The notes under the pieces were generated by a model, which was given only the letters and a program-made list of their open reading frames with translations, was not told where the DNA came from and ran no database searches. Shown piece by piece: positions 1 to 64,000 of a DNA stretch of 64,000 nt. The position numbers and the translations under genes were made by a program. Source of the stretch: Cellulomonas sp. SG140 (GTDB lineage Bacteria; Actinomycetota; Actinomycetes; Actinomycetales; Cellulomonadaceae); NCBI RefSeq assembly GCF_025770785.1, contig NZ_JANZLA010000002.1, positions 62,001-126,000 of the forward strand. The letters are read 5' to 3'. Every line of letters begins with the position of its first letter. The first letter of the stretch is position 1.

Positions 1-1
1 C

Positions 2-943
2 GCGCAGGTCCGTGCCGCGATCGGTCAGATGGCGCGCCAGGCGTACCAGGGCGGGGCTGCGGCGGACACGTCGGGACTCTCGGTGGTGCTCAGCGCGAGC
101 GACGCGCAGGACTTCGTCGCGCGCTTCGCCCTCGCCTCGACCGCGCAGCGCACGCAGGAGCAGGTGCTGGGTCAGATGCAGCAGCTCGAGGCGCAGGACC
201 GGAACTCGCAGGCGCGGCTGACGGCTGTGCGGCAGCGGATCGACGAGCTGAAGAAGGCCGCAGACCAGCAGGTCGTGGTCGCCGACCAGGCCAGCAAGGA
301 CGCGGCGGCGGCGAAGGCGCAGCTCGACCAGCTGCTGGCGGAGCAGACGCAGAAGCAGGCGGCGCTCCAGGGGCAGATCGCGCAGGCGCAAGCCGACCAG
401 GCGGCGCTCGACGCCGCTCGCACCCAGCTCGACCAGCAGCTCGCGCAGATCGTGGCGGAGCAGGCCGCGCAGGCGGCGGCCGCAGCACGCGCGGCCGCCG
501 CGAGCGGCCGGCCGGCGCAGGCGGCGCCGGGCGCCTGGTTCGTCAACCCGACGGCGCACGACCCGATCTACGTGACCTCTGAGTACGGGATGCGGCTGCA
601 GCCGATCCTGCACATCTGGCGCCTGCACGCCGGCATCGACCTGATGGACCACTGCAACGAGCCGGTGTACGCAGGGCGTGACGGCACCGTGCAGTGGGCG
701 ATGTACCGGTCCGGCCTCGGCAACCAGGTGATGGTGGACCACGGCTGGGTGAACGGCGCGTCGCTGATGTCCAGCTACGACCACCTGAACAGCTTCGCCG
801 TCTCCGCCGGGCAGCACGTGAGCGCCGGCCAGGTGGTCGGGTACGCCGGCATGACGGGCGGGGTGTCCACGGCGTGCCACCTGCACTTCGAGGTGTACAT
901 CAACGGAGGGACGGTGAACCCGCGCCCGTACCTCGGCATCTGA
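2..943 (+). CDS. M23 family metallopeptidase with coiled coil (5' end cut by window)
   Basis: The frame is open back to the first base, so the true start lies upstream; about 313 residues are visible. The first 170 are Gln/Ala/Asp-rich with heptad-like spacing, a long coiled coil. They are followed by an Ala-rich linker and an M23 (LytM) domain. Zn-binding motifs are visible: H-x3-D in LHAGIDLMD and H-x-H in CHLHFEV, so the enzyme looks catalytically intact. Family role: cleavage of peptidoglycan cross-bridges outside the membrane, typically activated through FtsEX. In actinobacteria this gene commonly sits between ftsX and smpB, and smpB is indeed next (83 nt downstream). The signal peptide is outside the window. 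Confidence 0.9.
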   Translation, partial: AQVRAAIGQMARQAYQGGAAADTSGLSVVLSASDAQDFVARFALASTAQRTQEQVLGQMQQLEAQDRNSQARLTAVRQRIDELKKAADQQVVVADQASKDAAAAKAQLDQLLAEQTQKQAALQGQIAQAQADQAALDAARTQLDQQLAQIVAEQAAQAAAAARAAAASGRPAQAAPGAWFVNPTAHDPIYVTSEYGMRLQPILHIWRLHAGIDLMDHCNEPVYAGRDGTVQWAMYRSGLGNQVMVDHGWVNGASLMSSYDHLNSFAVSAGQHVSAGQVVGYAGMTGGVSTACHLHFEVYINGGTVNPRPYLGI

Positions 944-1026
944 ATCCGCCTGCGTCCGCACCGGCCCCCTGTGTAGGCTTCCACGGGCCCGCCGGGACGG
1001 TGGGCTGATCGAGGGGAGGCGGCACG

Positions 1027-1497
1027 GTGGTCAAGCCGACCGGGCGCAGCCTCGTCGCGGCCAACCGCAAGGCCCGCCACGACTACACGATCGAGGACGT
1101 CTACGAGGCCGGCGTCGTCCTCACCGGCACCGAGGTCAAGGCGCTGCGCGCCGGCCGGGCCTCCCTGGTGGACGGCTGGTGCGAGGTCGACGGCGGCGAG
1201 GCGTGGCTGCACGGCGTGCACATCCCCGAGTACTCGCAGGGCACGTGGACCAACCATGCTCCGCGGCGAAAGCGCAAGCTCCTGCTGCACCACGACGAGA
1301 TCGAGCGCCTCGCTGCCGGCACCCGGGAGAAGGGGCAGACGATCGTCCCGCTGTCCCTGTACTTCCTGGACGGGCGCGCCAAGGTGGAGATCGCCCTGGC
1401 CCGCGGCAAGAAGGACTGGGACAAGCGGCAGGCGCTGCGCGAGCGGCAGGACAGCCTCGAGGCGCAACGAGCCATCCGGGAGCGACGGGACCGGTGA
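1027..1497 (+). CDS. smpB: SsrA-binding protein SmpB
   Basis: This 156-residue protein has the family's normal length. It opens with the SmpB core ([20 protein letters not shown] followed by [15 protein letters not shown]) and ends in the basic tail (KKDWDKRQ then repeated Arg) that enters the ribosome decoding centre. It binds tmRNA and delivers it to stalled ribosomes. The start is GTG, with GAGGGGAGG a few bases upstream. Its RNA partner ssrA lies at 9069-9435 on the same strand, 7.5 kb away and separated by unrelated genes. The stop overlaps the GTGA start of the next gene, so the two are translationally coupled. Confidence 0.97.
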
Positions 1498-3467
1498 GCA
1501 GGGGTAGGGACCGCGGGCGCACTGCAGCGGCTGCGTTGACGGCGCTCGGACTTCTCGCCGTCGTCACCGGGGGTCTGGTGGCGAGCGCCCGGCCCGCCAC
1601 GGCAGCGCCGCACGCGGCCGTGACCACGGGGCTGGCCACGACGGCGCCGACGGGCATCCAGACGGCCTCCGCTGGGCTCTCGCACAGGCCCGGGGACATG
1701 ACCGCGGGCCGTGAGGTGACGCGGTACGACGTGCGGGCGGACGTCGGTGCGGACGGCCGCACCCGCGTGACCATCGACCTGGACTTCGACTTCGGCAACG
1801 ACCCGGGCCACGGCCCGTACCTGACGCTGCCGACGCGGCAGCGGTACGACGACTCCCACGACCGCCTGTACCAGTACTCCGACATCACGGCGTCGAGCCC
1901 GACCGGGGCACCGGCGCACGTGAACAAGGAGAACGACCGGGACGCCATCGTCCTGCGGATCGGTGACCCGAAGAACGGCGACGTGCAGGGCGTGCAGACC
2001 TACCGGATCGCCTACACGGTGGACGGGTGGGTCAACCCGGCGAACAGCCAGCACAGCGGTGACGAGCTGTACTGGAACGTGATCGGCTCCGGGTGGGTGG
2101 TGCCGATCTCGCACCTGTCGTTGGTGGTGACCGGCCCGGCGCAGGCGGTCGGCGCCGCCTGCTACGTCGGCAGCTACGGCTCCACGGACCCGTGCACGTC
2201 GGCCGCGGTGCAGGGCTCGGGCGGCCGGTTCACGCAGGACGTGGTGGACGTCGGCCAGCAGTGGTCGGTGGTCACCGGGTGGCCGGCCGGCACGTTCCGT
2301 GCGCAGCCGATCCTCGGCCCGCGGTACGACCCGACGGCTGCCCTCGAACCGTTCAGCGTCGCCGGCGGAGCGGCGCTCGTGGTGCTGGTGCTCGGTGCCG
2401 TGGTGGTGGTGCGACGCGTGCTGCGGACGGGCCGGGACCAGGCGTACCTCGGGCTGACGCCGGGGCTGCGACCGGCCTCCGGTCAGCAGGTGGCGACCGG
2501 GCTGCGGGGCAGGCAGGCCGTCGCGGTGCAGTTCACGCCGCCCGAGGGCACCGGCCCCGGCGCGGTCGGGACCCTCGTGGACGAGCGCGCGAACGCGGTG
2601 GACGTCACCGCGACCCTGGTCGACCTCGCCGTCCGCGGCTACCTGCGCATCGAGGAGGTGCCGCGCCGCGACCCGAACAAGAAGCCGAAGGACTGGACGC
2701 TGGTGCAGCTGCGCGAGGCGGGCCCTGAGCTGCTGCCGTTCGAGACCGCGCTGCTCGGCTCCGTGTTCGCCGGCCGCCGGCAGGTGCGGCTGTCGGAGCT
2801 CCGCACCACGTTCGCGGCGTCGATGGCAGCGGTGCAGAGCAGCCTCTACCAGCACGTGACGGAGCGCGGCTGGTTCCGCAGCGACCCGCAGGCGGTGCGG
2901 AACCGGTGGCGGGTGAGCGGCGGCCTGCTGTCGGCGGGCGGCATCATCGCGCTGGTCGCGCCGCTGACCGCGCGGGTGCAGGTGCGCGGCGTCTCGCTGA
3001 TCGGCGTCGCCATCCTGCTGGTCGGCCTGCTGACGCTGGTGCTGGCGCGACGTGCGCCGGCGCGGACCGCGGACGGGACGGCCGTGCTGGCGCAGGCGCT
3101 CGGCTTCCGGCAGTACCTGGCCACGGCCGAGGCGAACCAGATCCGGTTCGAGGAGGGCCAGGACGTCTTCAGCCGCTACCTGCCCTACGCCATCGTGTTC
3201 GGGCTGGCCGACCGCTGGGCGCGGGTGTTCGCCGAGCTGGCGGCCCGCGGCCGGGCGGTCCCGCAACCCACCTGGTACACGGGGTACTACAACGTCGGCG
3301 CCGGCATGTTCTGGGCGCAGAGCTTCGCGGGGGCGATGGACCGGTTCTCGACGATCGCGACGCAGTCGCTGTCCGCGCCGACGCCGGGGTCGTCCGGCGG
3401 GTCCGGGTTCGGTGGCGGCGGGTTCTCCGGCGGGGGCGTCGGCGGCGGGGGCGGCGGGGGCTGGTAG
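1494..3467 (+). CDS. DUF2207 family membrane protein
   Basis: This is a 657-residue protein starting at the GTG that overlaps the smpB stop. Residues 1-39 form a signal peptide ending in ATA-A. An extracytoplasmic DUF2207 domain of about 250 residues follows, then a transmembrane segment (about 287-310), a cytoplasmic part, two closely spaced membrane segments (about 472-521), and a glycine-rich tail with repeated GGGG ending in W. This is the standard DUF2207 architecture. No catalytic function is known for the family. The overlap with smpB suggests co-expression but not shared function. Confidence 0.88.
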
Positions 3468-3536
3468 GCGCGCCGGGCTGCGGGGAGCGCGGACCCAGCG
3501 CTGGTCCGTGTCGGTGGGCTCGGGGACACTGGCGCG

Positions 3537-4592
3537 ATGGACCTGCCGGTGATGCCGCCGATCGACCCGATGCTGGCCAAGGTCTCGTCGTCCATCCCGC
3601 CAGGGCTGCTGTACGAGCCGAAGTGGGACGGCTTCCGCTCGATCGTGTTCCGGGACGGCGACGCGGTGGAGATCGGCTCGCGCAACACCAAGCCGATGCA
3701 GCGCTACTTCCCCGAGGTGGTCGCCGGGATCCTGGCGCAGCTGCCGGAGCGCGTGGTGGTCGACGGCGAGATCGTCGTCCCCTCGACCCGGCACACCGGG
3801 CTCGACTTCGAGGCGCTGCTGCAGCGCGTGCACCCGGCGGAGTCCCGGGTGCGGCTGCTCGCCGCGGAGACGCCCGCGCGGCTGGTGCTGTTCGACGTCC
3901 TGGCGGTGGGGGACGACGACCTGCGGGCGCGACCGTTCGCCGAGCGCCGTGCGGTCCTCGAGACGCTGGTCGGACCCGGTGACGTGGTGTCCGTCACGCC
4001 GCAGACGGACGACCTGGCGCAGGCGCAGCGGTGGTTCGAGCAGTTCGAGGGTGCCGGGCTGGACGGGGTGGTGGCCAAGGATGCGGCCGGCACCTACCAA
4101 CCGGGCAAGCGCACGATGACCAAGATCAAGCACGAGCGGACGGCCGACTGCGTGGTGGCCGGGTACCGGCTGCACACGTCCGGCACGGACGCCCTGGGTT
4201 CGCTGCTGCTCGGGCTGTACCGACCGGACGGGGTGCTGGCGTCGGTCGGCGTGGTCGGCGCGTTCCCGATGGCTCGTCGACGGGAGCTGCTCACCGAGCT
4301 CGCACCCCTGGTCACCACCCTCGAGGGCCACCCGTGGGGGGCGATGGCGACGGCTCGCACACCACGGGAGGCCGAGCACAGCCGGTGGGCGCGGGACCGT
4401 GACCTCTCGTTCGTCCCGCTGCGTCCTGAGCGGGTGGTCGAGGTGGCGTACGACCACCTGGAGGGTGACCGGTTCCGGCACACCGCGCAGTTCCGGCGGT
4501 GGCGGCCGGACCGCGACCCCTCCAGCTGCACGTACGCGCAGCTGGAGGAGCCGGTCACCTACGACCTGGCGGACGTGCTGGCCGGGCGCTGA
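3537..4592 (+). CDS. ligC: ATP-dependent DNA ligase, LigC type
   Basis: This 351-residue ligase seals nicks using ATP. The nucleotidyltransferase motif I is YEPKWDGFRS with the adenylated lysine at K29. Motif III (LVLFDVLAV), motif IV (DGVVAKD, about 175-181) and motif V (TKIKHERT) follow. A C-terminal OB-fold part contains the family element RPERVVEVAYDHLEGDRFRH. Length and the opening MDLPVMPPIDPMLAK match stand-alone LigC of mycobacteria rather than the multidomain LigD. The ATG lies 70 nt after the DUF2207 gene, with no strong Shine-Dalgarno. In mycobacteria LigC acts in minor repair pathways; no Ku or primase gene is next to it here. Confidence 0.92.
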   Translation: MDLPVMPPIDPMLAKVSSSIPPGLLYEPKWDGFRSIVFRDGDAVEIGSRNTKPMQRYFPEVVAGILAQLPERVVVDGEIVVPSTRHTGLDFEALLQRVHPAESRVRLLAAETPARLVLFDVLAVGDDDLRARPFAERRAVLETLVGPGDVVSVTPQTDDLAQAQRWFEQFEGAGLDGVVAKDAAGTYQPGKRTMTKIKHERTADCVVAGYRLHTSGTDALGSLLLGLYRPDGVLASVGVVGAFPMARRRELLTELAPLVTTLEGHPWGAMATARTPREAEHSRWARDRDLSFVPLRPERVVEVAYDHLEGDRFRHTAQFRRWRPDRDPSSCTYAQLEEPVTYDLADVLAGR

Positions 4593-4653
4593 CGGCGACC
4601 GTCGGTACGGCCGGTGCGCCGGGCTGTCAGGGCCGCCGGCGCGGGTGCGGGGG

Positions 4654-5442
4654 TCAGGCCCGTCGGCGAAGGGCGAACGCCGCTCCGGCGACGCAGACGA
4701 CGCACCAGGTCAGCATCACCGCGACCGATCGACCCGGCACAGTGAACGACCCGGGTGCCAGGCCGGCCCGGACCGCCTCGGCCATCGGCTCGATCGGCAG
4801 CCACTGGTGGGCGTGCTGCAGCCAGAGCGGCATCCGGTCCGCCGGGAAGCTGACGGGCGAGAACAGCAGCACCACGAAGACGAGCACCTGCGACATCAGC
4901 TGCGCGATGGTGCCCGGCAGCAGCCACGCCATGGCGTAGCCGACCGCGGCGGCCGTCAGCGACACGACGAGCGCCGTGGGCAGCAGCCACCAGCTCGGTG
5001 CGAGGTGCACGTGGAACCGCAGCACCCCGGCCAGTACGCCGAGGACGACGCCGGGCAGCGCGATCAGCGTCCACACCAGTAGGTCGGTCGCCAGGAACAG
5101 CTCCCGTGGGACCGGCAGCGTCCGCATCCAGTCGGCGCTGCCCTCCGTCCGGGACTGCACCACCAGCTGGGGCGTCATCACCAGTCCGACCATGACCAGC
5201 GAGACGGTCGGCGCGCCGGTGGCCAGGTACAACGCCTCGGCCGGCGCCGGCTGGCCGACGAGCAGCCCGTACCCGATCACCGTCGCGACGGACAGCAGGA
5301 CCTGCACCAGCACCAGCAGGGGGAGTGCGGAGGCCATCCGGCGGGCCTGCCAGCGCAGCAGCAGGGGCAGCTGCCGCAGGGCCGAGACGCGGGGCGTCGC
5401 GGGTGCGGTCGACACGATGGGTGCCGCGGTCGTCGTCGTCAT
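4654..5442 (-). CDS. ABC-2 type exporter, permease subunit
   Basis: This is a 262-residue integral membrane protein with about six hydrophobic segments after a short cytoplasmic N-terminus (MTTTTAAPIVS). It has the layout of ABC-2 permeases: a first helix near 40, then LATGAPTVSLVMVGLVMTP, and the C-terminal LFSPVSFPADRMP followed by WLPIEP, a typical ABC-2 loop. Its ATG overlaps the stop of the ATPase gene (ATGA), so the pair makes one transporter. The substrate is not evident; with a divergent TetR regulator, a drug or lipid exporter is a reasonable guess. Confidence 0.85.
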   Translation of the reverse strand: MTTTTAAPIVSTAPATPRVSALRQLPLLLRWQARRMASALPLLVLVQVLLSVATVIGYGLLVGQPAPAEALYLATGAPTVSLVMVGLVMTPQLVVQSRTEGSADWMRTLPVPRELFLATDLLVWTLIALPGVVLGVLAGVLRFHVHLAPSWWLLPTALVVSLTAAAVGYAMAWLLPGTIAQLMSQVLVFVVLLFSPVSFPADRMPLWLQHAHQWLPIEPMAEAVRAGLAPGSFTVPGRSVAVMLTWCVVCVAGAAFALRRRA

Positions 5443-6422
5443 GCCGCCACCTCCTCGTCGTCGGCACGCGCAGCGGACGCGCCGGTTCCGTCGCCCGCGC
5501 CTTCTCCCACCAGCTCCACGTAGACGTCCTCCAGGGAGGCGGGGGAGAGCGCGTACCGCTCGAGACGTCCGGCGGCGAGCTCGTCGGACGCCCACTGCAC
5601 GGCGACGGCGGCCTGCGCGGCCGGCACGGTGGCCGTGGCGCGCAGACGTCCGCGGTCCACCAGGACGAGCCCGTCCGGCGTCAGCGGGTGCCGGCCCGGC
5701 GCCAGGTCCAGCTCGAGCGTCAGCGCACCACCGTGCCGCGCCGTCATGGCCGCCGGCGTCTCGTCGGCCAGCACCTTGCCCTGGTCGAGCACGACCAGGC
5801 GGTCCACCACGCGCTCCGCCTCGCGCACGTTGTGGGTGACCAGCAGCACGCCCGCACCGTCGTCGGCCAGCCGCCGGATCTGCTGCCAGAGCAGGCGCCG
5901 ACGCATCGGGTCGACGTCGTTGGTGGGCTCGTCGAGGACCACCAACCGACCCGGAGCGACGGCGGTCATGGCGAAGGCGGTGAGCCGAGCGACGCCGCCC
6001 GACACCTTCTGCGCGGGGGTGTGCGCCCACGGCTGCAGGTCGAGCGCCTCGAGCAGCTCCCCGGTGCGGCGGCGTGCGGTGGCCGGGCCTGCGCCGCGGA
6101 TGCGCCCGACGAGCTCGACGGCTCGCGCAGGGGTGAGTCCGGTGATGGGCACGTTGGCCTGCGCCTGCACGCTGACGAGCCGTCGCGCGAGGTCCGGCCG
6201 CGCCACCGCGTCGACGCCGCACACCCGCACGGAGCCGGAGTCGGGGCGCGTGAGCCCGACGACCTGGTTGACGAGCGTCGTCTTGCCGGCGCCGTTGTGG
6301 CCGAGGAGACCGACCACCTGCCCCGGCGCTACGCGCAGGTCCACCCCCGCGTTGGCCTGCACCACGTGCCCTCTCCGCACGAACCGCTTGCGCAGCCCGT
6401 GCACCTCCAGCGCTGCGTCCAT
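5439..6422 (-). CDS. ABC transporter ATP-binding protein
   Basis: This 327-residue ATPase powers the permease encoded immediately downstream. Walker A is GHNGAGKT (41-48), the signature is VSGGV (140-144, a weak version of LSGGQ), and Walker B is LVVLDEP, with the catalytic Glu at about 165. The C-terminal 80 residues are the usual DrrA-like extension. ATG at 6422 is preferred over the GTG immediately before it, because GAGGAGG would sit only one base from the GTG. Transcription diverges from the TetR gene at 6519, and the shared intergenic DNA carries a palindrome. Confidence 0.9.
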   Translation of the reverse strand: MDAALEVHGLRKRFVRRGHVVQANAGVDLRVAPGQVVGLLGHNGAGKTTLVNQVVGLTRPDSGSVRVCGVDAVARPDLARRLVSVQAQANVPITGLTPARAVELVGRIRGAGPATARRRTGELLEALDLQPWAHTPAQKVSGGVARLTAFAMTAVAPGRLVVLDEPTNDVDPMRRRLLWQQIRRLADDGAGVLLVTHNVREAERVVDRLVVLDQGKVLADETPAAMTARHGGALTLELDLAPGRHPLTPDGLVLVDRGRLRATATVPAAQAAVAVQWASDELAAGRLERYALSPASLEDVYVELVGEGAGDGTGASAARADDEEVAA

Positions 6423-6432
6423 CACGCCTCCT

Positions 6433-6482
6433 CAGATACCGATCTGCCTTCGCGTCGGAACGTAGCAGATACCGAACGGTAT
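6433..6482. promoter_or_regulatory. probable TetR operator in divergent ABC/TetR promoter
   Basis: A perfect palindrome ATACCG-AA-CGGTAT lies at 6469-6482. The 10-mer CAGATACCGA occurs twice, at 6433-6442 and 6466-6475, 33 bp apart and on the same side of the helix. The position between a TetR gene and the exporter it probably controls fits autoregulation. A possible -10 (TAGTCT, 6507-6512) ends only six bases before the TetR ATG, so that transcript could be leaderless. Confidence 0.6.
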
Positions 6483-6518
6483 GGAACATAGATTCCGGAC
6501 GGGATGTAGTCTGCGTGC

Positions 6519-7307
6519 ATGGCGCGATCACGGGATCCCCGGGACTGGGACGACGACGAGACCGTGGGGGCGGCCTCCCGCGCCCTCGTCGACGCCGCCG
6601 CGGCACTGACCCGGGCGATGAGCCTGGGTGCAGCCGTCGCAGGGGAGCAGGTCAGCGACACGCTGTCCCGGACGCTGAAGGACGCCTCCCGGGAGCTGGC
6701 GGAGGCGTCCGCCCAGCTGGGTCGTCACGCCGGTGAGCGTCGGCGGCGCGCGAAGGTGGAGCGAACTCGTGCCGACCTGCTGGCCGCCGCGCGCCGGGTG
6801 TTCGCCGCCAAGGGCTACGAGGGTGCCGCAGTGGGGGATATCGCTGCGGAGGCCGGCTACACCAAGGGGGCGCTGTACTCGAACTTCGACTCGAAGGAGG
6901 CGATCTTCCTCGAGATCGCCCGGGAGCTGACCGAGCAGGAGGCGGTGGAGACGGCTGGCTGGACGCCGGCGGACCTGCGGCGCCACCTCGCGGTGCGGGT
7001 GCCCGACGCCGACCTGCTGACCCGCATGCTGCTGACCCTCGAGCTGTACACGTACGCCGTGCGGCACCCGGAGGCGCAGGCCGAGCTGGCCCCGCTGGCT
7101 CGTGGGTCGATGGACGTGCTGGCCCGGTTGGTGCACACCGCGCGCAGCGGTGCACCGGGTGAAGCGACCCGTGCGGACCGGGACACCGCCCTGGGACTGG
7201 CGGCCGTGCACCTGCTCGCGGTGGTGGCCGGGCCGCTGCTGGGTGGTGCTGACGAGGTGGCCGCTACCGCGGACCGGTTGGTGCAGCGGCTGCTCGCCGA
7301 GGGCTGA
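6519..7307 (+). CDS. TetR family regulator with N-terminal extension
   Basis: This is a 262-residue repressor-type protein. The helix-turn-helix lies at about 83-129 (TRADLLAAARRVFAAKGYEG, then DIAAEAGYTKGALYSNFDSK), followed by an alpha-helical ligand domain. Usual TetR proteins begin their HTH near residue 10. Here about 78 residues precede it, including an Ala/Ser-rich predicted amphipathic helix (roughly 18-70) ending in a basic patch. An internal restart before the HTH is possible, but the extension shows host-like codon bias. It is divergent from the ABC exporter and most likely represses it. Confidence 0.88.
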   Translation: MARSRDPRDWDDDETVGAASRALVDAAAALTRAMSLGAAVAGEQVSDTLSRTLKDASRELAEASAQLGRHAGERRRRAKVERTRADLLAAARRVFAAKGYEGAAVGDIAAEAGYTKGALYSNFDSKEAIFLEIARELTEQEAVETAGWTPADLRRHLAVRVPDADLLTRMLLTLELYTYAVRHPEAQAELAPLARGSMDVLARLVHTARSGAPGEATRADRDTALGLAAVHLLAVVAGPLLGGADEVAATADRLVQRLLAEG

Positions 7308-7469
7308 GGGCGCCGTCCGGGGCTGGCCAGGACTCGGATACAGGCGCTTCCCAGGCTGGGGCACCGGTGCACAGGAAGCCCACATCGGCCGTCCAGCGCC
7401 CTTCCGGACTGCCGAGGTCTGATGGTCACCGTCGACGTCACGGTGACGGCGGCGGGGGAGGTGGACGGG

Positions 7470-8957
7470 ATGTCCGAGCAGGAACCGCAGCAGGTCGGCG
7501 CAGGGGACGGCGAGGCCGGGCAGGCGCAGCAGCCGACCGGTGGACCGGCCGCGGAGCCGGTGGTGCAGCCGATCGCCGCGCCGCCAGGTGCTCAGCCCCC
7601 GGTCGACGGTGACGCCTTGCACGTCGAGCCCTGGTCGCCGGTCGTCCGCGACCCCTACGCAGTCCCTATCGACAGTGGCTACCCGGCGGCGCCTCCGGTC
7701 GGTGACACCCGGCTCGCGGTGGACCCGCGCCGGCGCATGCGTCGGCGTCGGGCGATCGTCGGCAGCTCCGCCGCCGCGGTGATCGCCGCGGCGCTCGTCG
7801 TCGGCGCTGCGGTGCACCCCGGGGCCGCTCCGACCGGCACCGCGGCGACCGCGACGGACGAGCGCGCGCCGTGGAGCTGGTCGCAGCGCGGGTACGGCGA
7901 CCCCGGACGCGGTGGGTTCGTCCCGAGCGCCCCCGGCTCCTCGTCGGACGGCAGCTCGTCCGACGGGTCGGGCGCGTCGTCGTCGGACGGCACCACCACC
8001 CAGGGCGCCACGACGGCGACCGCGGCGCAGCAGGTGGGCGTGGTGACGATCACCAGCCAGCTCGGCTACGAGAACGCCACCTCCGCCGGCACGGGGATGA
8101 TCCTGACCGCCGACGGCGTGGTGCTGACCAACAACCACGTGGTGGAGAACGCCACCGCGATCCAGGTGACGGTGGAGAGCACCGGCACGAGCTACACGGC
8201 GAAGGTGCTCGGCACGGACAAGAAGGCCGACGTCGCCGTGCTCAAGCTGCAGGGCGCCAGCGGCCTGACGCCGGTCACCCTGGACACCGCGGGCGTGACC
8301 AGCGGCGAGGCGGTCACCGCGATCGGCAACGCCGAGGGCACCGGCACGCTGGTGGCCGCGGCGGGCTCCGTCACGGCGACCGACCAGACCATGACGGCCT
8401 CGACCGACTCGGCCAGCGCGGAGACGCTGTCCGGGCTGATAGAGTTCTCCGCCTCGGTGGTCAGCGGCGACTCCGGTGGCCCCGTGCTCGACTCGAACGG
8501 CCAGGTGGTCGGCATCACCACGGCCGCCTCGAGCGGCCCGGGCTCGACCGTCGCCTACGCGATCGACATCCAGGACGCGATGGCCATCGCCAAGCAGATC
8601 GAGGCGGGGCAAGGCTCGGCCGACATCGTGATCGGGTACCCGGCGTTCCTCGGGGTGTCCATCGGCTCGTCGGCGCAGACGCGGGGCCTGCCGGGGGACA
8701 CCAGCGGCGCGACCGGCACGACGAGCGGTGCCACCATCGTCGGCGTGATCGCCGGGACGCCGGCCGCCGAAGCCGGGCTGGTGGCCGGCGACACCATCAC
8801 CAAGGTCGGCGCCACCGCCATCGCCTCGTCCGACCAGCTGTCCACCGTCCTGGCCGGTCACAAGCCGGGCGACAAGGTGACCATCACGTGGACGGCGGCC
8901 AGCACGGGCGCCAGCCACACGGCCACCGTGACGCTGGCGAGCGGTCCGGTCGCCTGA
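7470..8957 (+). CDS. membrane-anchored HtrA-type serine protease with PDZ domain
   Basis: This 495-residue protein combines a Pro/Gln/Glu-rich cytoplasmic N-terminus (1-90), basic residues and one transmembrane helix (about 95-115), and a Ser/Asp/Gly linker (150-180). A trypsin-like domain follows with the triad H223 (TNNHVV), D254 (KKADVAVLKL) and S335 (SGDSGGPVL). A C-terminal PDZ domain (about 395-490) carries GVIAGTPAAEAGLVAGD. This is the actinobacterial HtrA/PepD layout, expected to degrade or sense misfolded proteins outside the membrane. ATG at 7470 is chosen because GGGGGAGG sits 8 nt upstream; an in-frame start at 7422 has no such site. Confidence 0.93.
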   Translation: MSEQEPQQVGAGDGEAGQAQQPTGGPAAEPVVQPIAAPPGAQPPVDGDALHVEPWSPVVRDPYAVPIDSGYPAAPPVGDTRLAVDPRRRMRRRRAIVGSSAAAVIAAALVVGAAVHPGAAPTGTAATATDERAPWSWSQRGYGDPGRGGFVPSAPGSSSDGSSSDGSGASSSDGTTTQGATTATAAQQVGVVTITSQLGYENATSAGTGMILTADGVVLTNNHVVENATAIQVTVESTGTSYTAKVLGTDKKADVAVLKLQGASGLTPVTLDTAGVTSGEAVTAIGNAEGTGTLVAAAGSVTATDQTMTASTDSASAETLSGLIEFSASVVSGDSGGPVLDSNGQVVGITTAASSGPGSTVAYAIDIQDAMAIAKQIEAGQGSADIVIGYPAFLGVSIGSSAQTRGLPGDTSGATGTTSGATIVGVIAGTPAAEAGLVAGDTITKVGATAIASSDQLSTVLAGHKPGDKVTITWTAASTGASHTATVTLASGPVA

Positions 8958-8975
8958 CCGGTCCGGCAGCCGGGT

Positions 8976-9014
8976 GCCGGGCGGGCCCGCGGGAATGGGC
9001 GGGACCCGCCCGGC
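8976..9014 (+). terminator. hairpin after the protease gene
   Basis: A perfect 10-bp inverted repeat, GCCGGGCGGG (8976-8985) and CCCGCCCGGC (9005-9014), begins 19 nt past the protease stop. It is followed by GTTGTCC, a poor U tract, as is common for actinobacterial terminators. It would separate the protease transcript from ssrA. Confidence 0.55.
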
Positions 9015-9068
9015 GTTGTCCAGTACGATCGACCAGCCGCCCGCGGGCGGCGCTTGACAACTCAACAT

Positions 9069-9435
9069 GGGGGTGATCGGTTTCGACGGTGGTCGCCGAT
9101 CCAGGGGAAGCGGGCCGAGGACGCACGGTTATCTCGTTAACGATCCGCGCAAACCCATAGGTGCCAATACATCGCGCACCGACTTCGCCCTCGCCGCCTG
9201 AGCGAGCTGTGAAGTCCGTCAGCCCGAGCTAGCTTCCGACTCGGTTCCTGGCGTCATCTAGGGAGCCACTGCTCACAGCGTTCGTCAGTGACGTTGTGGG
9301 GACTTTCAGCTGACTGAGCCTGTCCACGACTTGTCTGCGTGATCGTGGGGGCTGAGAAAAGCGCAGCAGAATGCGCCCGGAGAAGCCCTGGTTCTGTGTC
9401 ATCGGACGCGGGTTCGATTCCCGCCACCTCCACCA
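9069..9435 (+). ncRNA. ssrA: tmRNA (SsrA)
   Basis: The gene begins GGGGGTGATCGGTTTCGACG, the conserved tmRNA 5' end, and finishes with the T-arm GGTTCGATTCC and encoded CCA. The acceptor stem pairs bases 1-7 with CACCTCC before the discriminator A. The reading frame starts at the resume codon GCC (9163-9165) and ends at TGA (9199-9201), giving the tag A-N-T-S-R-T-D-F-A-L-A-A. The ALAA end is the normal degradation signal for ClpXP-type proteases. The length of 367 nt is normal. Its protein partner SmpB is encoded at 1027-1497. Confidence 0.96.
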
Positions 9436-9440
9436 CATCT

Positions 9441-9460
9441 GACCTGCGGAAACGCAGGTC
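9441..9460 (+). terminator. GNRA-loop hairpin just after tmRNA
   Basis: GACCTGCG, loop GAAA, CGCAGGTC form a perfect 8-bp stem with a GNRA tetraloop, starting five bases after the tmRNA CCA. It is probably part of the precursor 3' trailer, either terminating transcription or marking the RNase processing point. Confidence 0.5.
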
Positions 9461-9466
9461 TTGGTG

Positions 9467-9508
9467 AACGCAAGTAGCCATCCGTCGAGACGGGTGGCTA
9501 CTTGCGTT
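9467..9508. terminator. long near-perfect inverted repeat after ssrA
   Basis: Two 20-nt arms (9467-9486 and 9489-9508) are complementary except for one A/G position and are separated by two bases. In RNA this is a very stable hairpin that contains the core GCAAGTAGCCA. No U run follows. It probably ends ssrA transcription and could act in both directions against the minus-strand gene ending at 9611. Confidence 0.6.
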
Positions 9509-9610
9509 TGGAGGCTTCCCTCAGGGGGCGGCGCCGCACCGGCGGGACGTCGGAGTACGACGCGGGTTCCGACGCCCCGCCGTGAGACGCCTCCTCACTG
9601 GCCGCTCGAG

Positions 9611-10207
9611 TCAGTCGTTGACGTGGTAGCGCAGGTGCATCCGCCCATCGGGCCCCGGCTCGCCGTCGATGAGCTGGAGCTCGTGCCGGTGTGCGACGCC
9701 GGCCAGCAGCGGCTCGCCCCCGCCGACGACCACGGGGTGAACGATCAGAACCAGCTCGTCGATGAGACCTTCGTCGAGCAGGCTTCGCACCATCCGGGCG
9801 CCGCCCACGACGTAGCCCACTCCGCCCGGTTGCGCCTTGAACTCCCGCAGCTCGTCGATGCCGCGGACGATCGTCGCGTTCGGAGGCCACTCGATGGTGT
9901 CGAGCGAGGTCGAGAGCACCAGGTGCGGTGTCTCGGCGATCAGGCGAGCGGTCTCGATCTCCCGGGGGTACGTGTCCCGTCCGAGCATCTCGGCGGCCTC
10001 CGGCGCACCGACGTGGATGGCGCGCCAATAGAGCCCGTAGCCGGGGTACATGCCGCTGCCTTGGATGAGCGTGTCGACCGGCCCGACGAGCTGGATGGCA
10101 TCGGACCAGGAGTCGACCCAGTCTGCGAAGCCGTCCTGCACGCTGAAGCCGTCGAGCGTGACCTGCATCGCCGCGATGAAGCGGCGGCGAGACGTGGATG
10201 CTTCCAT
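9611..10207 (-). CDS. dihydrofolate reductase family (RibD C-terminal fold) protein
   Basis: This 198-residue protein starts at ATG 10207 with GGAGGAAG 4 nt upstream. It opens RRFIAAMQVTLDGF, the typical first strand of the RibD-C/DHFR-like family, and contains GGARMVRSLLDEGLIDELVL, the conserved glycine turn and helix of the NADPH-binding half. It ends in VVVGGGEPLL, also a family hallmark. Members are NADPH-dependent reductases of mostly unknown substrate and are not true folate enzymes. It is divergent from the sigma-factor gene at 10362. Confidence 0.85.
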   Translation of the reverse strand: MEASTSRRRFIAAMQVTLDGFSVQDGFADWVDSWSDAIQLVGPVDTLIQGSGMYPGYGLYWRAIHVGAPEAAEMLGRDTYPREIETARLIAETPHLVLSTSLDTIEWPPNATIVRGIDELREFKAQPGGVGYVVGGARMVRSLLDEGLIDELVLIVHPVVVGGGEPLLAGVAHRHELQLIDGEPGPDGRMHLRYHVND

Positions 10208-10290
10208 TTCTTCCTCCGGTTGATCAGCTTTCAAGGTCAAGCGCGGGGTCGGACGGGTGTCCGTGGTCGGGTTGCTGTCACGACTACGAC

Positions 10291-10326
10291 GTTGCTCGAC
10301 GGCGAGACTCATCGCCGCCGAGCAAC
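10291..10326. repeat. inverted repeat between reductase and sigma-factor genes
   Basis: Arms 10291-10305 and 10312-10326 (15 nt each) are complementary with one mismatch around a 6-nt loop, GACTCA. The repeat ends 35 nt before the sigma ATG. It may be an operator or a 5' leader hairpin; no promoter hexamers are clear beside it. Confidence 0.5.
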
Positions 10327-10361
10327 CGATGAGTTCTCCCGGACGAGGACGTCCTACAGAT

Positions 10362-11354
10362 ATGAGCGAACTGTTGGTCGAGAACGCACGCGCCGGGTCA
10401 CGGCGCGCGTTCGACGAGCTGGTCGGCCCGAACCGGCGTGAGCTGCACGTCCACTGCTACCGGATGCTCGGCTCGTTCGAGGACGCCGAGGACGCCGTCC
10501 AGGAGACCCTGCTTCGCGCGTGGTCCCGGATCGAGACGTATGCCGGCACGAGCACGTTCCGCGCCTGGCTGTACGCGATCGCGACCAACGCCTGCCTCGA
10601 CGTGCTGCGCCGTCGCAAGGGCGGGCAGTGGCCGACCGTCCTGACCGGGGCGGTCGATCCACGCGACGCGTCGATGTCCCCGGCTGACGTCCCGTGGCTC
10701 GGCCCCTACCCGGACGTCCGGCTGGTCGGGGCGAGCGAGGAGTCGGCGGAGGACACGGTGATCCGGAAGGAAGGGATCGAGCTCGCGTTCCTGACGGCGA
10801 TCCAGCGGCTCCCGCCCCGCCAGCGCGCCGTCCTGATCCTGCGCGACGTGCTGGCGTGGTCGGCCAAGGAGACGGCGGCCACCCTCGGGATCACCCCGGT
10901 CGCCGTGAACTCCGCCCTGCAGCGCGCGCACGCCTCGATGAAGGCGCCGGGACTCGACCGTCCGCGCGTCTCGGCGCGCGACGAGCGGGCGGTGCTCGAC
11001 CGCTTCATGGCGGCGTGGGACAGCGCGGACCTCCAGGCGCTCGCCGAGCTCCTAGCCGCCGACGCGCGGTTCGTCATGCCCCCGATGCCCGTGTGGTTCG
11101 AGGGCCGCGACGACATCCTGACGTTCGCCGCGAGCCGCTTCGACCTGCACCGCCTCGCGGGCCGCGAGTGGCGCTCGGTCCCGACGGCCGCTAACGGCCA
11201 GCCCGCCTTCGCCCTGTACCTGGGCTCCGGCGACCGGCACCTGCCGTTCGCGCTCGGCGTCCTGCGCGTCGGCCCGGACGGGATCGAGGAGGTCTCGCTC
11301 TTCATGGACGGCCTCGCACGGTTCGAGCTCTTCGACCTCCCCGATGTCGTATGA
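10362..11354 (+). CDS. ECF sigma factor with C-terminal SnoaL-like domain (SigG/SigJ type)
   Basis: This is a 330-residue sigma factor. Region 2 covers about 1-75 (FDELVGPNRRELHVHCYRML, then EDAEDAVQETLLRAW and FRAWLYAIATNACLD). Region 4 covers about 140-195 (LPPRQRAVLILRDVLAWSAKETAATLG). From about 205 to 320 an NTF2/SnoaL-like domain follows (LDRFMAAWDSADLQALAELL). ECF groups with this fused domain usually lack an anti-sigma factor, the extra domain modulating activity. ATG 10362 places region 2 at the expected distance; upstream in-frame starts would add a tail lacking homology. The stop overlaps the next ATG. Confidence 0.9.
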   Translation: MSELLVENARAGSRRAFDELVGPNRRELHVHCYRMLGSFEDAEDAVQETLLRAWSRIETYAGTSTFRAWLYAIATNACLDVLRRRKGGQWPTVLTGAVDPRDASMSPADVPWLGPYPDVRLVGASEESAEDTVIRKEGIELAFLTAIQRLPPRQRAVLILRDVLAWSAKETAATLGITPVAVNSALQRAHASMKAPGLDRPRVSARDERAVLDRFMAAWDSADLQALAELLAADARFVMPPMPVWFEGRDDILTFAASRFDLHRLAGREWRSVPTAANGQPAFALYLGSGDRHLPFALGVLRVGPDGIEEVSLFMDGLARFELFDLPDVV

Positions 11355-11656
11355 CCGCCGACGGTCTCGCGTTCCGGCTCGGCGCGGACGTCCGGTGCAC
11401 GGTCTTGGAGCCCCACGTCGAGCGGCCCTACGACCCCGACGACTGGCGCGGCGCGCTGGTCCTCGTCCAGCGCGGCACGCTCCGCGTGCAGTGCCGGTCA
11501 GGCCATCGCGCGGTGTTCGGGCGCGGAAGCGTCCTGCACCTCCAGGACCTGACGTTGCGGTCCATCAGCGCCGACGGCGACGACACCACCGTCCTGCTCG
11601 CGGTCCTGTCCGCACGACCAGGCGACTCCCTCCACCATCCGAGCGGCACGCAATGA
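11351..11656 (+). CDS. small cupin-like protein coupled to the sigma factor
   Basis: This 101-residue protein starts in an ATGA overlap with the sigma-factor gene. Predicted strands such as GALVLVQRGTLRVQCRSG and AVFGRGSVLHL resemble a single cupin barrel, but no full His metal set is visible. No confident family name can be given. The coupling suggests a role as a partner or target of the sigma factor. It ends 4 nt before the convergent PPOX gene stop. Confidence 0.65.
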   Translation: MTADGLAFRLGADVRCTVLEPHVERPYDPDDWRGALVLVQRGTLRVQCRSGHRAVFGRGSVLHLQDLTLRSISADGDDTTVLLAVLSARPGDSLHHPSGTQ

Positions 11657-11660
11657 CACG

Positions 11661-12236
11661 TCAATGCGTCGTCGGCGACGGCTCCGGATCCATGTCGAAG
11701 GCAGGCAGGCCGTCGATGCTCGTCCGGTTCTTCTGCCGCCGGTAGGCCGCCTGGCCCTCGGCGCCCTTGCGCTCCATGTACTCGGGCAGCAGGTGCCGCT
11801 CGCCGACGTAGTCCATGAGCGGTACGCCGTAGCCGCACGAGTCCGAGACCCGTTCGACGTCGACGACCACGACGGCGCGCGCGCCGCGCGTCTCGGGGAA
11901 CCGGCTGACCAGCTCCGCGAACCCGTCGTCGTAGAGGGTCACGAACCGGCCGTGCCCGTGCAGCCGGACGATGTTCGGCGGCCCGTCGAAGGCGCAGAAC
12001 ATGACGGTGATCCGGCCGTTGTCACGCAGGTGCGCGATCGTCTCGGCACCGCTCGCCGTCAGGTCGACCCATGCGACCGTGTGGTCGTCGAGCACCACGA
12101 ACGACCCGTCGATCCCCTTCGGCGACAGGTTCACTCGTCCGTCCGGTCCAGTCGGTGCCGTCGCGACGAAGAACACGTGCTGGCGCGCGATGAACGCGCG
12201 CAGACGCTCGTCGATGCAGTCGTGGACGTTGCCCAT
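11661..12236 (-). CDS. pyridoxamine 5'-phosphate oxidase family protein
   Basis: This 191-residue protein is predicted to be an FMN- or F420-binding split-barrel. It contains RQHVFFVATAP, then VNLSPKGIDGSFVVLDDHTVA and FDGPPNIVRLHGHGRFV, all recurrent in the general PPOX family. The end (MERKGAEGQAAYRRQKNRTSIDGLP) is the usual tail of this subgroup. ATG 12236 has GGGAGGG 4 nt upstream. The physiological substrate is unknown. Confidence 0.87.
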   Translation of the reverse strand: MGNVHDCIDERLRAFIARQHVFFVATAPTGPDGRVNLSPKGIDGSFVVLDDHTVAWVDLTASGAETIAHLRDNGRITVMFCAFDGPPNIVRLHGHGRFVTLYDDGFAELVSRFPETRGARAVVVVDVERVSDSCGYGVPLMDYVGERHLLPEYMERKGAEGQAAYRRQKNRTSIDGLPAFDMDPEPSPTTH

Positions 12237-12394
12237 GAACCCTCCCTGCGTCGGTCCGACCACCGTAGGTTGACGCGTCGGCAGTCCGCGCCGGATCAGG
12301 GCTCCAGTCCGCGGACGCACTCAATCGTCATGGACGGGGCGAAGCGGGGCGTCTCCCAGCGTTCGTGGACAGGCGCAGCGCGTACCGTGCCGGG

Positions 12395-12967
12395 ATGCCC
12401 GAGCAGCCGCTGCGTGACCGGGCCGAGGATCGGTCGCGCTGGCACCTCATGACGACGCGCGCGAGGCTCGAGACCGTCGTCGTCTACGCAGTGTTCGCGC
12501 TCTACGTGGTGTTCGCGCTGAAGCTCTTGCTCTTCTCGCGGCCGCCCGGTTCCCAACGGTCCGTCAACCTCGTCCCGTTCGCGACAATCTCGCACTACCT
12601 GGTGAGCGGGTCGTCCGGCGTCCGGAGGTTCGCGTTCGACAACGTCGCGGGAAACGTCCTCCTCTTCGTCCCGCTCGGCGCGTACGCGTCTGTACTGACG
12701 AGATGGACAGCGGCGAGGACGATGCTCGTCGTCGCCTCGGCGAGCGTGGCGGTCGAGATCCTTCAGGGAGTGTTCGCCTTGGGGGCGTCGGACGTCGACG
12801 ACGTCATCCTCAACTGCCTCGGGGGGTTCGTCGGCATCCTGCTCGTGCTTCTGGCCAGGGTGGTCCTCAAGGACTCCGGCCGGGTGCGTGCGGTGGTTGC
12901 GGCGGCATCCGTCGTCGCGCTTCCCGTGCTGTGCTTCTTGCTGTTCGTCGTCCGCCTCCGCATGTGA
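12395..12967 (+). CDS. VanZ-like membrane protein
   Basis: This 190-residue protein has four hydrophobic segments. The VanZ pattern is visible: NLVPF after the first helix, DNVAGNVLLFVPLG in the second, and VEILQGVFALGASDVDDVIL with NCLGG in the third. VanZ homologues are associated with glycopeptide or teicoplanin tolerance and envelope maintenance, but most are uncharacterised. The start is uncertain: ATG 12395 and ATG 12449 are both possible and neither has a strong Shine-Dalgarno. T-ending codons (TTG, GTG, TTC mix) look more frequent than in neighbouring genes, a soft hint of transfer. Confidence 0.8.
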   Translation: MPEQPLRDRAEDRSRWHLMTTRARLETVVVYAVFALYVVFALKLLLFSRPPGSQRSVNLVPFATISHYLVSGSSGVRRFAFDNVAGNVLLFVPLGAYASVLTRWTAARTMLVVASASVAVEILQGVFALGASDVDDVILNCLGGFVGILLVLLARVVLKDSGRVRAVVAAASVVALPVLCFLLFVVRLRM

Positions 12968-13015
12968 CGTGGGGTGTCGCGACATCCGAAGGCGTGCTCG
13001 TCGTGAGCCGTCCGG

Positions 13016-13141
13016 GTGGTTCCCATCTGGCCGTACCTCGGGGTGGCGGGGCGGTTCTCGGTGCTCCCAGCCGTCCTGACGATCCTGGGCCATCTGGCGC
13101 TTGGTGTCGTCGCGCTGGTCCGCTTCCTCCGCCGCCGCTGA
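13016..13141 (+). CDS. possible small membrane protein or remnant 3' end of a gene
   Basis: A GTG-started frame of 41 codons encodes WPYLGVAGRFSVLPAVLTIL, a glycine, then a hydrophobic helix, and finishes with Arg-rich RFLRRR. About 88 percent of its codons end in G or C and the product reads as a plausible transmembrane hairpin. No Shine-Dalgarno is seen and a stop lies just upstream at 13004. It is in the same frame as the VanZ-like gene that ends at 12967, so it could be the remains of a longer reading frame. Confidence 0.35.
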   Translation: MVPIWPYLGVAGRFSVLPAVLTILGHLALGVVALVRFLRRR

Positions 13142-13198
13142 GCGCGCGAGAGGTCGGCCAGCGGGGGAGCGGCCGACCCGGCCAGAGAGGCTGCCGGC

Positions 13199-13762
13199 CT
13201 AGCGGGGTGAGCGCTGCGCCCCGTAGCGCAGGCCGTCCAGCAGCAGCCCGACCATCCGGTCGGCGCGCTCGGTGCCGCCGCCCGGCGCCGGCAGCGACAG
13301 GTTCGCGATCGCGCTGATCAGCTCCAGCGGGTCGACGTCGTCGCGGATGATCCCCGCCTCGGCCGCCGTGTCCAGCAGGCGCTGCAGCGCGGGCGCGGCG
13401 TTCGACTCGAAGTACTCGCGCAGGCCGCTGTACGCGGGGTCGCCGGAGTGCAGCGCCGCGCCGAGGCCGTGCTTGGTGGCGACGAGCTGCGTGTAGCGCC
13501 GGGCCCAGAGCGCGAGCGCCTCGCCGGGCTCGTGCTGCTCGCCCAGCCGGGCGGCCATCGCCGTGACGTCGTCGATCTCCCGGCGGAACACGGCGGCGAT
13601 GAGGTCGGAGCGGAGCGGGAAGTGGCGGTACAGCGTGGCGGTGCCGACCCCGGCACGCGCCGCGATGGCCCGGACCGGCACGTCGACGCCGTGGGTGGCG
13701 AACTCCTGCTTCGCCGCCTCCAGCAGGGCGTCGAGGTTGCGTCGGGCGTCCGCTCGGGGCAT
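13199..13762 (-). CDS. TetR family regulator
   Basis: This 187-residue repressor has its HTH at residues 5-55 (ARRNLDALLEAAKQEFATHG, then AIAARAGVGTATLYRHFPLR). The C-terminal domain has the TetR_C pattern with LSLPAPGGG and a final RMVGLLLDGLRYG. ATG 13762 has GGAGA 5 nt upstream. ATG 13807 is in frame but overlaps a predicted operator. It is divergent from the aldo/keto reductase gene, whose promoter carries two copies of its likely binding site. Confidence 0.9.
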   Translation of the reverse strand: MPRADARRNLDALLEAAKQEFATHGVDVPVRAIAARAGVGTATLYRHFPLRSDLIAAVFRREIDDVTAMAARLGEQHEPGEALALWARRYTQLVATKHGLGAALHSGDPAYSGLREYFESNAAPALQRLLDTAAEAGIIRDDVDPLELISAIANLSLPAPGGGTERADRMVGLLLDGLRYGAQRSPR

Positions 13763-13791
13763 CCGTGTCTCCGTGGTCGTCGATGGACCCG

Positions 13792-13841
13792 TTGATAAAC
13801 GGGACATCGTTCCGTATAGTCCAGTAGCGGGACATTGTCCC
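13792..13841 (+). promoter_or_regulatory. sigma70-type promoter with two TetR operators
   Basis: TTGATA (13792-13797), a 17-bp spacer and TATAGT (13815-13820) make a near-consensus promoter for the reductase gene. A perfect palindrome GGGACA-T-TGTCCC lies at 13829-13841, over the expected transcription start. A two-mismatch copy, GGGACATCGTTCC, lies at 13801-13813 inside the spacer. The copies are 28 bp apart, so repressor bound to either would block RNA polymerase. Confidence 0.7.
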
Positions 13842-13891
13842 ACTTCCACGTCATCGTACGGCGCCCGCAGGGACGTCAGCAGGGAGTCACG

Positions 13892-14917
13892 ATGCAGTAC
13901 CGCACGCTCGGCCGCACCGGCATCAAGGTCAGCCCCTACGCGCTCGGCGCGATGATGCTCGGATCGCTCGGCAACCCCGACCGCGCCGAGGCGATCCGCA
14001 TCGTCCACCGCGCGCTCGACGCCGGGATCAACGTCGTCGACACCGCCGACCGCTACGGCGACTCCGAGGAGGTGGTGGGGGAGGCGCTCAAGGGGCGACG
14101 GGACGACGTGGTGCTCGCGACCAAGTTCTGGGGCCCCGTCGACGACGACCTCAACCACCGCGGCGCCTCGCGCCGCTGGATCGTGCAGGCCGTCGAGCGC
14201 TCGCTGCGCCGGCTCCAGACGGACCACATCGACCTGTACCAGCTGCACCGGCCCGACCCCGAGACGGACGTCGACGAGACGCTGTCGGCCCTCACCGACC
14301 TGGTCCGGCAGGGCAAGGTGCGCGCCATCGGCTCCTCGTCGATGCGCGGCTCGGAGATCGTCGAGGCGCAGTGGACCTCGGAACGACGCGGCTTCGAGCG
14401 GTTCCGCACCGAGCAGCCCAACTACTCGATCCTCGACCGCGAGATCGAGCGGGAGATCCTGCCGGTCGCGCAGCGCTACGGCATGGGCACGCTGGTCTAC
14501 AGCCCGCTCGCCGGCGGCATGCTGACCGGCCGGTACCGGGCCGGCCAGGAGAACGACAACTTCCGCTCGGCGCGCACCGGGATGCGGCACTTCCGCGACG
14601 AGCGTCGGCTGGCTGCCGTCGAGCAGCTGGTCGCGCTCTCCGACGAGGTCGGGATCAAGCTGACGCATCTCGCGATGGCCTTCGTCATCGCGCACCCGGG
14701 TGTGACCTGCGCCATCGCCGGTCCGCGCACCATGGAGCAGCTCGAGGACACCCTCGCCGGGGTCGACGTCGCGCTGAGCGACGAGATCCTCGACCGCATC
14801 GACGAGATCGTGCCGCCGGGGGAGAGCGTCGGCGCGATGGACATGGTCTACCGCGGGCCGGAGGTGGGCGACGCGGCTCTGCGCCGACGCGGGCAGCGGG
14901 ACCGGTCGGCGGCGTAG
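13892..14917 (+). CDS. aldo/keto reductase
   Basis: This 341-residue NADPH-dependent reductase has a TIM-barrel fold. The catalytic tetrad is D50, Y55, K78 and H119 (VVDTADRYG, LATKFW, LYQLHRPD). The C-terminal GPRTMEQLEDTLAGVDV fits the cofactor phosphate-binding segment of the AKR family. ATG 13892 has AGGGAG upstream; earlier in-frame codons overlap the operator. Similar proteins reduce aldehydes and ketones of diverse origin. The divergent TetR gene and double operator suggest induction by a toxic carbonyl compound, which is inference. Confidence 0.92.
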   Translation: MQYRTLGRTGIKVSPYALGAMMLGSLGNPDRAEAIRIVHRALDAGINVVDTADRYGDSEEVVGEALKGRRDDVVLATKFWGPVDDDLNHRGASRRWIVQAVERSLRRLQTDHIDLYQLHRPDPETDVDETLSALTDLVRQGKVRAIGSSSMRGSEIVEAQWTSERRGFERFRTEQPNYSILDREIEREILPVAQRYGMGTLVYSPLAGGMLTGRYRAGQENDNFRSARTGMRHFRDERRLAAVEQLVALSDEVGIKLTHLAMAFVIAHPGVTCAIAGPRTMEQLEDTLAGVDVALSDEILDRIDEIVPPGESVGAMDMVYRGPEVGDAALRRRGQRDRSAA

Positions 14918-15052
14918 GCCGCGGCGTGGGCCGGGGCGCGCCACGGGCGGCGCCTGTGCACGTTCGTGCGGAAGGACGATGGGCCCTCCCCGCGCGATCC
15001 GGCGCCGCCCTAGCGTGGTGGTGCTGCGCACCTCGACGAGGAGGTGGGGACA

Positions 15053-17101
15053 GTGCCCACAGCGGCTGGTCCGGCGACACCGCACGTCGTCGTGATCGGG
15101 GGTGGCGGGACCGGCGGTGCGGTCGCCCACGACCTGGCACTACGTGGGTTGCGCGTCACGGTGCTCGAACGCGGTGAGGTCACCTCGGGCACCACCGGCC
15201 GGCACCACGGGCTGCTGCACAGCGGTGCCCGGTACGCGGTGGCGGACGCGACGTCGGCGGTGGAGTGCATCGCCGAGAACCGGATCCTGCGGCAGATCGC
15301 CCCGGGGTCATTCGAGGAGAACGACGGGCTGTTCGTCGCGCTGACCGACGAGGACCTGGCGTACCTGCCGGGGTTCGTCGAGGCGTGCCGTGCCTGCGGC
15401 ATCCCGGCGGAGGTGCTCGACACCGCGGAGGCCCTGCGGCGTGAGCCGGGGCTGAGCCCGGACGTCAAGGCGGCCGTGCAGGTGCCGGACGGCACGATGG
15501 ACGCGATGCGGCTGCCGCTGCGGTTCTTCGCGACGGCGCAGTCGAACGGCGCCGTGATCAGGACGTTCACCGAGGTGGTGGGCCTGCGGCGGCAGGACGG
15601 CGCCGTGACCGGTGTCGCGTACCGCGACGACGTCACCGGCGAGGAGGGGCTGCTGGCTGCCGACCTGGTGGTGAACGCCGCCGGGCCGTGGGCGCAGCGG
15701 ATCGCCGAGATGGCCGGCGTCGACGTCCCCATCCGGTGCTCGCCCGGTGTCCTGGTGGCCGTCCGGGGCCGGTGGTGCGACATGGTGGTCAACCGGCTGC
15801 ACCGGTCCGGCGACGGCGACATCGTGCTCCCGCAGCGTGGCCTGAGCGTGATCGGCACGAGCTCGTGGGTGGTCGACGACCCCGACGAGCTGCACCTGCC
15901 GGAGGACCACATCCGCACGATGGTCACGGAGGGCTCGAGGCTGGTGCCGGCGGTGGCGCACGCCGAGATCCGCGCCGCCTGGTCGGCGGTGCGTCCGCTG
16001 ATCGGGGACGGCGGCAGCACGACCGGACGGGAGCTGTCCCGCACGTTCAAGTGCTTCGACCACGCGGAGCGGGACGGCGTCGAGGGGTTCGTCACCATCT
16101 CCGGCGGGAAGGCGACGACGCTGCGGGCGATGGCGGAGGCGGCGGCCGACGTCGTCTGCCGCCGGCTGGGCGTCGAGGCGCCGTGCCGCACCCGCGAGCA
16201 GGTGCTGCTGCCGCACACCGCGTACTACACGTTGCGCGAGCTGGTGCGGGGACCGCGGACGTCTCCCGCGGCGAGCCCCGGCGCGGCTGGTCCCGTGAGG
16301 AAGACCCCTGCCGCCACGACGGCCGCGTCGAGCCGCGTGCTCCGCGTCTCGCGCTGGAAGCCCGGCTGGCCGGCGCCGGCTCAGCTCGACTACGTCGTCC
16401 CCGTCGAGCCGCGCACCACGGTGCTCGACGCCCTGCGCAGCATCAGATGGCACGACGACGCGTCGCTGACCGTGCGGCACTCGTGCTGCCACTCGTCGTG
16501 CGGCACGTGCGGCGTGCGGGTGAACGGGGCGGAGGTGCTCGGCTGCGTCACCGCGCTGGCCGACCTGCCGGTGGGCGCGGTGACGGTCGAGCCGATGGCC
16601 AACGCGCCGGTGCTCAGCGACCTGGTGGTCGACATGACCCGGTTGTACGACGGGCTCGAGCGCTCCGGGCGTCCGCTGGTGCGGCAGGTGGAGACGACGC
16701 GGCGGGAGCGCAGGGCGAGGGCGCGCACGGCCGCGACGGGCCCGGTCCCGGTGCGGCTCGAGGACTGCGTCGAGTGCGGGCTGTGCGTCTCCGCGTGCCC
16801 GATCACCGGGACCGACCAGGCGTATCTCGGCCCCGCGGTGCTCGGCGCGGCCGCCCGGGTGGTCGCCGAGCCGCGCGGTCAGGACGTGCGGTCGGTGCTC
16901 ACGTGGGTCGACGACCACGACGGCTGCTGGCGCTGCCACCTCAGCTTCGCGTGCAGCGAGGTGTGCCCGACGGGCGCGGACCCGGCGGCCGGGATCATGG
17001 CGCTGCGCGGGGCCCTCACACGGGAGCACCTGAGGTGGCGGTCGGACGGGCACCGCGGTGCGGACCGGCCGGCCGACCAGGAGAGGACGGCAGCGCGATG
17101 A
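15053..17101 (+). CDS. GlpA-type FAD dehydrogenase fused to SdhB-like iron-sulfur subunit
   Basis: This is a 682-residue fusion. Residues 1-395 resemble the anaerobic glycerol-3-phosphate dehydrogenase subunit GlpA: GGGGTGG (16-22) binds FAD, then TSGTTGRHHGLLHSGARYAV, VQVPDGTMD, VVNAAGPWAQ and TISGGKATT. After an Ala/Thr/Pro linker (about 396-427) comes an SdhB-like module. [2Fe-2S] ligands are C478, C483, C486 and C498. C572, C575, C578 and C638 fit [4Fe-4S]. C582, C628 and C634 fit [3Fe-4S]. GlpA normally carries a BFD-like domain instead and works with GlpB and GlpC. GTG 15053 is chosen because AGGAGG lies 8 nt upstream. The stop overlaps the anchor-gene ATG. Glycerol 3-phosphate as substrate is inferred. 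Confidence 0.88.
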   Translation: MPTAAGPATPHVVVIGGGGTGGAVAHDLALRGLRVTVLERGEVTSGTTGRHHGLLHSGARYAVADATSAVECIAENRILRQIAPGSFEENDGLFVALTDEDLAYLPGFVEACRACGIPAEVLDTAEALRREPGLSPDVKAAVQVPDGTMDAMRLPLRFFATAQSNGAVIRTFTEVVGLRRQDGAVTGVAYRDDVTGEEGLLAADLVVNAAGPWAQRIAEMAGVDVPIRCSPGVLVAVRGRWCDMVVNRLHRSGDGDIVLPQRGLSVIGTSSWVVDDPDELHLPEDHIRTMVTEGSRLVPAVAHAEIRAAWSAVRPLIGDGGSTTGRELSRTFKCFDHAERDGVEGFVTISGGKATTLRAMAEAAADVVCRRLGVEAPCRTREQVLLPHTAYYTLRELVRGPRTSPAASPGAAGPVRKTPAATTAASSRVLRVSRWKPGWPAPAQLDYVVPVEPRTTVLDALRSIRWHDDASLTVRHSCCHSSCGTCGVRVNGAEVLGCVTALADLPVGAVTVEPMANAPVLSDLVVDMTRLYDGLERSGRPLVRQVETTRRERRARARTAATGPVPVRLEDCVECGLCVSACPITGTDQAYLGPAVLGAAARVVAEPRGQDVRSVLTWVDDHDGCWRCHLSFACSEVCPTGADPAAGIMALRGALTREHLRWRSDGHRGADRPADQERTAAR

Positions 17102-17502
17102 CGAGCGAACCGGGCACGACGCGCGGCACGGGACGCCGCGGCCTTCGAGGCTGGGTCGCGCACCCCGGTGCCGGCACCCCGACGTGGGCGTTCGTGGCGA
17201 ACCGGGTGTCGGCGCTGGTCCTGGTCGGGTACCTGTACCTGCACCTGGTGGTGCTGTCGATGCTGCTGCGGGGCTCGGCCAGCTGGGACCAGTTCCTGGC
17301 GATCGCCGGGACCAGGGCGTTCGTGGCGGTGGACGTGGTGCTGTTCGCCGCGGTGGTGTGGCACGCCGCGAACGGTGTGCGGGTGGCGCTGGTGGGCACC
17401 GGGATCGCCGTGCGGCGGCAGCGCGCGCTGCTGGTCGGCGTGGTCGTGGTGACGGTGCTGGTGACGGCGACCGCCGCCGTGCTGCTGCTGGCGAGGGAGT
17501 GA
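17098..17502 (+). CDS. SdhC-like cytochrome b membrane anchor
   Basis: This 134-residue protein has three transmembrane helices (about 37-57, 73-95 and 110-131). H49 (YLYLHLVVLS) and H89 (VWHAANGVRVAL) are placed like haem or quinone-site histidines, and WHAANGVR matches the SdhC helix motif H-x2-x-G-x-R. It begins in an ATGA overlap with the GlpA-SdhB fusion and is followed 3 nt later by the second anchor. In this complex it should hold the iron-sulfur subunit at the membrane and pass electrons to menaquinone. Confidence 0.85.
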   Translation: MTSEPGTTRGTGRRGLRGWVAHPGAGTPTWAFVANRVSALVLVGYLYLHLVVLSMLLRGSASWDQFLAIAGTRAFVAVDVVLFAAVVWHAANGVRVALVGTGIAVRRQRALLVGVVVVTVLVTATAAVLLLARE

Positions 17503-17505
17503 GCG

Positions 17506-17937
17506 ATGAGCGTCGAGCTGCGTCGTCGTGCCCGGCCCTCCGGCCCCGCGCAGCCGGTCGACCGGCCCCGTGCCGATGGGGAGCCGGGTCGCCGCGGCGG
17601 CGGCTGGGGCTGGATCCTGCAGGTGGTCACCGGCGCCGCGCTGCTGGTGCTCGTCGTCGTCCACCTCGTCGCCCAGCACTTCGTCGTCTCCGCGCCGGGC
17701 GGTCTGCGGGACCGGGCGTCGGTGCTGGTCTACCTGGGCAACCCGGTGATCGTGGTGATCGAGTCGCTGTTCATGCTCACCGTGACGTGGCACGCCCTGC
17801 TGGGCGTCCGCTCGATCCTCTTCGACCTCGTTCTGGGTCCGAGGGCCCGGCGGCGGGTGACCGTCGGGCTCACCGCGCTCGGCGTCGTGACGCTCGGCTA
17901 CGGGTTCTGGATGATCGCGGTGCTGGCCGCCGGCTGA
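17506..17937 (+). CDS. SdhD-like membrane anchor
   Basis: This 143-residue protein has a basic, Pro-rich cytoplasmic tail (1-32) followed by three helices (about 36-60, 78-105 and 117-141). H53 and H58 (VVHLVAQHFVV) lie in helix 1. H96 sits in TWHALLGVRSILFDL, the SdhD-type motif W-H-x3-G-x-R-x3-D. Together with the preceding gene this gives the two-protein, six-helix anchor typical of succinate:quinone oxidoreductases. Its last 40 nt overlap the end of the convergent sigma-factor gene. Confidence 0.83.
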   Translation: MSVELRRRARPSGPAQPVDRPRADGEPGRRGGGWGWILQVVTGAALLVLVVVHLVAQHFVVSAPGGLRDRASVLVYLGNPVIVVIESLFMLTVTWHALLGVRSILFDLVLGPRARRRVTVGLTALGVVTLGYGFWMIAVLAAG

Positions 17938-19184
17938 GGCGGGCCCAGCTGGCTGCGCCGGCGGGTCAGGTAGGCCGTCTCGGCCGTGTTCGCGGCGAGG
18001 GCCAGGGCGCGGTCGTAGGCCTCGATCGCCTCGGCACGCCGACCGAGCCGGCGCAGCAGCTCCGCGCGCGTGACGTGGAAGGTGTGCAGGCCGGTCAGCG
18101 GCAGCCGGTCGACCAGGGCGAGCGCCACCTCGGGTCCGTCCAGTTCCGCGACGGCGATCGCGCGGTCGAGGGCCACCACCGGTGCGGGGTCGACGCGCAG
18201 CAGCCGGTCGTACAGCGTCACCACCTGGGACCAGTCGGTGTCCCGCGCCTCGCGGGCCGCCGTGTGCACGGCGTTGATCGCGGCCAGCAGCTGGTAGCGG
18301 CCCGGGGGAGGACCGCCCGCGGCGACCGCGGCCAGGCGCTCGCGCACCAGGCGGTGCCCCTCGTCGACCAGCTGGGTGTCCCACGCGCTGCGGTCCTGCT
18401 CGCCGAGCGTCACCAGCTCGCCGGTCGACGACACGCGGGCCGGCCGGCGCGCCTCGGTCAGCAGCATCAGCGCGAGCAGCCCGGTCACCTCGCCGGTGTC
18501 GTCCGGCAGCAGCTCGCGCACCAGGCGGGTCAGCCGGATCGCCTCGGCGGTCAGGTCGGCGCGGACGGGCTCGGTGTCGCCACCGGTGGCGAGGTAGCCC
18601 TCGTTGAAGACGAGGAACAGCACCGTCAGCACCGCGTCCAGCCGGGCCGGCAGGTCCTGCGCGGTCGGCACCCGGTACGGCACGTGCGCGGCCCGGATCT
18701 TCGCCTTCGCCCGCGTCAGCCGCTGACCCATGGTCGCCTCGGGCACCAGGAACGCCCGCGCGATCTGCGGCATCGTCAGGCCGCCGACCATCCGCAGCGT
18801 CAGCGCGACCCGCGCCTCCGGCGACAGCGCCGGGTGGCAGCACGTGAACACCAGGCGCAGCCGGTCGTCCTTCACGGCGCCGCGGTCCTGCGGAGGGTCG
18901 TCGTCGTGCAGCAACGCGGCCTCCTGGTGCTTCTCGTCACGGCGCAGCTCCCGGCGCAGGCGGTCGATCGCCTTGCGGGTCGCCGTGGTGGTCAGCCAGC
19001 CGCCGGGGTTGGGCGGGACACCGTCGCGCGGCCAGCGCTCGACGGCGGTCGCGAACGCCTCGGCGGCGGCGTCCTCGGCGGCACCCAGGTCGCCGAGGCG
19101 TCGGGTGAGGGTGGCGACCACCCGGGCCCACTCCTCACGGTGGGCCCGGGTGATGGCCTCCTCGACGGGCTCGAGCCGCGTCAC
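17898..19184 (-). CDS. ECF42-type RNA polymerase sigma factor
   Basis: This 428-residue protein has sigma region 2 at about 10-85 (LGDLGAAEDAAAEAFATAVE, WPRDGVPPNPGGWLTTTATR) and region 4 at about 110-175 (LSPEARVALTLRMVGGLTMP). The long helical C-terminal domain contains LTVLFLVFNEGYLATGG and DRAIAVAELDGPEVAL, the TPR-like extension diagnostic of ECF42. It has no anti-sigma gene; ECF42 genes are paired with DGPF-domain proteins, as here (GTGA overlap with 19181-19567). The last codons run 40 nt into the convergent anchor gene, since no earlier stop exists. Confidence 0.92.
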   Translation of the reverse strand: MTRLEPVEEAITRAHREEWARVVATLTRRLGDLGAAEDAAAEAFATAVERWPRDGVPPNPGGWLTTTATRKAIDRLRRELRRDEKHQEAALLHDDDPPQDRGAVKDDRLRLVFTCCHPALSPEARVALTLRMVGGLTMPQIARAFLVPEATMGQRLTRAKAKIRAAHVPYRVPTAQDLPARLDAVLTVLFLVFNEGYLATGGDTEPVRADLTAEAIRLTRLVRELLPDDTGEVTGLLALMLLTEARRPARVSSTGELVTLGEQDRSAWDTQLVDEGHRLVRERLAAVAAGGPPPGRYQLLAAINAVHTAAREARDTDWSQVVTLYDRLLRVDPAPVVALDRAIAVAELDGPEVALALVDRLPLTGLHTFHVTRAELLRRLGRRAEAIEAYDRALALAANTAETAYLTRRRSQLGPPQPAASTAIIQNP

Positions 19185-19567
19185 GGCTCGAGCAGCGCCT
19201 TGAACGACTCCTCCGTCTGGAACGGCCGCACCTCGACCTTGCCGCGGCAGGCCTTGGAGCCCTCCGCGGCGAGGCGCAGCGCGACGTCCAGGTCCGGCGC
19301 CTCGATGATCCAGAACCCGCCGAGGTGCTCCTTGGCCTCCAGGTACGGACCGTCGGTGATCACCGGCTGCTCGCCGCGGCCGTCGACGACCGTCGCCGTC
19401 GTCGCCTGCTCCAGGCCGTCGGCGAACACGAAGTAGCCGTCGGCCACGAGCTTGTCGTTGAACGCTCCGGTGTCCGCGAACGCCTGCAGCATCGACTCCT
19501 TGTCGGGGTAGTCACCGAACTGGTTGCGCTCGGCCGGGCCGTACACGGACAGCAGGTACTTGGGCAT
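19181..19567 (-). CDS. YCII/DGPF-domain protein, partner of ECF42 sigma
   Basis: This 128-residue single-domain protein starts MPKYLLSVYG and contains VITDGPYLEAKEHLGGFWII, the DGPF (YCII) motif with T-DGP. An Asp-His pair in this fold is thought to form an active or binding site. The sigma gene begins within its last codons. In other bacteria this pair is one regulatory unit in which the DGPF protein is a target or modulator. The start ATG 19567 has AGGGAG upstream. Confidence 0.92.
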   Translation of the reverse strand: MPKYLLSVYGPAERNQFGDYPDKESMLQAFADTGAFNDKLVADGYFVFADGLEQATTATVVDGRGEQPVITDGPYLEAKEHLGGFWIIEAPDLDVALRLAAEGSKACRGKVEVRPFQTEESFKALLEP

Positions 19568-19755
19568 CTCGTCGTCTCCCTCGGTGCTCGGTGCGGCGGT
19601 GGCCGCCTCTCACCCCTGCTACGAACGGGTGCGCCCCGATCCGACACCGCGGGTGCGGCGAATTTCAAGACCTCGTGCCGGGCGTCCGACGGCGGCCCGG
19701 GCCGGAGCGCCTCGACGGCTGCGACGTCCCGCCGCGCGCATGTGACCATCAGAGG

Positions 19756-20640
19756 GTGAGCCCCGTCGTGAACCCGCGTGCCGCCCTGGCGCACGCCCTG
19801 CTCACGCGCGTCGCCGGACCGGAGCCGGACGCGGCGCGTGACCGCATCCACCTGACGCCGGGCCCGCGGTGGTTCGACCCCGACAGCCCGATCGGCCGGG
19901 TGCACGGCGACGCCTCGATGTTCGTCGGCGGGGTGCGGGCGCTGCTGCTCCAGTCGCTGCACCCGCTGGTGATGACGGCCGTCGCCGACCACTCCGGCTA
20001 CCGCCAGGACCCGTGGGGACGGCTGCAGAACACCGCGACGTTCATCGCCGCGACGACGTTCGGCACCAGCGCCGCCGCGGAACGGGCGATCGCGATCGTC
20101 AAGGCGGTGCACAAGCGGGTGGTCGGCACCATGCCCGACGGCACGCCCTACGCCGCCGGCGACCCGCACCTGCTGTCCTGGGTCCACCTCGGCGAGGCGG
20201 AGAGCTTCCTGCTGGCGCACCAGCGGTTCGGCCGACGGCCGCTCGACCGCGCCGGCTGCGACGAGTACGTGGCGCAGACGGCGGTGGTGGCGCGAGCCCT
20301 GGGCGTCGCCGACCCGCCGGTGACGTACGCCGGCCTGCGCGCGCAGCTCGCCGACTTCCGAGGTGAGCTCGCCGCCACCCCGGCCGCTCGCGACGTCGCC
20401 ACGTTCCTGCTGCACACCCCGCCGCTGCCGCGCGCCGCGCGTCCGGGCTACGCGCTGATCACCTCCGGCGCGCTGGCGCTGCTGCCGCCGTGGGCGCGCC
20501 GCGAGCTCGGCGTGCACGCCGCACCGGTGCTGGACCCGCTGCGCCGGGCTGGGGGCCGCGCAGTCACGGCGACGATCCGCTGGGCGCTGGACCCGGCGGA
20601 GCCGGGGCGGGCTCCCGAGGCGGTCGACGCCACGCGGTAG
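19756..20640 (+). CDS. MpaB/DUF2236 family oxygenase-like protein
   Basis: This 294-residue protein has the DUF2236 sequence pattern: GDASMFVGGVRALLLQSLHP, HSGYRQDPWGRLQNTATFIA, FGTSAAAERAI, VHKRVVG, and HLLSWVHLGEAESFLLAHQR. Conserved His and Asp in the second and last blocks fit the haem-b site proposed for latex-clearing-protein relatives. Function is otherwise unknown. The start is uncertain: GTG 19756 (only AGAGG directly before it) or GTG 19768. Confidence 0.88.
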   Translation: MSPVVNPRAALAHALLTRVAGPEPDAARDRIHLTPGPRWFDPDSPIGRVHGDASMFVGGVRALLLQSLHPLVMTAVADHSGYRQDPWGRLQNTATFIAATTFGTSAAAERAIAIVKAVHKRVVGTMPDGTPYAAGDPHLLSWVHLGEAESFLLAHQRFGRRPLDRAGCDEYVAQTAVVARALGVADPPVTYAGLRAQLADFRGELAATPAARDVATFLLHTPPLPRAARPGYALITSGALALLPPWARRELGVHAAPVLDPLRRAGGRAVTATIRWALDPAEPGRAPEAVDATR

Positions 20641-20711
20641 GGGTTGCGGCAGGGGCGCGGTGGCCGCTGCGGCCCGGTGCCCGACGACGCCGCGCCGGTA
20701 GGGTCCCGAGC

Positions 20712-21671
20712 GTGACGGCGACCAGGACGACGACGGGCCGGGCGCTCGTCGTCCCCGCCGTGCTGCTGGCCGCGCTGGCAGGTGCCTTCGTCGCCACGCA
20801 GGGGCGGCTGAACGGCGACCTGGCCACGGCCGGTGCCGGGGCGCTGCTGTCCGCGTGGCTGTCCTACGTCGGCACGTTCGTCACCGTGGTCCTGGTGATC
20901 GTCGTGCAGGGGCGGGCCGGAGCGACGGTGCGGATCCTTCTGCACCAGGCGCGCTGGTGGTGGTACGCCGTCGGGCTGTGCGGGGTGCCGATCGTCGTGA
21001 TGTTCGCGGTGGGCATCCCGGTGGTCGGCGTGGCGATCGCGTCCGTGTGCTCGGTGGCCGGCCAGACCGTTGCCGGGCTGCTGCTGGACGCCCGAGGCGT
21101 CGGCATCCCCGCAGCACTGCGCCTCACCGGGCGGCGGCTGGTGGCCGCGGTGGTCGCGGTGGCGGGCCTCGTCGTCGCCGTCGGCTCGGCGCCCTCGTCG
21201 GACCTCGGTCGCGTGGTGGTGCTCGGCGCGCTGATGTTCGTCTCGGGGGCGGTGCTCGCCGGTCAGCAGGCGGGCAACGGACGGGTGAACCTGCTGACGC
21301 GCGACGCGGTGCTGCCGGCGCTCACCTCGTCGGCGGGCGGCACGGTAGGCGTCAGCCTGCTGGTCGCCGTGGTGGCGGCCGCCGGTGGGCTGCACGGGGT
21401 CGCGCTGCCGAGCCGTCCGGACCAGTGGTACCTGTACCTCGGCGGTCCCCTCGGCGCGGCGATCACCGTGCTGTCGGCCTGGTCCATCCGGCACCTGGGC
21501 ACCTTCGCGCTGACCCTGGGTGTGCTGGCCGGTCAGATGGTCGCGGCGGTCGGCGTCGACCTGCTCTGGGGCGCGGGCGCTCGCGGCTGGACCTACCTGG
21601 CCGTGGCGATGATCACCGCCGCGACGGTGCTGGTGGTGCTGCCGCAGCGAGCACGGCTCCGCACGCGCTGA
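20712..21671 (+). CDS. DMT-superfamily transporter (DUF606/YdcZ type)
   Basis: This 319-residue protein is mostly hydrophobic, with about ten helices in two similar halves. Each half opens with a QGRxNGDL- or QQAGNGRVN-like element (TQGRLNGDLATAGAGALLSA; GQQAGNGRVNLL), the hallmark of the duplicated YdcZ family. The substrate is unknown. The start is GTG 20712, 71 nt after the MpaB-like gene; no clear ribosome site. Confidence 0.85.
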   Translation: MTATRTTTGRALVVPAVLLAALAGAFVATQGRLNGDLATAGAGALLSAWLSYVGTFVTVVLVIVVQGRAGATVRILLHQARWWWYAVGLCGVPIVVMFAVGIPVVGVAIASVCSVAGQTVAGLLLDARGVGIPAALRLTGRRLVAAVVAVAGLVVAVGSAPSSDLGRVVVLGALMFVSGAVLAGQQAGNGRVNLLTRDAVLPALTSSAGGTVGVSLLVAVVAAAGGLHGVALPSRPDQWYLYLGGPLGAAITVLSAWSIRHLGTFALTLGVLAGQMVAAVGVDLLWGAGARGWTYLAVAMITAATVLVVLPQRARLRTR

Positions 21672-21726
21672 CACCGGGCGGGGCCGACCCGACTCCCCAG
21701 GAAGCGCGTGACCCGGTCGGGTGCCG

Positions 21727-23613
21727 TCAGCCGCGCGGTGCGATCCACGGGCCGGTGCCCTCCGACGGGTCGAGGATCCCGTCCTCGAGCCACGTCAGCC
21801 GGCCGGACATGACCGCCCGCGCCAGCTCGGTGTCCGCCGGGCTGCGCAGGGTCCGGAACAGCTCGTCCACCCGGAGGCGGGACTGCCGGCAGAACGCGTC
21901 GGCCAGCCGCACGGCGTCGGCACCGGCGGTCGGGTCGGCGTGGCGCAGGGCGACGGCGCGCGTGCAGACGGCGGACATGGCGAACAGCTCGGCGCCGACG
22001 TCGACGACGCGGCCCAGCAGCACCTGCTTGCGGTCGAGGCGAGCCTGGTAGCGGGCCATCGCGTAGAAGGTGTGCCGGGCGAGGGAGCGCGACGAGCGCT
22101 CGACGAACCGCACGTGCCGGGCCAGCCGGCCGAACTCGCCGTAGGCGCCGGGCCGCGACCCCTCCCCGGCCAGCAGGCCGGGGAACCACCGGGCGTAGAA
22201 CCTGCTCGCACCGACCGCCGACCGCGCCTTGGCCACCAGCGAGGCGTCCCGCGAGGCGAGCTCGCCGGCCGCCGCGAGGTGCGCGTCCACGGCCTCGCGG
22301 GCGATCAGCAGCCGCATGATCTCCGACGACCCCTCGAAGATCCGGTTGATGCGCATGTCCCGTAGCAGCTGCTCGGCACCGACGGCCCGTTCACCGCGGG
22401 CCGCCAGGGAGTCGGCGCTCTCGTACCCGCGCCCACCGCGGATCTGCACCAGCTCGTCGGCCACCCGGTAGCCCATCTCGCTGGCCCACAGCTTGGCCAG
22501 CGCCGCCTCGATGCGGACGTCCTTCTGGCCGGCGTCGGCGAGGCGAGCGGAGAGGTCGAACACCGACTCGAGCGCGAAGGTCGTGGCCGCGATGAACGCC
22601 AGCTTCGAGGCGATCGCCTCGTGCTCGCCGATCGGGCGACCCCACTGCACCCGCTCGGCGGACCACTGCCGCGCGATGGACAGGGCCCACTTGCTGCCGC
22701 CGGCGCAGATCGCCGGGATCGACAGCCGACCGGTGTTCAGCGTGGTCAGCGCGATCTTCAGGCCTTGTCCCTCGCGCCCCAGCCGGTTCTCCGCCGGGAC
22801 GCGGACCTGCCGGAACCGGGTGACCCCGTTCTCCATGCCGCGCAGCCCCATGAACCGGTTGCGGTGCTCGACGGTGATGCCCGGGGTGTCCGCCTCGACG
22901 ACGAAGGCGCTGATGCCGCCGCGCTGGCCGTCGTGCGGGGGCACGACGGCCATGACGACCAGCAGCTCGGCGATCGGGCCGTTGGTGGTCCACAGCTTGG
23001 TGCCGTCCAGCAGGTACGCGGCACCGTCCTCCGTCGGGGTGGCCGTCGTGCCCAGCCGGGCGGGGTCGGAACCCACGTCCGGCTCGGTCAGCAGGAAGGC
23101 CGAGACGGCCCCCGCCGCGCAGCGCGGCAGGTACGTCTCCTTCTGCTCCGCCGTGCCGAACATGTGCACGGGCTCGGGCACGCCGATCGACTGGTGCGCG
23201 GACAGCAGCGCCCCCAGGCTGGGGTGCACGGTGCTGACCAGCATCAACGACCGGCCGTAGTCGACCAGCGAGAGCCCCAGGCCGCCGTACCGCCGCGGGA
23301 TCTTCATGCCGAAGGCGCCGACCTGCCGCAGGGCCTCGACGACGTGCTCCGGGATGTGGTCCTCGCGCTCGATCGCGCGGCCGTCGATGGTGCGGCACAC
23401 CTCGAGCAGCGCCGCGCGGAACGTGGCCCCCCGGGCCTCGGCGTCCGGCTCGGACGTGGGGTACGGGTGGATCAGGCCGACGTCGAAGGAGCCGAGGTAC
23501 AGCCCCTTGGCGAAGCTGGGCCGGGTCCACTGGGTCTCCCGGGCCGCCTCTGCGACCTCACGAGCCTCGCGCTCACCCGGGGTGGGAGCCTGGTTCACGG
23601 CGACGTTGCTCAC
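21727..23613 (-). CDS. acyl-CoA dehydrogenase
   Basis: This 628-residue FAD enzyme (GTG start) is longer than the usual 380-400 because of N- and C-terminal extensions. The ACAD core is clear: IPRRYGGLGLSLVDYGR, FLLTEPDVGSDPARLGTTAT (flavin-binding loop), YLLDGTKLWTTNGPIAELLV, and the C-terminal RDMRINRIFEGSSEIMRLLI with the Glu in the usual catalytic-base segment. The final 180 residues resemble the helical extension of very-long-chain ACADs. It oxidises acyl-CoA to enoyl-CoA and passes electrons to ETF. The hydrolase gene upstream is on the same strand, 118 nt away, and may be co-transcribed. Confidence 0.93.
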   Translation of the reverse strand: MSNVAVNQAPTPGEREAREVAEAARETQWTRPSFAKGLYLGSFDVGLIHPYPTSEPDAEARGATFRAALLEVCRTIDGRAIEREDHIPEHVVEALRQVGAFGMKIPRRYGGLGLSLVDYGRSLMLVSTVHPSLGALLSAHQSIGVPEPVHMFGTAEQKETYLPRCAAGAVSAFLLTEPDVGSDPARLGTTATPTEDGAAYLLDGTKLWTTNGPIAELLVVMAVVPPHDGQRGGISAFVVEADTPGITVEHRNRFMGLRGMENGVTRFRQVRVPAENRLGREGQGLKIALTTLNTGRLSIPAICAGGSKWALSIARQWSAERVQWGRPIGEHEAIASKLAFIAATTFALESVFDLSARLADAGQKDVRIEAALAKLWASEMGYRVADELVQIRGGRGYESADSLAARGERAVGAEQLLRDMRINRIFEGSSEIMRLLIAREAVDAHLAAAGELASRDASLVAKARSAVGASRFYARWFPGLLAGEGSRPGAYGEFGRLARHVRFVERSSRSLARHTFYAMARYQARLDRKQVLLGRVVDVGAELFAMSAVCTRAVALRHADPTAGADAVRLADAFCRQSRLRVDELFRTLRSPADTELARAVMSGRLTWLEDGILDPSEGTGPWIAPRG

Positions 23614-23731
23614 GGCGAGCCTCCCGCAGCGGGACCCGCACCGAACGGGCCGGCCGCTCGAGCCGATGCTACCGAGCAGTCACTTGTCCGGCTCGCCCCC
23701 GTCGGGGTGATGCTTCCGCAGCGGCACCGCC

Positions 23732-24616
23732 TCAGTCGCCTGCGGCGTCGCCGAGCACCTCGCGGAGCCGCGCCGCGAAGGCCTCGGGCTCGCCAGGCTG
23801 GCCGAAGCCGGGTCCGACGAAGCCGGCGTGGTGGCTGGGGAACACGGTCAGCTCGGTGCCGAGCGCGGCGGCGAGGGCCTCGGACGCACGCCAGGTGACC
23901 AGGTCCTTGCTCTCGATGCCGGCGGCGACGACCACCCGGGTCGGTGCCGCACGCAGCGCGGCGACGTCCGGGCGGTACGCCGTGACGTCGTCGGACACGC
24001 CGGACAGCAGGGGGTCGCCGCGGGACCCGTCGTCCTGGGTCGGCAGCCCGAACAGCGCCGGGTCGGGGGCCTGCGCGCCGAAGTCCTCGGGGACCTCGCC
24101 GCGCACCGAGGTGAACGCGATGAACATGGCCATGCCGGCGCCCCAGCCGTGGGCGGCGTACTCCTGCTGCACCCGGCGCTCGGCGGCGAACGCCCGCTCG
24201 GCGTCCGGCAGCACCGACAGCAGCGGCGGCTCGTGCGCGACGAGCGTGCGGACGTCCTCGGGGTGCTCGCTGACCAGGGCGAGGGCCGTGACGGCCCCGC
24301 CGCTGCTCGCGAACAGGTCCACCGGCCCGGCGCCGAGCTGCGCCACCAGGTGGTGCAGGTCGTCCGCCTGCTGCGCGGGGCTGTTGCGGGTGGAGCCGTC
24401 GCTCCGGGTGCTGCGGCCGAGCCCCCGCGGGTCGTACGTGACCACGGTCCGCTCGGGGAACAGGGAGGCGAGCGTCGCGAACCCGCGGGCGTCCATCGGC
24501 TGACCGATCATCAGCAGCGGTGGCCGGCCGTCGGACGTCGGCAGGGGACTGTGCACGTCGTACGCGAGCGTGGCGGTCGGCAGCTCCAGGTGCTGCGTCG
24601 AGGTCGTGTCCGTCAT
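23732..24616 (-). CDS. alpha/beta hydrolase
   Basis: This 294-residue protein has the alpha/beta-hydrolase layout: TYDPRGLGRSTRSDGS after strand 4, a nucleophile elbow FASSGGAVTAL (Ser in SSGG), and a C-terminal FPSHHAGFVGPGF supplying the catalytic His. The substrate is not predictable. ATG 24616 gives the usual N-terminal strand. It is divergent from the PadR gene across a 193-nt region containing a strong inverted repeat (24754-24799) and a partial palindrome GGAC-CTCG-GTCC (24716-24727). Confidence 0.85.
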   Translation of the reverse strand: MTDTTSTQHLELPTATLAYDVHSPLPTSDGRPPLLMIGQPMDARGFATLASLFPERTVVTYDPRGLGRSTRSDGSTRNSPAQQADDLHHLVAQLGAGPVDLFASSGGAVTALALVSEHPEDVRTLVAHEPPLLSVLPDAERAFAAERRVQQEYAAHGWGAGMAMFIAFTSVRGEVPEDFGAQAPDPALFGLPTQDDGSRGDPLLSGVSDDVTAYRPDVAALRAAPTRVVVAAGIESKDLVTWRASEALAAALGTELTVFPSHHAGFVGPGFGQPGEPEAFAARLREVLGDAAGD

Positions 24617-24753
24617 GGCGGCGCTCCTGTCGTCGGGCGGGGTCGTCAGGCAGTGACCGGCGTGGGGTCTCGCGCCGTCGTCGTGCAGACCGCTCTGGCG
24701 GCACCGACTCATCGTGGACCTCGGTCCCTTGCCCGGTCTGCAGGCTGGCACTA

Positions 24754-24799
24754 CCGTCTACCTTGCATTGCATAGAACTAGGCGCGACACGGTAGACGG
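24754..24799. promoter_or_regulatory. probable PadR operator
   Basis: CCGTCTACC (24754-24762) and GGTAGACGG (24791-24799) are perfect inverted 9-mers around an A/T-rich centre (TTGCATTGCATAGAACTA). The right arm ends 10 nt before the PadR start, just ahead of GGGAGG. PadR dimers bind long spaced palindromes of this kind and usually repress their own operon. Confidence 0.6.
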
Positions 24800-24809
24800 G
24801 AGGTCTCGC

Positions 24810-25157
24810 GTGGCCGATGGACGCGAGGGCATCCCGTCGCAGTTCCGCAAGGGCGTGGTCGAGCTGGCGATCCTGGCGCTGCTGCACCAGGAGGAGGCCT
24901 ACGGCGGCGAGATCGTCGACCGGCTGGCGGCGTTCCCGGGCCTGGCGATCAGCGCGGGTACGGCGTACCCCCTGCTGTCGCGGCTCAAGCGGTCCGGGCT
25001 GATCGCGTCGGTGTGGCGGGAGTCGCCGGTGGGACCGCCGCGCAAGTACTACCGGCTCACGGCGGACGGCGAGGCGTCGTTCGTGGACCTGGCGAGGGCA
25101 TGGGACGGGATGAAGAACGACATGGACCAGCTGCTCGGCACGGACGTGGCGCCATGA
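24810..25157 (+). CDS. PadR family transcriptional regulator
   Basis: This 115-residue winged-helix protein has KGVVELAILALLHQEEAYGG as first helices, ISAGTAYPLLSRLKRSGLIA as the recognition helix, and PRKYYRLTADGE as wing, all standard PadR-s1. GTG 24810 has GGGAGG 6 nt upstream. It begins a five-gene operon (to 28189) in which all junctions overlap or nearly do. The next gene carries the HAAS-type domain commonly found after PadR. It most likely represses the ABC exporter. Confidence 0.92.
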   Translation: MADGREGIPSQFRKGVVELAILALLHQEEAYGGEIVDRLAAFPGLAISAGTAYPLLSRLKRSGLIASVWRESPVGPPRKYYRLTADGEASFVDLARAWDGMKNDMDQLLGTDVAP

Positions 25158-26083
25158 CCGGGCGGTCGCCGGCCGCGCAGGCCGTGGTGGAGGAGTACTT
25201 CGCGGCGCTCGCGGCGGCGGGGGCGCGAAGCGGCGCGCCGGTCGGCCCGGACGAGGTCGCCGAGCTGCGGGCGCACGTCGCGGAGCGGCTGGCCTCGACG
25301 GCCGGCACGGCGCAGGACGCCGAGCGGGTGCTCGCCGAGCTGGGCGACCCGGCGCGGCTGGCCCACGAGTTCGCCGCCGCTCGTGAGGACGAGGGGGCGG
25401 CGGGAGGCAGTTCCCTCGTCGGACGGGTGCTCGGCATGCCCTACGACCTGCGGAGCCCGAGCTCGGACCGGTACGCCACCCGGATGTGGGACCCGTCGAA
25501 CCCGCACGTCCTGGTGCCCAAGGCGCTCGGCGTCGGGTGGACCGTCAACTTCGGCGCGCTCGCGGTGGCGCTGCGCCTGGTGCGACCCGACGACGAGGAC
25601 GCACCGTTCACGGCGGCGCCGGCCGGCGTGGTCACCGGCACGCTCGTCGCGCCGCTCGCCGTGGTGGTCGTCCTCGGCGCGCTCGTCGCCACCCGCTGGC
25701 GCACGCTGCCGGCCACCGTCGCCACGCACTGGGACGCGGCGGGCCACGCCAACGGCTACTCCAGCCGCGGCGCCGCGCTCGTCCTGGTCGGGCTGATCGC
25801 CGTCGTGCCGCTGCTCTTCGCCCTCGCGGTGCACCTGCGCCGCCGGAGCGCGGCCAACCGGGTGGTCGCATCCGCGCTGAGCCTCGGCTTCGGCGTCGTT
25901 GCGCTGGCGATCGCCGTGCAGACCCTCGTCAGCGCCGGTGGCGGCACGCGGCCGTGGATCACCTGGCTCGGGATCGTCGGCTTCATGGTGCTGCCGTTGG
26001 CCCTGCTCGTCGGCGTGTCCCGTCTCGGCCGTGCCGCGGAGCAGCGGCGCGACCTCACCTCCTCGAAAGGACAGTCGTGGTGA
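25154..26083 (+). CDS. HAAS-domain membrane protein with DUF1648
   Basis: This 309-residue protein starts in an ATGA overlap with padR. Residues 1-75 form a helical HAAS-type domain (LRAHVAERLASTAGTAQDAE, then RVLAELGDPARLAHEF). Next comes MWDPSNPHVLVPKALGVGWT, a segment strikingly like the small DUF5808 protein at 39633-39932. Helices follow, with a DUF1648 block (PATVATHWDAAGHANGY) and three more membrane segments. The family is thought to sense envelope conditions for the PadR/ABC operon; this is inference from context. Confidence 0.82.
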   Translation: MTGRSPAAQAVVEEYFAALAAAGARSGAPVGPDEVAELRAHVAERLASTAGTAQDAERVLAELGDPARLAHEFAAAREDEGAAGGSSLVGRVLGMPYDLRSPSSDRYATRMWDPSNPHVLVPKALGVGWTVNFGALAVALRLVRPDDEDAPFTAAPAGVVTGTLVAPLAVVVVLGALVATRWRTLPATVATHWDAAGHANGYSSRGAALVLVGLIAVVPLLFALAVHLRRRSAANRVVASALSLGFGVVALAIAVQTLVSAGGGTRPWITWLGIVGFMVLPLALLVGVSRLGRAAEQRRDLTSSKGQSW

Positions 26084-26483
26084 ACACGCAGCTGAGCAGC
26101 CTCCCCGGGCCTCTGCTGGTCGTCGTGATCGTGCTCGCGGTGGTCCAGCTGACGCTGGACGTCATCGCCGTGGTCGACCTGGTCCGCCGACCCGTGGACC
26201 GCGTCGCGCTGGGCAACAAGTGGGTGTGGGTGGCGATCATCCTGCTGGTCAACCTGCTCGGGGCGATCCTCTACCTCCTCGTGGGCCGCCGGCCGGCTCC
26301 CGTGGCCGAGGTCGCGGCGCCCGAGCAGTTCGCGCCGCGCGCCGGCAGCGTGGCGGACGCTCTGTACGGTCCGCGACCGCCGGTGCCGGGCAGCCCGGGG
26401 CCCGGTGCTGCTCCGGGCCCGGTCGGCCCGCCTCCCGTCGACGAGCAGGCCACGAACCCCGGCCGCGACGACGTCGACCCGCG

Positions 26484-26487
<4 letters not shown>
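26077..26487 (+). CDS. PLDc_N-type small membrane protein
   Basis: This 136-residue protein has two transmembrane helices (about 8-34 and 48-66), with NKWVWVAIILLVNLLGAILY matching the PLDc_N (phospholipase D-nuclease N-terminal) motif. It lacks any nuclease domain and ends in a Pro/Gly-rich cytoplasmic tail. GTG 26077 or 26080 is possible; AAAGGA lies 5 nt before the first. It sits between the HAAS protein and the ATPase, whose ATG overlaps its stop. In similar operons it accompanies ABC-2 exporters. Confidence 0.8.
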
Positions 26488-27427
<940 letters not shown>

Positions 27428-27431
<4 letters not shown>

Positions 27432-28189
27432 CCGGGTTCTCGGTGTTCGCGCGCAAGGAGGCGTCCGAGATCCTGCGCACGTGGCGGCTGTGGGTGCTGC
27501 CGGGGATCCTCGCGTTCTTCGCGCTGACCGGTCCGCCGCTGGCCCGGTACACGCCGCAGATCGTCCAGGCGGTCGCCGGCAACCAGCTCGCGGGGTTCAC
27601 CGTGCCGGAGCCGACCTACCTCGACTCGTACGCGCAGTGGGCGAAGAACCTCACCCAGATCGCCCTGTTCGCGCTGGTGATCATCTACGGCGGGCTCGTC
27701 TCGGCGGAGAGCCGCAGCGGCACCGCGGTGCTGGTGCTGACCAAGCCGGTGTCCCGCAGCGCGTTCGTGCTGGGCAAGGCGCTGGTCAACGCCGGGTTCG
27801 TCGCCGTGCTGGTGGTGGGCGGGACGCTGGTGACGTGGGGTCTGACGGCGGCGTTCTTCGGCACGGCGCCCGGGTCGGGGCTGTGGGGGTCGGCGCTGGT
27901 GTGGCTGGTGCTCGCCGTGCAGTTCATCGCCCTGATGACGCTGCTGTCGGTGCTGATCGGCTCGGCGGCCGGTGCCGCGGGCGCGGGCCTCGGCGTCTAC
28001 GTGCTGCTGTCGATCGCCTCGATCTGGAAGCCGCTCGCCCGGTACTCACCCGCCGGCCTGCCCACCCAGGCGACCGCCCTGGCCGCGGGGACGGAGGCGT
28101 CGGCGCTGTGGCCGGTGGTCACGTCGCTGGTCCTGTCGGTGCTGCTCGTCGCGGCAGCCGCGCTGGCGTTCCGGCGCAAGGAGCTCTGA
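27428..28189 (+). CDS. ABC-2 type permease
   Basis: This 253-residue protein has six predicted helices. It starts VFARKEASEILRTWRLWVLP, the amphipathic lead-in of ABC-2 permeases, and includes YGGLVSAESRSGTAVLVLTK, PVSRSAFVLGK (the conserved loop where subunits meet the ATPase) and a final FRRKEL. It closes the PadR operon. The substrate is unknown; envelope-stress exporters of this family often handle peptides, antibiotics or lipids. Confidence 0.9.
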
Positions 28190-28223
28190 GCCCTGCCCGG
28201 ACGAAGCGGCGCGGACCCGTCGG

Positions 28224-29138
28224 TCAGGCGAGCGGCAGCGGCGCCCGGCGCAGCACGGACGCCGCGTCGGACGTCTCGGGCAGGGGCAGCTCCAGCACCG
28301 TCCGGCCCATCCGAAGCGCCGCGACGACGACGCCGGCGTAGGTCGGGTGCGGTCGCACCGTCACCTCGTCGACGCGCTCCAGGGGGATCGTCGTCCGGCA
28401 CACGGAGTGCACCGGGACGTGCCCGCGCACCCACCACGCGCGGCGGTGGAGCACCGTCAGCTCGCGGGGCTCGGCGCACAGGATCGCCGCCTGCAGCGTC
28501 ATCGGCCAGGCGAAGTGGACCAGCCGCGACACGGCCCCCACGAGCCCGCGGGAGTCTCGGGGCGTCACGACTCGTCGCTGGTGGGCGGCGAGGAACGTCA
28601 CGGCGGGCTCGCTGCGCAGCACGGCGCCGTACTCGCTGACCAGCGCGAGGTCCGCGGCGAAGTGCTCGAACTCGACGTCACCGTCGCGTGCCTCGCTGGG
28701 CAGCCGCACGTCCGCCGTCGACCCGGCGAGGTAGCGCGTGCGCACGACGCCGACCAGGCGGTCGACCATCGCCTGCGACGACCCGTTGTACCGGACCGTC
28801 AGTGCCGGCTCACCCGTGGTCAGGTGGAACGTCAGCTGCCCGTCCAGCAGGTCGGTGCCGGACTCGATCGCCGCGATCCCCGCGTAGGGGACGGTGGCGG
28901 TGGTGTAGCCCCCCGGCTGCCGGCTGAGCACGGTCAGCTGGTCGGGACCGGCGGCGAGCAGGTGGTCGTACAGGTCCATCTGCGGGGTCGCGTCCCGGCG
29001 GGCGATGTTGCGCGGCACCTTGAGGACCAGCTCGCTGCTGTCGAGGTCGAGCGGCCCGTCCCGGAACAGCCGCGGGACCTCCTCGGGCGTGCGGACCTGG
29101 TAGACCCACGGCCCGAACGCGTCGTACTCGGCGGTCAT
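28224..29138 (-). CDS. hypothetical protein, no recognised family
   Basis: This 304-residue protein starts at ATG 29138. It has no signal peptide and at most one weak hydrophobic segment. It opens EYDAFGPWVYQVRTPEEVPR and later has DLYDHLLAAGPDQLTVLSRQ and VHSVCRTTIPLERVDEVTVR. A repeated pattern of beta-strand stretches with basic turns suggests PH-like or other beta-rich folds. It stands alone between the convergent ABC permease gene and the divergent SRPBCC gene. The codon bias is host-like, so it is a real gene, but I cannot assign a function. Confidence 0.75.
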   Translation of the reverse strand: MTAEYDAFGPWVYQVRTPEEVPRLFRDGPLDLDSSELVLKVPRNIARRDATPQMDLYDHLLAAGPDQLTVLSRQPGGYTTATVPYAGIAAIESGTDLLDGQLTFHLTTGEPALTVRYNGSSQAMVDRLVGVVRTRYLAGSTADVRLPSEARDGDVEFEHFAADLALVSEYGAVLRSEPAVTFLAAHQRRVVTPRDSRGLVGAVSRLVHFAWPMTLQAAILCAEPRELTVLHRRAWWVRGHVPVHSVCRTTIPLERVDEVTVRPHPTYAGVVVAALRMGRTVLELPLPETSDAASVLRRAPLPLA

Positions 29139-29198
29139 GGGCCGACGGTACGCCGGATGGGGGCCGTCGCCGCCCGGGGGCAAAGCCGGACCTACAAC

Positions 29199-29254
29199 TG
29201 CAATCGCGCTATTGCACTTCCGGATCTTTGGTGCAACTCTCTGGTTGCACCAAA
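29199..29254. promoter_or_regulatory. tandem ArsR-type palindromes
   Basis: Site 2 is a perfect 11-bp inverted repeat, TTTGGTGCAAC (29227-29237) and GTTGCACCAAA (29244-29254), with a 6-nt centre. Site 1 is TGCAAT (29199-29204) and ATTGCA (29211-29216), also with a 6-nt centre. They share TGCAA-N8-TTGCA and their centres are 33 bp apart, three helix turns. They precede an operon encoding an ArsR-type repressor, the probable ligand. Confidence 0.7.
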
Positions 29255-29275
29255 CCGACCCGAGAGGACAGACTC

Positions 29276-29758
29276 ATGACCATGACCACCAACCCGCCCG
29301 CCGTCAGCGACCTGGAGGGGTTGACCGTCACGCGCACCGTGACGATCGACGCCCCGGTGGAGAAGGTCTGGGCCGCGATCACCGAGCCGGAGCACATCTC
29401 GCGGTGGTTCGGGCAGCGCACGGTGCTGGACGAGCTGGCGCTCGGCGCCCGAGGCGTCTTCTCCTTCGACGGCTACGGCGACTTCCCGGTGCTGATCGAG
29501 GAGCTCGAGCCGCTGCGGGTGATCGCCTACCGGTGGAGCAACGACAACACCCGGGCCCTGAACGGCACCGACGTGGACCCGGAGCACTCGACGGTGTTCC
29601 GGTTCACCCTCGAGCCCGTGGGAGCCGGCACCGTGCTGACGGTGGTGGAGCGGGGCTTCGGCACGCTGACGGATCCGCAGGCGGCGCTGGAGAGCAACCG
29701 TGGCGGGTGGACGGCCGAGCTCGACGAGCTCGTCGCGTACGTCGAGAGCATCGCGTGA
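29276..29758 (+). CDS. SRPBCC (AHSA1-like) domain protein
   Basis: This 160-residue single-domain protein has the START-like cavity fold: VTIDAPVEKVWAAITEPEHI, SRWFGQ, GDFPVLIEELEPLRVIAYRW, VLTVVERGFGTL, and a C-terminal GGWTAELDELVAYVE. Such proteins bind small hydrophobic molecules or assist folding. ATG 29276 has GAGAGGA upstream. The ArsR-type gene follows with a GTGA overlap, a frequent pairing in actinobacteria. Expression is presumably derepressed when ArsR releases the two palindromes upstream. Confidence 0.9.
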   Translation: MTMTTNPPAVSDLEGLTVTRTVTIDAPVEKVWAAITEPEHISRWFGQRTVLDELALGARGVFSFDGYGDFPVLIEELEPLRVIAYRWSNDNTRALNGTDVDPEHSTVFRFTLEPVGAGTVLTVVERGFGTLTDPQAALESNRGGWTAELDELVAYVESIA

Positions 29759-30072
29759 GCACCAGCACCCTGGTCCCGGTGCTCGCCGCGCTCGGCGACG
29801 ACACGCGGTGGAGCATCCTGGCCGCGCTCGGCGAGGGCGACGCGTCGGCGTCCGCCCTCGCCGGGCGGCTGCCGGTCAGCCGCCAGGCGATCGCCAAGCA
29901 CCTCCAGCTGCTCGAGCAGGTCGGGCTGGTGGAGCCGGTGCGCGTGGGCCGGGAGGTGCGCTACCGCGCGCTCGGGGCCCGGCTCGGCGAGACGGCCCGG
30001 ACCCTCGAGCAGGTCGGGGCGCAGTGGGAGCGCCGGCTGGCGACGATCAAGCAGATCGCCGAGGGCCTGTAG
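29755..30072 (+). CDS. ArsR family transcriptional regulator
   Basis: This 105-residue winged-helix protein has LAALGDDTRWSILAALGEGD at the start and LPVSRQAIAKHLQLLEQVGL as recognition helix, followed by VRVGREVRYRALGARL as wing. No Cys pairs typical of metal-sensing ArsR are present, so this is a non-metal member. Its GTG overlaps the SRPBCC stop. It most likely autoregulates the pair through the palindromes at 29199-29254. Confidence 0.92.
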   Translation: MSTSTLVPVLAALGDDTRWSILAALGEGDASASALAGRLPVSRQAIAKHLQLLEQVGLVEPVRVGREVRYRALGARLGETARTLEQVGAQWERRLATIKQIAEGL

Positions 30073-30251
30073 CCAGACCCCCCTCAGGTGCCGCACCGGG
30101 ACCGGGATCGGGGTGCGGCCACCGGGAGTTCACCCCCAGTTTCACCCGCTCACAGGGTTGTGCCAGGCGCTGACCAGCGTGTTCGCGGGCTGCTGTGCAC
30201 GTCGATGCAGGTCAGGCGGGTTCACCAGGTGGCCACGTGCCGTCAGTGGTG

Positions 30252-30276
30252 GGGACCTTGGTCCCATTCCTAGCGT
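30252..30276 (+). promoter_or_regulatory. DosR/DevR-like box with -10
   Basis: GGGAC-CTTG-GTCCC (30252-30265) is a perfect palindrome with the N4 spacing of the mycobacterial DosR core GGGAC-N4-GTCCC. A possible -10, TAGCGT (30271-30276), follows 5 nt later, so the box covers the -35 region, as in activator-dependent promoters. The phosphoesterase ATG is 61 nt downstream of the -10. The rest of the 265-base gap to the ArsR gene shows nothing else notable. Confidence 0.5.
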
Positions 30277-30337
30277 CGCAGTGCTGCCGGCCTCGATGCC
30301 GCGGCGAGCATCCCCAGCCCTGACGACGGGAGCACCC

Positions 30338-33127
30338 ATGTTCGAGCGCAAGCTCATCCGACCGGCGACGGTGGTGACCGCGGCACTCCTCGCCGCCGCG
30401 GTCGGCACCGGCGCCGCCTATGCGGACGGAGCGTTCGGCAACTCGCCGCTCGCGCACCGCACGGTCGGCAAGCAGGCCGACGGGTCGTACCTGACCCAGA
30501 CCAACCAGTTCGTCACGCCGGTGGGCGACGTGATCAAGGAGACCGGCCGGCCCTTCGGCCTGGCCCTGCGCCCGGACGGCAAGACGGCGGCCGCCCTCAA
30601 CACGGGTGGTGCCACCACCGGCATCGTCACGGTGTTCGACCTGGTGAGCGGCAAGGTGCTGCAGCAGACCGGCAGCGGGAAGATCTCCGACGGCGGGATC
30701 GTGTACTCGCCCGACGGCAAGTACCTCTGGGCGGCCCGCCCTGCTGATCTGCAGCGGTTCCCGGTCAACGCCGACGGCACCCTCGGCACCCCCGTCACGG
30801 TCGCCCTGCCCGGTACCGGCGGCCGCAAGGCGGTGCCGGCCGGCCTCGCGTGGGCTCCGGACGGCACGCTGCTCGTCACGTTGAGCGCCAACGGCACGCT
30901 CGGTGTGGTCGACCCGGCCAGCAACACGCTCGTGAAGCAGATCCCGGTCGGCAACGTGCCGAACGGTGTGGTCGCCGTCGGCGGCAAGGCGTACGTGAGC
31001 AACCAGGGCGGCCGGCCGGCCCAGCCGGGCGACCAGACCGACACGTCGTACGGCACGGCGATCGTCACCGACCACAACGCGGCCCCGACCACCGGCACGG
31101 TCTCGGAGGTCGACCTCGGCTCGGGCACCCAGGTGAAGACCTTCGCCGTGGGGCTGGAGCCGAGCGCGCTGCTCGCCGTCGGTCCCACCGTGCTCGTCGC
31201 GAACACCGACGACGACTCGGTGACCAGCATCGACACCGTCAAGCAGCAGGTCGCCCGCACGTTCAGCGCCAACCCGGCGCCGGGCGCACCGTTCGGTGCC
31301 CAGCCGAACGGCCTGACCATGCTCGACCCGACGCACCTGGCGGTCAGCCTGGGCCGGGACAACGCGGTGGCCGTCTACGGCTACCAGGACGCGTACGCGC
31401 AGCCCACCTTCGAGGGTCTGATCCCGACCGGGTCCTTCCCGACGGGCATCGCGCAGGACGCCGCCCTCGGCAAGCTGGTGGTGGCGAGCGAGCAGGGCAT
31501 CGGCTCGGTGGGTCCGGACGGCACCGTCGCCGAGGGCGTCGGCACCACGCCCGCCACGTCGCACCTCGGCTACAACTTCGTCGGCACGGTGCAGACGATC
31601 GCGACGCCGACCCCGGCGCAGATGGCCACCGACACCGAGCAGGTGTTCCGCAACAACCAGTGGAACGACCTCGACAAGCGCAACCAGACGGCGGACAAGA
31701 AGAAGGCGGCACCCGTCGCGGTCCCGGTGCGGATCGGCGACCCGTCGACCATCCAGCACGTGTTCCTCATCGTGAAGGAGAACCGCACCTACGACCAGGT
31801 GCTCGGCGACGTGGCGAAGGGCAACGGCGACGCGAGCCTGGCCCAGTTCGGGCAGCGGATCACCCCGAACATCCACTCGCTGGCGACCACGTTCCCGCTG
31901 ATCGACAACCTCTACTCGGACGGCACCAACTCGGCCGAGGGGCACCACTGGCTCGACCAGGCGTTCGTCAACAGCTACATGCAGCAGATGTACGGCAACT
32001 ACACCCGCTCCTACCAGACCGGTGACCCGCTCTCCGACGTGAAGACGGGCTGGATCTGGGACGACGCCGTCTCGCACGGCAAGTCGGTGACCAACTGGGG
32101 CGAGCAGATCGACGGCTACACCGACGCGAGCGGCAAGGGCACCACGTCCGGCAGCTGGACCAAGTGGCTGGCCGACTCCCACGTGCTCGACGGATCGGCG
32201 ACCGGCTCGCTGAACTACCCGCTGGGCACCTACACCGCCAAGACCGACATCCCGTCGCTCGCCGCGGTCACCAAGCCGGACTTCCCCAACTTCGACCTCA
32301 ACATCCCCGACCAGTACCGCGCCGCGATGTTCGGCAACGACTTCGCCCAGTACGTGAAGAACGGCAACCTGCCGGCGCTGAACATGCTGTGGGTGATGAA
32401 CGACCACACGGCCGGCACCACGCCGGGCGGCATCACCCCCGAGGCCCACGTGGCGGACAACGACCTGGCCGTCGGCCGCATCGTCGACACCATCTCGCAC
32501 AGCCCGTACTGGAAGAGCAGCGCGATCTTCGTGGTCGAGGACGACTCCCAGAACGGGGTCGACCACGTCGACGGGCACCGCAACCCCACCCTGGTGGTCA
32601 GCCCGTACGCGAAGCGCGGCGCCGTGGTGCACACGTACTACAGCCAGCTGAACGTGATGCGGACCATCGAGCAGATCCTCGGTCTCCCGCCGATGAACCA
32701 GGAGGACCTGACGGCGGAGCCGATGTACGACGCGTTCACCGACAAGCCGGACCTGACCCCGTACACCGCGCTGCCGAGCAACGTCTCCCTGACGGAGACG
32801 AACCCGCAGCCGGGCGCGGCACCGGCGCCTGCGTCGACCAGCACCGCAGCGAAGGGGTCCACCACGTCGGCGCTGCAGGCGGCCTGGGCCCAGTGGTCCG
32901 CCAAGCAGGACTGGAAGTCGGAGGACATGGTCAACATGGCGCAGGGCAACCGCGACGTCTGGTACTCCGGCAACGGGTTCACCACGCCCTACCCGGGTGA
33001 CGCCACGGTGCTGATGCCCGACCAGGTGCCGGGCGCCGACGCGGGGCCGGACACCGACGCCGGGGCGGGTGCCGGTGCGGCGCCGGCGTCCCCGGCAGCC
33101 GCCCTTGCGGCGGGGGCCGACGGCTGA
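30338..33127 (+). CDS. secreted YncE-type beta-propeller fused to phosphoesterase
   Basis: This 929-residue protein has a signal peptide (1-29, ending AYA-D). Seven YncE-like repeats follow (about 45-440), e.g. FGLALRPDGKTAAALNTGG, IVYSPDGKYLWAARP and VGLEPSALLAVGPTVLVANT. A phosphoesterase/AcpA domain begins near 471 (IQHVFLIVKENRTYDQVLGD), with NLYSDGTNSAEGHHWLDQAF and FVVEDDSQNGVDHVDGHRNP supplying metal ligands. An Ala/Asp/Gly tail ends it. The relatives act outside the cell on phosphate esters or phospholipids. ATG 30338 has GGGAG 5 nt upstream. The gene is monocistronic, closed by a strong hairpin, and preceded by a DosR-like box. Confidence 0.92.
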   Translation: MFERKLIRPATVVTAALLAAAVGTGAAYADGAFGNSPLAHRTVGKQADGSYLTQTNQFVTPVGDVIKETGRPFGLALRPDGKTAAALNTGGATTGIVTVFDLVSGKVLQQTGSGKISDGGIVYSPDGKYLWAARPADLQRFPVNADGTLGTPVTVALPGTGGRKAVPAGLAWAPDGTLLVTLSANGTLGVVDPASNTLVKQIPVGNVPNGVVAVGGKAYVSNQGGRPAQPGDQTDTSYGTAIVTDHNAAPTTGTVSEVDLGSGTQVKTFAVGLEPSALLAVGPTVLVANTDDDSVTSIDTVKQQVARTFSANPAPGAPFGAQPNGLTMLDPTHLAVSLGRDNAVAVYGYQDAYAQPTFEGLIPTGSFPTGIAQDAALGKLVVASEQGIGSVGPDGTVAEGVGTTPATSHLGYNFVGTVQTIATPTPAQMATDTEQVFRNNQWNDLDKRNQTADKKKAAPVAVPVRIGDPSTIQHVFLIVKENRTYDQVLGDVAKGNGDASLAQFGQRITPNIHSLATTFPLIDNLYSDGTNSAEGHHWLDQAFVNSYMQQMYGNYTRSYQTGDPLSDVKTGWIWDDAVSHGKSVTNWGEQIDGYTDASGKGTTSGSWTKWLADSHVLDGSATGSLNYPLGTYTAKTDIPSLAAVTKPDFPNFDLNIPDQYRAAMFGNDFAQYVKNGNLPALNMLWVMNDHTAGTTPGGITPEAHVADNDLAVGRIVDTISHSPYWKSSAIFVVEDDSQNGVDHVDGHRNPTLVVSPYAKRGAVVHTYYSQLNVMRTIEQILGLPPMNQEDLTAEPMYDAFTDKPDLTPYTALPSNVSLTETNPQPGAAPAPASTSTAAKGSTTSALQAAWAQWSAKQDWKSEDMVNMAQGNRDVWYSGNGFTTPYPGDATVLMPDQVPGADAGPDTDAGAGAGAAPASPAAALAAGADG

Positions 33128-33149
33128 CCTTGTTCGCTCGGCTCTGACG

Positions 33150-33197
33150 GCACGCGACCGGCCCGGTGGGATCGCCTCCACCGGGCCGGTCCCGTGC
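33150..33197. terminator. strong bidirectional terminator hairpin
   Basis: A perfect 14-bp stem (33156-33169 with 33178-33191, 8-nt loop) is extended by GCACG/CGTGC after one mismatch. It lies in the 77 nt between two convergent genes, so it likely ends both transcripts. Confidence 0.8.
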
Positions 33198-33204
33198 CCG
33201 ATTC

Positions 33205-34095
33205 TCAGGGAGCCGCCGGTGGGCAGTGCTCGACGGCCTCGTCGTCCCAGTTCTCGGCGGTCTGCAGCACCCAGAACGCGACGAAGAGCACCAGCAGGAC
33301 CGACTCGACCACGAAGACCGTGCCGAACCAGGGCCGGAGGTCCAGCAGCCGGGCGCCGCCCACCACGCCGGCGCCGACGACGAGGGTCCCCAGGATCAGG
33401 GTGGCGATCGCGCGGTACGCCCGGCCGTACCGGTCCGGCGACATCAGGCGCAGGTCCGTCCGGTCGCCGGCTCGTCGACCGGCGAGCCACGCGACCGAAG
33501 CCGTGAGCAGGAAGAACACGAGCGCGGCCGCGTAGTGACCCATCCTCAGGAACGGGTGCGGTGCGACGACGAACCACACCGTGACCACCAGCCAGGCCGC
33601 GCTCGCGGCGGTCAGCCCGACGGTAGCCGGACGGCCCCGTCGTCGGGCGCCCCACCACGTGACGGCGAGCGCCAGGGCGCCGACCACCAGCAGGGCCGTC
33701 ACGTTGTTGCGCACGGCCGGCAGGTACTCCGGCGGTACGCAGCTGGTGGTCCCCGCGCCGCAGACCACGGGGCCCAGGTCGCGCGGCGTCGGGACGAACG
33801 CGACCACCGGCACCGCCATGCCGGCGAGGTCGAGCAGCGCGTCCTCCCAGCCGGGGCGGCCCTTGATGGCGATCAGCGCCGGGCCGATCGCCATGAGGGT
33901 GCCCACCAGCACGCTGCGGACGGGGGAGTAGTAGTACCCGCTGATCGACCCGAACCGCTCCCCGCCACGGCTGATCTCAAGGGTGAGGGAGACGGCCAGC
34001 AGCAGGGTGAGCGCGACGACCGAGACGCGGAGGTAGCGGTACGTGGTGCGGGCTGCGTCGTCGAGCGCGGCGTCCGCACCGTCCCCGTCGTCCAT
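33205..34095 (-). CDS. hypothetical polytopic membrane protein
   Basis: This 296-residue protein has seven or eight predicted helices after an acidic N-terminus (MDDGDGADAALDD). Helix segments include VVALTLLLAVSLTLEI, ALALAVTWWGA, GHYAAALVFFLLTASVAWLA and VFVVESVLLVLFVAFWVLQT. GSISGYYYSPVRSVLVGTLM and two external Cys (VVCGAGTTSCVPPEY) are notable. This pattern is seen in uncharacterised actinobacterial DUF998-like proteins; I do not assign it. ATG 34095 is chosen as the last start before the first helix. Confidence 0.78.
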   Translation of the reverse strand: MDDGDGADAALDDAARTTYRYLRVSVVALTLLLAVSLTLEISRGGERFGSISGYYYSPVRSVLVGTLMAIGPALIAIKGRPGWEDALLDLAGMAVPVVAFVPTPRDLGPVVCGAGTTSCVPPEYLPAVRNNVTALLVVGALALAVTWWGARRRGRPATVGLTAASAAWLVVTVWFVVAPHPFLRMGHYAAALVFFLLTASVAWLAGRRAGDRTDLRLMSPDRYGRAYRAIATLILGTLVVGAGVVGGARLLDLRPWFGTVFVVESVLLVLFVAFWVLQTAENWDDEAVEHCPPAAP

Positions 34096-34241
34096 CTCGT
34101 CAGTGTGCCGCGGGGTTCCCACGCCGACCCGTCGGGCGGGCGGACCGCCCCCGCGACGGCCCGAGGCGCGCCGTCGCGGGCGGTCGAGAGACGATGGTGG
34201 CCGCATCGTCGAGCGGCGGTGCCGGAGCGGAGGTCAGCCAG

Positions 34242-34673
34242 ATGTCGGGTGCTCGCGGAGATCGGTCGGTGCTGGGTACGGCGGGACGTGCGGTGCTGCG
34301 CACCGCGGCGCGCGGACTGACCGGCTGGCTCTTCGTCGAGGCCGGGTACGCGGTGGTCAAGGAGCCAGGCGGTCGCGTGGACCTCGCAGCCGGCACGCTG
34401 GACACCCTGCGCAAGGTGGTGCCTCTGCCCGTGGACGACGAAGCCCTGGTGAAGGCCAACGGTGCGGCCCAGCTGGTCGCGGGTGCGACGCTCGCGCTCG
34501 GCATCCTGCCCCGCACGTCCGCCGCCGTGCTCGCGGCCTCGTTGCTGCCGACGTCGGTCGCCGGGCACCCCTACTGGAGGATCGACGACCCGGCCAAGCG
34601 GGCCGCCCAGAAGCTCCAGTTCCAGAAGAACATGGCGATGCTCGGCGGCCTGCTGTTCGCGGTCATCGAGTAG
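34242..34673 (+). CDS. DoxX family membrane protein
   Basis: This 143-residue protein has three to four helices. Sequence features fit DoxX: ARGLTGWLFVEAGYAVVKEP, KANGAAQLVAGATLALGILP, and a final LQFQKNMAMLGGLLFAVIE. DoxX relatives take part in redox or detoxification complexes at the membrane. ATG 34242 has GGAGG 8 nt upstream, better than GTG 34194. The gene is isolated between a divergent and a convergent neighbour. Confidence 0.87.
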   Translation: MSGARGDRSVLGTAGRAVLRTAARGLTGWLFVEAGYAVVKEPGGRVDLAAGTLDTLRKVVPLPVDDEALVKANGAAQLVAGATLALGILPRTSAAVLAASLLPTSVAGHPYWRIDDPAKRAAQKLQFQKNMAMLGGLLFAVIE

Positions 34674-34703
34674 CGCGCAGCCGCCAGCCGCGCGGGCCGG
34701 CCG

Positions 34704-35345
34704 TCAGGCGCCCGCGCGCACCGTCAGCCGCGCCAGCAACGGGTGCACCAGGGGCCCGACCCCGACGGCGTACACCAGCGTGCCGACGCCCAGGGCACCT
34801 CCCAGCAGCCAGCCGAGCAGCACCACGCCGACCTCGATGGACGTCCGGACCACCCGCACCGACCAGCCCGTGCGGGCGACCAGCCCGGTCATCAGGCCGT
34901 CGCGCGGCCCCGGACCCAGCCGGGCCCCGATGTACAGCGCCGTCGCCAGGGCGTTCAGCGCGACCCCGGCCAGCAGCATCGCTGCGCGCCACGTCAGGGA
35001 CAGGTGCGGCAGCAGGTCCAGGAGCCTGAGCACCGGGTCGACGAGCACACCGATCACCGCCACGTTCGCGATCGTCCCGATGCCGGGCCGCTGCCGCAGC
35101 GGCCACCACGCGGCGAGCACCAGCACGGAGACCACCAGGGTGATCTGCCCGAAGGAGAGCGGCGTGTGGCGGCGGATGCCGAGCGTCAGCACGTCCCACG
35201 GCATCGCACCGAGGCGCGCGTGCACCAGCAGGGCCATCGACACGGGGTAGAGGGCCAGGCCGACGGCGAGCTGGGCGCCGCGGCGAAGGTGGAGCCGCCC
35301 GGTGGTGGTGCGGCGGCCGTCGACGGGGCTGGTCGCGGTGGTCAC
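34704..35345 (-). CDS. YczE/YitT-like membrane protein
   Basis: This protein of about 213 residues has five to six helices and the YczE pattern: SMALLVHARLGAMPWDVLTLG near the start and ALYIGARLGPGPRDGLMTGL in the middle, the repeated LG-x-x-PWD/GPRDG motif. The start is uncertain; GTG 35345 and GTG 35366 are in frame. It is divergent from the MocR regulator gene at 35408. The yczE-MocR pairing is known from several phyla, and YczE is the likely regulon member. The transported compound is unknown. Confidence 0.85.
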   Translation of the reverse strand: MTTATSPVDGRRTTTGRLHLRRGAQLAVGLALYPVSMALLVHARLGAMPWDVLTLGIRRHTPLSFGQITLVVSVLVLAAWWPLRQRPGIGTIANVAVIGVLVDPVLRLLDLLPHLSLTWRAAMLLAGVALNALATALYIGARLGPGPRDGLMTGLVARTGWSVRVVRTSIEVGVVLLGWLLGGALGVGTLVYAVGVGPLVHPLLARLTVRAGA

Positions 35346-35362
35346 GACGGCGATCCTGCGAC

Positions 35363-35411
35363 ACAAGTGGCCTTGTGCTCCAGGGCCACTTGCCCGACAG
35401 TGGCCTGGTGC
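35363..35411. promoter_or_regulatory. MocR operator: inverted and direct repeats
   Basis: CAAGTGGCC (35364-35372) and GGCCACTTG (35384-35392) are perfect inverted 9-mers. A third copy of the core, CAGTGGCCTGG, begins at 35398, giving direct repeats ACAAGTGGCCTTGTGC and GACAGTGGCCTGGTGC 33 bp apart. The core resembles the AAGTGG-CT element bound by PdxR-type MocR proteins. The last copy runs into the proposed start codon, fitting autorepression. Confidence 0.6.
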
Positions 35412-36835
35412 GCGTGAGCAGCGACCGACGGGTCGGACCGGACCGGGTGGCGGCGCTGATGGACGGCTGCGCCGGATCGGGGGCGGCGTACGCGGCGCTC
35501 GCCGACGGGCTGCGGTCAGCCGTGCTCGCCGGCGCGTTGCCGCCCCGCACCCGAGTGCCGGGGGAGCGTGAGCTCGCGGCGGCGCTCGGCATCTCCCGGA
35601 CCACGGTGTCCACCGCCTACGACGTGCTGCGGGGCGAGGGCTACCTGGTCAGCCGGCAGGGCTCCGGCACCGTCACCGCGCTGCCCGGCGGGGTGCGGCC
35701 CTCGCCCCGGTTCTCCGACCTGCCGGATGCGGACCTGCTGGACCTGACGAAGGCGGCACCCGGCCAGCCGCCCGAGCTCGCCGCCGCGTGCGAGGCCGCC
35801 GTGGACGACCTGCGCCACGTGGCCGGCCGCGGCTACAGCTCGTTCGGCCTGCCGAGCCTGCGTGCGGCGCTCGCGGACTGGTACGACGAGCGCGGCGTGC
35901 CGACGACCAGCGAGCAGATCCTGGTCACCACCGGTGCCCAGCACGCGATCCACCTGATCACGGGGCTGCTCGCGGGCCGGGGCGACCGCGTGGTGCTGGA
36001 GCACCCGACCTACCCGCTGGCCATCGAGGCGGTCCGCTCCGCCGGTGCCCGGCCCGTGCCGGTACCCGTCGGCGGAGGCGGCGTCGACGTCGAGCTGCTG
36101 CGGGCCACCGTCGCCCGGACCGACCCGCGCCTGACCTACCTGATCCCCGACTTCCAGAACCCCACGGGGACGGTGCTGGACGCGGACAGCCGCTCCGCCG
36201 TGCGGGGCGTGCTGGCGCGCGCCGGGGTGCCGCTCGTGGTCGACGAGGCATTCTCGGAGCTCGCGTTCGGCGATCCCGCGCCGTCCCTGGTGGCCGGCGA
36301 CGGTCGCGCCGTGATCGGCATCGGCTCCAGCTCGAAGGCGTACTGGGGCGGCCTCCGCGTCGGCTGGGTGCGTGCGCACCCCGAGCTCGTCGCCCGGCTC
36401 GCTGCCCGCCGAGCGAGCATGGACGTCGGCACGTCGGTGCTCGACCAGCTGGTGCTGGTGCGCCTGCTCGCCGAGCGGCACACGATCCTCGCGCGTCGTC
36501 GTGCAGAGCTGCGGCGCCAGCGCGACGTGCTGCTCCGGCTGCTCGGCACCCACCTGCCGGGCTGGAGCGCGCGGCCCCCGGCGGGTGGCCTCAGCCTGTG
36601 GGTGGACCTCGGGGCGCCGGCCTCCACGGCGCTCGCGCTGCGCGGCCCCGCGTGCGGCGTCCATCTCGTGCCGGGCACGGCCTTCGGGACCGACGGCACC
36701 TTCGACGACCGGCTGCGGCTGACCTTCGGCGAGCCGGAACCCGTGCTGGTCACCGCGGTCCAGCGGATCGCGGAGGCGTGGGCGACGCTCGACCGACCGG
36801 CGCCGGCGCGGCGCCCCTGGGCGCCGGCCGTCTGA
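35408..36835 (+). CDS. MocR family regulator (GntR HTH plus aminotransferase domain)
   Basis: This protein of about 475 residues is a fusion of a GntR winged helix (about 25-90: LRSAVLAGALPPRTRVPGER, LGISRTTVSTAYDVLRGEGY) with a fold-type I aminotransferase domain. PLP-binding features are present: VLEHPTYPLAI, IPDFQNPTGTVL, VVDEAFSEL and the Schiff-base lysine K310 in IGSSSKAYWGGLRVGW. Such proteins sense PLP or related amines and rarely catalyse. The start is uncertain (GTG 35408 or 35414; no Shine-Dalgarno, possibly leaderless). It is divergent from yczE, its likely target. Confidence 0.92.
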   Translation: MRVSSDRRVGPDRVAALMDGCAGSGAAYAALADGLRSAVLAGALPPRTRVPGERELAAALGISRTTVSTAYDVLRGEGYLVSRQGSGTVTALPGGVRPSPRFSDLPDADLLDLTKAAPGQPPELAAACEAAVDDLRHVAGRGYSSFGLPSLRAALADWYDERGVPTTSEQILVTTGAQHAIHLITGLLAGRGDRVVLEHPTYPLAIEAVRSAGARPVPVPVGGGGVDVELLRATVARTDPRLTYLIPDFQNPTGTVLDADSRSAVRGVLARAGVPLVVDEAFSELAFGDPAPSLVAGDGRAVIGIGSSSKAYWGGLRVGWVRAHPELVARLAARRASMDVGTSVLDQLVLVRLLAERHTILARRRAELRRQRDVLLRLLGTHLPGWSARPPAGGLSLWVDLGAPASTALALRGPACGVHLVPGTAFGTDGTFDDRLRLTFGEPEPVLVTAVQRIAEAWATLDRPAPARRPWAPAV

Positions 36836-36919
36836 GGGAGCTGCCGCGCCCGGTGAAGGTGACGCACGCGACGGGCGGAGCGCGGCACGATGGGCGGGAC
36901 GACGATCGGAGGTGGTCTC

Positions 36920-37477
36920 GTGGCGGCGCACCGACGGGGGTCGCGCGCATCCGTCTGGGTCCGGTGGGCGGCGCTGCTGCTGTTCGGCACCGGCTTCGGG
37001 TACGTCGAGGCGGCCGTGGTGCACTACCTGCGCCGGGTGATCGGCTACCACGCCGGCTACGAGGTGGCCGCGCAGCACGTCTACCTCGACCTGCGGGTGA
37101 TCGCCTTCGTGCGGCCGGAGCACACCGTGCTGGTCGACCCGGCGCTCACCCAGGTGGAGGTCGCACGGGAGGCGGCCACGCTGCTGATGCTGCTCGCGGT
37201 CGCGGTGCTGGCGGCCGACACGCTCCGGAGGCGGCTGGCCGCCTTCTTCATCGCCTTCGCGGTGTGGGACCTGACGTACTACCTGTTCCTGCGCGTGCTC
37301 GACGGCTGGCCGGCGAGGCTCACCGACCTCGACGTCTTCTTCCTCATCCCCGTCACGTGGGTCGGTCCGGTGCTGACCGCGGTCGTCGCGTCGACGGTGG
37401 TGCTGGTCGTGGCGTCGTGGGCCTACGTGGCCCGTGGGGCGGGTGAGAAACCGTCAGAGCCGCCGTCCGGGACCTAG
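36920..37477 (+). CDS. hypothetical membrane protein
   Basis: This 185-residue protein has four predicted helices. Recognisable segments are LLLFGTGFGYVEAAVVHYLR, a long external loop (HVYLDLRVIAFVRPEHTVLV), and AVWDLTYYLFLRVLDGWPAR before the last helix. Family not recognised; conserved Glu and His in helix 1 (YVEAAVVHY) could form a functional site. GTG 36920 has GGAGG 7 nt upstream, better than ATG 36890. It follows the MocR gene by 84 nt. Confidence 0.72.
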   Translation: MAAHRRGSRASVWVRWAALLLFGTGFGYVEAAVVHYLRRVIGYHAGYEVAAQHVYLDLRVIAFVRPEHTVLVDPALTQVEVAREAATLLMLLAVAVLAADTLRRRLAAFFIAFAVWDLTYYLFLRVLDGWPARLTDLDVFFLIPVTWVGPVLTAVVASTVVLVVASWAYVARGAGEKPSEPPSGT

Positions 37478-37574
37478 GTCCGGTGCAGCAGCCGCGCAGA
37501 TGCCGATGTAGTGACGCTAAAGCCGGCACGGTTCCTCCGTCCTGGTCCGATGCGGGCGTCAGAGGTGGTGCGGG

Positions 37575-38558
37575 TTGCCGGAGGGTACGGGCGCTGGGTC
37601 GCCGACGGCGTCCGGCATCCCCGCCGGGCCCCGCACCGGGGTCGCCGCCGGGCTCCCCGCCGGGCTGCACACCCAGGTGCTCCAGCAGCTGTCCGAGGCG
37701 GTCTACGTCGTGGACCGCGAGCGGCGCATCCAGTACTGGAACGATGCGGCCGAGGCGCTGACCGGCCGCACGGCCGCCGAGGCGGTCGGGCGCTGGTGCG
37801 GCGACGGTCTGCTCAACCACGTCGACGACGCCGGTGTCTCGATGTGCGGACCAGGGCGGTGCCCGCTCGCGCTCACCATGCTGGACGGCGAGCCGCGCGC
37901 GTGCCGCGTGCTGCTGCACCACCGCGACGGTCATCTGGTGCCGGTGCGGGTGCGCGCGACCGCGCTGCGCGACCTCGACGGCGAGGTGATCGGCGCCGTG
38001 GAGGTGTTCAGCGACGACTCCGAGCACCGTGCCGACCGGCAGCGGATCGACGAGCTGGACCAGACGGCGAGCCACGACGCGCTCACCGGGCTCGGCAACC
38101 GCCGGTACCTGGACCGCCGGTTGGAGGAGCGCCTGGCGGCGTGGCGCGAGGACCCGTCTGCCGCCTTCGGGGTGCTGCTGCTGGACCTCGACCGGTTCAA
38201 GCAGGTCAACGACGCGCTCGGGCACCTGGCCGGCGACGAGGTGCTGCGCGCCGTCGCCGTCAGCCTGCGGCTGGCTGCACCCGACGGGTGCGACCTGGCG
38301 CGTTTCGGTGGCGAGGAGTTCGTCGTCGTGGTGCCGTGCTCCGACGTGGGCGGCCTCGAGGCGGTGGGGGAGCAGCTGCGCGCCATGGTGGCGAGCATCC
38401 GGATGGAGCGGTTCGGCCGGGCCGAGCCCGTGACCGTCTCGGGCGGTGGCGCGCTGGTGCGCTCCGACGACGTGCCGCTGTCCCTGCTGGCGCGAGCGGA
38501 CAGCATGCTGCTGCAGGCCAAGTGGCGCGGACGGGACCGCGTCGTCGTCCAGCCCTGA
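37575..38558 (+). CDS. PAS-GGDEF diguanylate cyclase with Cys-bearing sensor
   Basis: This 327-residue protein starts at TTG 37575; no ATG or GTG in frame fits better. A Gly/Pro-rich tail (1-30) is followed by a PAS domain (about 32-150) and a GGDEF domain (about 160-325). The active-site loop is GGEEF (245-249) with the DALTGLGNRRYLD lead-in, so synthesis of c-di-GMP is expected. No RxxD I-site is seen four residues before GGEEF. The PAS domain has C75, C91 and C96 (W-C, then M-C-G-P-G-R-C-P), the spacing of a cofactor- or metal-binding PAS subtype. No transmembrane helix is present. Confidence 0.88.
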   Translation: MPEGTGAGSPTASGIPAGPRTGVAAGLPAGLHTQVLQQLSEAVYVVDRERRIQYWNDAAEALTGRTAAEAVGRWCGDGLLNHVDDAGVSMCGPGRCPLALTMLDGEPRACRVLLHHRDGHLVPVRVRATALRDLDGEVIGAVEVFSDDSEHRADRQRIDELDQTASHDALTGLGNRRYLDRRLEERLAAWREDPSAAFGVLLLDLDRFKQVNDALGHLAGDEVLRAVAVSLRLAAPDGCDLARFGGEEFVVVVPCSDVGGLEAVGEQLRAMVASIRMERFGRAEPVTVSGGGALVRSDDVPLSLLARADSMLLQAKWRGRDRVVVQP

Positions 38559-38592
38559 CGCCTGGCCCGCGGCGCTTCCCGTCAGCCCCTTG

Positions 38593-39615
38593 TCAGCGCC
38601 ACCCGAGCGCCGGTGCGACGTGCGTGAGGATCGACTCGATCACGTGCGCGTTGTAGTCGACGCCGAGCTGGTTGGGCACCGTCAGCAGCAGGGTGTCGGC
38701 GTCGGCGATCGCCTCGTCGCCGCGCAGCTGCTCGATCAGCACGTCCGGCTCGGCGGCGTAGCTGCGGCCGAAGATGGCCCGCGTGGTCGCGTCGATGTTG
38801 CCGATCTGGTCCTCGTCCTCCGACCCGTGCCCGAAGTAGGTCCGGTCCCGGTCGTCCACCAGGGCGAAGATGCTGCGGCTGACCGACACTCGCGGCTCCC
38901 GCTCGTGCCCGGCCGCCTTCCAGGCCTCGCGGAACAGCCGGATCTGGTCCGCCTGCTGCACGTGGAACGGCTGACCGCTCTCGTCGTTCTTCAGCGTGGA
39001 GCTCATCAGGTTCATGCCCTGCTCCGCGGCCCACTGCGCGGTGGCGTTGGACCCGGCGCCCCACCAGATCCGGTCCCGCAGACCGGGGGAGTACGGCTCG
39101 AGCCGCAGCAGCCCGGCCGGGTTGGGGAACATCGGCCGGGGGTTCGGCTGCGCGAAAGCGGCACCGGCCACCACCTGCAGGAAGGTCTCGGCGCGGGCGC
39201 GCGCCATGTCGGCGTCCGTGCTGCCCTCCGGCGGCTCGTAGCCGAAGTACCGGAACCCGTCGAGCACCTGCTCCGGTGACCCGCGGCTGATTCCGAGCTG
39301 CAGCCGACCGCCGGCGATCAGGTCGGCGGCCCCCGCGTCCTCCGCCATGTACATCGGGTTCTCGTACCGCATGTCGATCACCGCGGTGCCGATCTCGATG
39401 CGACCGGTGCGGGCGCCGACCGCGGCGAGCAGCGGGAACGGCGAGCCGAGCTGCCGGGCGAAGTGGTGCACCCGGAAGTAGGCGCCGTCGGCGCCCAGCT
39501 CCTCGGCGGCGACGGCCAGGTCGATCGACTGCAGCAGCGCGTCGGAGGCCGATCGGGTCTGCGAGGCGGGCGACGGGGTCCAGTGGCCGAAGGACAGGAA
39601 GCCGATGGTCTTCAT
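38593..39615 (-). CDS. LLM-class flavin-dependent oxidoreductase
   Basis: This 340-residue luciferase-like monooxygenase has IGFLSFGHWTP at the start, YFRVHHFARQLGSPFPLLAA (second strand and helix), IEIGTAVIDMRYENPMYMAE, GRLQLGISRGSPEQVL and a final LLTVPNQLG. These are standard for the FMN- or F420-dependent LLM family. The substrate is unknown. A small DUF5808 gene ends 17 nt upstream on the same strand and is likely co-transcribed. Confidence 0.92.
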   Translation of the reverse strand: MKTIGFLSFGHWTPSPASQTRSASDALLQSIDLAVAAEELGADGAYFRVHHFARQLGSPFPLLAAVGARTGRIEIGTAVIDMRYENPMYMAEDAGAADLIAGGRLQLGISRGSPEQVLDGFRYFGYEPPEGSTDADMARARAETFLQVVAGAAFAQPNPRPMFPNPAGLLRLEPYSPGLRDRIWWGAGSNATAQWAAEQGMNLMSSTLKNDESGQPFHVQQADQIRLFREAWKAAGHEREPRVSVSRSIFALVDDRDRTYFGHGSEDEDQIGNIDATTRAIFGRSYAAEPDVLIEQLRGDEAIADADTLLLTVPNQLGVDYNAHVIESILTHVAPALGWR

Positions 39616-39632
39616 GTCCGCCTCAACGCGTC

Positions 39633-39932
39633 TCAGGCCTCGATCTTCCGCCGCACCAGCTCGACGACGCGTCCGACGTTGACCGTCCAGCCGACGCCGA
39701 ACACCTGCGGGCTGAGCAGGTGGTCGCCCTTCGGGTCCCAGATCCGCTCCTTGAACCGTGCGACGGTCGGCGGCCGGAAGTCGTAGGGCACGAAGCCGAC
39801 GACCTCGCCGTGCCAGGTGCGCTGGTCGGCCGGGGTGCGCAGCTCCTTGACGACGGCCGCGGCGGCCAGTGCGAGGACGACGAGCCGGCCGATCGAGGGG
39901 CCGCGGTGGCCGTGCTCACGCTTGCTTCCCAT
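39633..39932 (-). CDS. DUF5808 small protein
   Basis: This 99-residue protein has one N-terminal hydrophobic helix (about 16-30, IGRLVVLALAAAAVV). The DUF5808 motif WDPKGDHLLSPQVFGVGWTV lies near its C-terminus. The same motif recurs in the HAAS membrane protein at 25154-26083. ATG 39932 has GGGAG 5 nt upstream. Function is unknown. The motif always starts W-D-P and ends G-V-G-W-T-V-N, which may form a compact binding loop. Confidence 0.8.
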   Translation of the reverse strand: MGSKREHGHRGPSIGRLVVLALAAAAVVKELRTPADQRTWHGEVVGFVPYDFRPPTVARFKERIWDPKGDHLLSPQVFGVGWTVNVGRVVELVRRKIEA

Positions 39933-40114
39933 GGTTGCTCCCTTGCGACGTCGGTGCTCCGATCCTCCTCCCGTCCGCCCAGGTGCGGGTGTGATCCGTG
40001 TCGCATCCTCGTCTCCGGCGGCGTGTCCGGTTCCCCGACGAGCGGCCGGCACGCCACCCTCGCCCCGCGACCGTCGCCCCGGGGTCGCACGGCCTGACGA
40101 GGGATCGATCACCC

Positions 40115-40396
40115 ATGCTGAAGAAGTCGCGCTCCGCCAAGTCCGCCACCTGCACGCTCACGTTCGCGCTGCCGCTCGCGCAGCTCGACGGGTCGGTCAG
40201 CGTCGTCGGGACGTTCAACGACTGGACACCGGGTGTGCACGTGCTGCGCCGGCGCTCCAACGGCACCGCCAGCACCTCGGTCACAGTGCCGGCCGGGACC
40301 GACGTGCGGTTCCGCTACCTCGGGGAGCACGGCCGCTGGTTCGACGACGCGGACGCCGACCTGGTGACCGCCGACGGCGGTCTGGTCCGCGCCTGA
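40115..40396 (+). CDS. stand-alone CBM48/AMPK-like glycogen-binding domain protein
   Basis: This 93-residue protein consists of one early-set beta-sandwich. [10 protein letters not shown] starts the first strand, [13 protein letters not shown] is the sugar-binding turn of CBM48 and AMPK-beta, and [20 protein letters not shown] is the typical second half with W and D at the glucan site. No catalytic domain is attached. It may bind glycogen or alpha-glucans in the cytoplasm. ATG 40115 follows GAGGGA by about 10 nt. Confidence 0.83.
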
Positions 40397-40413
40397 GGAA
40401 ACGCGCCTGGCGG

Positions 40414-40440
40414 GTTTATACAACGTCGACTTGTGTAAAC
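40414..40440. promoter_or_regulatory. palindromic operator upstream of ferredoxin
   Basis: GTTTATACAA (40414-40423), a 7-nt centre CGTCGAC, and TTGTGTAAAC (40431-40440) form an inverted repeat with one mismatch. It ends 8 nt before the fdx ATG, the place for a repressor to block a short-leader or leaderless transcript. The gene after fdx encodes a SufR-like candidate for binding it. Confidence 0.6.
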
Positions 40441-40448
40441 TCCGTCGC

Positions 40449-40799
40449 ATGACCTACGTGATCGGATCGCCGTGCGTGGACGTCAAGGACCGCGCCTGCG
40501 TGGACGAGTGCCCCGTCGACTGCATCTACGAGGGTGCTCGCACGCTGTACATCCACCCCGACGAGTGCGTGGACTGCGGCGCCTGCGAACCGGTGTGCCC
40601 CACCGAGGCGATCTACTACGAGGACGACCTGCCGGACGCGGAGCGGGCGTACCTGCAGGACAACGCGGCCTTCTTCGCCGACCCGCTGCCGGGCCGCTCG
40701 GCACCGCTCGGATCGCCGGGCGGGGCGGGAAAGCTCGGCGCGCTCGGCGTCGACACGCCGCTCGTCGCCGGCCTGCCGGTATCGGACACCGGCGCCTGA
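40449..40799 (+). CDS. fdxA: 7Fe ferredoxin, FdxA type
   Basis: This 116-residue protein has eight cluster cysteines: C9, C17, C21, C25, C40, C43, C46 and C50. The first half (C-x7-C-x3-C-x3-C) is the [3Fe-4S]/[4Fe-4S] pattern of 7Fe ferredoxins and the second is C-x2-C-x2-C-x3-C-P. Residues 60-116 are the usual helical and Pro/Gly-rich tail of actinobacterial FdxA. It carries electrons to oxygenases or other redox enzymes. ATG 40449 lies 8 nt after the operator palindrome, without a Shine-Dalgarno. The regulator gene begins 8 nt downstream. Confidence 0.93.
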
Positions 40800-40807
40800 G
40801 GCCCGAC

Positions 40808-41518
40808 GTGCCGGGCGACCAGCACGGGCGTGCGGACGCTGCGCCGGAGCCGGCCGACGGGCGGACGGACCGCTCGGGGCGGCGGCGGCAGGTGCTCGAG
40901 CGTCTGCGGGAGGCGGGCCGACCGCTCGGCAGCGCCGAGCTCGCCCGTGACCTGGGCGTGCACCCGAACACGGTGCGGTTCCACCTCGAGGCGCTGCTGG
41001 CGGCCGGCCTGGTGGAGCGGGTGGACGGCGAGCGAGGCGTGCCGGGCCGGCCGGCGCTGCTCTTCGCCGCGGCCCCCGGGATGGACCGCGCCGGACCGCG
41101 CCGGTACGGGCAGCTGGCACGTGCACTGGCGGGGGCGCTGGACGGTGTGCCGGACGCCGGGGAGCGGGCGCTCGAGGCGGGTCGGGCGTGGGGCCGCGAG
41201 GCGGCGGCCACGTCGGGGGAACCGGCAGAGGGACCGGGTGATCGACCGGTGGGCGCCCTGCTGACGCTGCTCGACGAGCTCGACTTCGACCCGGTCCTCC
41301 TCGACGGTGGCCCGGACCACAACCGGCGGGTCGGCCTGCGCCGCTGCCCGTTCCTCGAGGTGGCGACAGCCCAGACCTCCGTCGTCTGCCCCGTGCACCT
41401 GGGCCTCATGCAGGGTGCGGTGCAGGTGTGGGGCGGGGACGTCAGGGTCGACCGGCTGCACCCCTTCGCCGAGCCGGACCTGTGCGTCGCCCACCTGTCG
41501 GGCGTCGTGGCCGGCTGA
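40808..41518 (+). CDS. winged-helix regulator with SufR-like cysteine motif
   Basis: This 236-residue protein has an HTH at about 41-70 (LGSAELARDLGVHPNTVRFH) and an acidic Gly-rich linker. Its C-terminal region contains C180, C194 and C226 plus H197, in the order L-R-R-C-P-F and V-C-P-V-H-L-G and P-D-L-C-V. This matches the cysteine layout of SufR-type Fe-S-sensing repressors. It follows the ferredoxin gene by 8 nt. The likely circuit, which is inference, is repression of fdxA and itself when an Fe-S cluster is bound, with derepression on cluster loss. Confidence 0.83.
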   Translation: MPGDQHGRADAAPEPADGRTDRSGRRRQVLERLREAGRPLGSAELARDLGVHPNTVRFHLEALLAAGLVERVDGERGVPGRPALLFAAAPGMDRAGPRRYGQLARALAGALDGVPDAGERALEAGRAWGREAAATSGEPAEGPGDRPVGALLTLLDELDFDPVLLDGGPDHNRRVGLRRCPFLEVATAQTSVVCPVHLGLMQGAVQVWGGDVRVDRLHPFAEPDLCVAHLSGVVAG

Positions 41519-41631
41519 CCCGCGTACCGCGCCATCCCGGCGCACGATGGATCGGGGCCCGGACGACGGTGCCCCGGCCGAGGGTGCACCGGCGGCGGAC
41601 CGGGCATCTGCACGAGGACGAAGGAGCTGCG

Positions 41632-41964
41632 ATGGAGTCGACGAACCTCAGCACGCTGGCGGACGAGCTGCTCGCGGGAGCCCGGGCGGCCGACTCCGGG
41701 CGGGCGTCGCGGACCGTCCACGGTGGCACCGGCCATCCGCTGCGCCAGACGGTGCTCGCGCTGGTGGCCGGTCGGTCGCTCGCCGAGCACGACAGCCCCG
41801 GCGACGCCACGCTCCAGGTGGTGCGCGGCCGGATGCGGCTCGTCGTGGGTGACGAGTCCTGGGAGGGCGTCGCCGGAGAGCTGGTGACCATCCCGCCGAC
41901 GCGGCACGGGCTGACCGCGCTCGAGGACTCCGTGGCGGTGCTGACCGTGGTGGCCGCGCTCTAG
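41632..41964 (+). CDS. cupin domain protein
   Basis: This 110-residue single cupin barrel has ALVAGRSLAEHDSPGDATLQ and VVRGRMRLVVGDESWEGV, with RHGLTALEDSVAVLTVV as the second motif. One His is visible in each motif (AEHD, TRHG), so metal binding is possible but with fewer ligands than a full cupin. ATG 41632 has AAGGAG 5 nt upstream. Its TAG shares the four-base sequence CTAG with the stop of the convergent beta-galactosidase gene. Confidence 0.85.
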   Translation: MESTNLSTLADELLAGARAADSGRASRTVHGGTGHPLRQTVLALVAGRSLAEHDSPGDATLQVVRGRMRLVVGDESWEGVAGELVTIPPTRHGLTALEDSVAVLTVVAAL

Positions 41965-44039
41965 CCGACCGGGTGGGTGGTGCGGACCACCGCGACACCG
42001 CCGGCCGGCACCTTCACGGCACCGGCCACCGGCTCGCCGGACAGCAGCTCGGTGCCCTCGGCCGGCACGGCCACGGCCTCCTCGGTGTGGTTGACCGCGA
42101 CGAGGTAGTCGGCGCGGTCGCCGTGGCGGACCACCACCTCGACGTCGTCCGGCAGCTCGGAGGCCGCAAGACCGGCGTCGGCGTAGGCGCGGTGCAGCAC
42201 CGCGGCGAGGCCGTCACCGGTGAGGTGCGTGGACACGTACCAGCCTGCGCCGTCACCCCGGACGTGACGGGTGACCGCCGCGCCGCCCGCCGCGGGCCCG
42301 TCGACGTAGTGCGCCAGCACCTGCGCGCCGCGCAGCACCAGGTGGTCCGCCCACACGTCGGACACCACGTCGTCGGCGCCGTCGACCCACGCCAGCCGCA
42401 CGCGCTCGCCGGTGCGCAACGGCAGGAACTCCTCGACGGTCACGCCCAGCGCGTCGACCAGCGGTGCCAGGTACCCACCGGGGTGCACGGCGTCGTGCTC
42501 GTCGACGATGCCGGAGAAGCACAGCACCACGAGCGTGCCTCCCGCCTCGACGTAGGTCGTCAGGTTGCGCGCGGCTACGTCGCTGAGCAGGTACGACGCC
42601 GGGGCGACCACCAACGGGTACGCCGAAAGGTCGGCCTCGGGGTGCGCGAAGTCCACCGTCAGGCCGTCGCGCCACAGCCGGTCGTATACGGCCCGGACGC
42701 GCTCCCGGTGGCCGAGGTCCACGCTCGGACGCCACTCCAGGTCCTGCGCCCAGAACGACTCCCAGTCCCACAGGATCGCGGCGTCGGCGCGGACCCGGGA
42801 CCCGCGCACCTCGCCCAGCCGACCGACCGCAGCGCCCAGCTCGCACACCTCGCGCCACACCCGCGACGACGTGCCGGCGTGCGGAAGCATCGCCGAGTGG
42901 AACTTCTCGGCGCCCGAGCGCGAGGCGCGCCACTGGAAGAAGAGCACGGCGTCCGCACCGCGGCCCAGATGGGTCAGCGCGTTGCGCGCCATCTCGCCAG
43001 GGCGCTTCGCCACGTTGCGCGGCTGCCAGTTGACGGCCGAGGTGGAGTGCTCCATGAGGATCCACGGGCGGCCGCCGGCGACCGAGCGGGTCAGGTCCGC
43101 CGCCATCGCCAGGCCGACGTACCCGCGCGGGTCGGCTGCGTCGAGGTAGTGGTCGTCCGAGACCACGTCGACCTCGCGTGCCCACGCCCACAGGTCGGTG
43201 GAGGGGCAGGCCGTCGCCATGAAGTTGGTGGTCACCGGCCGGTCGGAGTGCGCCCGGATCGCGTCCCGCTCGGCGCGGAAGCACTCGCGCAGCGCGTGGT
43301 CGCTGAACCGGGCGAAGTCGAGGCGCTGGGCCGGGTTGACCACGCTGGGCGCGACCGACGGCACGCCGACGTGCTCCCACTCGCCGTACCGCTGGCCCCA
43401 GAACGCGGTACCCCAGGCTGCGTTCAGCGCGTCGAGGCTCCCGTACCGCTCGCGCAGCCACACCCGGAAGGCCGCCGCCGACGACTCCGAGTAGTCCTCG
43501 GACACCGGCGCGCCGTACTCGTTGTGCACGTGCCACAGCACCACCGCGGGGTGGCGGCCGTAGCGCTCGGCCAGGGCCGTGGTGATGCGGACGGCGGCCC
43601 GCCGGTACGCCGGTGAGCTGGGGCCGGCCATGCCGCGCGAGCCGAAGCCGAGCACCGTGCCGTCCCGGGTGACCACGCGCGCCTCGGGGTGGGCGGCGAA
43701 GAACCAGGCCGGGGGAGACGCGGTCGGCGTGCCGAGGTCGACGGCGATGCCGTGCGCGTGCAGCAGCTCGATCAGCCGGTCCAGCCAGCCGAGGTCCAGC
43801 TCGCCCTCCCGCGGTTCCAGCAGCGCCCAGGAGAAGATGCCGACGCTGACCAGGTTCACCCCCGCCTGAGCCATCAGCTCGACGTCCTCCTGCCACACCT
43901 CCTCGGGCCACTGCTCGGGGTTGTAGTCCCCGCCGTAGGCGATGCCGTCGGGCCCGAGCGGCCAGCGCGGCGTGGTGGGGCCGACGCCTCGCAGGCTGCC
44001 GGGACGCGAGGCGAGTGGCCCCGTGGGGTGGGAAGACAT
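41961..44039 (-). CDS. GH42 beta-galactosidase
   Basis: This 692-residue cytoplasmic enzyme has the GH42 TIM barrel: GGDYNPEQWPEEVW (34-49), the acid/base E174 in VLWHVHNEYGAP and the nucleophile E330 in WILMEHSTSAVNW. A trimerisation domain follows (ILWDWESFWAQDLEW, SYLLSDVAARNL, YVEAGGTLVVLCFSGIVDEH), with a small beta domain at the end. It hydrolyses beta-galactosides after import by the adjacent ABC system. ATG 44039 has GGAGAG directly upstream. The gene is divergent from the transporter genes, and the LacI regulator at 47577 probably controls both. Confidence 0.95.
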   Translation of the reverse strand: MSSHPTGPLASRPGSLRGVGPTTPRWPLGPDGIAYGGDYNPEQWPEEVWQEDVELMAQAGVNLVSVGIFSWALLEPREGELDLGWLDRLIELLHAHGIAVDLGTPTASPPAWFFAAHPEARVVTRDGTVLGFGSRGMAGPSSPAYRRAAVRITTALAERYGRHPAVVLWHVHNEYGAPVSEDYSESSAAAFRVWLRERYGSLDALNAAWGTAFWGQRYGEWEHVGVPSVAPSVVNPAQRLDFARFSDHALRECFRAERDAIRAHSDRPVTTNFMATACPSTDLWAWAREVDVVSDDHYLDAADPRGYVGLAMAADLTRSVAGGRPWILMEHSTSAVNWQPRNVAKRPGEMARNALTHLGRGADAVLFFQWRASRSGAEKFHSAMLPHAGTSSRVWREVCELGAAVGRLGEVRGSRVRADAAILWDWESFWAQDLEWRPSVDLGHRERVRAVYDRLWRDGLTVDFAHPEADLSAYPLVVAPASYLLSDVAARNLTTYVEAGGTLVVLCFSGIVDEHDAVHPGGYLAPLVDALGVTVEEFLPLRTGERVRLAWVDGADDVVSDVWADHLVLRGAQVLAHYVDGPAAGGAAVTRHVRGDGAGWYVSTHLTGDGLAAVLHRAYADAGLAASELPDDVEVVVRHGDRADYLVAVNHTEEAVAVPAEGTELLSGEPVAGAVKVPAGGVAVVRTTHPVG

Positions 44040-44131
44040 GACTCTCCGTCGAGCTCGTGGGATTAATCGGTGTGCACGATCACAGCCGTCCGCGGCACGC
44101 CGTGCCCCAGGAAACACCACGTAGCGAGCGG

Positions 44132-44162
44132 TTGACAAGCACCACGGGACTGCCCGTACTGT
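44132..44162 (+). promoter_or_regulatory. candidate promoter of the sugar transporter operon
   Basis: TTGACA (44132-44137), a 19-bp spacer and TACTGT (44157-44162, fits TAnnnT) stand 74 nt before the binding-protein ATG. The -35 is perfect but the spacer is long, as in activated or repressed promoters. The remaining 92 bases upstream hold two short palindromes, GATTAATC (44061-44068) and GGCACG-C-CGTGCC (44094-44106), whose binding protein is unclear. Confidence 0.45.
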
Positions 44163-44235
44163 GAGCGTGCACAGGCACCAGCGCCGCACCGGCGCATCCG
44201 TCGCGCTGCCGCGACGGCCTTGACGAGGAGGTCAC

Positions 44236-45576
44236 ATGCGCCTGCACTCAGGCATCCGGATCGGCGCGGTCCTGGCCGCGTCCGCCCTGCTGATCACCGC
44301 CTGCTCCAGCGGCGGCGGCTCGGCGGGCTCCGCCGCGGGCTCGACGGGCGGTTCCACGGCCGCCGCCGGCAAGGTCGACCTGACGTTCTGGACGTGGGCA
44401 CCGGGGATGGACGCCATCGTCGCCAAGTGGAACGCGGAGAACCCGAACATCCAGGTGACGGTGAACAAGCAGGACGGCGGCGACCCGGCCGTCACCAAGC
44501 TGCTCACCGCGATCAAGGCGGGCTCCGGCGCGCCGGACATCATGCAGACCGAGTACCAGAAGATCCCGACGCTGGTCTCGTCGGACGCGCTCGCGGACAT
44601 CTCCGGCGACCTGCCGAAGGACCTCAAGAGCCACTACTCGGACGGCACCTGGCAGGCGGTCACCCTCGGCGGCGACCAGGTGTACGGCGTGCCGCAGGAC
44701 TCCGGGCCGATGGAGTTGTACTACCGGACGGACATCTTCCAGCAGTACGGCCTGACCGTCCCCAAGACCTGGGACGAGTACGCGCAGGTCGCCGCCAAGC
44801 TGCACGCCGCCGACCCGACCAAGTACCTCGGCACGTTCTCCGCGACGGACGCCGGCTGGTTCACCGGCCTGGCGCAGCAGGCCGGTGCCTCCTGGTGGGG
44901 CGTGGACGGCACCGCGTGGTCGGTGGACATCGACTCCGCCGCCACGCAGAAGGTCGCCAAGTACTGGGGCGACCTGGTGGAGAAGGGCGTGATCGACAAC
45001 AAGCCGATGTACACCCCGGAGTGGAACGCCGCGCTGAACGACGGCACGCAGGCCGGCTGGGTGTCGGCGATCTGGGCACCCGGCGTGCTGCAGGGCAACG
45101 CGGCCGACACCAAGGGCAAGTGGGCCATGGCGCCGCTGCCGCAGTGGAACGCGGGTGACGACGCCACGGGCAACTGGGGCGGGTCCGCCTCCTCGGTCAC
45201 GTCGCAGTCCAAGCACAAGGCGGAGGCCGCCAAGTTCATCGCGTGGATGAACTCGAGCCAGGAGGGCGTGGACATCCTCGCCAAGTCCGGCGGGCTCTAC
45301 CCGGCCGACCTGCCCGGCCAGTCGGAGGCGTTGTCCGCGCCGCCGGCCTTCTTCCCGCAGCAGACGGACTTCTACAAGACCGCTGCGGACATCGCGAAGT
45401 CGGTCAAGCCGTTCACGTACGGGCCGAACGTCAACGTGGCGTTCTCCTCGTACAACGACGCGTTCGGCAAGGCGACGCAGGCGAAGTCGTCCGCGGCGTT
45501 CGTCGCCGCGGTCAAGACGATGCAGGACGCGACCGTCGCCGACCTGAAGAACGGTGGCTTCACCGTCAAGCAGTGA
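44236..45576 (+). CDS. sugar ABC transporter substrate-binding lipoprotein
   Basis: This 446-residue protein has a lipobox LLITAC with C23 as the lipidation site and a Gly/Ser spacer, then a periplasmic-binding domain of family 1. KVDLTFWTWAPGMDAIVAKW, IKAGSGAPDIMQTEYQKIPT, YYRTDIFQQYGLTVPKTWDE and WMNSSQEGVDILAKSG are standard markers. It captures oligosaccharides for the two permeases. The ATPase is not in this window; systems of this class usually borrow a shared MsiK-type ATPase. A strong hairpin follows, separating it from the permeases. Confidence 0.94.
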   Translation: MRLHSGIRIGAVLAASALLITACSSGGGSAGSAAGSTGGSTAAAGKVDLTFWTWAPGMDAIVAKWNAENPNIQVTVNKQDGGDPAVTKLLTAIKAGSGAPDIMQTEYQKIPTLVSSDALADISGDLPKDLKSHYSDGTWQAVTLGGDQVYGVPQDSGPMELYYRTDIFQQYGLTVPKTWDEYAQVAAKLHAADPTKYLGTFSATDAGWFTGLAQQAGASWWGVDGTAWSVDIDSAATQKVAKYWGDLVEKGVIDNKPMYTPEWNAALNDGTQAGWVSAIWAPGVLQGNAADTKGKWAMAPLPQWNAGDDATGNWGGSASSVTSQSKHKAEAAKFIAWMNSSQEGVDILAKSGGLYPADLPGQSEALSAPPAFFPQQTDFYKTAADIAKSVKPFTYGPNVNVAFSSYNDAFGKATQAKSSAAFVAAVKTMQDATVADLKNGGFTVKQ

Positions 45577-45583
45577 CCCTGGT

Positions 45584-45621
45584 CCTGTGGCCGCCCGGCA
45601 CCTGAGCCGGGCGGCCACAGG
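45584..45621 (+). terminator. attenuating hairpin between binding protein and permease
   Basis: A perfect 16-bp inverted repeat (45584-45599 with 45606-45621, 6-nt loop ACCTGA) begins 8 nt after the stop. Such hairpins let part of the transcript continue while protecting the upstream mRNA, so the binding protein is made in excess over the permeases. Confidence 0.75.
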
Positions 45622-45692
45622 CGTCCGGTCCCTCGCGGCCCCGTCGTCGGCCGCTCGTCGTCGTCCGGCTCGTCGTCCCCCTGGAGTGACCC

Positions 45693-46637
45693 GTGAACCG
45701 TGCCACCGTCGCCACGCCCAACCGTGGCGTGCGCCGCCACACCGGGCTGAGGGCCTACGGCTACCTCGCCCCGGCCGCCGTGCTGTTCACCCTCTTCCTG
45801 GCGCTGCCGATCGTGTACGCGCTCTACCTGAGCTTCCGCACCGTCAAGGTGAAGGGGCTCGGCCTGGGACGGGGTGCGCGCACGGAGGTGTGGGCCGGCC
45901 TGAGCAACTACCGGCACGCGCTGCTCGGCGACCCCGACTTCCTGGGCTCGGTGGGCCGGGTGGCCCTGTACGGCCTGGTGCTGGTACCGACGATGCTGGG
46001 GCTCGCGCTGCTGTTCGCCCTTCTGCTGGACGCCCGGGGCGCCCGTGCCAAGGGGTTCTCCCGGGTGTCGATCTTCCTGCCGTACGCCGTCCCGGCGGTG
46101 ATCGCCTCGCTGCTGTGGGGCTTCCTCTACCTGCCGCGCGTCAGCCCGTTCCTGTTCGTCGCCGGCCGGCTCGGCTGGCCGCAGCCCGACGTGCTGTCGC
46201 AGCAGTGGGTGACGTTCGCGATCGCCAACATCGGCCTGTGGGGCGGTGTCGGCTTCAACATGATCGTGATCTACACGGCACTGAAGGCGATCCCGAGCGA
46301 GCTGTACGAGGCGGCCCGGCTGGACGGCGCCTCCGAGGCGGCGATCGCCTGGCGGATCAAGGTGCCGGTGGTGGCGCCGTCGCTCATCCTCACGTTCCTG
46401 TTCTCGATGATCGCGACGCTGCAGGTGTTCGCCGAGCCGATGACGCTGCGGCCGCTGACCAACACGATCTCCTCCACGTGGAGCCCGCTGATGAAGGTGT
46501 ACCGGGACGCCTTCACCCGCAACGACATCTACTCGGCCGCCGCCACGTCCGTCGTGATCGCCCTGGCCACCTTCGTCCTCTCGTTCGGCTTCCTGCGGCT
46601 GGTGCAGCGCCGAGCCTTCAGCCAGGAGAACAGCTGA
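45693..46637 (+). CDS. sugar ABC transporter permease, MalF type
   Basis: This 314-residue protein has six helices. It starts GLRAYGYLAPAAVLFTLFLA and carries the EAA loop EAARLDGASEAAIAWRIKVP, which docks on the ATPase. NIGLWGGVGFNMIVIYTALK precedes it. The start is GTG 45693 with TGGAG 6 nt upstream. The second permease gene begins one base after its stop. It is one half of the membrane channel. Confidence 0.95.
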   Translation: MNRATVATPNRGVRRHTGLRAYGYLAPAAVLFTLFLALPIVYALYLSFRTVKVKGLGLGRGARTEVWAGLSNYRHALLGDPDFLGSVGRVALYGLVLVPTMLGLALLFALLLDARGARAKGFSRVSIFLPYAVPAVIASLLWGFLYLPRVSPFLFVAGRLGWPQPDVLSQQWVTFAIANIGLWGGVGFNMIVIYTALKAIPSELYEAARLDGASEAAIAWRIKVPVVAPSLILTFLFSMIATLQVFAEPMTLRPLTNTISSTWSPLMKVYRDAFTRNDIYSAAATSVVIALATFVLSFGFLRLVQRRAFSQENS

Positions 46638-46638
46638 C

Positions 46639-47544
46639 ATGGCCACCGTCCTGAGCGGCCCGCAAATCGCCCCCTCCCGCACCGACGCGCCCCGCCGTGG
46701 CCCGCGCTCGTCGGCGCGCCGACCCAACCGCATCGGCACCGTGGTGCTGCTGATCGGTGCGCTCTACTGCCTGATGCCCGTGGTGTGGGTGCTCATGGCT
46801 TCCACCAAGAGTGCCAACGAGCTGTTCTCCACGCTCACGTTCGTGCCGTCCACGCACCTGTGGGACAACATCCGCCAGCTGTCCGCCTACCGCGGGGGCC
46901 TGTACTGGCGGTGGATGGCCAACACCGCCCTGTACGCCGGCGTCGGCGCACTGGCCTCCACCCTCGTCTCGGCGATGGCGGGGTACGGGTTGGCGAAGTT
47001 CGTGTTCCCCGGCAAGAAGGCCGTGTTCAACGTCATCCTGGCGGGCGTCCTCGTGCCCGGCGTGGTGCTGGCGATCCCGCAGTACCTGCTGCTGGCCAAG
47101 GTGGGGCTGACCAACACCTACTGGTCGGTGCTGCTGCCCAGCACGATCAGCCCGTACGGCATCTACCTGGCCCGGATCTACGCGGCGGCGTCGGTACCCG
47201 ACGACGTGATCGAGGCGGCCCGGACGGACGGTGCCCGCGAGTGGCGGGTGTTCGGCTCGATCTCGGTGCCGATGATGACGCCCGGCCTGGTCACCGTGTT
47301 CCTGTTCCAGTTCGTCGCCATCTGGAACAACTTCATGCTGCCCTACATCATGCTCGGCAACGACCGGCTGTTCCCCATCACGGTGGGCCTGTCCGGCCTG
47401 CTGAACCAGGGCGCGTCGCAGCCGGCGATGTACACGTCCGTGATCACGGGCGCGCTGCTGTCGATCCTGCCGCTGGGCGCCCTGTTCCTCACCCTGCAGC
47501 GGTACTGGCAGGTGGACCTGGCGGCCGGTGCGGTGAAGGCCTGA
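46639..47544 (+). CDS. sugar ABC transporter permease, MalG type
   Basis: This 301-residue protein has six helices and the EAA loop EAARTDGAREWRVFGSISVP. The MalG-type end LQRYWQVDLAAGAVKA is present, as is YCLMPVVWVLMASTKSANEL at the first helix. ATG 46639 follows AGGAGA. It pairs with the preceding permease. The LacI regulator follows; its alternative ATG at 47544 would overlap the stop by one base. Confidence 0.95.
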   Translation: MATVLSGPQIAPSRTDAPRRGPRSSARRPNRIGTVVLLIGALYCLMPVVWVLMASTKSANELFSTLTFVPSTHLWDNIRQLSAYRGGLYWRWMANTALYAGVGALASTLVSAMAGYGLAKFVFPGKKAVFNVILAGVLVPGVVLAIPQYLLLAKVGLTNTYWSVLLPSTISPYGIYLARIYAAASVPDDVIEAARTDGAREWRVFGSISVPMMTPGLVTVFLFQFVAIWNNFMLPYIMLGNDRLFPITVGLSGLLNQGASQPAMYTSVITGALLSILPLGALFLTLQRYWQVDLAAGAVKA

Positions 47545-47576
47545 TGGGCCGCAGGCGACCCCTAGAGTTCGGACCG

Positions 47577-48593
47577 ATGGAGTCGACAGGGGGCGCGCGC
47601 AGGCGGCCGACGATCGTGGACGTCGCGGCCGCGGCCGGCGTGTCCCGCGGCACGGTCTCGCGGGTGCTCAACGGCGGCCACTGGGTGTCGCCGGAGGCGG
47701 CCGCGGCCGTCGAGCGGGCCATCAAGGAGACCGGCTTCCAGGCCAACCAGTACGCGCGCAGCCTGGTGACCGGCCGGGCGAACTCGGTCGCGTTCCTGCT
47801 GACCGAGCCGCAGCACCTGCTGTTCGAGGACCCCAACTTCTCGATCCTGCTGCGGGGTGCCGCGCAGGCGCTCGCGGCCAAGGGGATGCCGCTGCTGCTG
47901 ATGGTGGCCGGCACCAGGGACGAGCAGCAGCAGGTGCTGCGCTACGTCGGCGCGGGCCACGTCGACGGCGTGCTGCTGATCTCCACGCACGCCGGCAACC
48001 CGGTGGTCGACGCGCTGGTCGCGCAGAAGGTGCCGACCATCGCGTGCGGCGTGCCGCTCGGGCACGAGGGTGCGGTGGGGTACGTGGCGGCCGACGACCT
48101 GGGCGGGGGACGGCTGATGACGCGGCACCTGCGGGAACGCGGGCGCCGGACGATCGCCATGATCACCGGCCCGCTGGACACGCCCGGTGGCCGGATGCGG
48201 CTGGACGGGTACCGCGCCGAGCTGGGCGACGACTACGACGAGTCGCTCGTGGAGAACGGCGACTACACGCGCGAGAGCGGTGTCGCGGCGATGCGGGCGC
48301 TGCTCGAGCGGCGGCCGGACCTCGACGCCGTGTTCGTCGGCTCCGACCTGATGGCGGCGGGGGCGATGCAGGCGCTGCGCGAGGCGGGGCGCTCGGTGCC
48401 GGAGGACGTGGCAGTGGGCGGGTTCGACGACTCCGGCCTGGCCGAGACGCTCGACCCGCCGCTGACGACGATGCGGCAGCCGTTCGCGCGGATCAGCCAG
48501 GAGATGGTGCGGCTGCTGCTCGAGGTGGTGGACGGCGAGACGCCGGCGGCGATCACGCTGCCGACGTCGCTGGTGGTGCGATCGAGCACCTGA
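47577..48593 (+). CDS. LacI family transcriptional regulator
   Basis: This 338-residue repressor has its HTH and hinge at residues 11-60 (PTIVDVAAAAGVSRGTVSRV then LNGG, and AAAAVERAIKETGF). The sugar-binding domain follows (VDGVLLISTHAGNP, VGYVAADDLGGGRLMTRHLR, VFVGSDLMAAGAMQAL, VGGFDDSGLAETLDPPLTTM). It is the last gene of the transporter cluster, so autoregulation through a site before 44236 is likely. ATG 47577 gives the normal LacI length; ATG 47544 would add 11 residues with translational coupling. Confidence 0.94.
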   Translation: MESTGGARRRPTIVDVAAAAGVSRGTVSRVLNGGHWVSPEAAAAVERAIKETGFQANQYARSLVTGRANSVAFLLTEPQHLLFEDPNFSILLRGAAQALAAKGMPLLLMVAGTRDEQQQVLRYVGAGHVDGVLLISTHAGNPVVDALVAQKVPTIACGVPLGHEGAVGYVAADDLGGGRLMTRHLRERGRRTIAMITGPLDTPGGRMRLDGYRAELGDDYDESLVENGDYTRESGVAAMRALLERRPDLDAVFVGSDLMAAGAMQALREAGRSVPEDVAVGGFDDSGLAETLDPPLTTMRQPFARISQEMVRLLLEVVDGETPAAITLPTSLVVRSST

Positions 48594-48636
48594 CGGTCGG
48601 GTGCCGACGGCGTGTGCCGACGGCCTGCCAGGGCGG

Positions 48637-49242
48637 TCAGGCGGGGGAGAGCTCGCCCACGGGGACGGCACCGGTCAGCGTGTTGCCCGGTCCCGGCAGC
48701 GGGCACGCCCAGGCCTCGTCGTAGGCGCACGACGGGGGATAGGCGAAGTTCAGGTCGACGACGAGCGCGTCGGGCGTCCCACCCAGGTCGGCACCCTTGA
48801 CGGTGTCGAGCACGTAGCGCCCGCCGCCGTACGTCTGCCGGCCGCTGGTGGCGTCCTTCAGCGGGACGAAGACGCCGCCGCCGTACATCGCGACCCACCA
48901 CACGTCCAGCCCGCCCAGTCCGGGCAGCTCCACCCGTCCGACGCGTTCGAGCGGCACCACGCCGTCGGTGCCGGTGCGCACCTCGCGACGCTGCGGCGGT
49001 ACCGACCGGTCCACGGCGACGACGAAGCGGAAGCGGCCGTCGTACGGGGCCACCGGCGGGCCGTCGTAGGCCGCCCGTTCCGCGACCGGCACGGGCGACG
49101 CGGGGTGCGTGCGCAGCAGCCGCTCCCGGCCGGCGACCCAGCGGCGGTGCGCCTCGGCGACGTCCTGCTCGGCGCGCACCGCGCGGTACAGGTCGGCCAC
49201 CTGATGGCGCCAGTCCAGGACGTCCCACCGCGACTCGCTCAC
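48637..49242 (-). CDS. DUF1684 family protein
   Basis: This 201-residue protein starts at GTG 49242 and opens WRHQVADLYRAVRAE. The family signature is clear: YDGRFRFVVAV, GGVFVPLKDATSG, GGGRYVLDTVKGADLG and VDLNFAYPPSCAYDEAWACP, with the CAY and CPLP cysteines. DUF1684 proteins are widespread and lack a known reaction. No signal peptide is visible with this start. The gene is divergent from the HAD gene at 49430. Confidence 0.9.
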   Translation of the reverse strand: MSESRWDVLDWRHQVADLYRAVRAEQDVAEAHRRWVAGRERLLRTHPASPVPVAERAAYDGPPVAPYDGRFRFVVAVDRSVPPQRREVRTGTDGVVPLERVGRVELPGLGGLDVWWVAMYGGGVFVPLKDATSGRQTYGGGRYVLDTVKGADLGGTPDALVVDLNFAYPPSCAYDEAWACPLPGPGNTLTGAVPVGELSPA

Positions 49243-49429
49243 CGCGCGAGCGTATGTCGGCCCGGGGTGCGGTGACCTGCGTCCGGGCGGGCGCCGTGCG
49301 CGGCACGGTACCGTGGTGGGTCGTTCCCGGCGCCGGTCCCCTCGTGCGGGCCCGTCGGTGACAGCCTCCCGACGGCCCTGCCCGGCTCGTCGGTCGCCCG
49401 TCTTGCCCGCCCCACCGAAGGACGTCCCC

Positions 49430-50197
49430 GTGACCGCAGCACTGGCCCTGTTCGACCTGGACGACACGCTCGCACCCTCCAAGAGCAAGGTCGGCGACGA
49501 GGTGATCGACATGATCGTCGCCCTCACCAAGGTGGTGCAGGTCGGCGTCATCTCCGGCGGCCGGTTCGAGCAGTTCGACGCCCAGCTGCTCTCGTCGATC
49601 CACGACGACGCGGCGCTGGGTCAGATCCACGTGCTGCCGACCTGCGGCACGCGCTACCTGGTGCACCAGGGCGGCGAGTGGGCCGAGGTGTACTCCGAGC
49701 CGCTGACCGCGGACGAGGCGGACCGCGCGACGGCCGCCCTCGAGGAGGGTGCCAAGGCGCTCGGCCTGTGGGAGGAGAGCACCTGGGGCGACCGCATCGA
49801 GTTGCGCGGCAGCCAGGTGACGTTCTCGGCGCTCGGCCAGGCGGCTCCGGTGGACGCCAAGGCGGCGTGGGACCGGGACGGTCGCAAGAAGGAGTCCCTG
49901 CGGGCCTACGTGGCGGAGAAGCTGCCGGACCTCGAGGTGCGCTCGGGCGGGTCCACCTCTGTCGACATCACCCGCAAGGGCATCGACAAGGCGTACGGCG
50001 TCAACCGCCTGCTCGACCGCCTCGGCCTGCGCCCCGAGCAGGCGGTGTTCTTCGGTGACCGGCTCGACGAGGGCGGCAACGACTACCCGGTGATCGCCAC
50101 GGGCGTGCCCTGCATCGCGGTGACGGGATGGGAGGACACCCCGGCCAAGGTCCGCGCGGCCATCCCCGAGGCGTTCGCGGCCGACCTGGCCCGCTGA
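49430..50197 (+). CDS. HAD-IIB family phosphatase, phosphomannomutase-like
   Basis: This 255-residue protein has the HAD motif I FDLDDTLAPS (D9, D11), motif II GVISGGR and motif III/IV AVFFGDRLDEGGNDYPVI. The cap is of the C2 type seen in eukaryotic-style phosphomannomutases and sucrose phosphatases, with SVDITRKGIDKAYGVNRLLD characteristic of the PMM group. It could act on a hexose phosphate. GTG 49430 has GAAGGA 7 nt upstream. The methyltransferase gene starts 22 nt after its end. Confidence 0.88.
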   Translation: MTAALALFDLDDTLAPSKSKVGDEVIDMIVALTKVVQVGVISGGRFEQFDAQLLSSIHDDAALGQIHVLPTCGTRYLVHQGGEWAEVYSEPLTADEADRATAALEEGAKALGLWEESTWGDRIELRGSQVTFSALGQAAPVDAKAAWDRDGRKKESLRAYVAEKLPDLEVRSGGSTSVDITRKGIDKAYGVNRLLDRLGLRPEQAVFFGDRLDEGGNDYPVIATGVPCIAVTGWEDTPAKVRAAIPEAFAADLAR

Positions 50198-50219
50198 GCG
50201 GCCATCGGCGGACCCGCTC

Positions 50220-51347
50220 GTGCGGTGCGGCTACTTCGAGGCGGGGGTCTGCAGGTCCTGCACCCTGCTGGAGCAGCCGTACGACGAGCAGGTACGGGCC
50301 AAGCAGGACGCGTGCGTCCGGGCGCTCGGCGACCCTGACGGGCTGGTGTGGCTGCCGCCGGTGACGGGACCGGAGCAGCGGTTCCGCAACAAGGCGAAGC
50401 TCGTGGTGGGCGGCACGGTCGACGCCCCGACGCTCGGGATCCTCGACGGTGCGGGTCGCGGCGTCGACCTGCACGAGTGCGGTCTGTACGAGCCGGCGAT
50501 CAGCGACGTGCTGGGGCCGTTGGCCCGGTGGATCACGGCCGCCAGCCTGGTGCCGTACGACGTGCCGTCGCGGGTGGGCGAGTTGAAGCACGTGCTGCTC
50601 ACGGCGTCACCGGACGGTGAGCTGATGCTGAGGCTGGTGCTGCGGTCCACCGAGGCCCTGGCCCGGATCCGCAAGCACCTGCCGGCGCTGCAGCAGGCAC
50701 TGCCCGCGCTGACGGTGGCCTCCGTCAACGTGCAGCCCGCGCACGCCGCCGTGCTGGAGGGTGAGCGGGAGGTCCCGCTCACCGAGCAGCAGACGTTGCG
50801 GATGCGGGTCAACGACGTCGACCTGCACCTGCGGCCGCGCAGCTTCTTCCAGACGAACACCGCCGTGGCGGCCGCGCTCTACCGGCAGGCTGCCGCGTGG
50901 ATCGACGAGGTGGCGCCGGCCACGGTGTGGGACCTGTACTGCGGCGTCGGCGGGTTCGCCCTGCACGCCGCCGGGCCGGGTCGCGAGGTGACCGGCGTGG
51001 AGGTCAGCGTCGAGGCGGTGGCCAGCGCCGAGGCGAGTGCCGCGGAGCTGGGTCTCGACGGCGTGCGGTTCCTCGCCGGTGACGCCACCGCGTTCGCGCA
51101 GACGGCCGGCGCGGCCCCGGACCTGGTGGTGGTGAACCCGCCTCGCCGGGGGCTGGGTGCGGAGCTGGCCGGCTGGCTGGAGCGGTCGTCGTCCCGGTGG
51201 GTGCTCTACTCGAGCTGCAACCCGGTGTCCCTGGCTCGGGACCTGTCCGCCATGCCGTCGCTGCGGCCGCGGCGTGCTCGGCTGCTCGACATGTTCCCGC
51301 AGACCACGCACGCCGAGGTGTTGGTGCTGCTCGGGCGCGAGGGCTGA
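50220..51347 (+). CDS. rlmC: 23S rRNA uracil-C5-methyltransferase, RlmC type
   Basis: This 375-residue SAM-dependent enzyme has Fe-S ligands C3, C11, C14 and C87 in the RlmC spacing. SAM motifs include VWDLYCGVGGFAL and VVVNPPRRGLG. The catalytic nucleophile is C333 in LYSSCNPVSLARD and the base region is FPQTTHAEVLVLL. The lack of a TRAM domain and the short N-terminus distinguish it from RlmD and TrmA. It is expected to make m5U at position 747 of 23S rRNA. The start GTG 50220 lacks a clear Shine-Dalgarno; co-translation with the HAD gene is likely. Confidence 0.9.
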   Translation: MRCGYFEAGVCRSCTLLEQPYDEQVRAKQDACVRALGDPDGLVWLPPVTGPEQRFRNKAKLVVGGTVDAPTLGILDGAGRGVDLHECGLYEPAISDVLGPLARWITAASLVPYDVPSRVGELKHVLLTASPDGELMLRLVLRSTEALARIRKHLPALQQALPALTVASVNVQPAHAAVLEGEREVPLTEQQTLRMRVNDVDLHLRPRSFFQTNTAVAAALYRQAAAWIDEVAPATVWDLYCGVGGFALHAAGPGREVTGVEVSVEAVASAEASAAELGLDGVRFLAGDATAFAQTAGAAPDLVVVNPPRRGLGAELAGWLERSSSRWVLYSSCNPVSLARDLSAMPSLRPRRARLLDMFPQTTHAEVLVLLGREG

Positions 51348-51369
51348 CCGGACCACGGGGGCAGGGCCC

Positions 51370-51822
51370 TCAGCGCCGCGGGGTGGCGCCGGGCTGCCGC
51401 GGCTCGCGCGGCCTTCGGACCCTCGCCGGTTCGGGCCGCCAGAGACCGGCCGCGAGCAGGGCCCGGGTCCGGCGGGACAGGTTGGCGTGCACCGTCCGGT
51501 ACGAGTCCACCAGGAGCTCCTCGAGCAGCTGGTCGGGCACCGCGTCGTCGTCCAGCCGTGCCGTCAGCCAGTGCCGGTGGTCCATGTGCCAGCCGGGCAG
51601 CAAGGTGGGGAACTCACGGCGCAGCGCGGCGCCGTCCTCCGGGTCGACCTTGACGTTGAGCCGGTAGGGCGCCGTCGCCCCCACCAGGGCGAACATCCGG
51701 CCGGCGACCTTGTACACCGCGGTGGTCGCGTCGAACGGATGCGTCAGCTCGGCCCACTCCAGCCCCATGGCGACGGCGTGCAGCCGTGCCCGGCGAACGT
51801 GCGGATCCGCGTGACCTACCAC
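51370..51822 (-). CDS. MmcQ/YjbR family DNA-binding-like protein
   Basis: This 150-residue protein has the YjbR fold: YKVAGRMFALVGATAPYRLN, VKVDPEDGAALRREFPTLLP and GWHMDHRHWLTARLDD, followed by the helix LLEELLVDSYRTVHANL. These are the family's conserved blocks. Members resemble double-wing DNA-binding domains, but no target is known. The start is GTG 51822; its reading frame continues upstream without homology. It is convergent with the rlmC gene, 22 nt apart. Confidence 0.87.
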   Translation of the reverse strand: MVGHADPHVRRARLHAVAMGLEWAELTHPFDATTAVYKVAGRMFALVGATAPYRLNVKVDPEDGAALRREFPTLLPGWHMDHRHWLTARLDDDAVPDQLLEELLVDSYRTVHANLSRRTRALLAAGLWRPEPARVRRPREPRQPGATPRR

Positions 51823-51953
51823 GAGGCGAAACGTACGCGGCCCCGCCGACACGGTGGAGCCCTGGGGTGCGGCCACCCGCCCGCCAGCACGGCCGCGCCG
51901 GGTGCGGGCCGCCCGCCGTAACTGGACCCCACCGCGCACGGTAGGACGGGGCT

Positions 51954-52670
51954 GTGCGCACAGCGGGGACGGCAGCAGGTGGCCTGGTCGCGGGCCTCTG
52001 GGTGGTCAGCAGAGGCACCGGTCGGCCGCTGGTGCTGCTGCACGGCAACGGCGAGGACCACCACGTGTTCGACCGGATGGTGCCGCTGCTGGCGCCCGGA
52101 CGGAGGCTGGTCGGCATCGACTCGCGCGGCCACGGCAGGTCCCCGCGCGGCGACGGACCGCTGACGATCGCCTCGATGGCCGACGACGTCGCCGCCGTGC
52201 TCGACGAGCTGGACCTGGATCGAGCCGACGTGCTCGGGTACTCCGACGGCGGCAACGTGGCGCTGGAGGTCGCGGTGCGCCACCCGGCACGGCTGCGCCG
52301 CCTGGTGGTCTGCGGGGCGAACCTCGACCCGTCGGGCCTGCGGCCGGGTGTGCTGCGCGCGATGGTGGCCGCGCGTCGGGCGCTCGAGAGGTCAGCACGT
52401 CTCTGGTCGGGGGCGGCGCGGCGCATCGAGCTGCTGGACCTGATGGTCGACGACCCGCACCTGACGACCGCGCAGCTGGCCGGCGTCGAGCTGCCCGTGC
52501 TGGTGGTCGTGGGCGAGCGGGACGTGGTGCTGCCCGCGCACAGCCGGTCGATCGCCCGGTCGCTGCCGGCCGGACGGCTCGCCGTGGTGGCCGGCGTCGG
52601 CCACGCCGTGCCGCAGCAGCGGCCGGGGACGTTGGCGCAGCTGGTCAACGGGTTCCTGGCCGCGCCGTGA
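51954..52670 (+). CDS. alpha/beta hydrolase
   Basis: This 238-residue protein has LVLLHGNGEDHHVFDRM (oxyanion hole HGNG), RLVGIDSRGHGRSPRG, nucleophile Ser in LGYSDGGNVAL, acid Asp in VVGERDVVLP, and His in GVGHAVPQQ. It is a compact member without a large lid, comparable to small esterases and 3-oxoadipate enol-lactonase-like enzymes. The substrate is unknown. GTG 51954 follows GGACGGG. It is divergent from the YjbR gene. Confidence 0.9.
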   Translation: MRTAGTAAGGLVAGLWVVSRGTGRPLVLLHGNGEDHHVFDRMVPLLAPGRRLVGIDSRGHGRSPRGDGPLTIASMADDVAAVLDELDLDRADVLGYSDGGNVALEVAVRHPARLRRLVVCGANLDPSGLRPGVLRAMVAARRALERSARLWSGAARRIELLDLMVDDPHLTTAQLAGVELPVLVVVGERDVVLPAHSRSIARSLPAGRLAVVAGVGHAVPQQRPGTLAQLVNGFLAAP

Positions 52671-52780
52671 GTGGTACGGCCGGTGCCGGTCAGGGTGGTG
52701 GCGCGGGCTGACGGCCGCACGTCCGGGCCACGGGGCGGTTGTCGGAGGTGCGGCGTAACGTCCCGGACAGGAGGTGGGTC

Positions 52781-53293
52781 ATGGACGTGTCGACACTGCT
52801 CACGGAGCTCTTCAGCAGGATCCCGGAGGTGCTGCACCGCGCGGCCGGTGGACTGGACGCCGAGGGTCTCGCGTTCCGTCCGGACGCCGAGGCCAACTCG
52901 ATCGCGTGGCTGGTGTGGCACGCGGCGCGCGTGCAGGACGCCCAGCTCGCGGACGTCGCCGGCCTCGAGCAGGTGTGGACGTCCGAGGGCTGGGTCCAGA
53001 CGCTCGGTCTGCCGCTGGACGCGGGAGACACCGGCTACGGGCACACCTCGGCACAGGTCGCCCAGGTCGTGGCCCCCGCCGAGGACCTGCTCGGCTACGT
53101 CGACGCCGTCGCGGCGTTCGCGGCCGACTACGTCGGCGGCCTGAACCACACGGAGCTGGACCGGGTGGTGGACCGGCGCTGGCAGCCGCCGGTGACGCTC
53201 GGCGTACGCCTGGTCAGCATCGTGGTGGACGCCACCGAGCACGCCGGGCAGGCCGCCTACCTACGGGGGCTGGTGGACCGCTCTCGCGGCTGA
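52781..53293 (+). CDS. DinB/DUF664 family protein
   Basis: This 170-residue helical protein has SIAWLVWHAARVQDAQLADV (conserved His in the first metal-site helix) and VVDATEHAGQAAYLRGLVD (second site), as in DinB-like, mycothiol-dependent enzymes of actinobacteria. ATG 52781 is chosen: AGGAGG lies 6 nt upstream. The substrate and thiol cofactor are inferred from the family only. It is convergent with the VOC gene, 6 nt away. Confidence 0.87.
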   Translation: MDVSTLLTELFSRIPEVLHRAAGGLDAEGLAFRPDAEANSIAWLVWHAARVQDAQLADVAGLEQVWTSEGWVQTLGLPLDAGDTGYGHTSAQVAQVVAPAEDLLGYVDAVAAFAADYVGGLNHTELDRVVDRRWQPPVTLGVRLVSIVVDATEHAGQAAYLRGLVDRSRG

Positions 53294-53299
53294 GCAGGG

Positions 53300-53695
53300 T
53301 CAGGCAGGGACCGACGGGTCCTCGAGGACGGACAGCACGTTGCCCGCGGGGTCGGTGAACCACGCGATCGGCGGGCCGGCCGGCCCCCGGACGACGCCGG
53401 CCTCGTCGGTCGCCTCTGCCATCGACGGGTAGCGCTCGAACACCACTCCGCGCTCGGCCAGGGCGGCGACGGTGCCGTCGATGTCCCGCACCGGGAAGTT
53501 CAGCACCGTGAACGACGCCGGGGTGTGGTCGGCGCCCTTCGGGTAGACCAGCACGCTGGCGCCCGTCCCGAGCCGCAGCGTCAGCATGCCGTTGTCCACA
53601 CCGACCGTCAGGCCGAGCACGTCGCGGTAGAACGCGGCCGCCTTCTCGACGTCGTCGACGGAGAAGCCGCTGAACGCGGGTGACTGACCGAGCAT
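53300..53695 (-). CDS. VOC (glyoxalase-like) protein
   Basis: This 131-residue protein has two beta-alpha-beta-beta-beta units: FSVDDVEKAAAFYRDVLGLT and FTVLNFPVRDIDGTVAALAE, plus WFTDPAGNVLSVLED. A Glu near the end (VLED) and residues in the first module could form the VOC metal site. ATG 53695 has GGAGG 5 nt upstream. No specific reaction can be assigned. Confidence 0.88.
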   Translation of the reverse strand: MLGQSPAFSGFSVDDVEKAAAFYRDVLGLTVGVDNGMLTLRLGTGASVLVYPKGADHTPASFTVLNFPVRDIDGTVAALAERGVVFERYPSMAEATDEAGVVRGPAGPPIAWFTDPAGNVLSVLEDPSVPA

Positions 53696-53810
53696 GGTGA
53701 CCTCCGGAGCTGGGACGGCGGGACGGTGCCGCACCACGACCGGCGCGGACGTCCCCTCATCAACAGACCGGCCGGCGGTGTCGGGCTCATCGCACCGGCC
53801 GCCTCGATCT

Positions 53811-55190
53811 TCAGCCCTCGAGCAGGCCGCCGCCCACCCAGGCGCGGATCGCCGCGACGTCGCCCTTGCTCAGGTCCATCCGGGCGCCCCGGCACAGGCC
53901 GATCACGTTGTCCGCCCACGCCTGCGCCAGCTTCTCGGCCGGGTGGGCCGTGGTCAGCTCGAGACCGGTGTAGAGGATGCCGGAGATAACCGTGTTCACC
54001 GTCGCGCGGCCCACCTGGGCTCCCGCCTTCTGGCAGGCGTCCCGGACGCGTCGGGACGTCTCGGCACGCTCGAACGGGTGGGCGGCGATGTCCGTCGCGA
54101 GGCTCTCCAGCAGCTTCCGGTAGCCCGAGGCGGGCAGGCCCGGGGTGTCCGTCACGGCGATCACCTGGCGGGTCAGGGCGCTCGGGTCGGTGTCCGCGAC
54201 CACGCCCGGCAGGTCCGCCTCGTCGAACCGCTGCGGGTCCCACACGTACCCCGGCGGCCGGCTGGTCATGCCGAGCTCCGGCAGCACGCGGCCCAGCCAC
54301 GCCGCGAAGCTGCCGGCGCCGCCCCAGCCGGAGCCCGGCAGCGCGGGGTCGGCCTGCTGCGCTGCCTGTGCCACGGCGCCCAGCGGCACCGGACGGTCCG
54401 CGGTGCGGACCCGGTGCAGCACGGCACGGCGGGCCGCGGGCGACGGGTGCGTCTGCGTGACCGGCGCCGTGGCGGCCGGCGCTGCGGCAGCGGCCGGCGT
54501 GCCGGTGGTCGCCGAGCCGGTCGTCGTGCGCCCCACGGCCCGTCCCGCTGTCTTCTCCTCGGCACCCGGGCGCTGCTCGGCTGCGGTGGGCTCCGGCGTG
54601 ACGGGCTCCGGAGTGGTGGTGGGCGGCTCGTCGGAGAGGGACGTGGTGGTGGTGACCAGCTCGGCCAGCGCATCGGCCGTGATCACGTTGTCGGCGACGG
54701 CTCGGTACGCGCTGGCGGCGGGGCTCGCGGTGATGATGGTGACCATCCGGTCCGCGGCGCGGCAACGCAGGGCCAGCGGCGTGAAGTCCGCATCGGCCGA
54801 GACGATGACGAACTCCTCGTACCGGGTCGGCGCCGCGAGCGCGTCGACCGCGTCGAGCACCAGGTTGATGTCCGCGCTCGACTTGCCCTGCTGGGTCAGC
54901 GACGGGCAGTCGACCACCTGGAAGCCGGCGCGCGTGAAGTTGGGCCGGTAGACCGAGAACACCGACGGGTTCAGGTAGCACGCACGGATCAGGAACCGCC
55001 GGCTGAACTCGCCCTGCGAGTCGCTCCCGGTCTCCAGCTCGGCCAGCCAGTGCCCGGGGTCGGTGGCGAAGGCCTCGGCCGCGGCGGGGTCGAGGCGGCG
55101 CAGCCCGATGTAGACGTTGTCGAAGTCCACGAACAGGGCGCACCGCACGCGGCGGCCACCGTCCGTGCGGGCGAGGGTGTCGGTGCTCAC
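53811..55190 (-). CDS. NYN-domain protein with LOTUS-like C-terminus
   Basis: This 459-residue protein begins with an NYN (PIN-like) nuclease domain (about 15-175). Acidic residues D22 and D24 (LFVDFDNVYIGL), D107 and D113 (SADINLVLDA) and D133 and D135 (VSADADFTPLA) form the expected metal site. An acidic Thr/Pro/Ala linker (about 180-255) is followed by a region (about 265-330) with RRAVLHRVRTADRPVPLGAV and FAAWLGRVLPELG, the pattern of OST-HTH/LOTUS RNA-binding domains. A second helical repeat occupies the end. RNA cleavage or binding is likely, but the substrate is unknown. Confidence 0.88.
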   Translation of the reverse strand: MSTDTLARTDGGRRVRCALFVDFDNVYIGLRRLDPAAAEAFATDPGHWLAELETGSDSQGEFSRRFLIRACYLNPSVFSVYRPNFTRAGFQVVDCPSLTQQGKSSADINLVLDAVDALAAPTRYEEFVIVSADADFTPLALRCRAADRMVTIITASPAASAYRAVADNVITADALAELVTTTTSLSDEPPTTTPEPVTPEPTAAEQRPGAEEKTAGRAVGRTTTGSATTGTPAAAAAPAATAPVTQTHPSPAARRAVLHRVRTADRPVPLGAVAQAAQQADPALPGSGWGGAGSFAAWLGRVLPELGMTSRPPGYVWDPQRFDEADLPGVVADTDPSALTRQVIAVTDTPGLPASGYRKLLESLATDIAAHPFERAETSRRVRDACQKAGAQVGRATVNTVISGILYTGLELTTAHPAEKLAQAWADNVIGLCRGARMDLSKGDVAAIRAWVGGGLLEG

Positions 55191-55335
55191 CGGGCCATCT
55201 TCCCCGGTGCGGGGCGCAGCAGGGTGCCGTGACGGCCCGCGTCACGGCGGCGGAGGCTGCCCGCCATGCAAGACGGGACGTTGCCGCCCCGTCGTCCAGG
55301 CGGCCGACCGGCGCCGTCTGCACCACTATGGAGAC

Positions 55336-55605
55336 GTGATCGCACAGCACGTCGTGGTGCACGGGCAGGTGCAGGGCGTCGGGTTCCGCTGGTGGGCGGC
55401 GCGCGAGGCAGCTCGGATCGGGGTGACCGGCTGGGTGCGCAACCGCGCGGACGGAGCGGTCGAGGCGCTGGTGGAGGGCGAGCCCGAGCCGGTGCAGACG
55501 ATGGTCGACGAGCTGGCGAGCGGCCCGCGGCACGCCGCGGTCAGCGCGGTGGACGTCGAGGACGCCACGCCCACCGGGTCCACGCGCTTCGTCGTCGAGC
55601 CGTAG
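55336..55605 (+). CDS. acyP: acylphosphatase
   Basis: This 89-residue protein has the complete acylphosphatase signature: VHGQVQGVGFRWWAAREAAR with the phosphate-binding R18 and GWVRNRADGAVEALVEGE with catalytic N36. The C-terminal TRFVVEP fits the last strand. It hydrolyses carboxyl-phosphate bonds. The exact start is uncertain: GTG 55336 is close to GGAGA; the later GTGs at 55348 and 55351 would cut the first strand. Confidence 0.95.
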   Translation: MIAQHVVVHGQVQGVGFRWWAAREAARIGVTGWVRNRADGAVEALVEGEPEPVQTMVDELASGPRHAAVSAVDVEDATPTGSTRFVVEP

Positions 55606-55659
55606 CGACCGCCTCGTCGTCGAGCCCTGTTCAGGGCGCCGGACGTAGCATGCGGACCC

Positions 55660-56127
55660 GTGGCCACCCCCGACTTCGTCCTCGCCCTGCGTGCCAAGGT
55701 GGACCACGACCTGCTGTGGCTCTCGGGCGTGACCGCCGTGGTGCTCGACGCCTCCGGAGACCGTGTGCTGCTGGTGCGGCGCTCCGACGACGGTCGCTGG
55801 ACCCCCGTGACCGGCATCATCGACCCCGGTGAGCAGCCGGCCGCGGCCGCCGCCCGGGAGGTGCTCGAGGAGGCCGGCGTGGTCGCCGTGCCGGAACGGC
55901 TGGCCCGGGTGCGTGCGCTGCCGCCCATGACGTACTCGAACGGGGACCGGTCGCAGTACCTCGACCTGACCTTCCGCTTCCGGCACGTCAGCGGCGACCC
56001 GTTCCCGGCCGACGGTGAGAACACCGAGGCGGCCTGGTTCGAGCTCGGCGCGCTGCCGGCGCTGGACGCGGAGATGCACGGCCGGCTGACGGTCGCGCTC
56101 GGGGACGGTCCGACGCTGTTCGACTGA
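55660..56127 (+). CDS. Nudix hydrolase
   Basis: This 155-residue protein carries a full Nudix box at 52-74: G52-x5-E58-x7-R66-E67-V68-x-E70-E71-x-G73, so metal-dependent pyrophosphate cleavage is expected. N-terminal WLSGVTAVVLDASGDRVLLV precedes it. The later Y-L-D-L-T-F-R-F-R block is typical of this actinobacterial subgroup. Substrate not predictable. The start is GTG 55660. The gene follows acylphosphatase by 54 nt and may be co-transcribed. Confidence 0.93.
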   Translation: MATPDFVLALRAKVDHDLLWLSGVTAVVLDASGDRVLLVRRSDDGRWTPVTGIIDPGEQPAAAAAREVLEEAGVVAVPERLARVRALPPMTYSNGDRSQYLDLTFRFRHVSGDPFPADGENTEAAWFELGALPALDAEMHGRLTVALGDGPTLFD

Positions 56128-56160
56128 CGGCACCGGGCCCGACGGCGCGGCACCCGCTCG

Positions 56161-57057
56161 TCAGGACGAGACGTCGGCCGTGGTGAAACGGCTCCACGCG
56201 AGCGCGCCGAACACCGCCACCCAGGCGGCCTGCACGCCGACGCCGGTCCAGAGCACGTGGGAGTCGGGCGCGATCCGCAGGAACTCGGCGAAGTCGAGCC
56301 AGTGGTGGGTCAGCAGGTACGGGTGGATGCGCGCCAGGGCCGGCAGCGTGTCGAGCACGGCGCTGACCACCGCGGTCACCACGGTGGCGGCCATCGCGCC
56401 GATCGGGACCTCGGTCAGCGTGGAGAAGAACAGCCCGACGGCGACCAGCCCCGTCATGGACATCCCGACGTACAGCACGATGCCCGCCACCCGCAGCACC
56501 GAGTTGCCGATGGGCACCGACCCGCCGGAGATCAACGCGATGTCGTGCACGCCGAAGAGCGTGGCGCCGACGATCAGACCGACGACGGCGATCGCCAGCA
56601 CCGCCGCGGCCACGAACGCCAGGGCGCCGAGCGCCTTGACGGTCAGCAGCCGGGCTCGGGCGACCGGCACCACGAGCAGGTAGCGCAGGGTGCCGGCGTT
56701 GGCCTCGCCCGCCAGCGAGTCGCCCGAGGCGATACCGACGGTCAGCGGCAGCAGGAAGGGCAGGCAGAGGAACAGAGCGGCGACGACGAGGAAGAGGCCG
56801 TTCTGGGACACCCGGCCGATGAAGCCCGGGCCCTCGCCCGCCGTCGAGGTGTCCTGCGTGAACCAGATCATCAGGCCGATCAGCAGCGGCACCAGGGCCA
56901 GCCCGGCCAGCAGCACCTGGTTGCGGCGACGGCCGAACACCAGCCGCAGCTCGCTGCGGACCAGCCGGCCGGTGGCGCCCCGCTGCGGCGACGCAGGGTC
57001 GAGCGGTTCGCCGGTCGGCCCCGGACCGGGCGCGACCAGGGACTCAGCGTGCGACAT
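56161..57057 (-). CDS. ABC-2 type permease
   Basis: This 298-residue protein has a Pro/Gly-rich cytoplasmic N-terminus (1-28) and six helices. LVRSELRLVFGRRRNQVLLA is the amphipathic lead, GDSLAGEANAGTLRYLLVVP is the conserved loop after helix 2, and HHWLDFAEFLR is a soluble extra loop before the last helix. ATG 57057 overlaps the preceding ATPase gene by 14 nt. It forms the transporter with the ATPase at 57044-58141. Confidence 0.9.
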   Translation of the reverse strand: MSHAESLVAPGPGPTGEPLDPASPQRGATGRLVRSELRLVFGRRRNQVLLAGLALVPLLIGLMIWFTQDTSTAGEGPGFIGRVSQNGLFLVVAALFLCLPFLLPLTVGIASGDSLAGEANAGTLRYLLVVPVARARLLTVKALGALAFVAAAVLAIAVVGLIVGATLFGVHDIALISGGSVPIGNSVLRVAGIVLYVGMSMTGLVAVGLFFSTLTEVPIGAMAATVVTAVVSAVLDTLPALARIHPYLLTHHWLDFAEFLRIAPDSHVLWTGVGVQAAWVAVFGALAWSRFTTADVSS

Positions 57058-58141
57058 CGAAACCCTCCCCGGTCAGCTCGACGAACACCTGCTCGAGGCT
57101 CGGTCTGCGCACGTCCAGCCCCAGCAGGGGGACGTCGGCGCTGACGAGCGCGGCGGAGACCCGGTCGGGCGGGACCTCGCCCAGCAGACCCTCGACGCGG
57201 TCGCCGGTCACCGACACGTCCGAGAGGCCGAGGCCGGTCAGCACCCGCGCGGCGGCGGGGGCGTCCGTGGCTGTGGTGGTCACCGTCGCACGCGTGGTCC
57301 GCGCGTCCGTCAGCTCCGAACGGGCGCCAGCGAGGACCAACCGGCCGCGGCTCATGATGCCCACGTGCGTGCACACCTGCTCGATCTCGGCGAGCAGGTG
57401 CGAGCTGACCAGCACCGTCGTGCCGGCCGCGGACAGCTCCCGGACCAGGTGCCGCACCTCGCGGGTGCCCTGGGGATCGAGGCCGTTGGTCGGCTCGTCG
57501 AGCAGCAGCAGCTCGCGCGGACGCAGCATCGCCGCCGCCAGCCCCAGCCGCTGCTTCATGCCGAGCGAGTACTGGCGGTACTTCTTGGACCCGGCCGCAG
57601 TCAGGCCCACGCGGTCCAGCGCCGCGTCGATGCGGTCCGTGGCGGTGCGCGGGTCGGCAGTCGCGTCGACCGCCTCGAGCCGGTGCAGGTTCGCCCGCCC
57701 GGACAGGTACGGCTGGAAGGCAGGACCCTCGACGAGCGCGCCGACGCGGGGCAGCACCGCGGCAGCCGCGTCCGGCATCGCCTCGCCGAGCAGCCAGGCC
57801 TGGCCGCTCGTCGGGCGCACCAGGCCCAGCAGCATGCGGATGGTCGTCGTCTTGCCCGAGCCGTTGGGGCCGAGGAAGCCGAACACCGCACCGCGCGGGA
57901 CCTCCAGGTCCAGGTGGTCGACGGCCACCTGACCGGACCGGAAGCGCTTGGTCAGCCCGCTGGTGCGGATGGCGGGCGCTCCGCCGGCGGTCGAGCCGGC
58001 GGCAGGACGGATCGCGGTGTCGGCGGTGGCCGTCCCGGCGGCGGACGTGCCGGTACCCGGCGCCGCAGCGCCGGGTACCGAGGAACCCTCAGGTGGGGTG
58101 CCGGGAGCCGAGCCCCGGACCCCGGTCGGCAGCCCGGTCAT
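57044..58141 (-). CDS. ABC transporter ATPase with N-terminal low-complexity tail
   Basis: This 365-residue ATPase has Walker A GPNGSGKT (91-98), signature YSLGMKQRLG and Walker B LLLLDEPTNGLDP, with VSSHLL as the switch His region. About 55 residues before the core are Gly/Ala/Thr/Pro-rich and disordered, longer than usual. The C-terminus contains SLEQVFVELTGEG, the common end of ABC-2 ATPases. ATG 58141 overlaps the stop of the LolA-like gene (ATGA). Confidence 0.92.
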   Translation of the reverse strand: MTGLPTGVRGSAPGTPPEGSSVPGAAAPGTGTSAAGTATADTAIRPAAGSTAGGAPAIRTSGLTKRFRSGQVAVDHLDLEVPRGAVFGFLGPNGSGKTTTIRMLLGLVRPTSGQAWLLGEAMPDAAAAVLPRVGALVEGPAFQPYLSGRANLHRLEAVDATADPRTATDRIDAALDRVGLTAAGSKKYRQYSLGMKQRLGLAAAMLRPRELLLLDEPTNGLDPQGTREVRHLVRELSAAGTTVLVSSHLLAEIEQVCTHVGIMSRGRLVLAGARSELTDARTTRATVTTTATDAPAAARVLTGLGLSDVSVTGDRVEGLLGEVPPDRVSAALVSADVPLLGLDVRRPSLEQVFVELTGEGFDVAR

Positions 58142-59439
58142 CCGGCGAGCTGCTGCAGCGTGGCACCGGGCACGGCGCCGGCCAGCACCCGGCCGTCGTC
58201 CAGGATCAGCACCGACACCAGCGCGGAGGAGAGCAGCCGGCCGCCGGGGACCGCCTTGGTCAGGCCGTCGTACAGCGTGCTGGCGCTCAGGCCCGACCCG
58301 GACTTCGACGGGCCGGTGCCGTCGCCGCCCATGAACTGGCTCACCACGTCCTGACCCTGGGCGGTCGGCGGGTGCGGCAGGTCGCGGGCGGCTGCCGCTG
58401 CGGCCGCGGCGTTCCCGGACAGCAGCGCCGAGACGTTCACGCCGCGCACCTCGACCACGCTGGCCCAGCCGGTCCCGGTGACGGTCACGTTCTGCGGCAG
58501 GGCGCCCGCGGTGGGCGACGGCGTGGGCTTGGTGGCGTCGGTGTGCTGCGGCAGGGTGACGGTCTTCTCGGTCACCTTGGCGCCGGGCGGGGCGGAGAAC
58601 GACAGCACCGCGTCGGACGGCTTCGCGAACGAGACGTCGGTGAAGCCGACCTCGAGCGCGGGCGCCTTCGCGTTGTCGGTGCTCCACACCTGCACCCGCA
58701 GCGGCGTGTAGGTGGCCGCGTCGACCGTCACGACGATGTGCGCCACGAGCGTGCCGCTCGTCTTCGGCGTCACCACCAGCTGGTACGCACCGCGGCCGGC
58801 CACGGTCGTCTGGCTGTCCAGCGTGACCGTCGAGTACTGCTGCGCCTGGCTGAGCGCCTGGTCGGCGGCCTGGGACGGCGTCGGCAGCTCGGAGGCGCCG
58901 GGGACCGGCGTCTGCGCGCGCTTCTGCTGCTCGGCCTTGAGCTTCGCGGCATCGGTGGCCGACAGCGTGTAGTGGGTGACGGCGTCCTGCTTGGAGGAGT
59001 AGGTCCACGCCTGCGTCGTGTCGTGCACCACCGAGTACTCCGAGGTCGCACCCAGCAGCGACACGCGCGAGCGGCCGGCGCCGTCCGTCCACATCCGCAG
59101 CGTCGAGCTGCCGGAGAGGAGGTTGATCGGGTCCGCCGGGCTGACCGTGCCGCTGACGGCACCGAGCGAGGAGATGTCCGGCAGCCCGAGGCGCGCCGTG
59201 TACACCACCGTGCCGGACATCGGCACGGGCTTGGCCTCGAGCACCTGGGTCACCAGCTGCTGGGCCGTGATGTCGGGGAGGCCGGCCGAACCGGCGTCCG
59301 CGAGCAGCGGCGCCGCGGCGAACCCTGCGACCACCACCGCACCGACCGCGACGGGTACCGCCCACCGCGCTCGTGCGGACAGGCCGCGGCGTGGGGGACG
59401 CGGAGCGTCCGAGGGGACGGTCGTCACATCGCTCGTCAT
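58138..59439 (-). CDS. LolA-like exported protein (DUF2092 type)
   Basis: This 433-residue protein has one N-terminal transmembrane helix or signal anchor (about 26-48). A large extracytoplasmic part follows with strands typical of LolA/LppX-like half-barrels: QLVTQVLEAKPVPMSGTVVY, SSTLRMWTDGAGRSRVSLLG and RGAYQLVVTPKTSGTLVAHI. Pro/Thr/Ser linkers are interspersed. Its last residues match a LolA-type end (ILDDGRVLAGAVPGATLQQL). It is the first gene of an operon with an ABC-2 exporter and is divergent from a two-component system. A role in lipid or peptide handling outside the membrane is inferred. Confidence 0.8.
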   Translation of the reverse strand: MTSDVTTVPSDAPRPPRRGLSARARWAVPVAVGAVVVAGFAAAPLLADAGSAGLPDITAQQLVTQVLEAKPVPMSGTVVYTARLGLPDISSLGAVSGTVSPADPINLLSGSSTLRMWTDGAGRSRVSLLGATSEYSVVHDTTQAWTYSSKQDAVTHYTLSATDAAKLKAEQQKRAQTPVPGASELPTPSQAADQALSQAQQYSTVTLDSQTTVAGRGAYQLVVTPKTSGTLVAHIVVTVDAATYTPLRVQVWSTDNAKAPALEVGFTDVSFAKPSDAVLSFSAPPGAKVTEKTVTLPQHTDATKPTPSPTAGALPQNVTVTGTGWASVVEVRGVNVSALLSGNAAAAAAAARDLPHPPTAQGQDVVSQFMGGDGTGPSKSGSGLSASTLYDGLTKAVPGGRLLSSALVSVLILDDGRVLAGAVPGATLQQLAG

Positions 59440-59462
59440 GGCACCAGGGTGCACCCCCGCCT

Positions 59463-59513
59463 CTGAGGGCCTGCTGAGAGCCGTCGCGGCGCCGGTCCGC
59501 GCCGTCGCGGCGC
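59463..59513. promoter_or_regulatory. direct repeats in divergent ABC/two-component promoter
   Basis: CTGAGGGC (59463-59470) and CTGAGAGC (59474-59481) are direct repeats 11 bp apart, one helix turn. The 13-mer GCCGTCGCGGCGC occurs exactly twice, at 59480-59492 and 59501-59513, 21 bp apart, two turns. OmpR-type regulators bind phased direct repeats of this kind, so autoregulation by the adjacent regulator and control of the exporter operon are likely. Confidence 0.55.
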
Positions 59514-59543
59514 ACCGTCCCACGGCGATGGGATGCTGACCGC

Positions 59544-60197
59544 GTGCGCGTGCTGGTGGTGGACGACGAGCGCGGCCTGGTCCGTGCGCTGCAGCGGGGG
59601 CTGACGGCGGAGGGGTTCGCGGTCGACGTCGCCTACGACGGCGAGCAGGGGCTGGAGCTGGCGACCGACCGCGACTACGACGCCATCGTGCTGGACATCA
59701 TGCTGCCGCGCCGGCACGGCTACGACGTGGTGCGCGAGCTGCGGGCGCGGGACGTGTGGACGCCGGTGCTGCTGCTGTCCGCCAAGGACGGTGAGCACGA
59801 CGTGGCCGACGGCCTCGACGTCGGCGCGGACGACTACCTGACCAAGCCGTTCTCCTTCGTCGTGCTCGTCGCCCGGATCCGCGCGCTGCTGCGCCGGCCC
59901 GTCGCCGAGCGTCCGGCGGTGCTGCGCGTCGGCGACCTGGAGCTCGACCCGGCCACGCGCTCGCTGACCCGCGGCGGCGAGCCGGTCGCCCTGACCGTGC
60001 GCGAGCTTGCGCTACTGGAGTACCTGATGCGGCACGCGGACCGGGTGGTCGGCAAGGTCGAGCTGCGCGACCACGTCTGGGACGCCCCCGGCGAGGACCT
60101 GAACGTGGTCGAGGTGTACGTCGGCTACCTGCGCCGCAAGCTCGGCCGCGACGCGGTGCTCACGGTCCGCGGTGCCGGGTACCGGATGGCGGGATGA
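59544..60197 (+). CDS. OmpR-family response regulator
   Basis: This 217-residue protein has a receiver domain (1-115) with D7, D8, phosphoacceptor D51 (IVLDIMLP), S79 and K101. A winged-helix DNA-binding domain (about 130-215) follows, with LTVRELALLEYLMRHADRVV and VEVYVGYLRRKLG. The start is GTG 59544. Its stop overlaps the kinase ATG. It probably binds the phased repeats just upstream. Confidence 0.95.
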   Translation: MRVLVVDDERGLVRALQRGLTAEGFAVDVAYDGEQGLELATDRDYDAIVLDIMLPRRHGYDVVRELRARDVWTPVLLLSAKDGEHDVADGLDVGADDYLTKPFSFVVLVARIRALLRRPVAERPAVLRVGDLELDPATRSLTRGGEPVALTVRELALLEYLMRHADRVVGKVELRDHVWDAPGEDLNVVEVYVGYLRRKLGRDAVLTVRGAGYRMAG

Positions 60198-61597
60198 CCA
60201 CGGAGCGGCGCGGCGGCGGACGGCGCTGGTTGGGCCTGTCGCTGCGGCTGCGGCTGACCGTGCTGACGGCGGCGGCCGTCGCGGTGGCGCTGGTCGCCGG
60301 CGCCTTCGCGCTGACGGCGGTGCTGTCGCGCAGCCGGCTGGCGGCGCTGGACGGGCTGCTGCGGGACCGGGTCGGTGTGGTGACCGGCCTGGTGGAGAGC
60401 GACACATTGCCCGCCACGCTGCCGACCGTCGAGGCGGGCGAGGTCGCCCAGCTGCTGGACGCGCAGGGCGGCGTGCTCGCGTCCTCGCCGAACGCCAGCC
60501 GGACGCTGCCGGTGCTGCCCGCCGGGCCGTTGTCGGCCCTCCGCTCGAGCGCCGGCACCAGCGTGCTGGTGCTCAGCACCGCCGACGACGCGTACAGCAG
60601 ACCGGGCCGCGTGGCGGTGCACGCCGTGACGTACCGGGGGTCGCCGGCGACGGTGGTGGTCAGCCTGCCGCTCGGCGAGGTGCAGGGCCTGCTCGGCGCC
60701 CTGCGGGTGGCCCTGCTGATCGTCGTCCCGCTGCTGACCGTGCTGGTGGCGCTGGCGCTGTGGCTGGCCGTCGGCCGGGCGCTGCACCCGGTCGAGCAGC
60801 TGCGCCGGGGAGCGGCGCAGGTCGCCGCGGCGGGTGGTGGTGGCGGGCTGCCCGTGCCGGCGGCGGACGACGAGCTCGCCGCGCTGGCGCGCACCCTCAA
60901 CGAGATGCTCGAGCGGCTGGACCGGGCGGCGTCGCGGCAGCGGACGTTCGTCGCCGACGCCGCGCACGAGCTGCGGTCGCCCCTCGCGGCGTTGCGGGCG
61001 ACGGTCGACGTCGCACGGTCGCACCCCGGCACGTGGACCGTGGCGGAGCTCGCGGCCGAGCTGGAGCCGGAGGCGCTGCGGATGCAGGCGTTGGTGGACG
61101 ACCTGCTGCTGCTCGCCCGGGTCGGCGCGCGCCCTGCTCATCCGGTCCCGGTGGACCTGCGGGCCGTGGCGGACGGCCTCGCCGCGACCGCGGCTCGGGT
61201 GCCGGTCGAGGTGATCGGCAGCGGGAACGCCGTCGCGGACGGGGAACGGGTCACCCGCGTGCTGCGCAACCTGGTGGACAACGCCACCCGACACGCGGGG
61301 ACCCGGGTGCGGGTGGTGATCGACCAGCGGGCCGACGCCTGTCGGGTGGTGGTGGAGGACGACGGCCGCGGCGTGCCGGTGGCGGACCGGGAGCGGGTGT
61401 TCGAGCGCTTCGTGCGGCTCGACGAGGCACGCGAGCGGGAGGCAGGCGGTGCGGGGCTCGGGCTGGCGATCGCGCGCGAGCTGGCGCGCGAGCAGGGCGG
61501 TGACGTGACGCTGGCCGGCAGCCCGCTGGGTGGCCTGGCGGCGGTGGTGCGGCTGCCGTCGGCGCCGTCGGAGGGCCCGGACCGCCCCGGGGTGTGA
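60194..61597 (+). CDS. sensor histidine kinase
   Basis: This 467-residue kinase has two transmembrane helices (about 20-44 and 175-200) around an external sensor of about 130 residues. HAMP and then HisKA follow, with the phosphoacceptor H258 in FVADAAHELRSPLAALRATV. The HATPase domain has N363 in RNLVDNATRHA and VVEDDGRGVP (G1), with GGAGLGLAIARELAREQGG (G2). Complete and likely functional. The ATG overlaps the response-regulator stop. The signal is unknown; genomic context suggests envelope or antimicrobial stress. Confidence 0.95.
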   Translation: MTTERRGGGRRWLGLSLRLRLTVLTAAAVAVALVAGAFALTAVLSRSRLAALDGLLRDRVGVVTGLVESDTLPATLPTVEAGEVAQLLDAQGGVLASSPNASRTLPVLPAGPLSALRSSAGTSVLVLSTADDAYSRPGRVAVHAVTYRGSPATVVVSLPLGEVQGLLGALRVALLIVVPLLTVLVALALWLAVGRALHPVEQLRRGAAQVAAAGGGGGLPVPAADDELAALARTLNEMLERLDRAASRQRTFVADAAHELRSPLAALRATVDVARSHPGTWTVAELAAELEPEALRMQALVDDLLLLARVGARPAHPVPVDLRAVADGLAATAARVPVEVIGSGNAVADGERVTRVLRNLVDNATRHAGTRVRVVIDQRADACRVVVEDDGRGVPVADRERVFERFVRLDEAREREAGGAGLGLAIARELAREQGGDVTLAGSPLGGLAAVVRLPSAPSEGPDRPGV

Positions 61598-61652
61598 GCG
61601 GCGCCCGGGGGTGCGTCAGCCGTGACCTCGGGCCGGGAGGAGAATGGGGCCG

Positions 61653-62924
61653 ATGTCCAGCCCCGCCCGCGCTCAGCAGAACGCGATGGGTGGGTTCCTC
61701 TCCCGGTCGGCCGTCGCCGGGGTGTTCGGCCCGGCGCTCGCGTTCGAGGTGGGCATCGGCGCGGTGACGCCGATGGTGGCGGTGTCGGCCTCGCAGCTGG
61801 GCGCCTCGCTCGCCGTCGCCGGTCTGCTGGCGGCGTTCCTCGGCATCGGCCAGATCCTCGCCGACGTGCCGGCCGGTGCCCTCGCGGCGCGATGGGGCGA
61901 CCGGCGGGCCATGCTGGCCGCCGCCGTGCTCGCCATCGTGGCGCTGGTGGGGTGCGCCACCGCGCACAGCCTGCTGGTGCTCGGCACGGCGGTGCTGGTC
62001 ACCGGCGGTGCCAATGCCGTGTTCCTCCTGGCCAGGCAGGCGTACCTCACCGAGATCACACCACCGCTGTACCGAGCCCGGGCACTGTCCACGCTGGGTG
62101 GCGTCGGCCGGATGGGGGTGTTCCTGGGGCCGTTCCTCGGTGCCGGCGTGGTGCACCTGGCCGGGACGCCCGGCGCCTACTGGCTCGCGGTCGGCGTCAC
62201 GGTGGTCACCTTCGTGATCGTCGCCGCCGTCCCCGACGTCGCCGCCGAGGCGACCGCCGCCCGGCGTGAGGCGCCCCGCGTGCCGCTGGTGCATGTGCTG
62301 CGGGAGAACGGGAGCGTGTTCGCCACCCTGGGCGTCGCCGTGCTGCTCGTCGGGGCGACGCGAGGGGCGCGGCAGGTGGTGCTGCCGCTGTGGGGCGAGC
62401 ACCTCGGCCTGGCGCCGGCCACCACCAGCCTGGTCTACGGCGTCTCGGGCGCGCTCGACATGCTGGTGTTCTACCCCGCAGGGAAGGTGATGGACCGCCG
62501 GGGGCGGCTGTGGGTGGCCGTGCCGTCGATGGTGCTGCTGGGGCTGTCGATCGCGGCGCTGCCCCTGTCGCGGTCCGTCGGCACGCTGTCCGTCGTCGCG
62601 ATGGTGATGGGGCTGGCCAACGGGGTCGGGTCCGGCCTGCTGATGACGTTGGGTGCGGACGTGGCCCCCGCGGCGGTCCGCTCGCAGTTCCTCGGCGTGT
62701 GGCGGCTGTTCCAGGACGCCGGGCTCGCGGCCGGACCGCTGGTCGTGTCCGCCGGGGCCGCGCTCGGCAGCCTGGCGGCCGGCGTGCTCGCCGTGGCCGG
62801 GGTCGGGGGAGTGGCGGCCGCCGTGCTGGCGGTCACCGTGCCGCGGTGGTCCGTGCACGCCAACGCGCGGACGCGGCGGGCCGCCGGCCTCCGGCCGGAC
62901 GGGACAGCGCCCGGGGCCGGCTGA
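61653..62924 (+). CDS. MFS transporter
   Basis: This 423-residue protein has 12 predicted helices. The MFS loop 2-3 motif is ADVPAGALAARWGDRRAMLA and the loop 8-9 counterpart is FYPAGKVMDRRGRLWVAVPS. LARQAYLTEITPPLYRARAL after helix 4 is typical of drug:H+ antiporter family 1. ATG 61653 is chosen because AGGAGA lies about 9 nt upstream; ATG 61644 abuts that site. Probably a drug or metabolite exporter. Confidence 0.92.
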   Translation: MSSPARAQQNAMGGFLSRSAVAGVFGPALAFEVGIGAVTPMVAVSASQLGASLAVAGLLAAFLGIGQILADVPAGALAARWGDRRAMLAAAVLAIVALVGCATAHSLLVLGTAVLVTGGANAVFLLARQAYLTEITPPLYRARALSTLGGVGRMGVFLGPFLGAGVVHLAGTPGAYWLAVGVTVVTFVIVAAVPDVAAEATAARREAPRVPLVHVLRENGSVFATLGVAVLLVGATRGARQVVLPLWGEHLGLAPATTSLVYGVSGALDMLVFYPAGKVMDRRGRLWVAVPSMVLLGLSIAALPLSRSVGTLSVVAMVMGLANGVGSGLLMTLGADVAPAAVRSQFLGVWRLFQDAGLAAGPLVVSAGAALGSLAAGVLAVAGVGGVAAAVLAVTVPRWSVHANARTRRAAGLRPDGTAPGAG

Positions 62925-62945
62925 CCGGCGTCCGAGGCGGGCCGG

Positions 62946-64000
62946 TCAGCTCTCCTCGGCGGCGACCGCGGGGCTCGGGACGCCCTCCGGCACGGCCGGC
63001 ACGGGGTCGTCGGACGGTCGGCGCACCAGCCAGGCCGCGGGGATGGCCAGCAGCGACACCAGGGCTCCGACCAGGAAGGCGGCCTGCACGGCGCCCGCGG
63101 TCGCCGCTGCACCGTCGGCGCCCTGCTCGGCCAGCCGACCCGCCTGTGCGGTGAGCACCGTGACGAAGAGCGCGGTGCCGGCGGCCCCGGCCACCTGCTG
63201 CACGGTGCCGACCATCGCGCTGCCGTGCGAGTACCGGTGCCCCGGGAGCGAGCCGAGGGCGGACGTGAACAGCGGAGTGAACATCGCGGCCAGGCCGGCC
63301 GACAGCGTCACGTGCGCCGCGAGCAGCAGCCCGGGGGAGCTGTGCTGGTCGAGCGTCGTCATGCCCCACAGCGCCGCGCTCAGCAGCACCGCTCCGGGCA
63401 CCAGCAGCGGCCTGGGCCCGAACCGGTCGTAGGCGCGGCCGACCGCGGGGGCGAGCAGGCCCATCAGCAGCCCGCCGGGAAGCAGCAGCAGGCCGGTGGA
63501 CAGGGTGGTCAGGTGCAGCACCTGCTGCGCGTAGATCGGCACCATGATGATGGTCCCGAACATGGCCATCATCACCACGGCCATCAGTGCGACGCTCACC
63601 GTGAACGTGCGGGAGCCGAACACCCGCAGGTCCAGCAGAGCGTCGTCCGCCCGCTGCAGCCACAGCTGCCGGGCGACGAAGAGCGACAGGGCCGTCAGCC
63701 CCACCGCCAGGCTCAGCCAGGCCGTCACCGGCACGACACCGGTCGCGCTGCCGAGCGTCGACAGCCCGTACACGATCCCGCCGAACGCGAACGCCGACAG
63801 CACCACCGAGCCGACGTCCACCCGTGCCGAGCGGGTCTCGCCGATGTTGGGCACCCGTGCCGCGCCGAGGGCCAGGGCACCGAGCGCGATCGGCAGCACG
63901 AGCCCGAACATCCAGCGCCACTGCAGCACGGACAGGATCAGGCCGGAGATGGTGGGCCCGATCGCCGGGGCGACGGAGATCACCACCGAGATGTTGCCCA
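62946..64000 (-). CDS. MFS transporter, DHA2/EmrB type (5' end cut by window)
   Basis: The frame stays open through the last base, so the start lies beyond the window; about 350 residues are visible. The first residues include the antiporter motif C element ISVAPAIGPTISG in helix 5, so about four helices are missing. GLLLLPGGLLMGLLAPAVGR and YDRFGPRPLLVPGAVLLSAA mark the second-half motif A. The C-terminus is a short Pro/Glu-rich tail. This is the 14-helix drug exporter family. It is convergent with the previous MFS gene, 21 nt apart. Confidence 0.92.
   Translation of the reverse strand, partial: GNISVVISVAPAIGPTISGLILSVLQWRWMFGLVLPIALGALALGAARVPNIGETRSARVDVGSVVLSAFAFGGIVYGLSTLGSATGVVPVTAWLSLAVGLTALSLFVARQLWLQRADDALLDLRVFGSRTFTVSVALMAVVMMAMFGTIIMVPIYAQQVLHLTTLSTGLLLLPGGLLMGLLAPAVGRAYDRFGPRPLLVPGAVLLSAALWGMTTLDQHSSPGLLLAAHVTLSAGLAAMFTPLFTSALGSLPGHRYSHGSAMVGTVQQVAGAAGTALFVTVLTAQAGRLAEQGADGAAATAGAVQAAFLVGALVSLLAIPAAWLVRRPSDDPVPAVPEGVPSPAVAAEES

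Follow-up and report, generated by a model that had tools for sequence, protein, structure and literature searches.

Three consecutive genes in the window, the 64,000-nucleotide stretch of Cellulomonas sp. SG140 DNA analysed here, very probably encode a membrane-bound sn-glycerol-3-phosphate (G3P):menaquinone oxidoreductase that includes a diheme complex II module. The direct evidence consists of the domain make-up, the conservation of ligands and active-site residues, the operon context of a split form of the same genes, a single clade of gene fusions, and a separate sdhCDAB operon in the same genome. We infer that the FAD of a GlpA-type domain would oxidise G3P to dihydroxyacetone phosphate, that a fused SdhB-type domain would relay the electrons by way of its [2Fe-2S], [4Fe-4S] and [3Fe-4S] clusters to an SdhC/SdhD anchor, and that this anchor, probably carrying two b haems, would reduce menaquinone. 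In such an enzyme the SdhB domain and the anchors would replace the iron-sulphur C-terminus of GlpA as well as GlpB and GlpC.

A GlpA-type flavin domain is fused to an SdhB-type domain

The gene set comprises the following features:

15038..15044, + strand: Shine-Dalgarno-like GAGGAGG, 8 nt ahead of the GTG (read directly)
15053..17101, + strand: GlpA-SdhB fusion gene encoding 682 aa, with GTG start and TGA stop (intact frame, domain searches)
15053..16237, + strand: GlpA-type FAD/G3P domain, residues 1-395 (TIGR03377, 457.6 bits, residues 11-393)
16238..16327, + strand: interdomain linker, residues 396-425 (disordered in the structure model, variable among genomes)
16328..17032, + strand: SdhB-type domain, residues 426-660 (TIGR00384, 167.1 bits, cut-off 88)
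17098..17502, + strand: SdhC-like anchor, 134 aa (PF01127, 43.0 bits; 6lum_C, E 5.6e-7)
17506..17937, + strand: SdhD-like anchor, 143 aa (PF01127, 46.7 bits; 6lum_C, E 2.9e-8)

The fusion is one intact gene, as originally predicted, and its stop codon overlaps the start of the SdhC-like gene (ATGA). Pfam searches of the fused protein detected DAO (180.6 bits, residues 11-363), Fer2_3 (84 bits, 430-532) and Fer4_8 (38.5 bits, 569-641). The structure model of the fused protein reached a pTM of 0.84, with pLDDT below 50 at linker residues 403-424; its closest folds were GlpD and glycerophosphate oxidases, the first L2HGDH fold appearing at rank 44. An assembly or frameshift artefact was rejected because eight distinct genomes read the fusion as a single frame, including those of two Actinotalea strains, neither of which is marked as a MAG in its record. 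Compared with Cellulomonas sp. 73-145, the GlpA part had 15 differences at first or second codon positions and 64 at third positions; for the SdhB part these numbers were 22 and 22. In the linker the counts were 11, 10 and 12, without third-position excess. In this one pair, the differences indicate clear purifying selection on the GlpA part and weaker purifying selection on the SdhB part. Base composition gave no sign of transfer (operon 74.5% G+C, window 73.5%).

On the flavin domain, the GlpA model TIGR03377 scored 457.6 bits compared to 51.7 bits for the 2-hydroxyglutarate oxidase model (cut-off 299), and the glycine and sarcosine oxidase models scored far below GlpA as well. Identity as an L-2-hydroxyglutarate oxidase, which the original prediction had named as an example of a result that would speak against it, was therefore rejected. 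The full-length TIGR03377 cut-off of 552.8 bits was missed because the C-terminal part of the model (positions 384-530) finds no match; the corresponding iron-sulphur part of GlpA is missing from the fused protein. FAD_binding_2 reached no more than 31.6 bits and matched best over residues 11-51: the domain is of DAO/GlpA type and not of SdhA/FrdA type, and no SdhA-type flavoprotein was found in the gene set. Judged by these scores, the flavoprotein is GlpA-like, the best family by far.

Residues R60, Y61, R314, R330 and K353 align with R54, Y55, R317, R332 and K354 of E. coli GlpD, which we take to be G3P-site residues, and all five positions were invariant in the alignment of 51 GlpA rows. 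The position of GlpD H233 varies: the window protein has D there, 42 of the 51 hybrids have N, and E. coli GlpA has Q.

The SdhB domain and the anchors retain predicted cluster and haem ligands

All 11 cluster cysteines of E. coli FrdB were matched by alignment in the SdhB domain, consistent with the full ligand set claimed for it at the outset, and they were invariant in 48/48 SdhB rows. We take C478, C483, C486 and C498 to belong to the [2Fe-2S] cluster, C572, C575, C578 and C638 to the [4Fe-4S] cluster, and C582, C628 and C634 to the [3Fe-4S] cluster. With three predicted cluster sites and a TIGR00384 score above cut-off, this is an SdhB/FrdB subunit of the complex II kind. The position of E. 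coli SdhB W164, presumably a residue of the proximal quinone site, was T or S in every one of the 48 rows, so that a proximal quinone site like that of E. coli is not supported by the alignment.

Both anchors exceeded the Sdh_cyt (PF01127) cut-off of 25.8 bits, which together with the SdhB result bears out the proposed complex II electron-transfer and membrane module. Three hydropathy helices per anchor were seen in the close L009 copy, for the SdhC-like and SdhD-like proteins alike. Besides SdhC H89 and SdhD H96, which the original prediction had pointed out and which are present, we found SdhC H49 and SdhD H53 and H58. SdhC H49 and H89 were invariant in 47/47 rows, as were SdhD H53 and H96 in 40/40; H58 is an additional invariant histidine. 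SdhC H49 and H89 align with the 6LUM ligands C47 and C87, and SdhD H53 and H96 were matched by alignment to 6LUM chain C only. These four expected haem-ligand histidines match the ones that serve both haems in Mycobacterium smegmatis Sdh2, and two anchors with two bis-histidine pairs give the ligand pattern of a type A diheme complex II. The single haem assumed earlier gives way to ligands for two, and the anchor probably holds two b haems.

The fusion is a rare variant of a four-gene operon

Alignments comprised 51 GlpA, 48 SdhB, 47 SdhC and 40 SdhD rows, after omission of incomplete ORFs and of the duplicate L004, whose contig is the same as that of L009. Relatives with the same arrangement, which had been expected, were found: among 62 of them, located on genome contigs, 48 carry separate adjoining glpA and sdhB genes, 5 carry a fusion and 9 carry one part only. 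Fusions seemed common in a first locus list because tblastn matches crossed the stop codon; the reading frames show separate genes in the 48 loci, and the idea that most relatives are full-length fusions was rejected. The usual form is a split glpA-sdhB-sdhC-sdhD operon of four genes, which occurs in Chloroflexota and in other Actinomycetota. Where 1.7 kb or more of sequence past sdhB was available (46 loci), both sdhC and sdhD followed in 38, and the pair was not seen in the other 8. SdhB was not found beside two GlpA genes of the clade (L057, L094).

The trees came from quick searches, had SH-aLRT as their sole support measure and were flagged for long branches; L045, L053 and L057 are tagged as split in the GlpA tree, although none of the three showed a complete sdhB next to glpA. 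One branch (SH-aLRT 99) separated hybrid from other SdhB rows. The eight complete fused genes formed one Cellulomonadaceae-type clade, lying among split genes in the GlpA tree. The two trees disagree on its nearest split relative, which was a fen Chloroflexota group in the GlpA tree (support 80) and L068 in the SdhB tree (support 94, long branch). By this topology, the fusion is a derived and rare state that arose once and late. The fused architecture put forward originally is thus real, but it is not the typical form. The hybrid occurred in 3 of 40 genomes of a genus sample and in at least 6 of 150 genomes of a family sample. Counts from the searches at E <= 1e-100 are possibly low, as no more than 12, 7 and 4 candidates per genome were scored in them.

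Gene neighbourhoods of the split form point to glycerol catabolism

Among the 42 split-type loci whose upstream sequence exceeded 1.7 kb, 36 had a glpK gene no more than 2.5 kb upstream, and neighbourhoods of the split form also contained dhaK, dhaL and a dhaM-HPr-EI gene. This glpF-dhaKL-glpK context points to a role in glycerol catabolism in the oxidative direction, and the reversible chemistry envisaged originally is not supported. In the window neither glpK nor glpF was found, and glpK was found in 0/6 fused-type loci in the stretches at hand; the substrate of the window enzyme consequently rests on homology.

Host searches covered 45 genomes for GlpB, 26 for a second SdhB and 45 for GlpD, a subset of the operon-bearing genomes, and absences are weaker because many host assemblies are incomplete metagenomes. 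GlpB and GlpC partners were not found in the window gene set. Of 45 distinct host genomes, one had a GlpB above the cut-off (G217 only; four genomes had been listed twice, with the same contigs and places). At E <= 0.001, 38 of 49 rows matched, and apart from G217 these were weak hits of short length at the very start of the GlpB model. GlpC, for which the window and the retrieved loci were searched, was present in L045 and L068; in L045, whose genome lay outside the GlpB search, glpB and glpC also adjoin the hybrid. The GlpD C-terminal domain was detected in 9/9 fused-type hosts compared to 8/36 split-type hosts, and in 28 of these 36 neither this domain nor GlpB was found. Glycerol kinase was above cut-off in 9/9 fused-type hosts. 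On this evidence, the hybrid is apparently a second enzyme alongside a GlpD in Cellulomonas-type hosts, and the sole respiratory G3P dehydrogenase of the GlpD/GlpABC kind detected in most split-type hosts examined.

These data also bear on substrate specificity. A GlpA-derived dehydrogenase that feeds electrons from another hydroxy acid or phosphorylated polyol into the complex II module would agree with the lack of glpK linkage of the fused genes, with the GlpD domain and glycerol kinase found in all nine of their hosts, and with an H233 position unlike that of GlpD. We consider such a change improbable, although it is the strongest of the alternatives, given the five invariant G3P-site positions, the nesting of the fused clade among split genes that are mostly glpK-linked, and the far lower scores of the 2-hydroxyglutarate, glycine and sarcosine oxidase models. 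Still less credible is a remnant without present role in the window organism: its patchy occurrence in the genus and family samples would fit, but all three reading frames are intact, the GlpA part appears to be under strong purifying selection and the ligands are kept. Ordinary complex II, with a misread flavoprotein or with anchors serving a canonical SdhA-SdhB, shares the families of the C-terminal domain and anchors but is scarcely tenable, its flavoprotein half being refuted by the GlpA scores, the gene set having no SdhA-type flavoprotein, and a second SdhB on the opposite side of the tree occurring in 25 of 26 hosts examined. In the window organism, a canonical sdhCDAB elsewhere in the genome (G000:C15) has its own anchors, and assignment of the window anchors to ordinary complex II, a possible refutation raised with the original prediction, was rejected.

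Relation to known systems and implications

The gene arrangement found here has a described counterpart. In its passages on glpA neighbourhoods, a 2025 paper (Schmerling et al., PMC11962113) reports that in Thermofilum-related archaea putative counterparts of sdhB, sdhC and sdhD come after glpA, draws a membrane complex for this GlpA-SdhBCD, and contrasts diverse archaeal neighbourhoods with the bacterial canonical glpA co-occurring with glpB and glpC. By this published description, the Thermofilum pendens-type system has the gene order found here, but it is archaeal, consists of separate genes and was deduced from synteny, whereas ours is bacterial and fused in the window clade. As that paper reports the archaeal glpA-sdhB-sdhC-sdhD order, the window set is, with respect to those passages, a bacterial version, with fusion, of an arrangement already described; of the originally claimed novelty of the architecture, only the fused bacterial form is left.

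The same paper describes Sulfolobus acidocaldarius GlpA-CoxG, in which GlpA likewise has no iron-sulphur C-terminus and has another membrane partner; that partner is CoxG, to which the paper assigns an anchoring role rather than electron transfer, in place of SdhB and the anchors. M. smegmatis Sdh2 (6LUM), a diheme succinate:menaquinone oxidoreductase with two anchors, as far as described in PMC7447783, resembles our gene set in an SdhB with three cluster sites and in SdhC and SdhD with four matching histidines, but has an SdhA flavoprotein instead of a GlpA-type one fused to SdhB.

The anaerobic G3P dehydrogenase GlpABC of E. coli has the GlpA FAD domain in common with the hybrid, but also a GlpA C-terminal iron-sulphur domain, GlpB and GlpC, all three of which the present gene set lacks.

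The natural occurrence of one pair in both fused and split versions is genetic evidence for cooperation between its GlpA and SdhB parts. The Chloroflexota and Actinomycetota operons are an exception to the bacterial glpA-glpB-glpC picture given in those passages of PMC11962113. If the proposed function is true, the SdhB-SdhC-SdhD module is portable between bacterial dehydrogenases, which suggests that respiratory complexes are built from interchangeable modules. More tentatively, and with the odds somewhat against it, the hybrids may form a class of electrogenic G3P:menaquinone oxidoreductase that is widespread in bacteria and in which a complex II wire and a diheme anchor serve a flavoprotein outside the SdhA family. 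Electrons would then be carried across the membrane, and through this the proton motive force would act on G3P oxidation. The diheme-type anchor makes coupling of G3P oxidation to the membrane potential a testable question, including in the named Actinotalea strains.

The fused gene encodes a GlpA-type and an SdhB-type domain

The features of the gene are as follows.

15053-17101, plus strand: fused GlpA-SdhB gene, 682 residues, good ribosome-binding site
Residues 1-395 of the fused protein: GlpA-type FAD domain, by domain assignment
Residues 426-660 of the fused protein: SdhB-type iron-sulphur domain, by domain assignment

Two anchor genes lie downstream, the first overlapping the stop codon of the fused gene. 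As originally predicted, the N-terminal domain is GlpA-type: GlpA was the top NCBIfam model (457.6 bits), followed by GlpD models (110.1 and 95.7 bits), while L-2-hydroxyglutarate oxidase, the rival identity, scored far lower (51.7 bits) and was rejected. The nearest PDB relatives of the FAD part were glycerol-3-phosphate dehydrogenase and glycerophosphate oxidase, and those of the C-terminal part were iron-sulphur subunits of fumarate reductase and succinate dehydrogenase. An AlphaFold2 model of the fused protein (69 aligned rows) had a mean pLDDT of 83.5 and a pTM of 0.84, with pLDDT below 50 in the linker (residues 403-424); in a fold comparison the model came closest to GlpD and glycerophosphate oxidases, and L-2-hydroxyglutarate dehydrogenase appeared no higher than 44th. 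An aldo/keto reductase gene (window 13835-14917, same strand) ends 135 bp upstream of the fusion and showed no sign of membership in the hybrid system. A sigma-70-like gene with a DUF6596 domain (window 17898-19184, minus strand) is convergent with the sdhD-like gene.

The host genome (3.8 Mb; completeness given as 99.97%, contamination 6.25%) also contains a separate sdhCDAB on contig C15 and a glpD-glpF-glpK group on contig C13, so the hybrid is extra to both standard systems. It had been considered that a canonical sdhCDAB might claim the hybrid's anchors; the one found has its own anchors, and those of the hybrid very probably do not belong to ordinary complex II.

Fused and split forms occur in related operons

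The hybrid was carried by 3 of 40 genomes in the genus sample. At E <= 1e-100 the GlpA part was detected in 6/150 genomes of the family sample, 14/396 of the phylum sample and 12/251 of a sample of the phylum of the Chloroflexota genome G196, each count including the centre genome. sdhB adjoined the GlpA gene in 11 of these 12 Chloroflexota genomes, and sdhB, sdhC and sdhD all adjoined it in 12 of the 13 phylum-sample genomes other than the window's, the remaining one being cut by a contig end.

Apart from L071, which held only a GlpD-like protein, the 63 loci of a contig scan comprised 5 with fused genes, 48 with separate adjacent genes and 9 with one part only, mostly at contig ends. Together with the window, G027 (L005) and G052 (L080), this brought the complete fused genes to eight, each from a different genome; in a ninth fused-type genome, G074, the gene is cut within its length. 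In the GlpA tree the eight fused genes formed one clade (SH-aLRT 100, one change) that nests within a wider group of split genes, most of them from Chloroflexota. The simplest reading is that a four-gene operon was transferred into this actinobacterial line and underwent a single fusion. The existence of both fused and split forms is strong evidence that the GlpA and SdhB parts act together.

The expectation that other genomes would share the gene order held: sdhB is followed by both sdhC and sdhD in 38 of the 46 loci (5 being of the fused type) whose sequence continues for 1.7 kb or more past it. glpK was located within 2.5 kb upstream in 36/42 split-type loci having more than 1.7 kb upstream; dhaL was detected in 26/36 having more than 3.3 kb upstream. 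The genes usually run glpF-dhaK-dhaL-glpK-glpA-sdhB-sdhC-sdhD, and dhaM-HPr-EI lies farther along; domain searches at chosen loci confirmed DhaK, DhaL and the DhaM-HPr-enzyme I protein. The split-type neighbourhood is thus a cluster for the catabolism of glycerol and dihydroxyacetone.

SdhB and SdhC apparently share one frame in three Anaerolineales or Chloroflexota loci (L049:7164-8291, L059:7165-8301, L017:4614-5759), a different fusion in the same operon. A small ORF (86-103 aa) with two hydropathy helices follows sdhD at L013:4838-5110, L019:2711-3022, L042:8679-8984, L047:5609-5896, L048:8660-8941 and L065:2542-2802; that of L019 had no Pfam match, and the ORF may possibly encode an extra subunit.

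Exceptions to the operon included four fen Chloroflexota loci (L051, L055, L056, L070) with glpA-sdhB lacking recognised anchors, an SdhB with a long N-terminal extension and a PlsY-like match downstream; at L051 and L070 a ketopantoate-reductase-like gene was read downstream of sdhB. Genome G195 carries both an anchorless glpA-sdhB and a full operon. sdhC was present without a recognised sdhD in L024 and L027, neither was recognised in L054 and L060, and no SdhB was found beside the GlpA gene in L057 and L094.

Site residues and anchor histidines are invariant

Positions equivalent to GlpD R54, Y55, R317, R332 and K354, which we take to be site residues from their roles in GlpD, were invariant in 51/51 GlpA rows, as were 11 cysteines in 48/48 SdhB rows. 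The originally noted anchor histidines, SdhC H89 and SdhD H96, were constant too: SdhC H49 and H89 were invariant in 47/47 rows and SdhD H53, H58, H96 and D107 in 40/40. At the positions matching H49 and H53, E. coli SdhC and SdhD lack histidine. Window SdhC H49 and H89 align with C47 and C87, the haem ligands of M. smegmatis Sdh2 chain C (6LUM); this chain was also the only credible structural match of SdhD, whose H53 and H96 again align with C47 and C87. Since the anchors of the host's own sdhCDAB, as read from their sequences, likewise have histidine in both helices, an anchor of the diheme type may be usual here and not peculiar to the hybrid.

Other glycerol-3-phosphate dehydrogenases in the hosts

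GlpB exceeded the cut-off in one of 45 distinct host genomes, that of L068, where glpA-glpB-glpC (L068:1387-5754) immediately precedes the hybrid glpA; part of glpB plus glpC is similarly placed at L045:137-2031, so that each cluster contains both types. The GlpD C-terminal domain was present in 9/9 fused-type hosts versus 8/36 others. Because the GlpB-carrying host is among these eight, neither GlpB nor this domain was found in 28 of the 36 non-fused hosts, many of which are incomplete metagenome assemblies.

Relation to known systems and proposed mechanism

The original prediction knew of no described enzyme with this architecture. As a kind, GlpA with SdhBCD is not new: glpA followed by sdhB, C and D is described in Thermofilum-related archaea (Schmerling et al. 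2025, PMC11962113). The claim survives for the fused bacterial form, which looks unreported, since the full-text literature searched, most subscription papers lying outside it, yielded no description of a bacterial or fused version.

Most likely, G3P would be oxidised on the FAD of the GlpA domain, and electrons would pass through three iron-sulphur clusters to reduce menaquinone, the presumed acceptor, in the anchor. With potentials of about -190 mV for DHAP/G3P and -74 mV for menaquinone, this transfer is downhill without help. The quinone site of M. smegmatis Sdh2 is reported to be distal (PMC7447783). If that of the hybrid were distal by analogy, electron transfer would span the membrane, and the reaction would gain additional drive from the proton motive force; if it were proximal, the reaction would be electroneutral.
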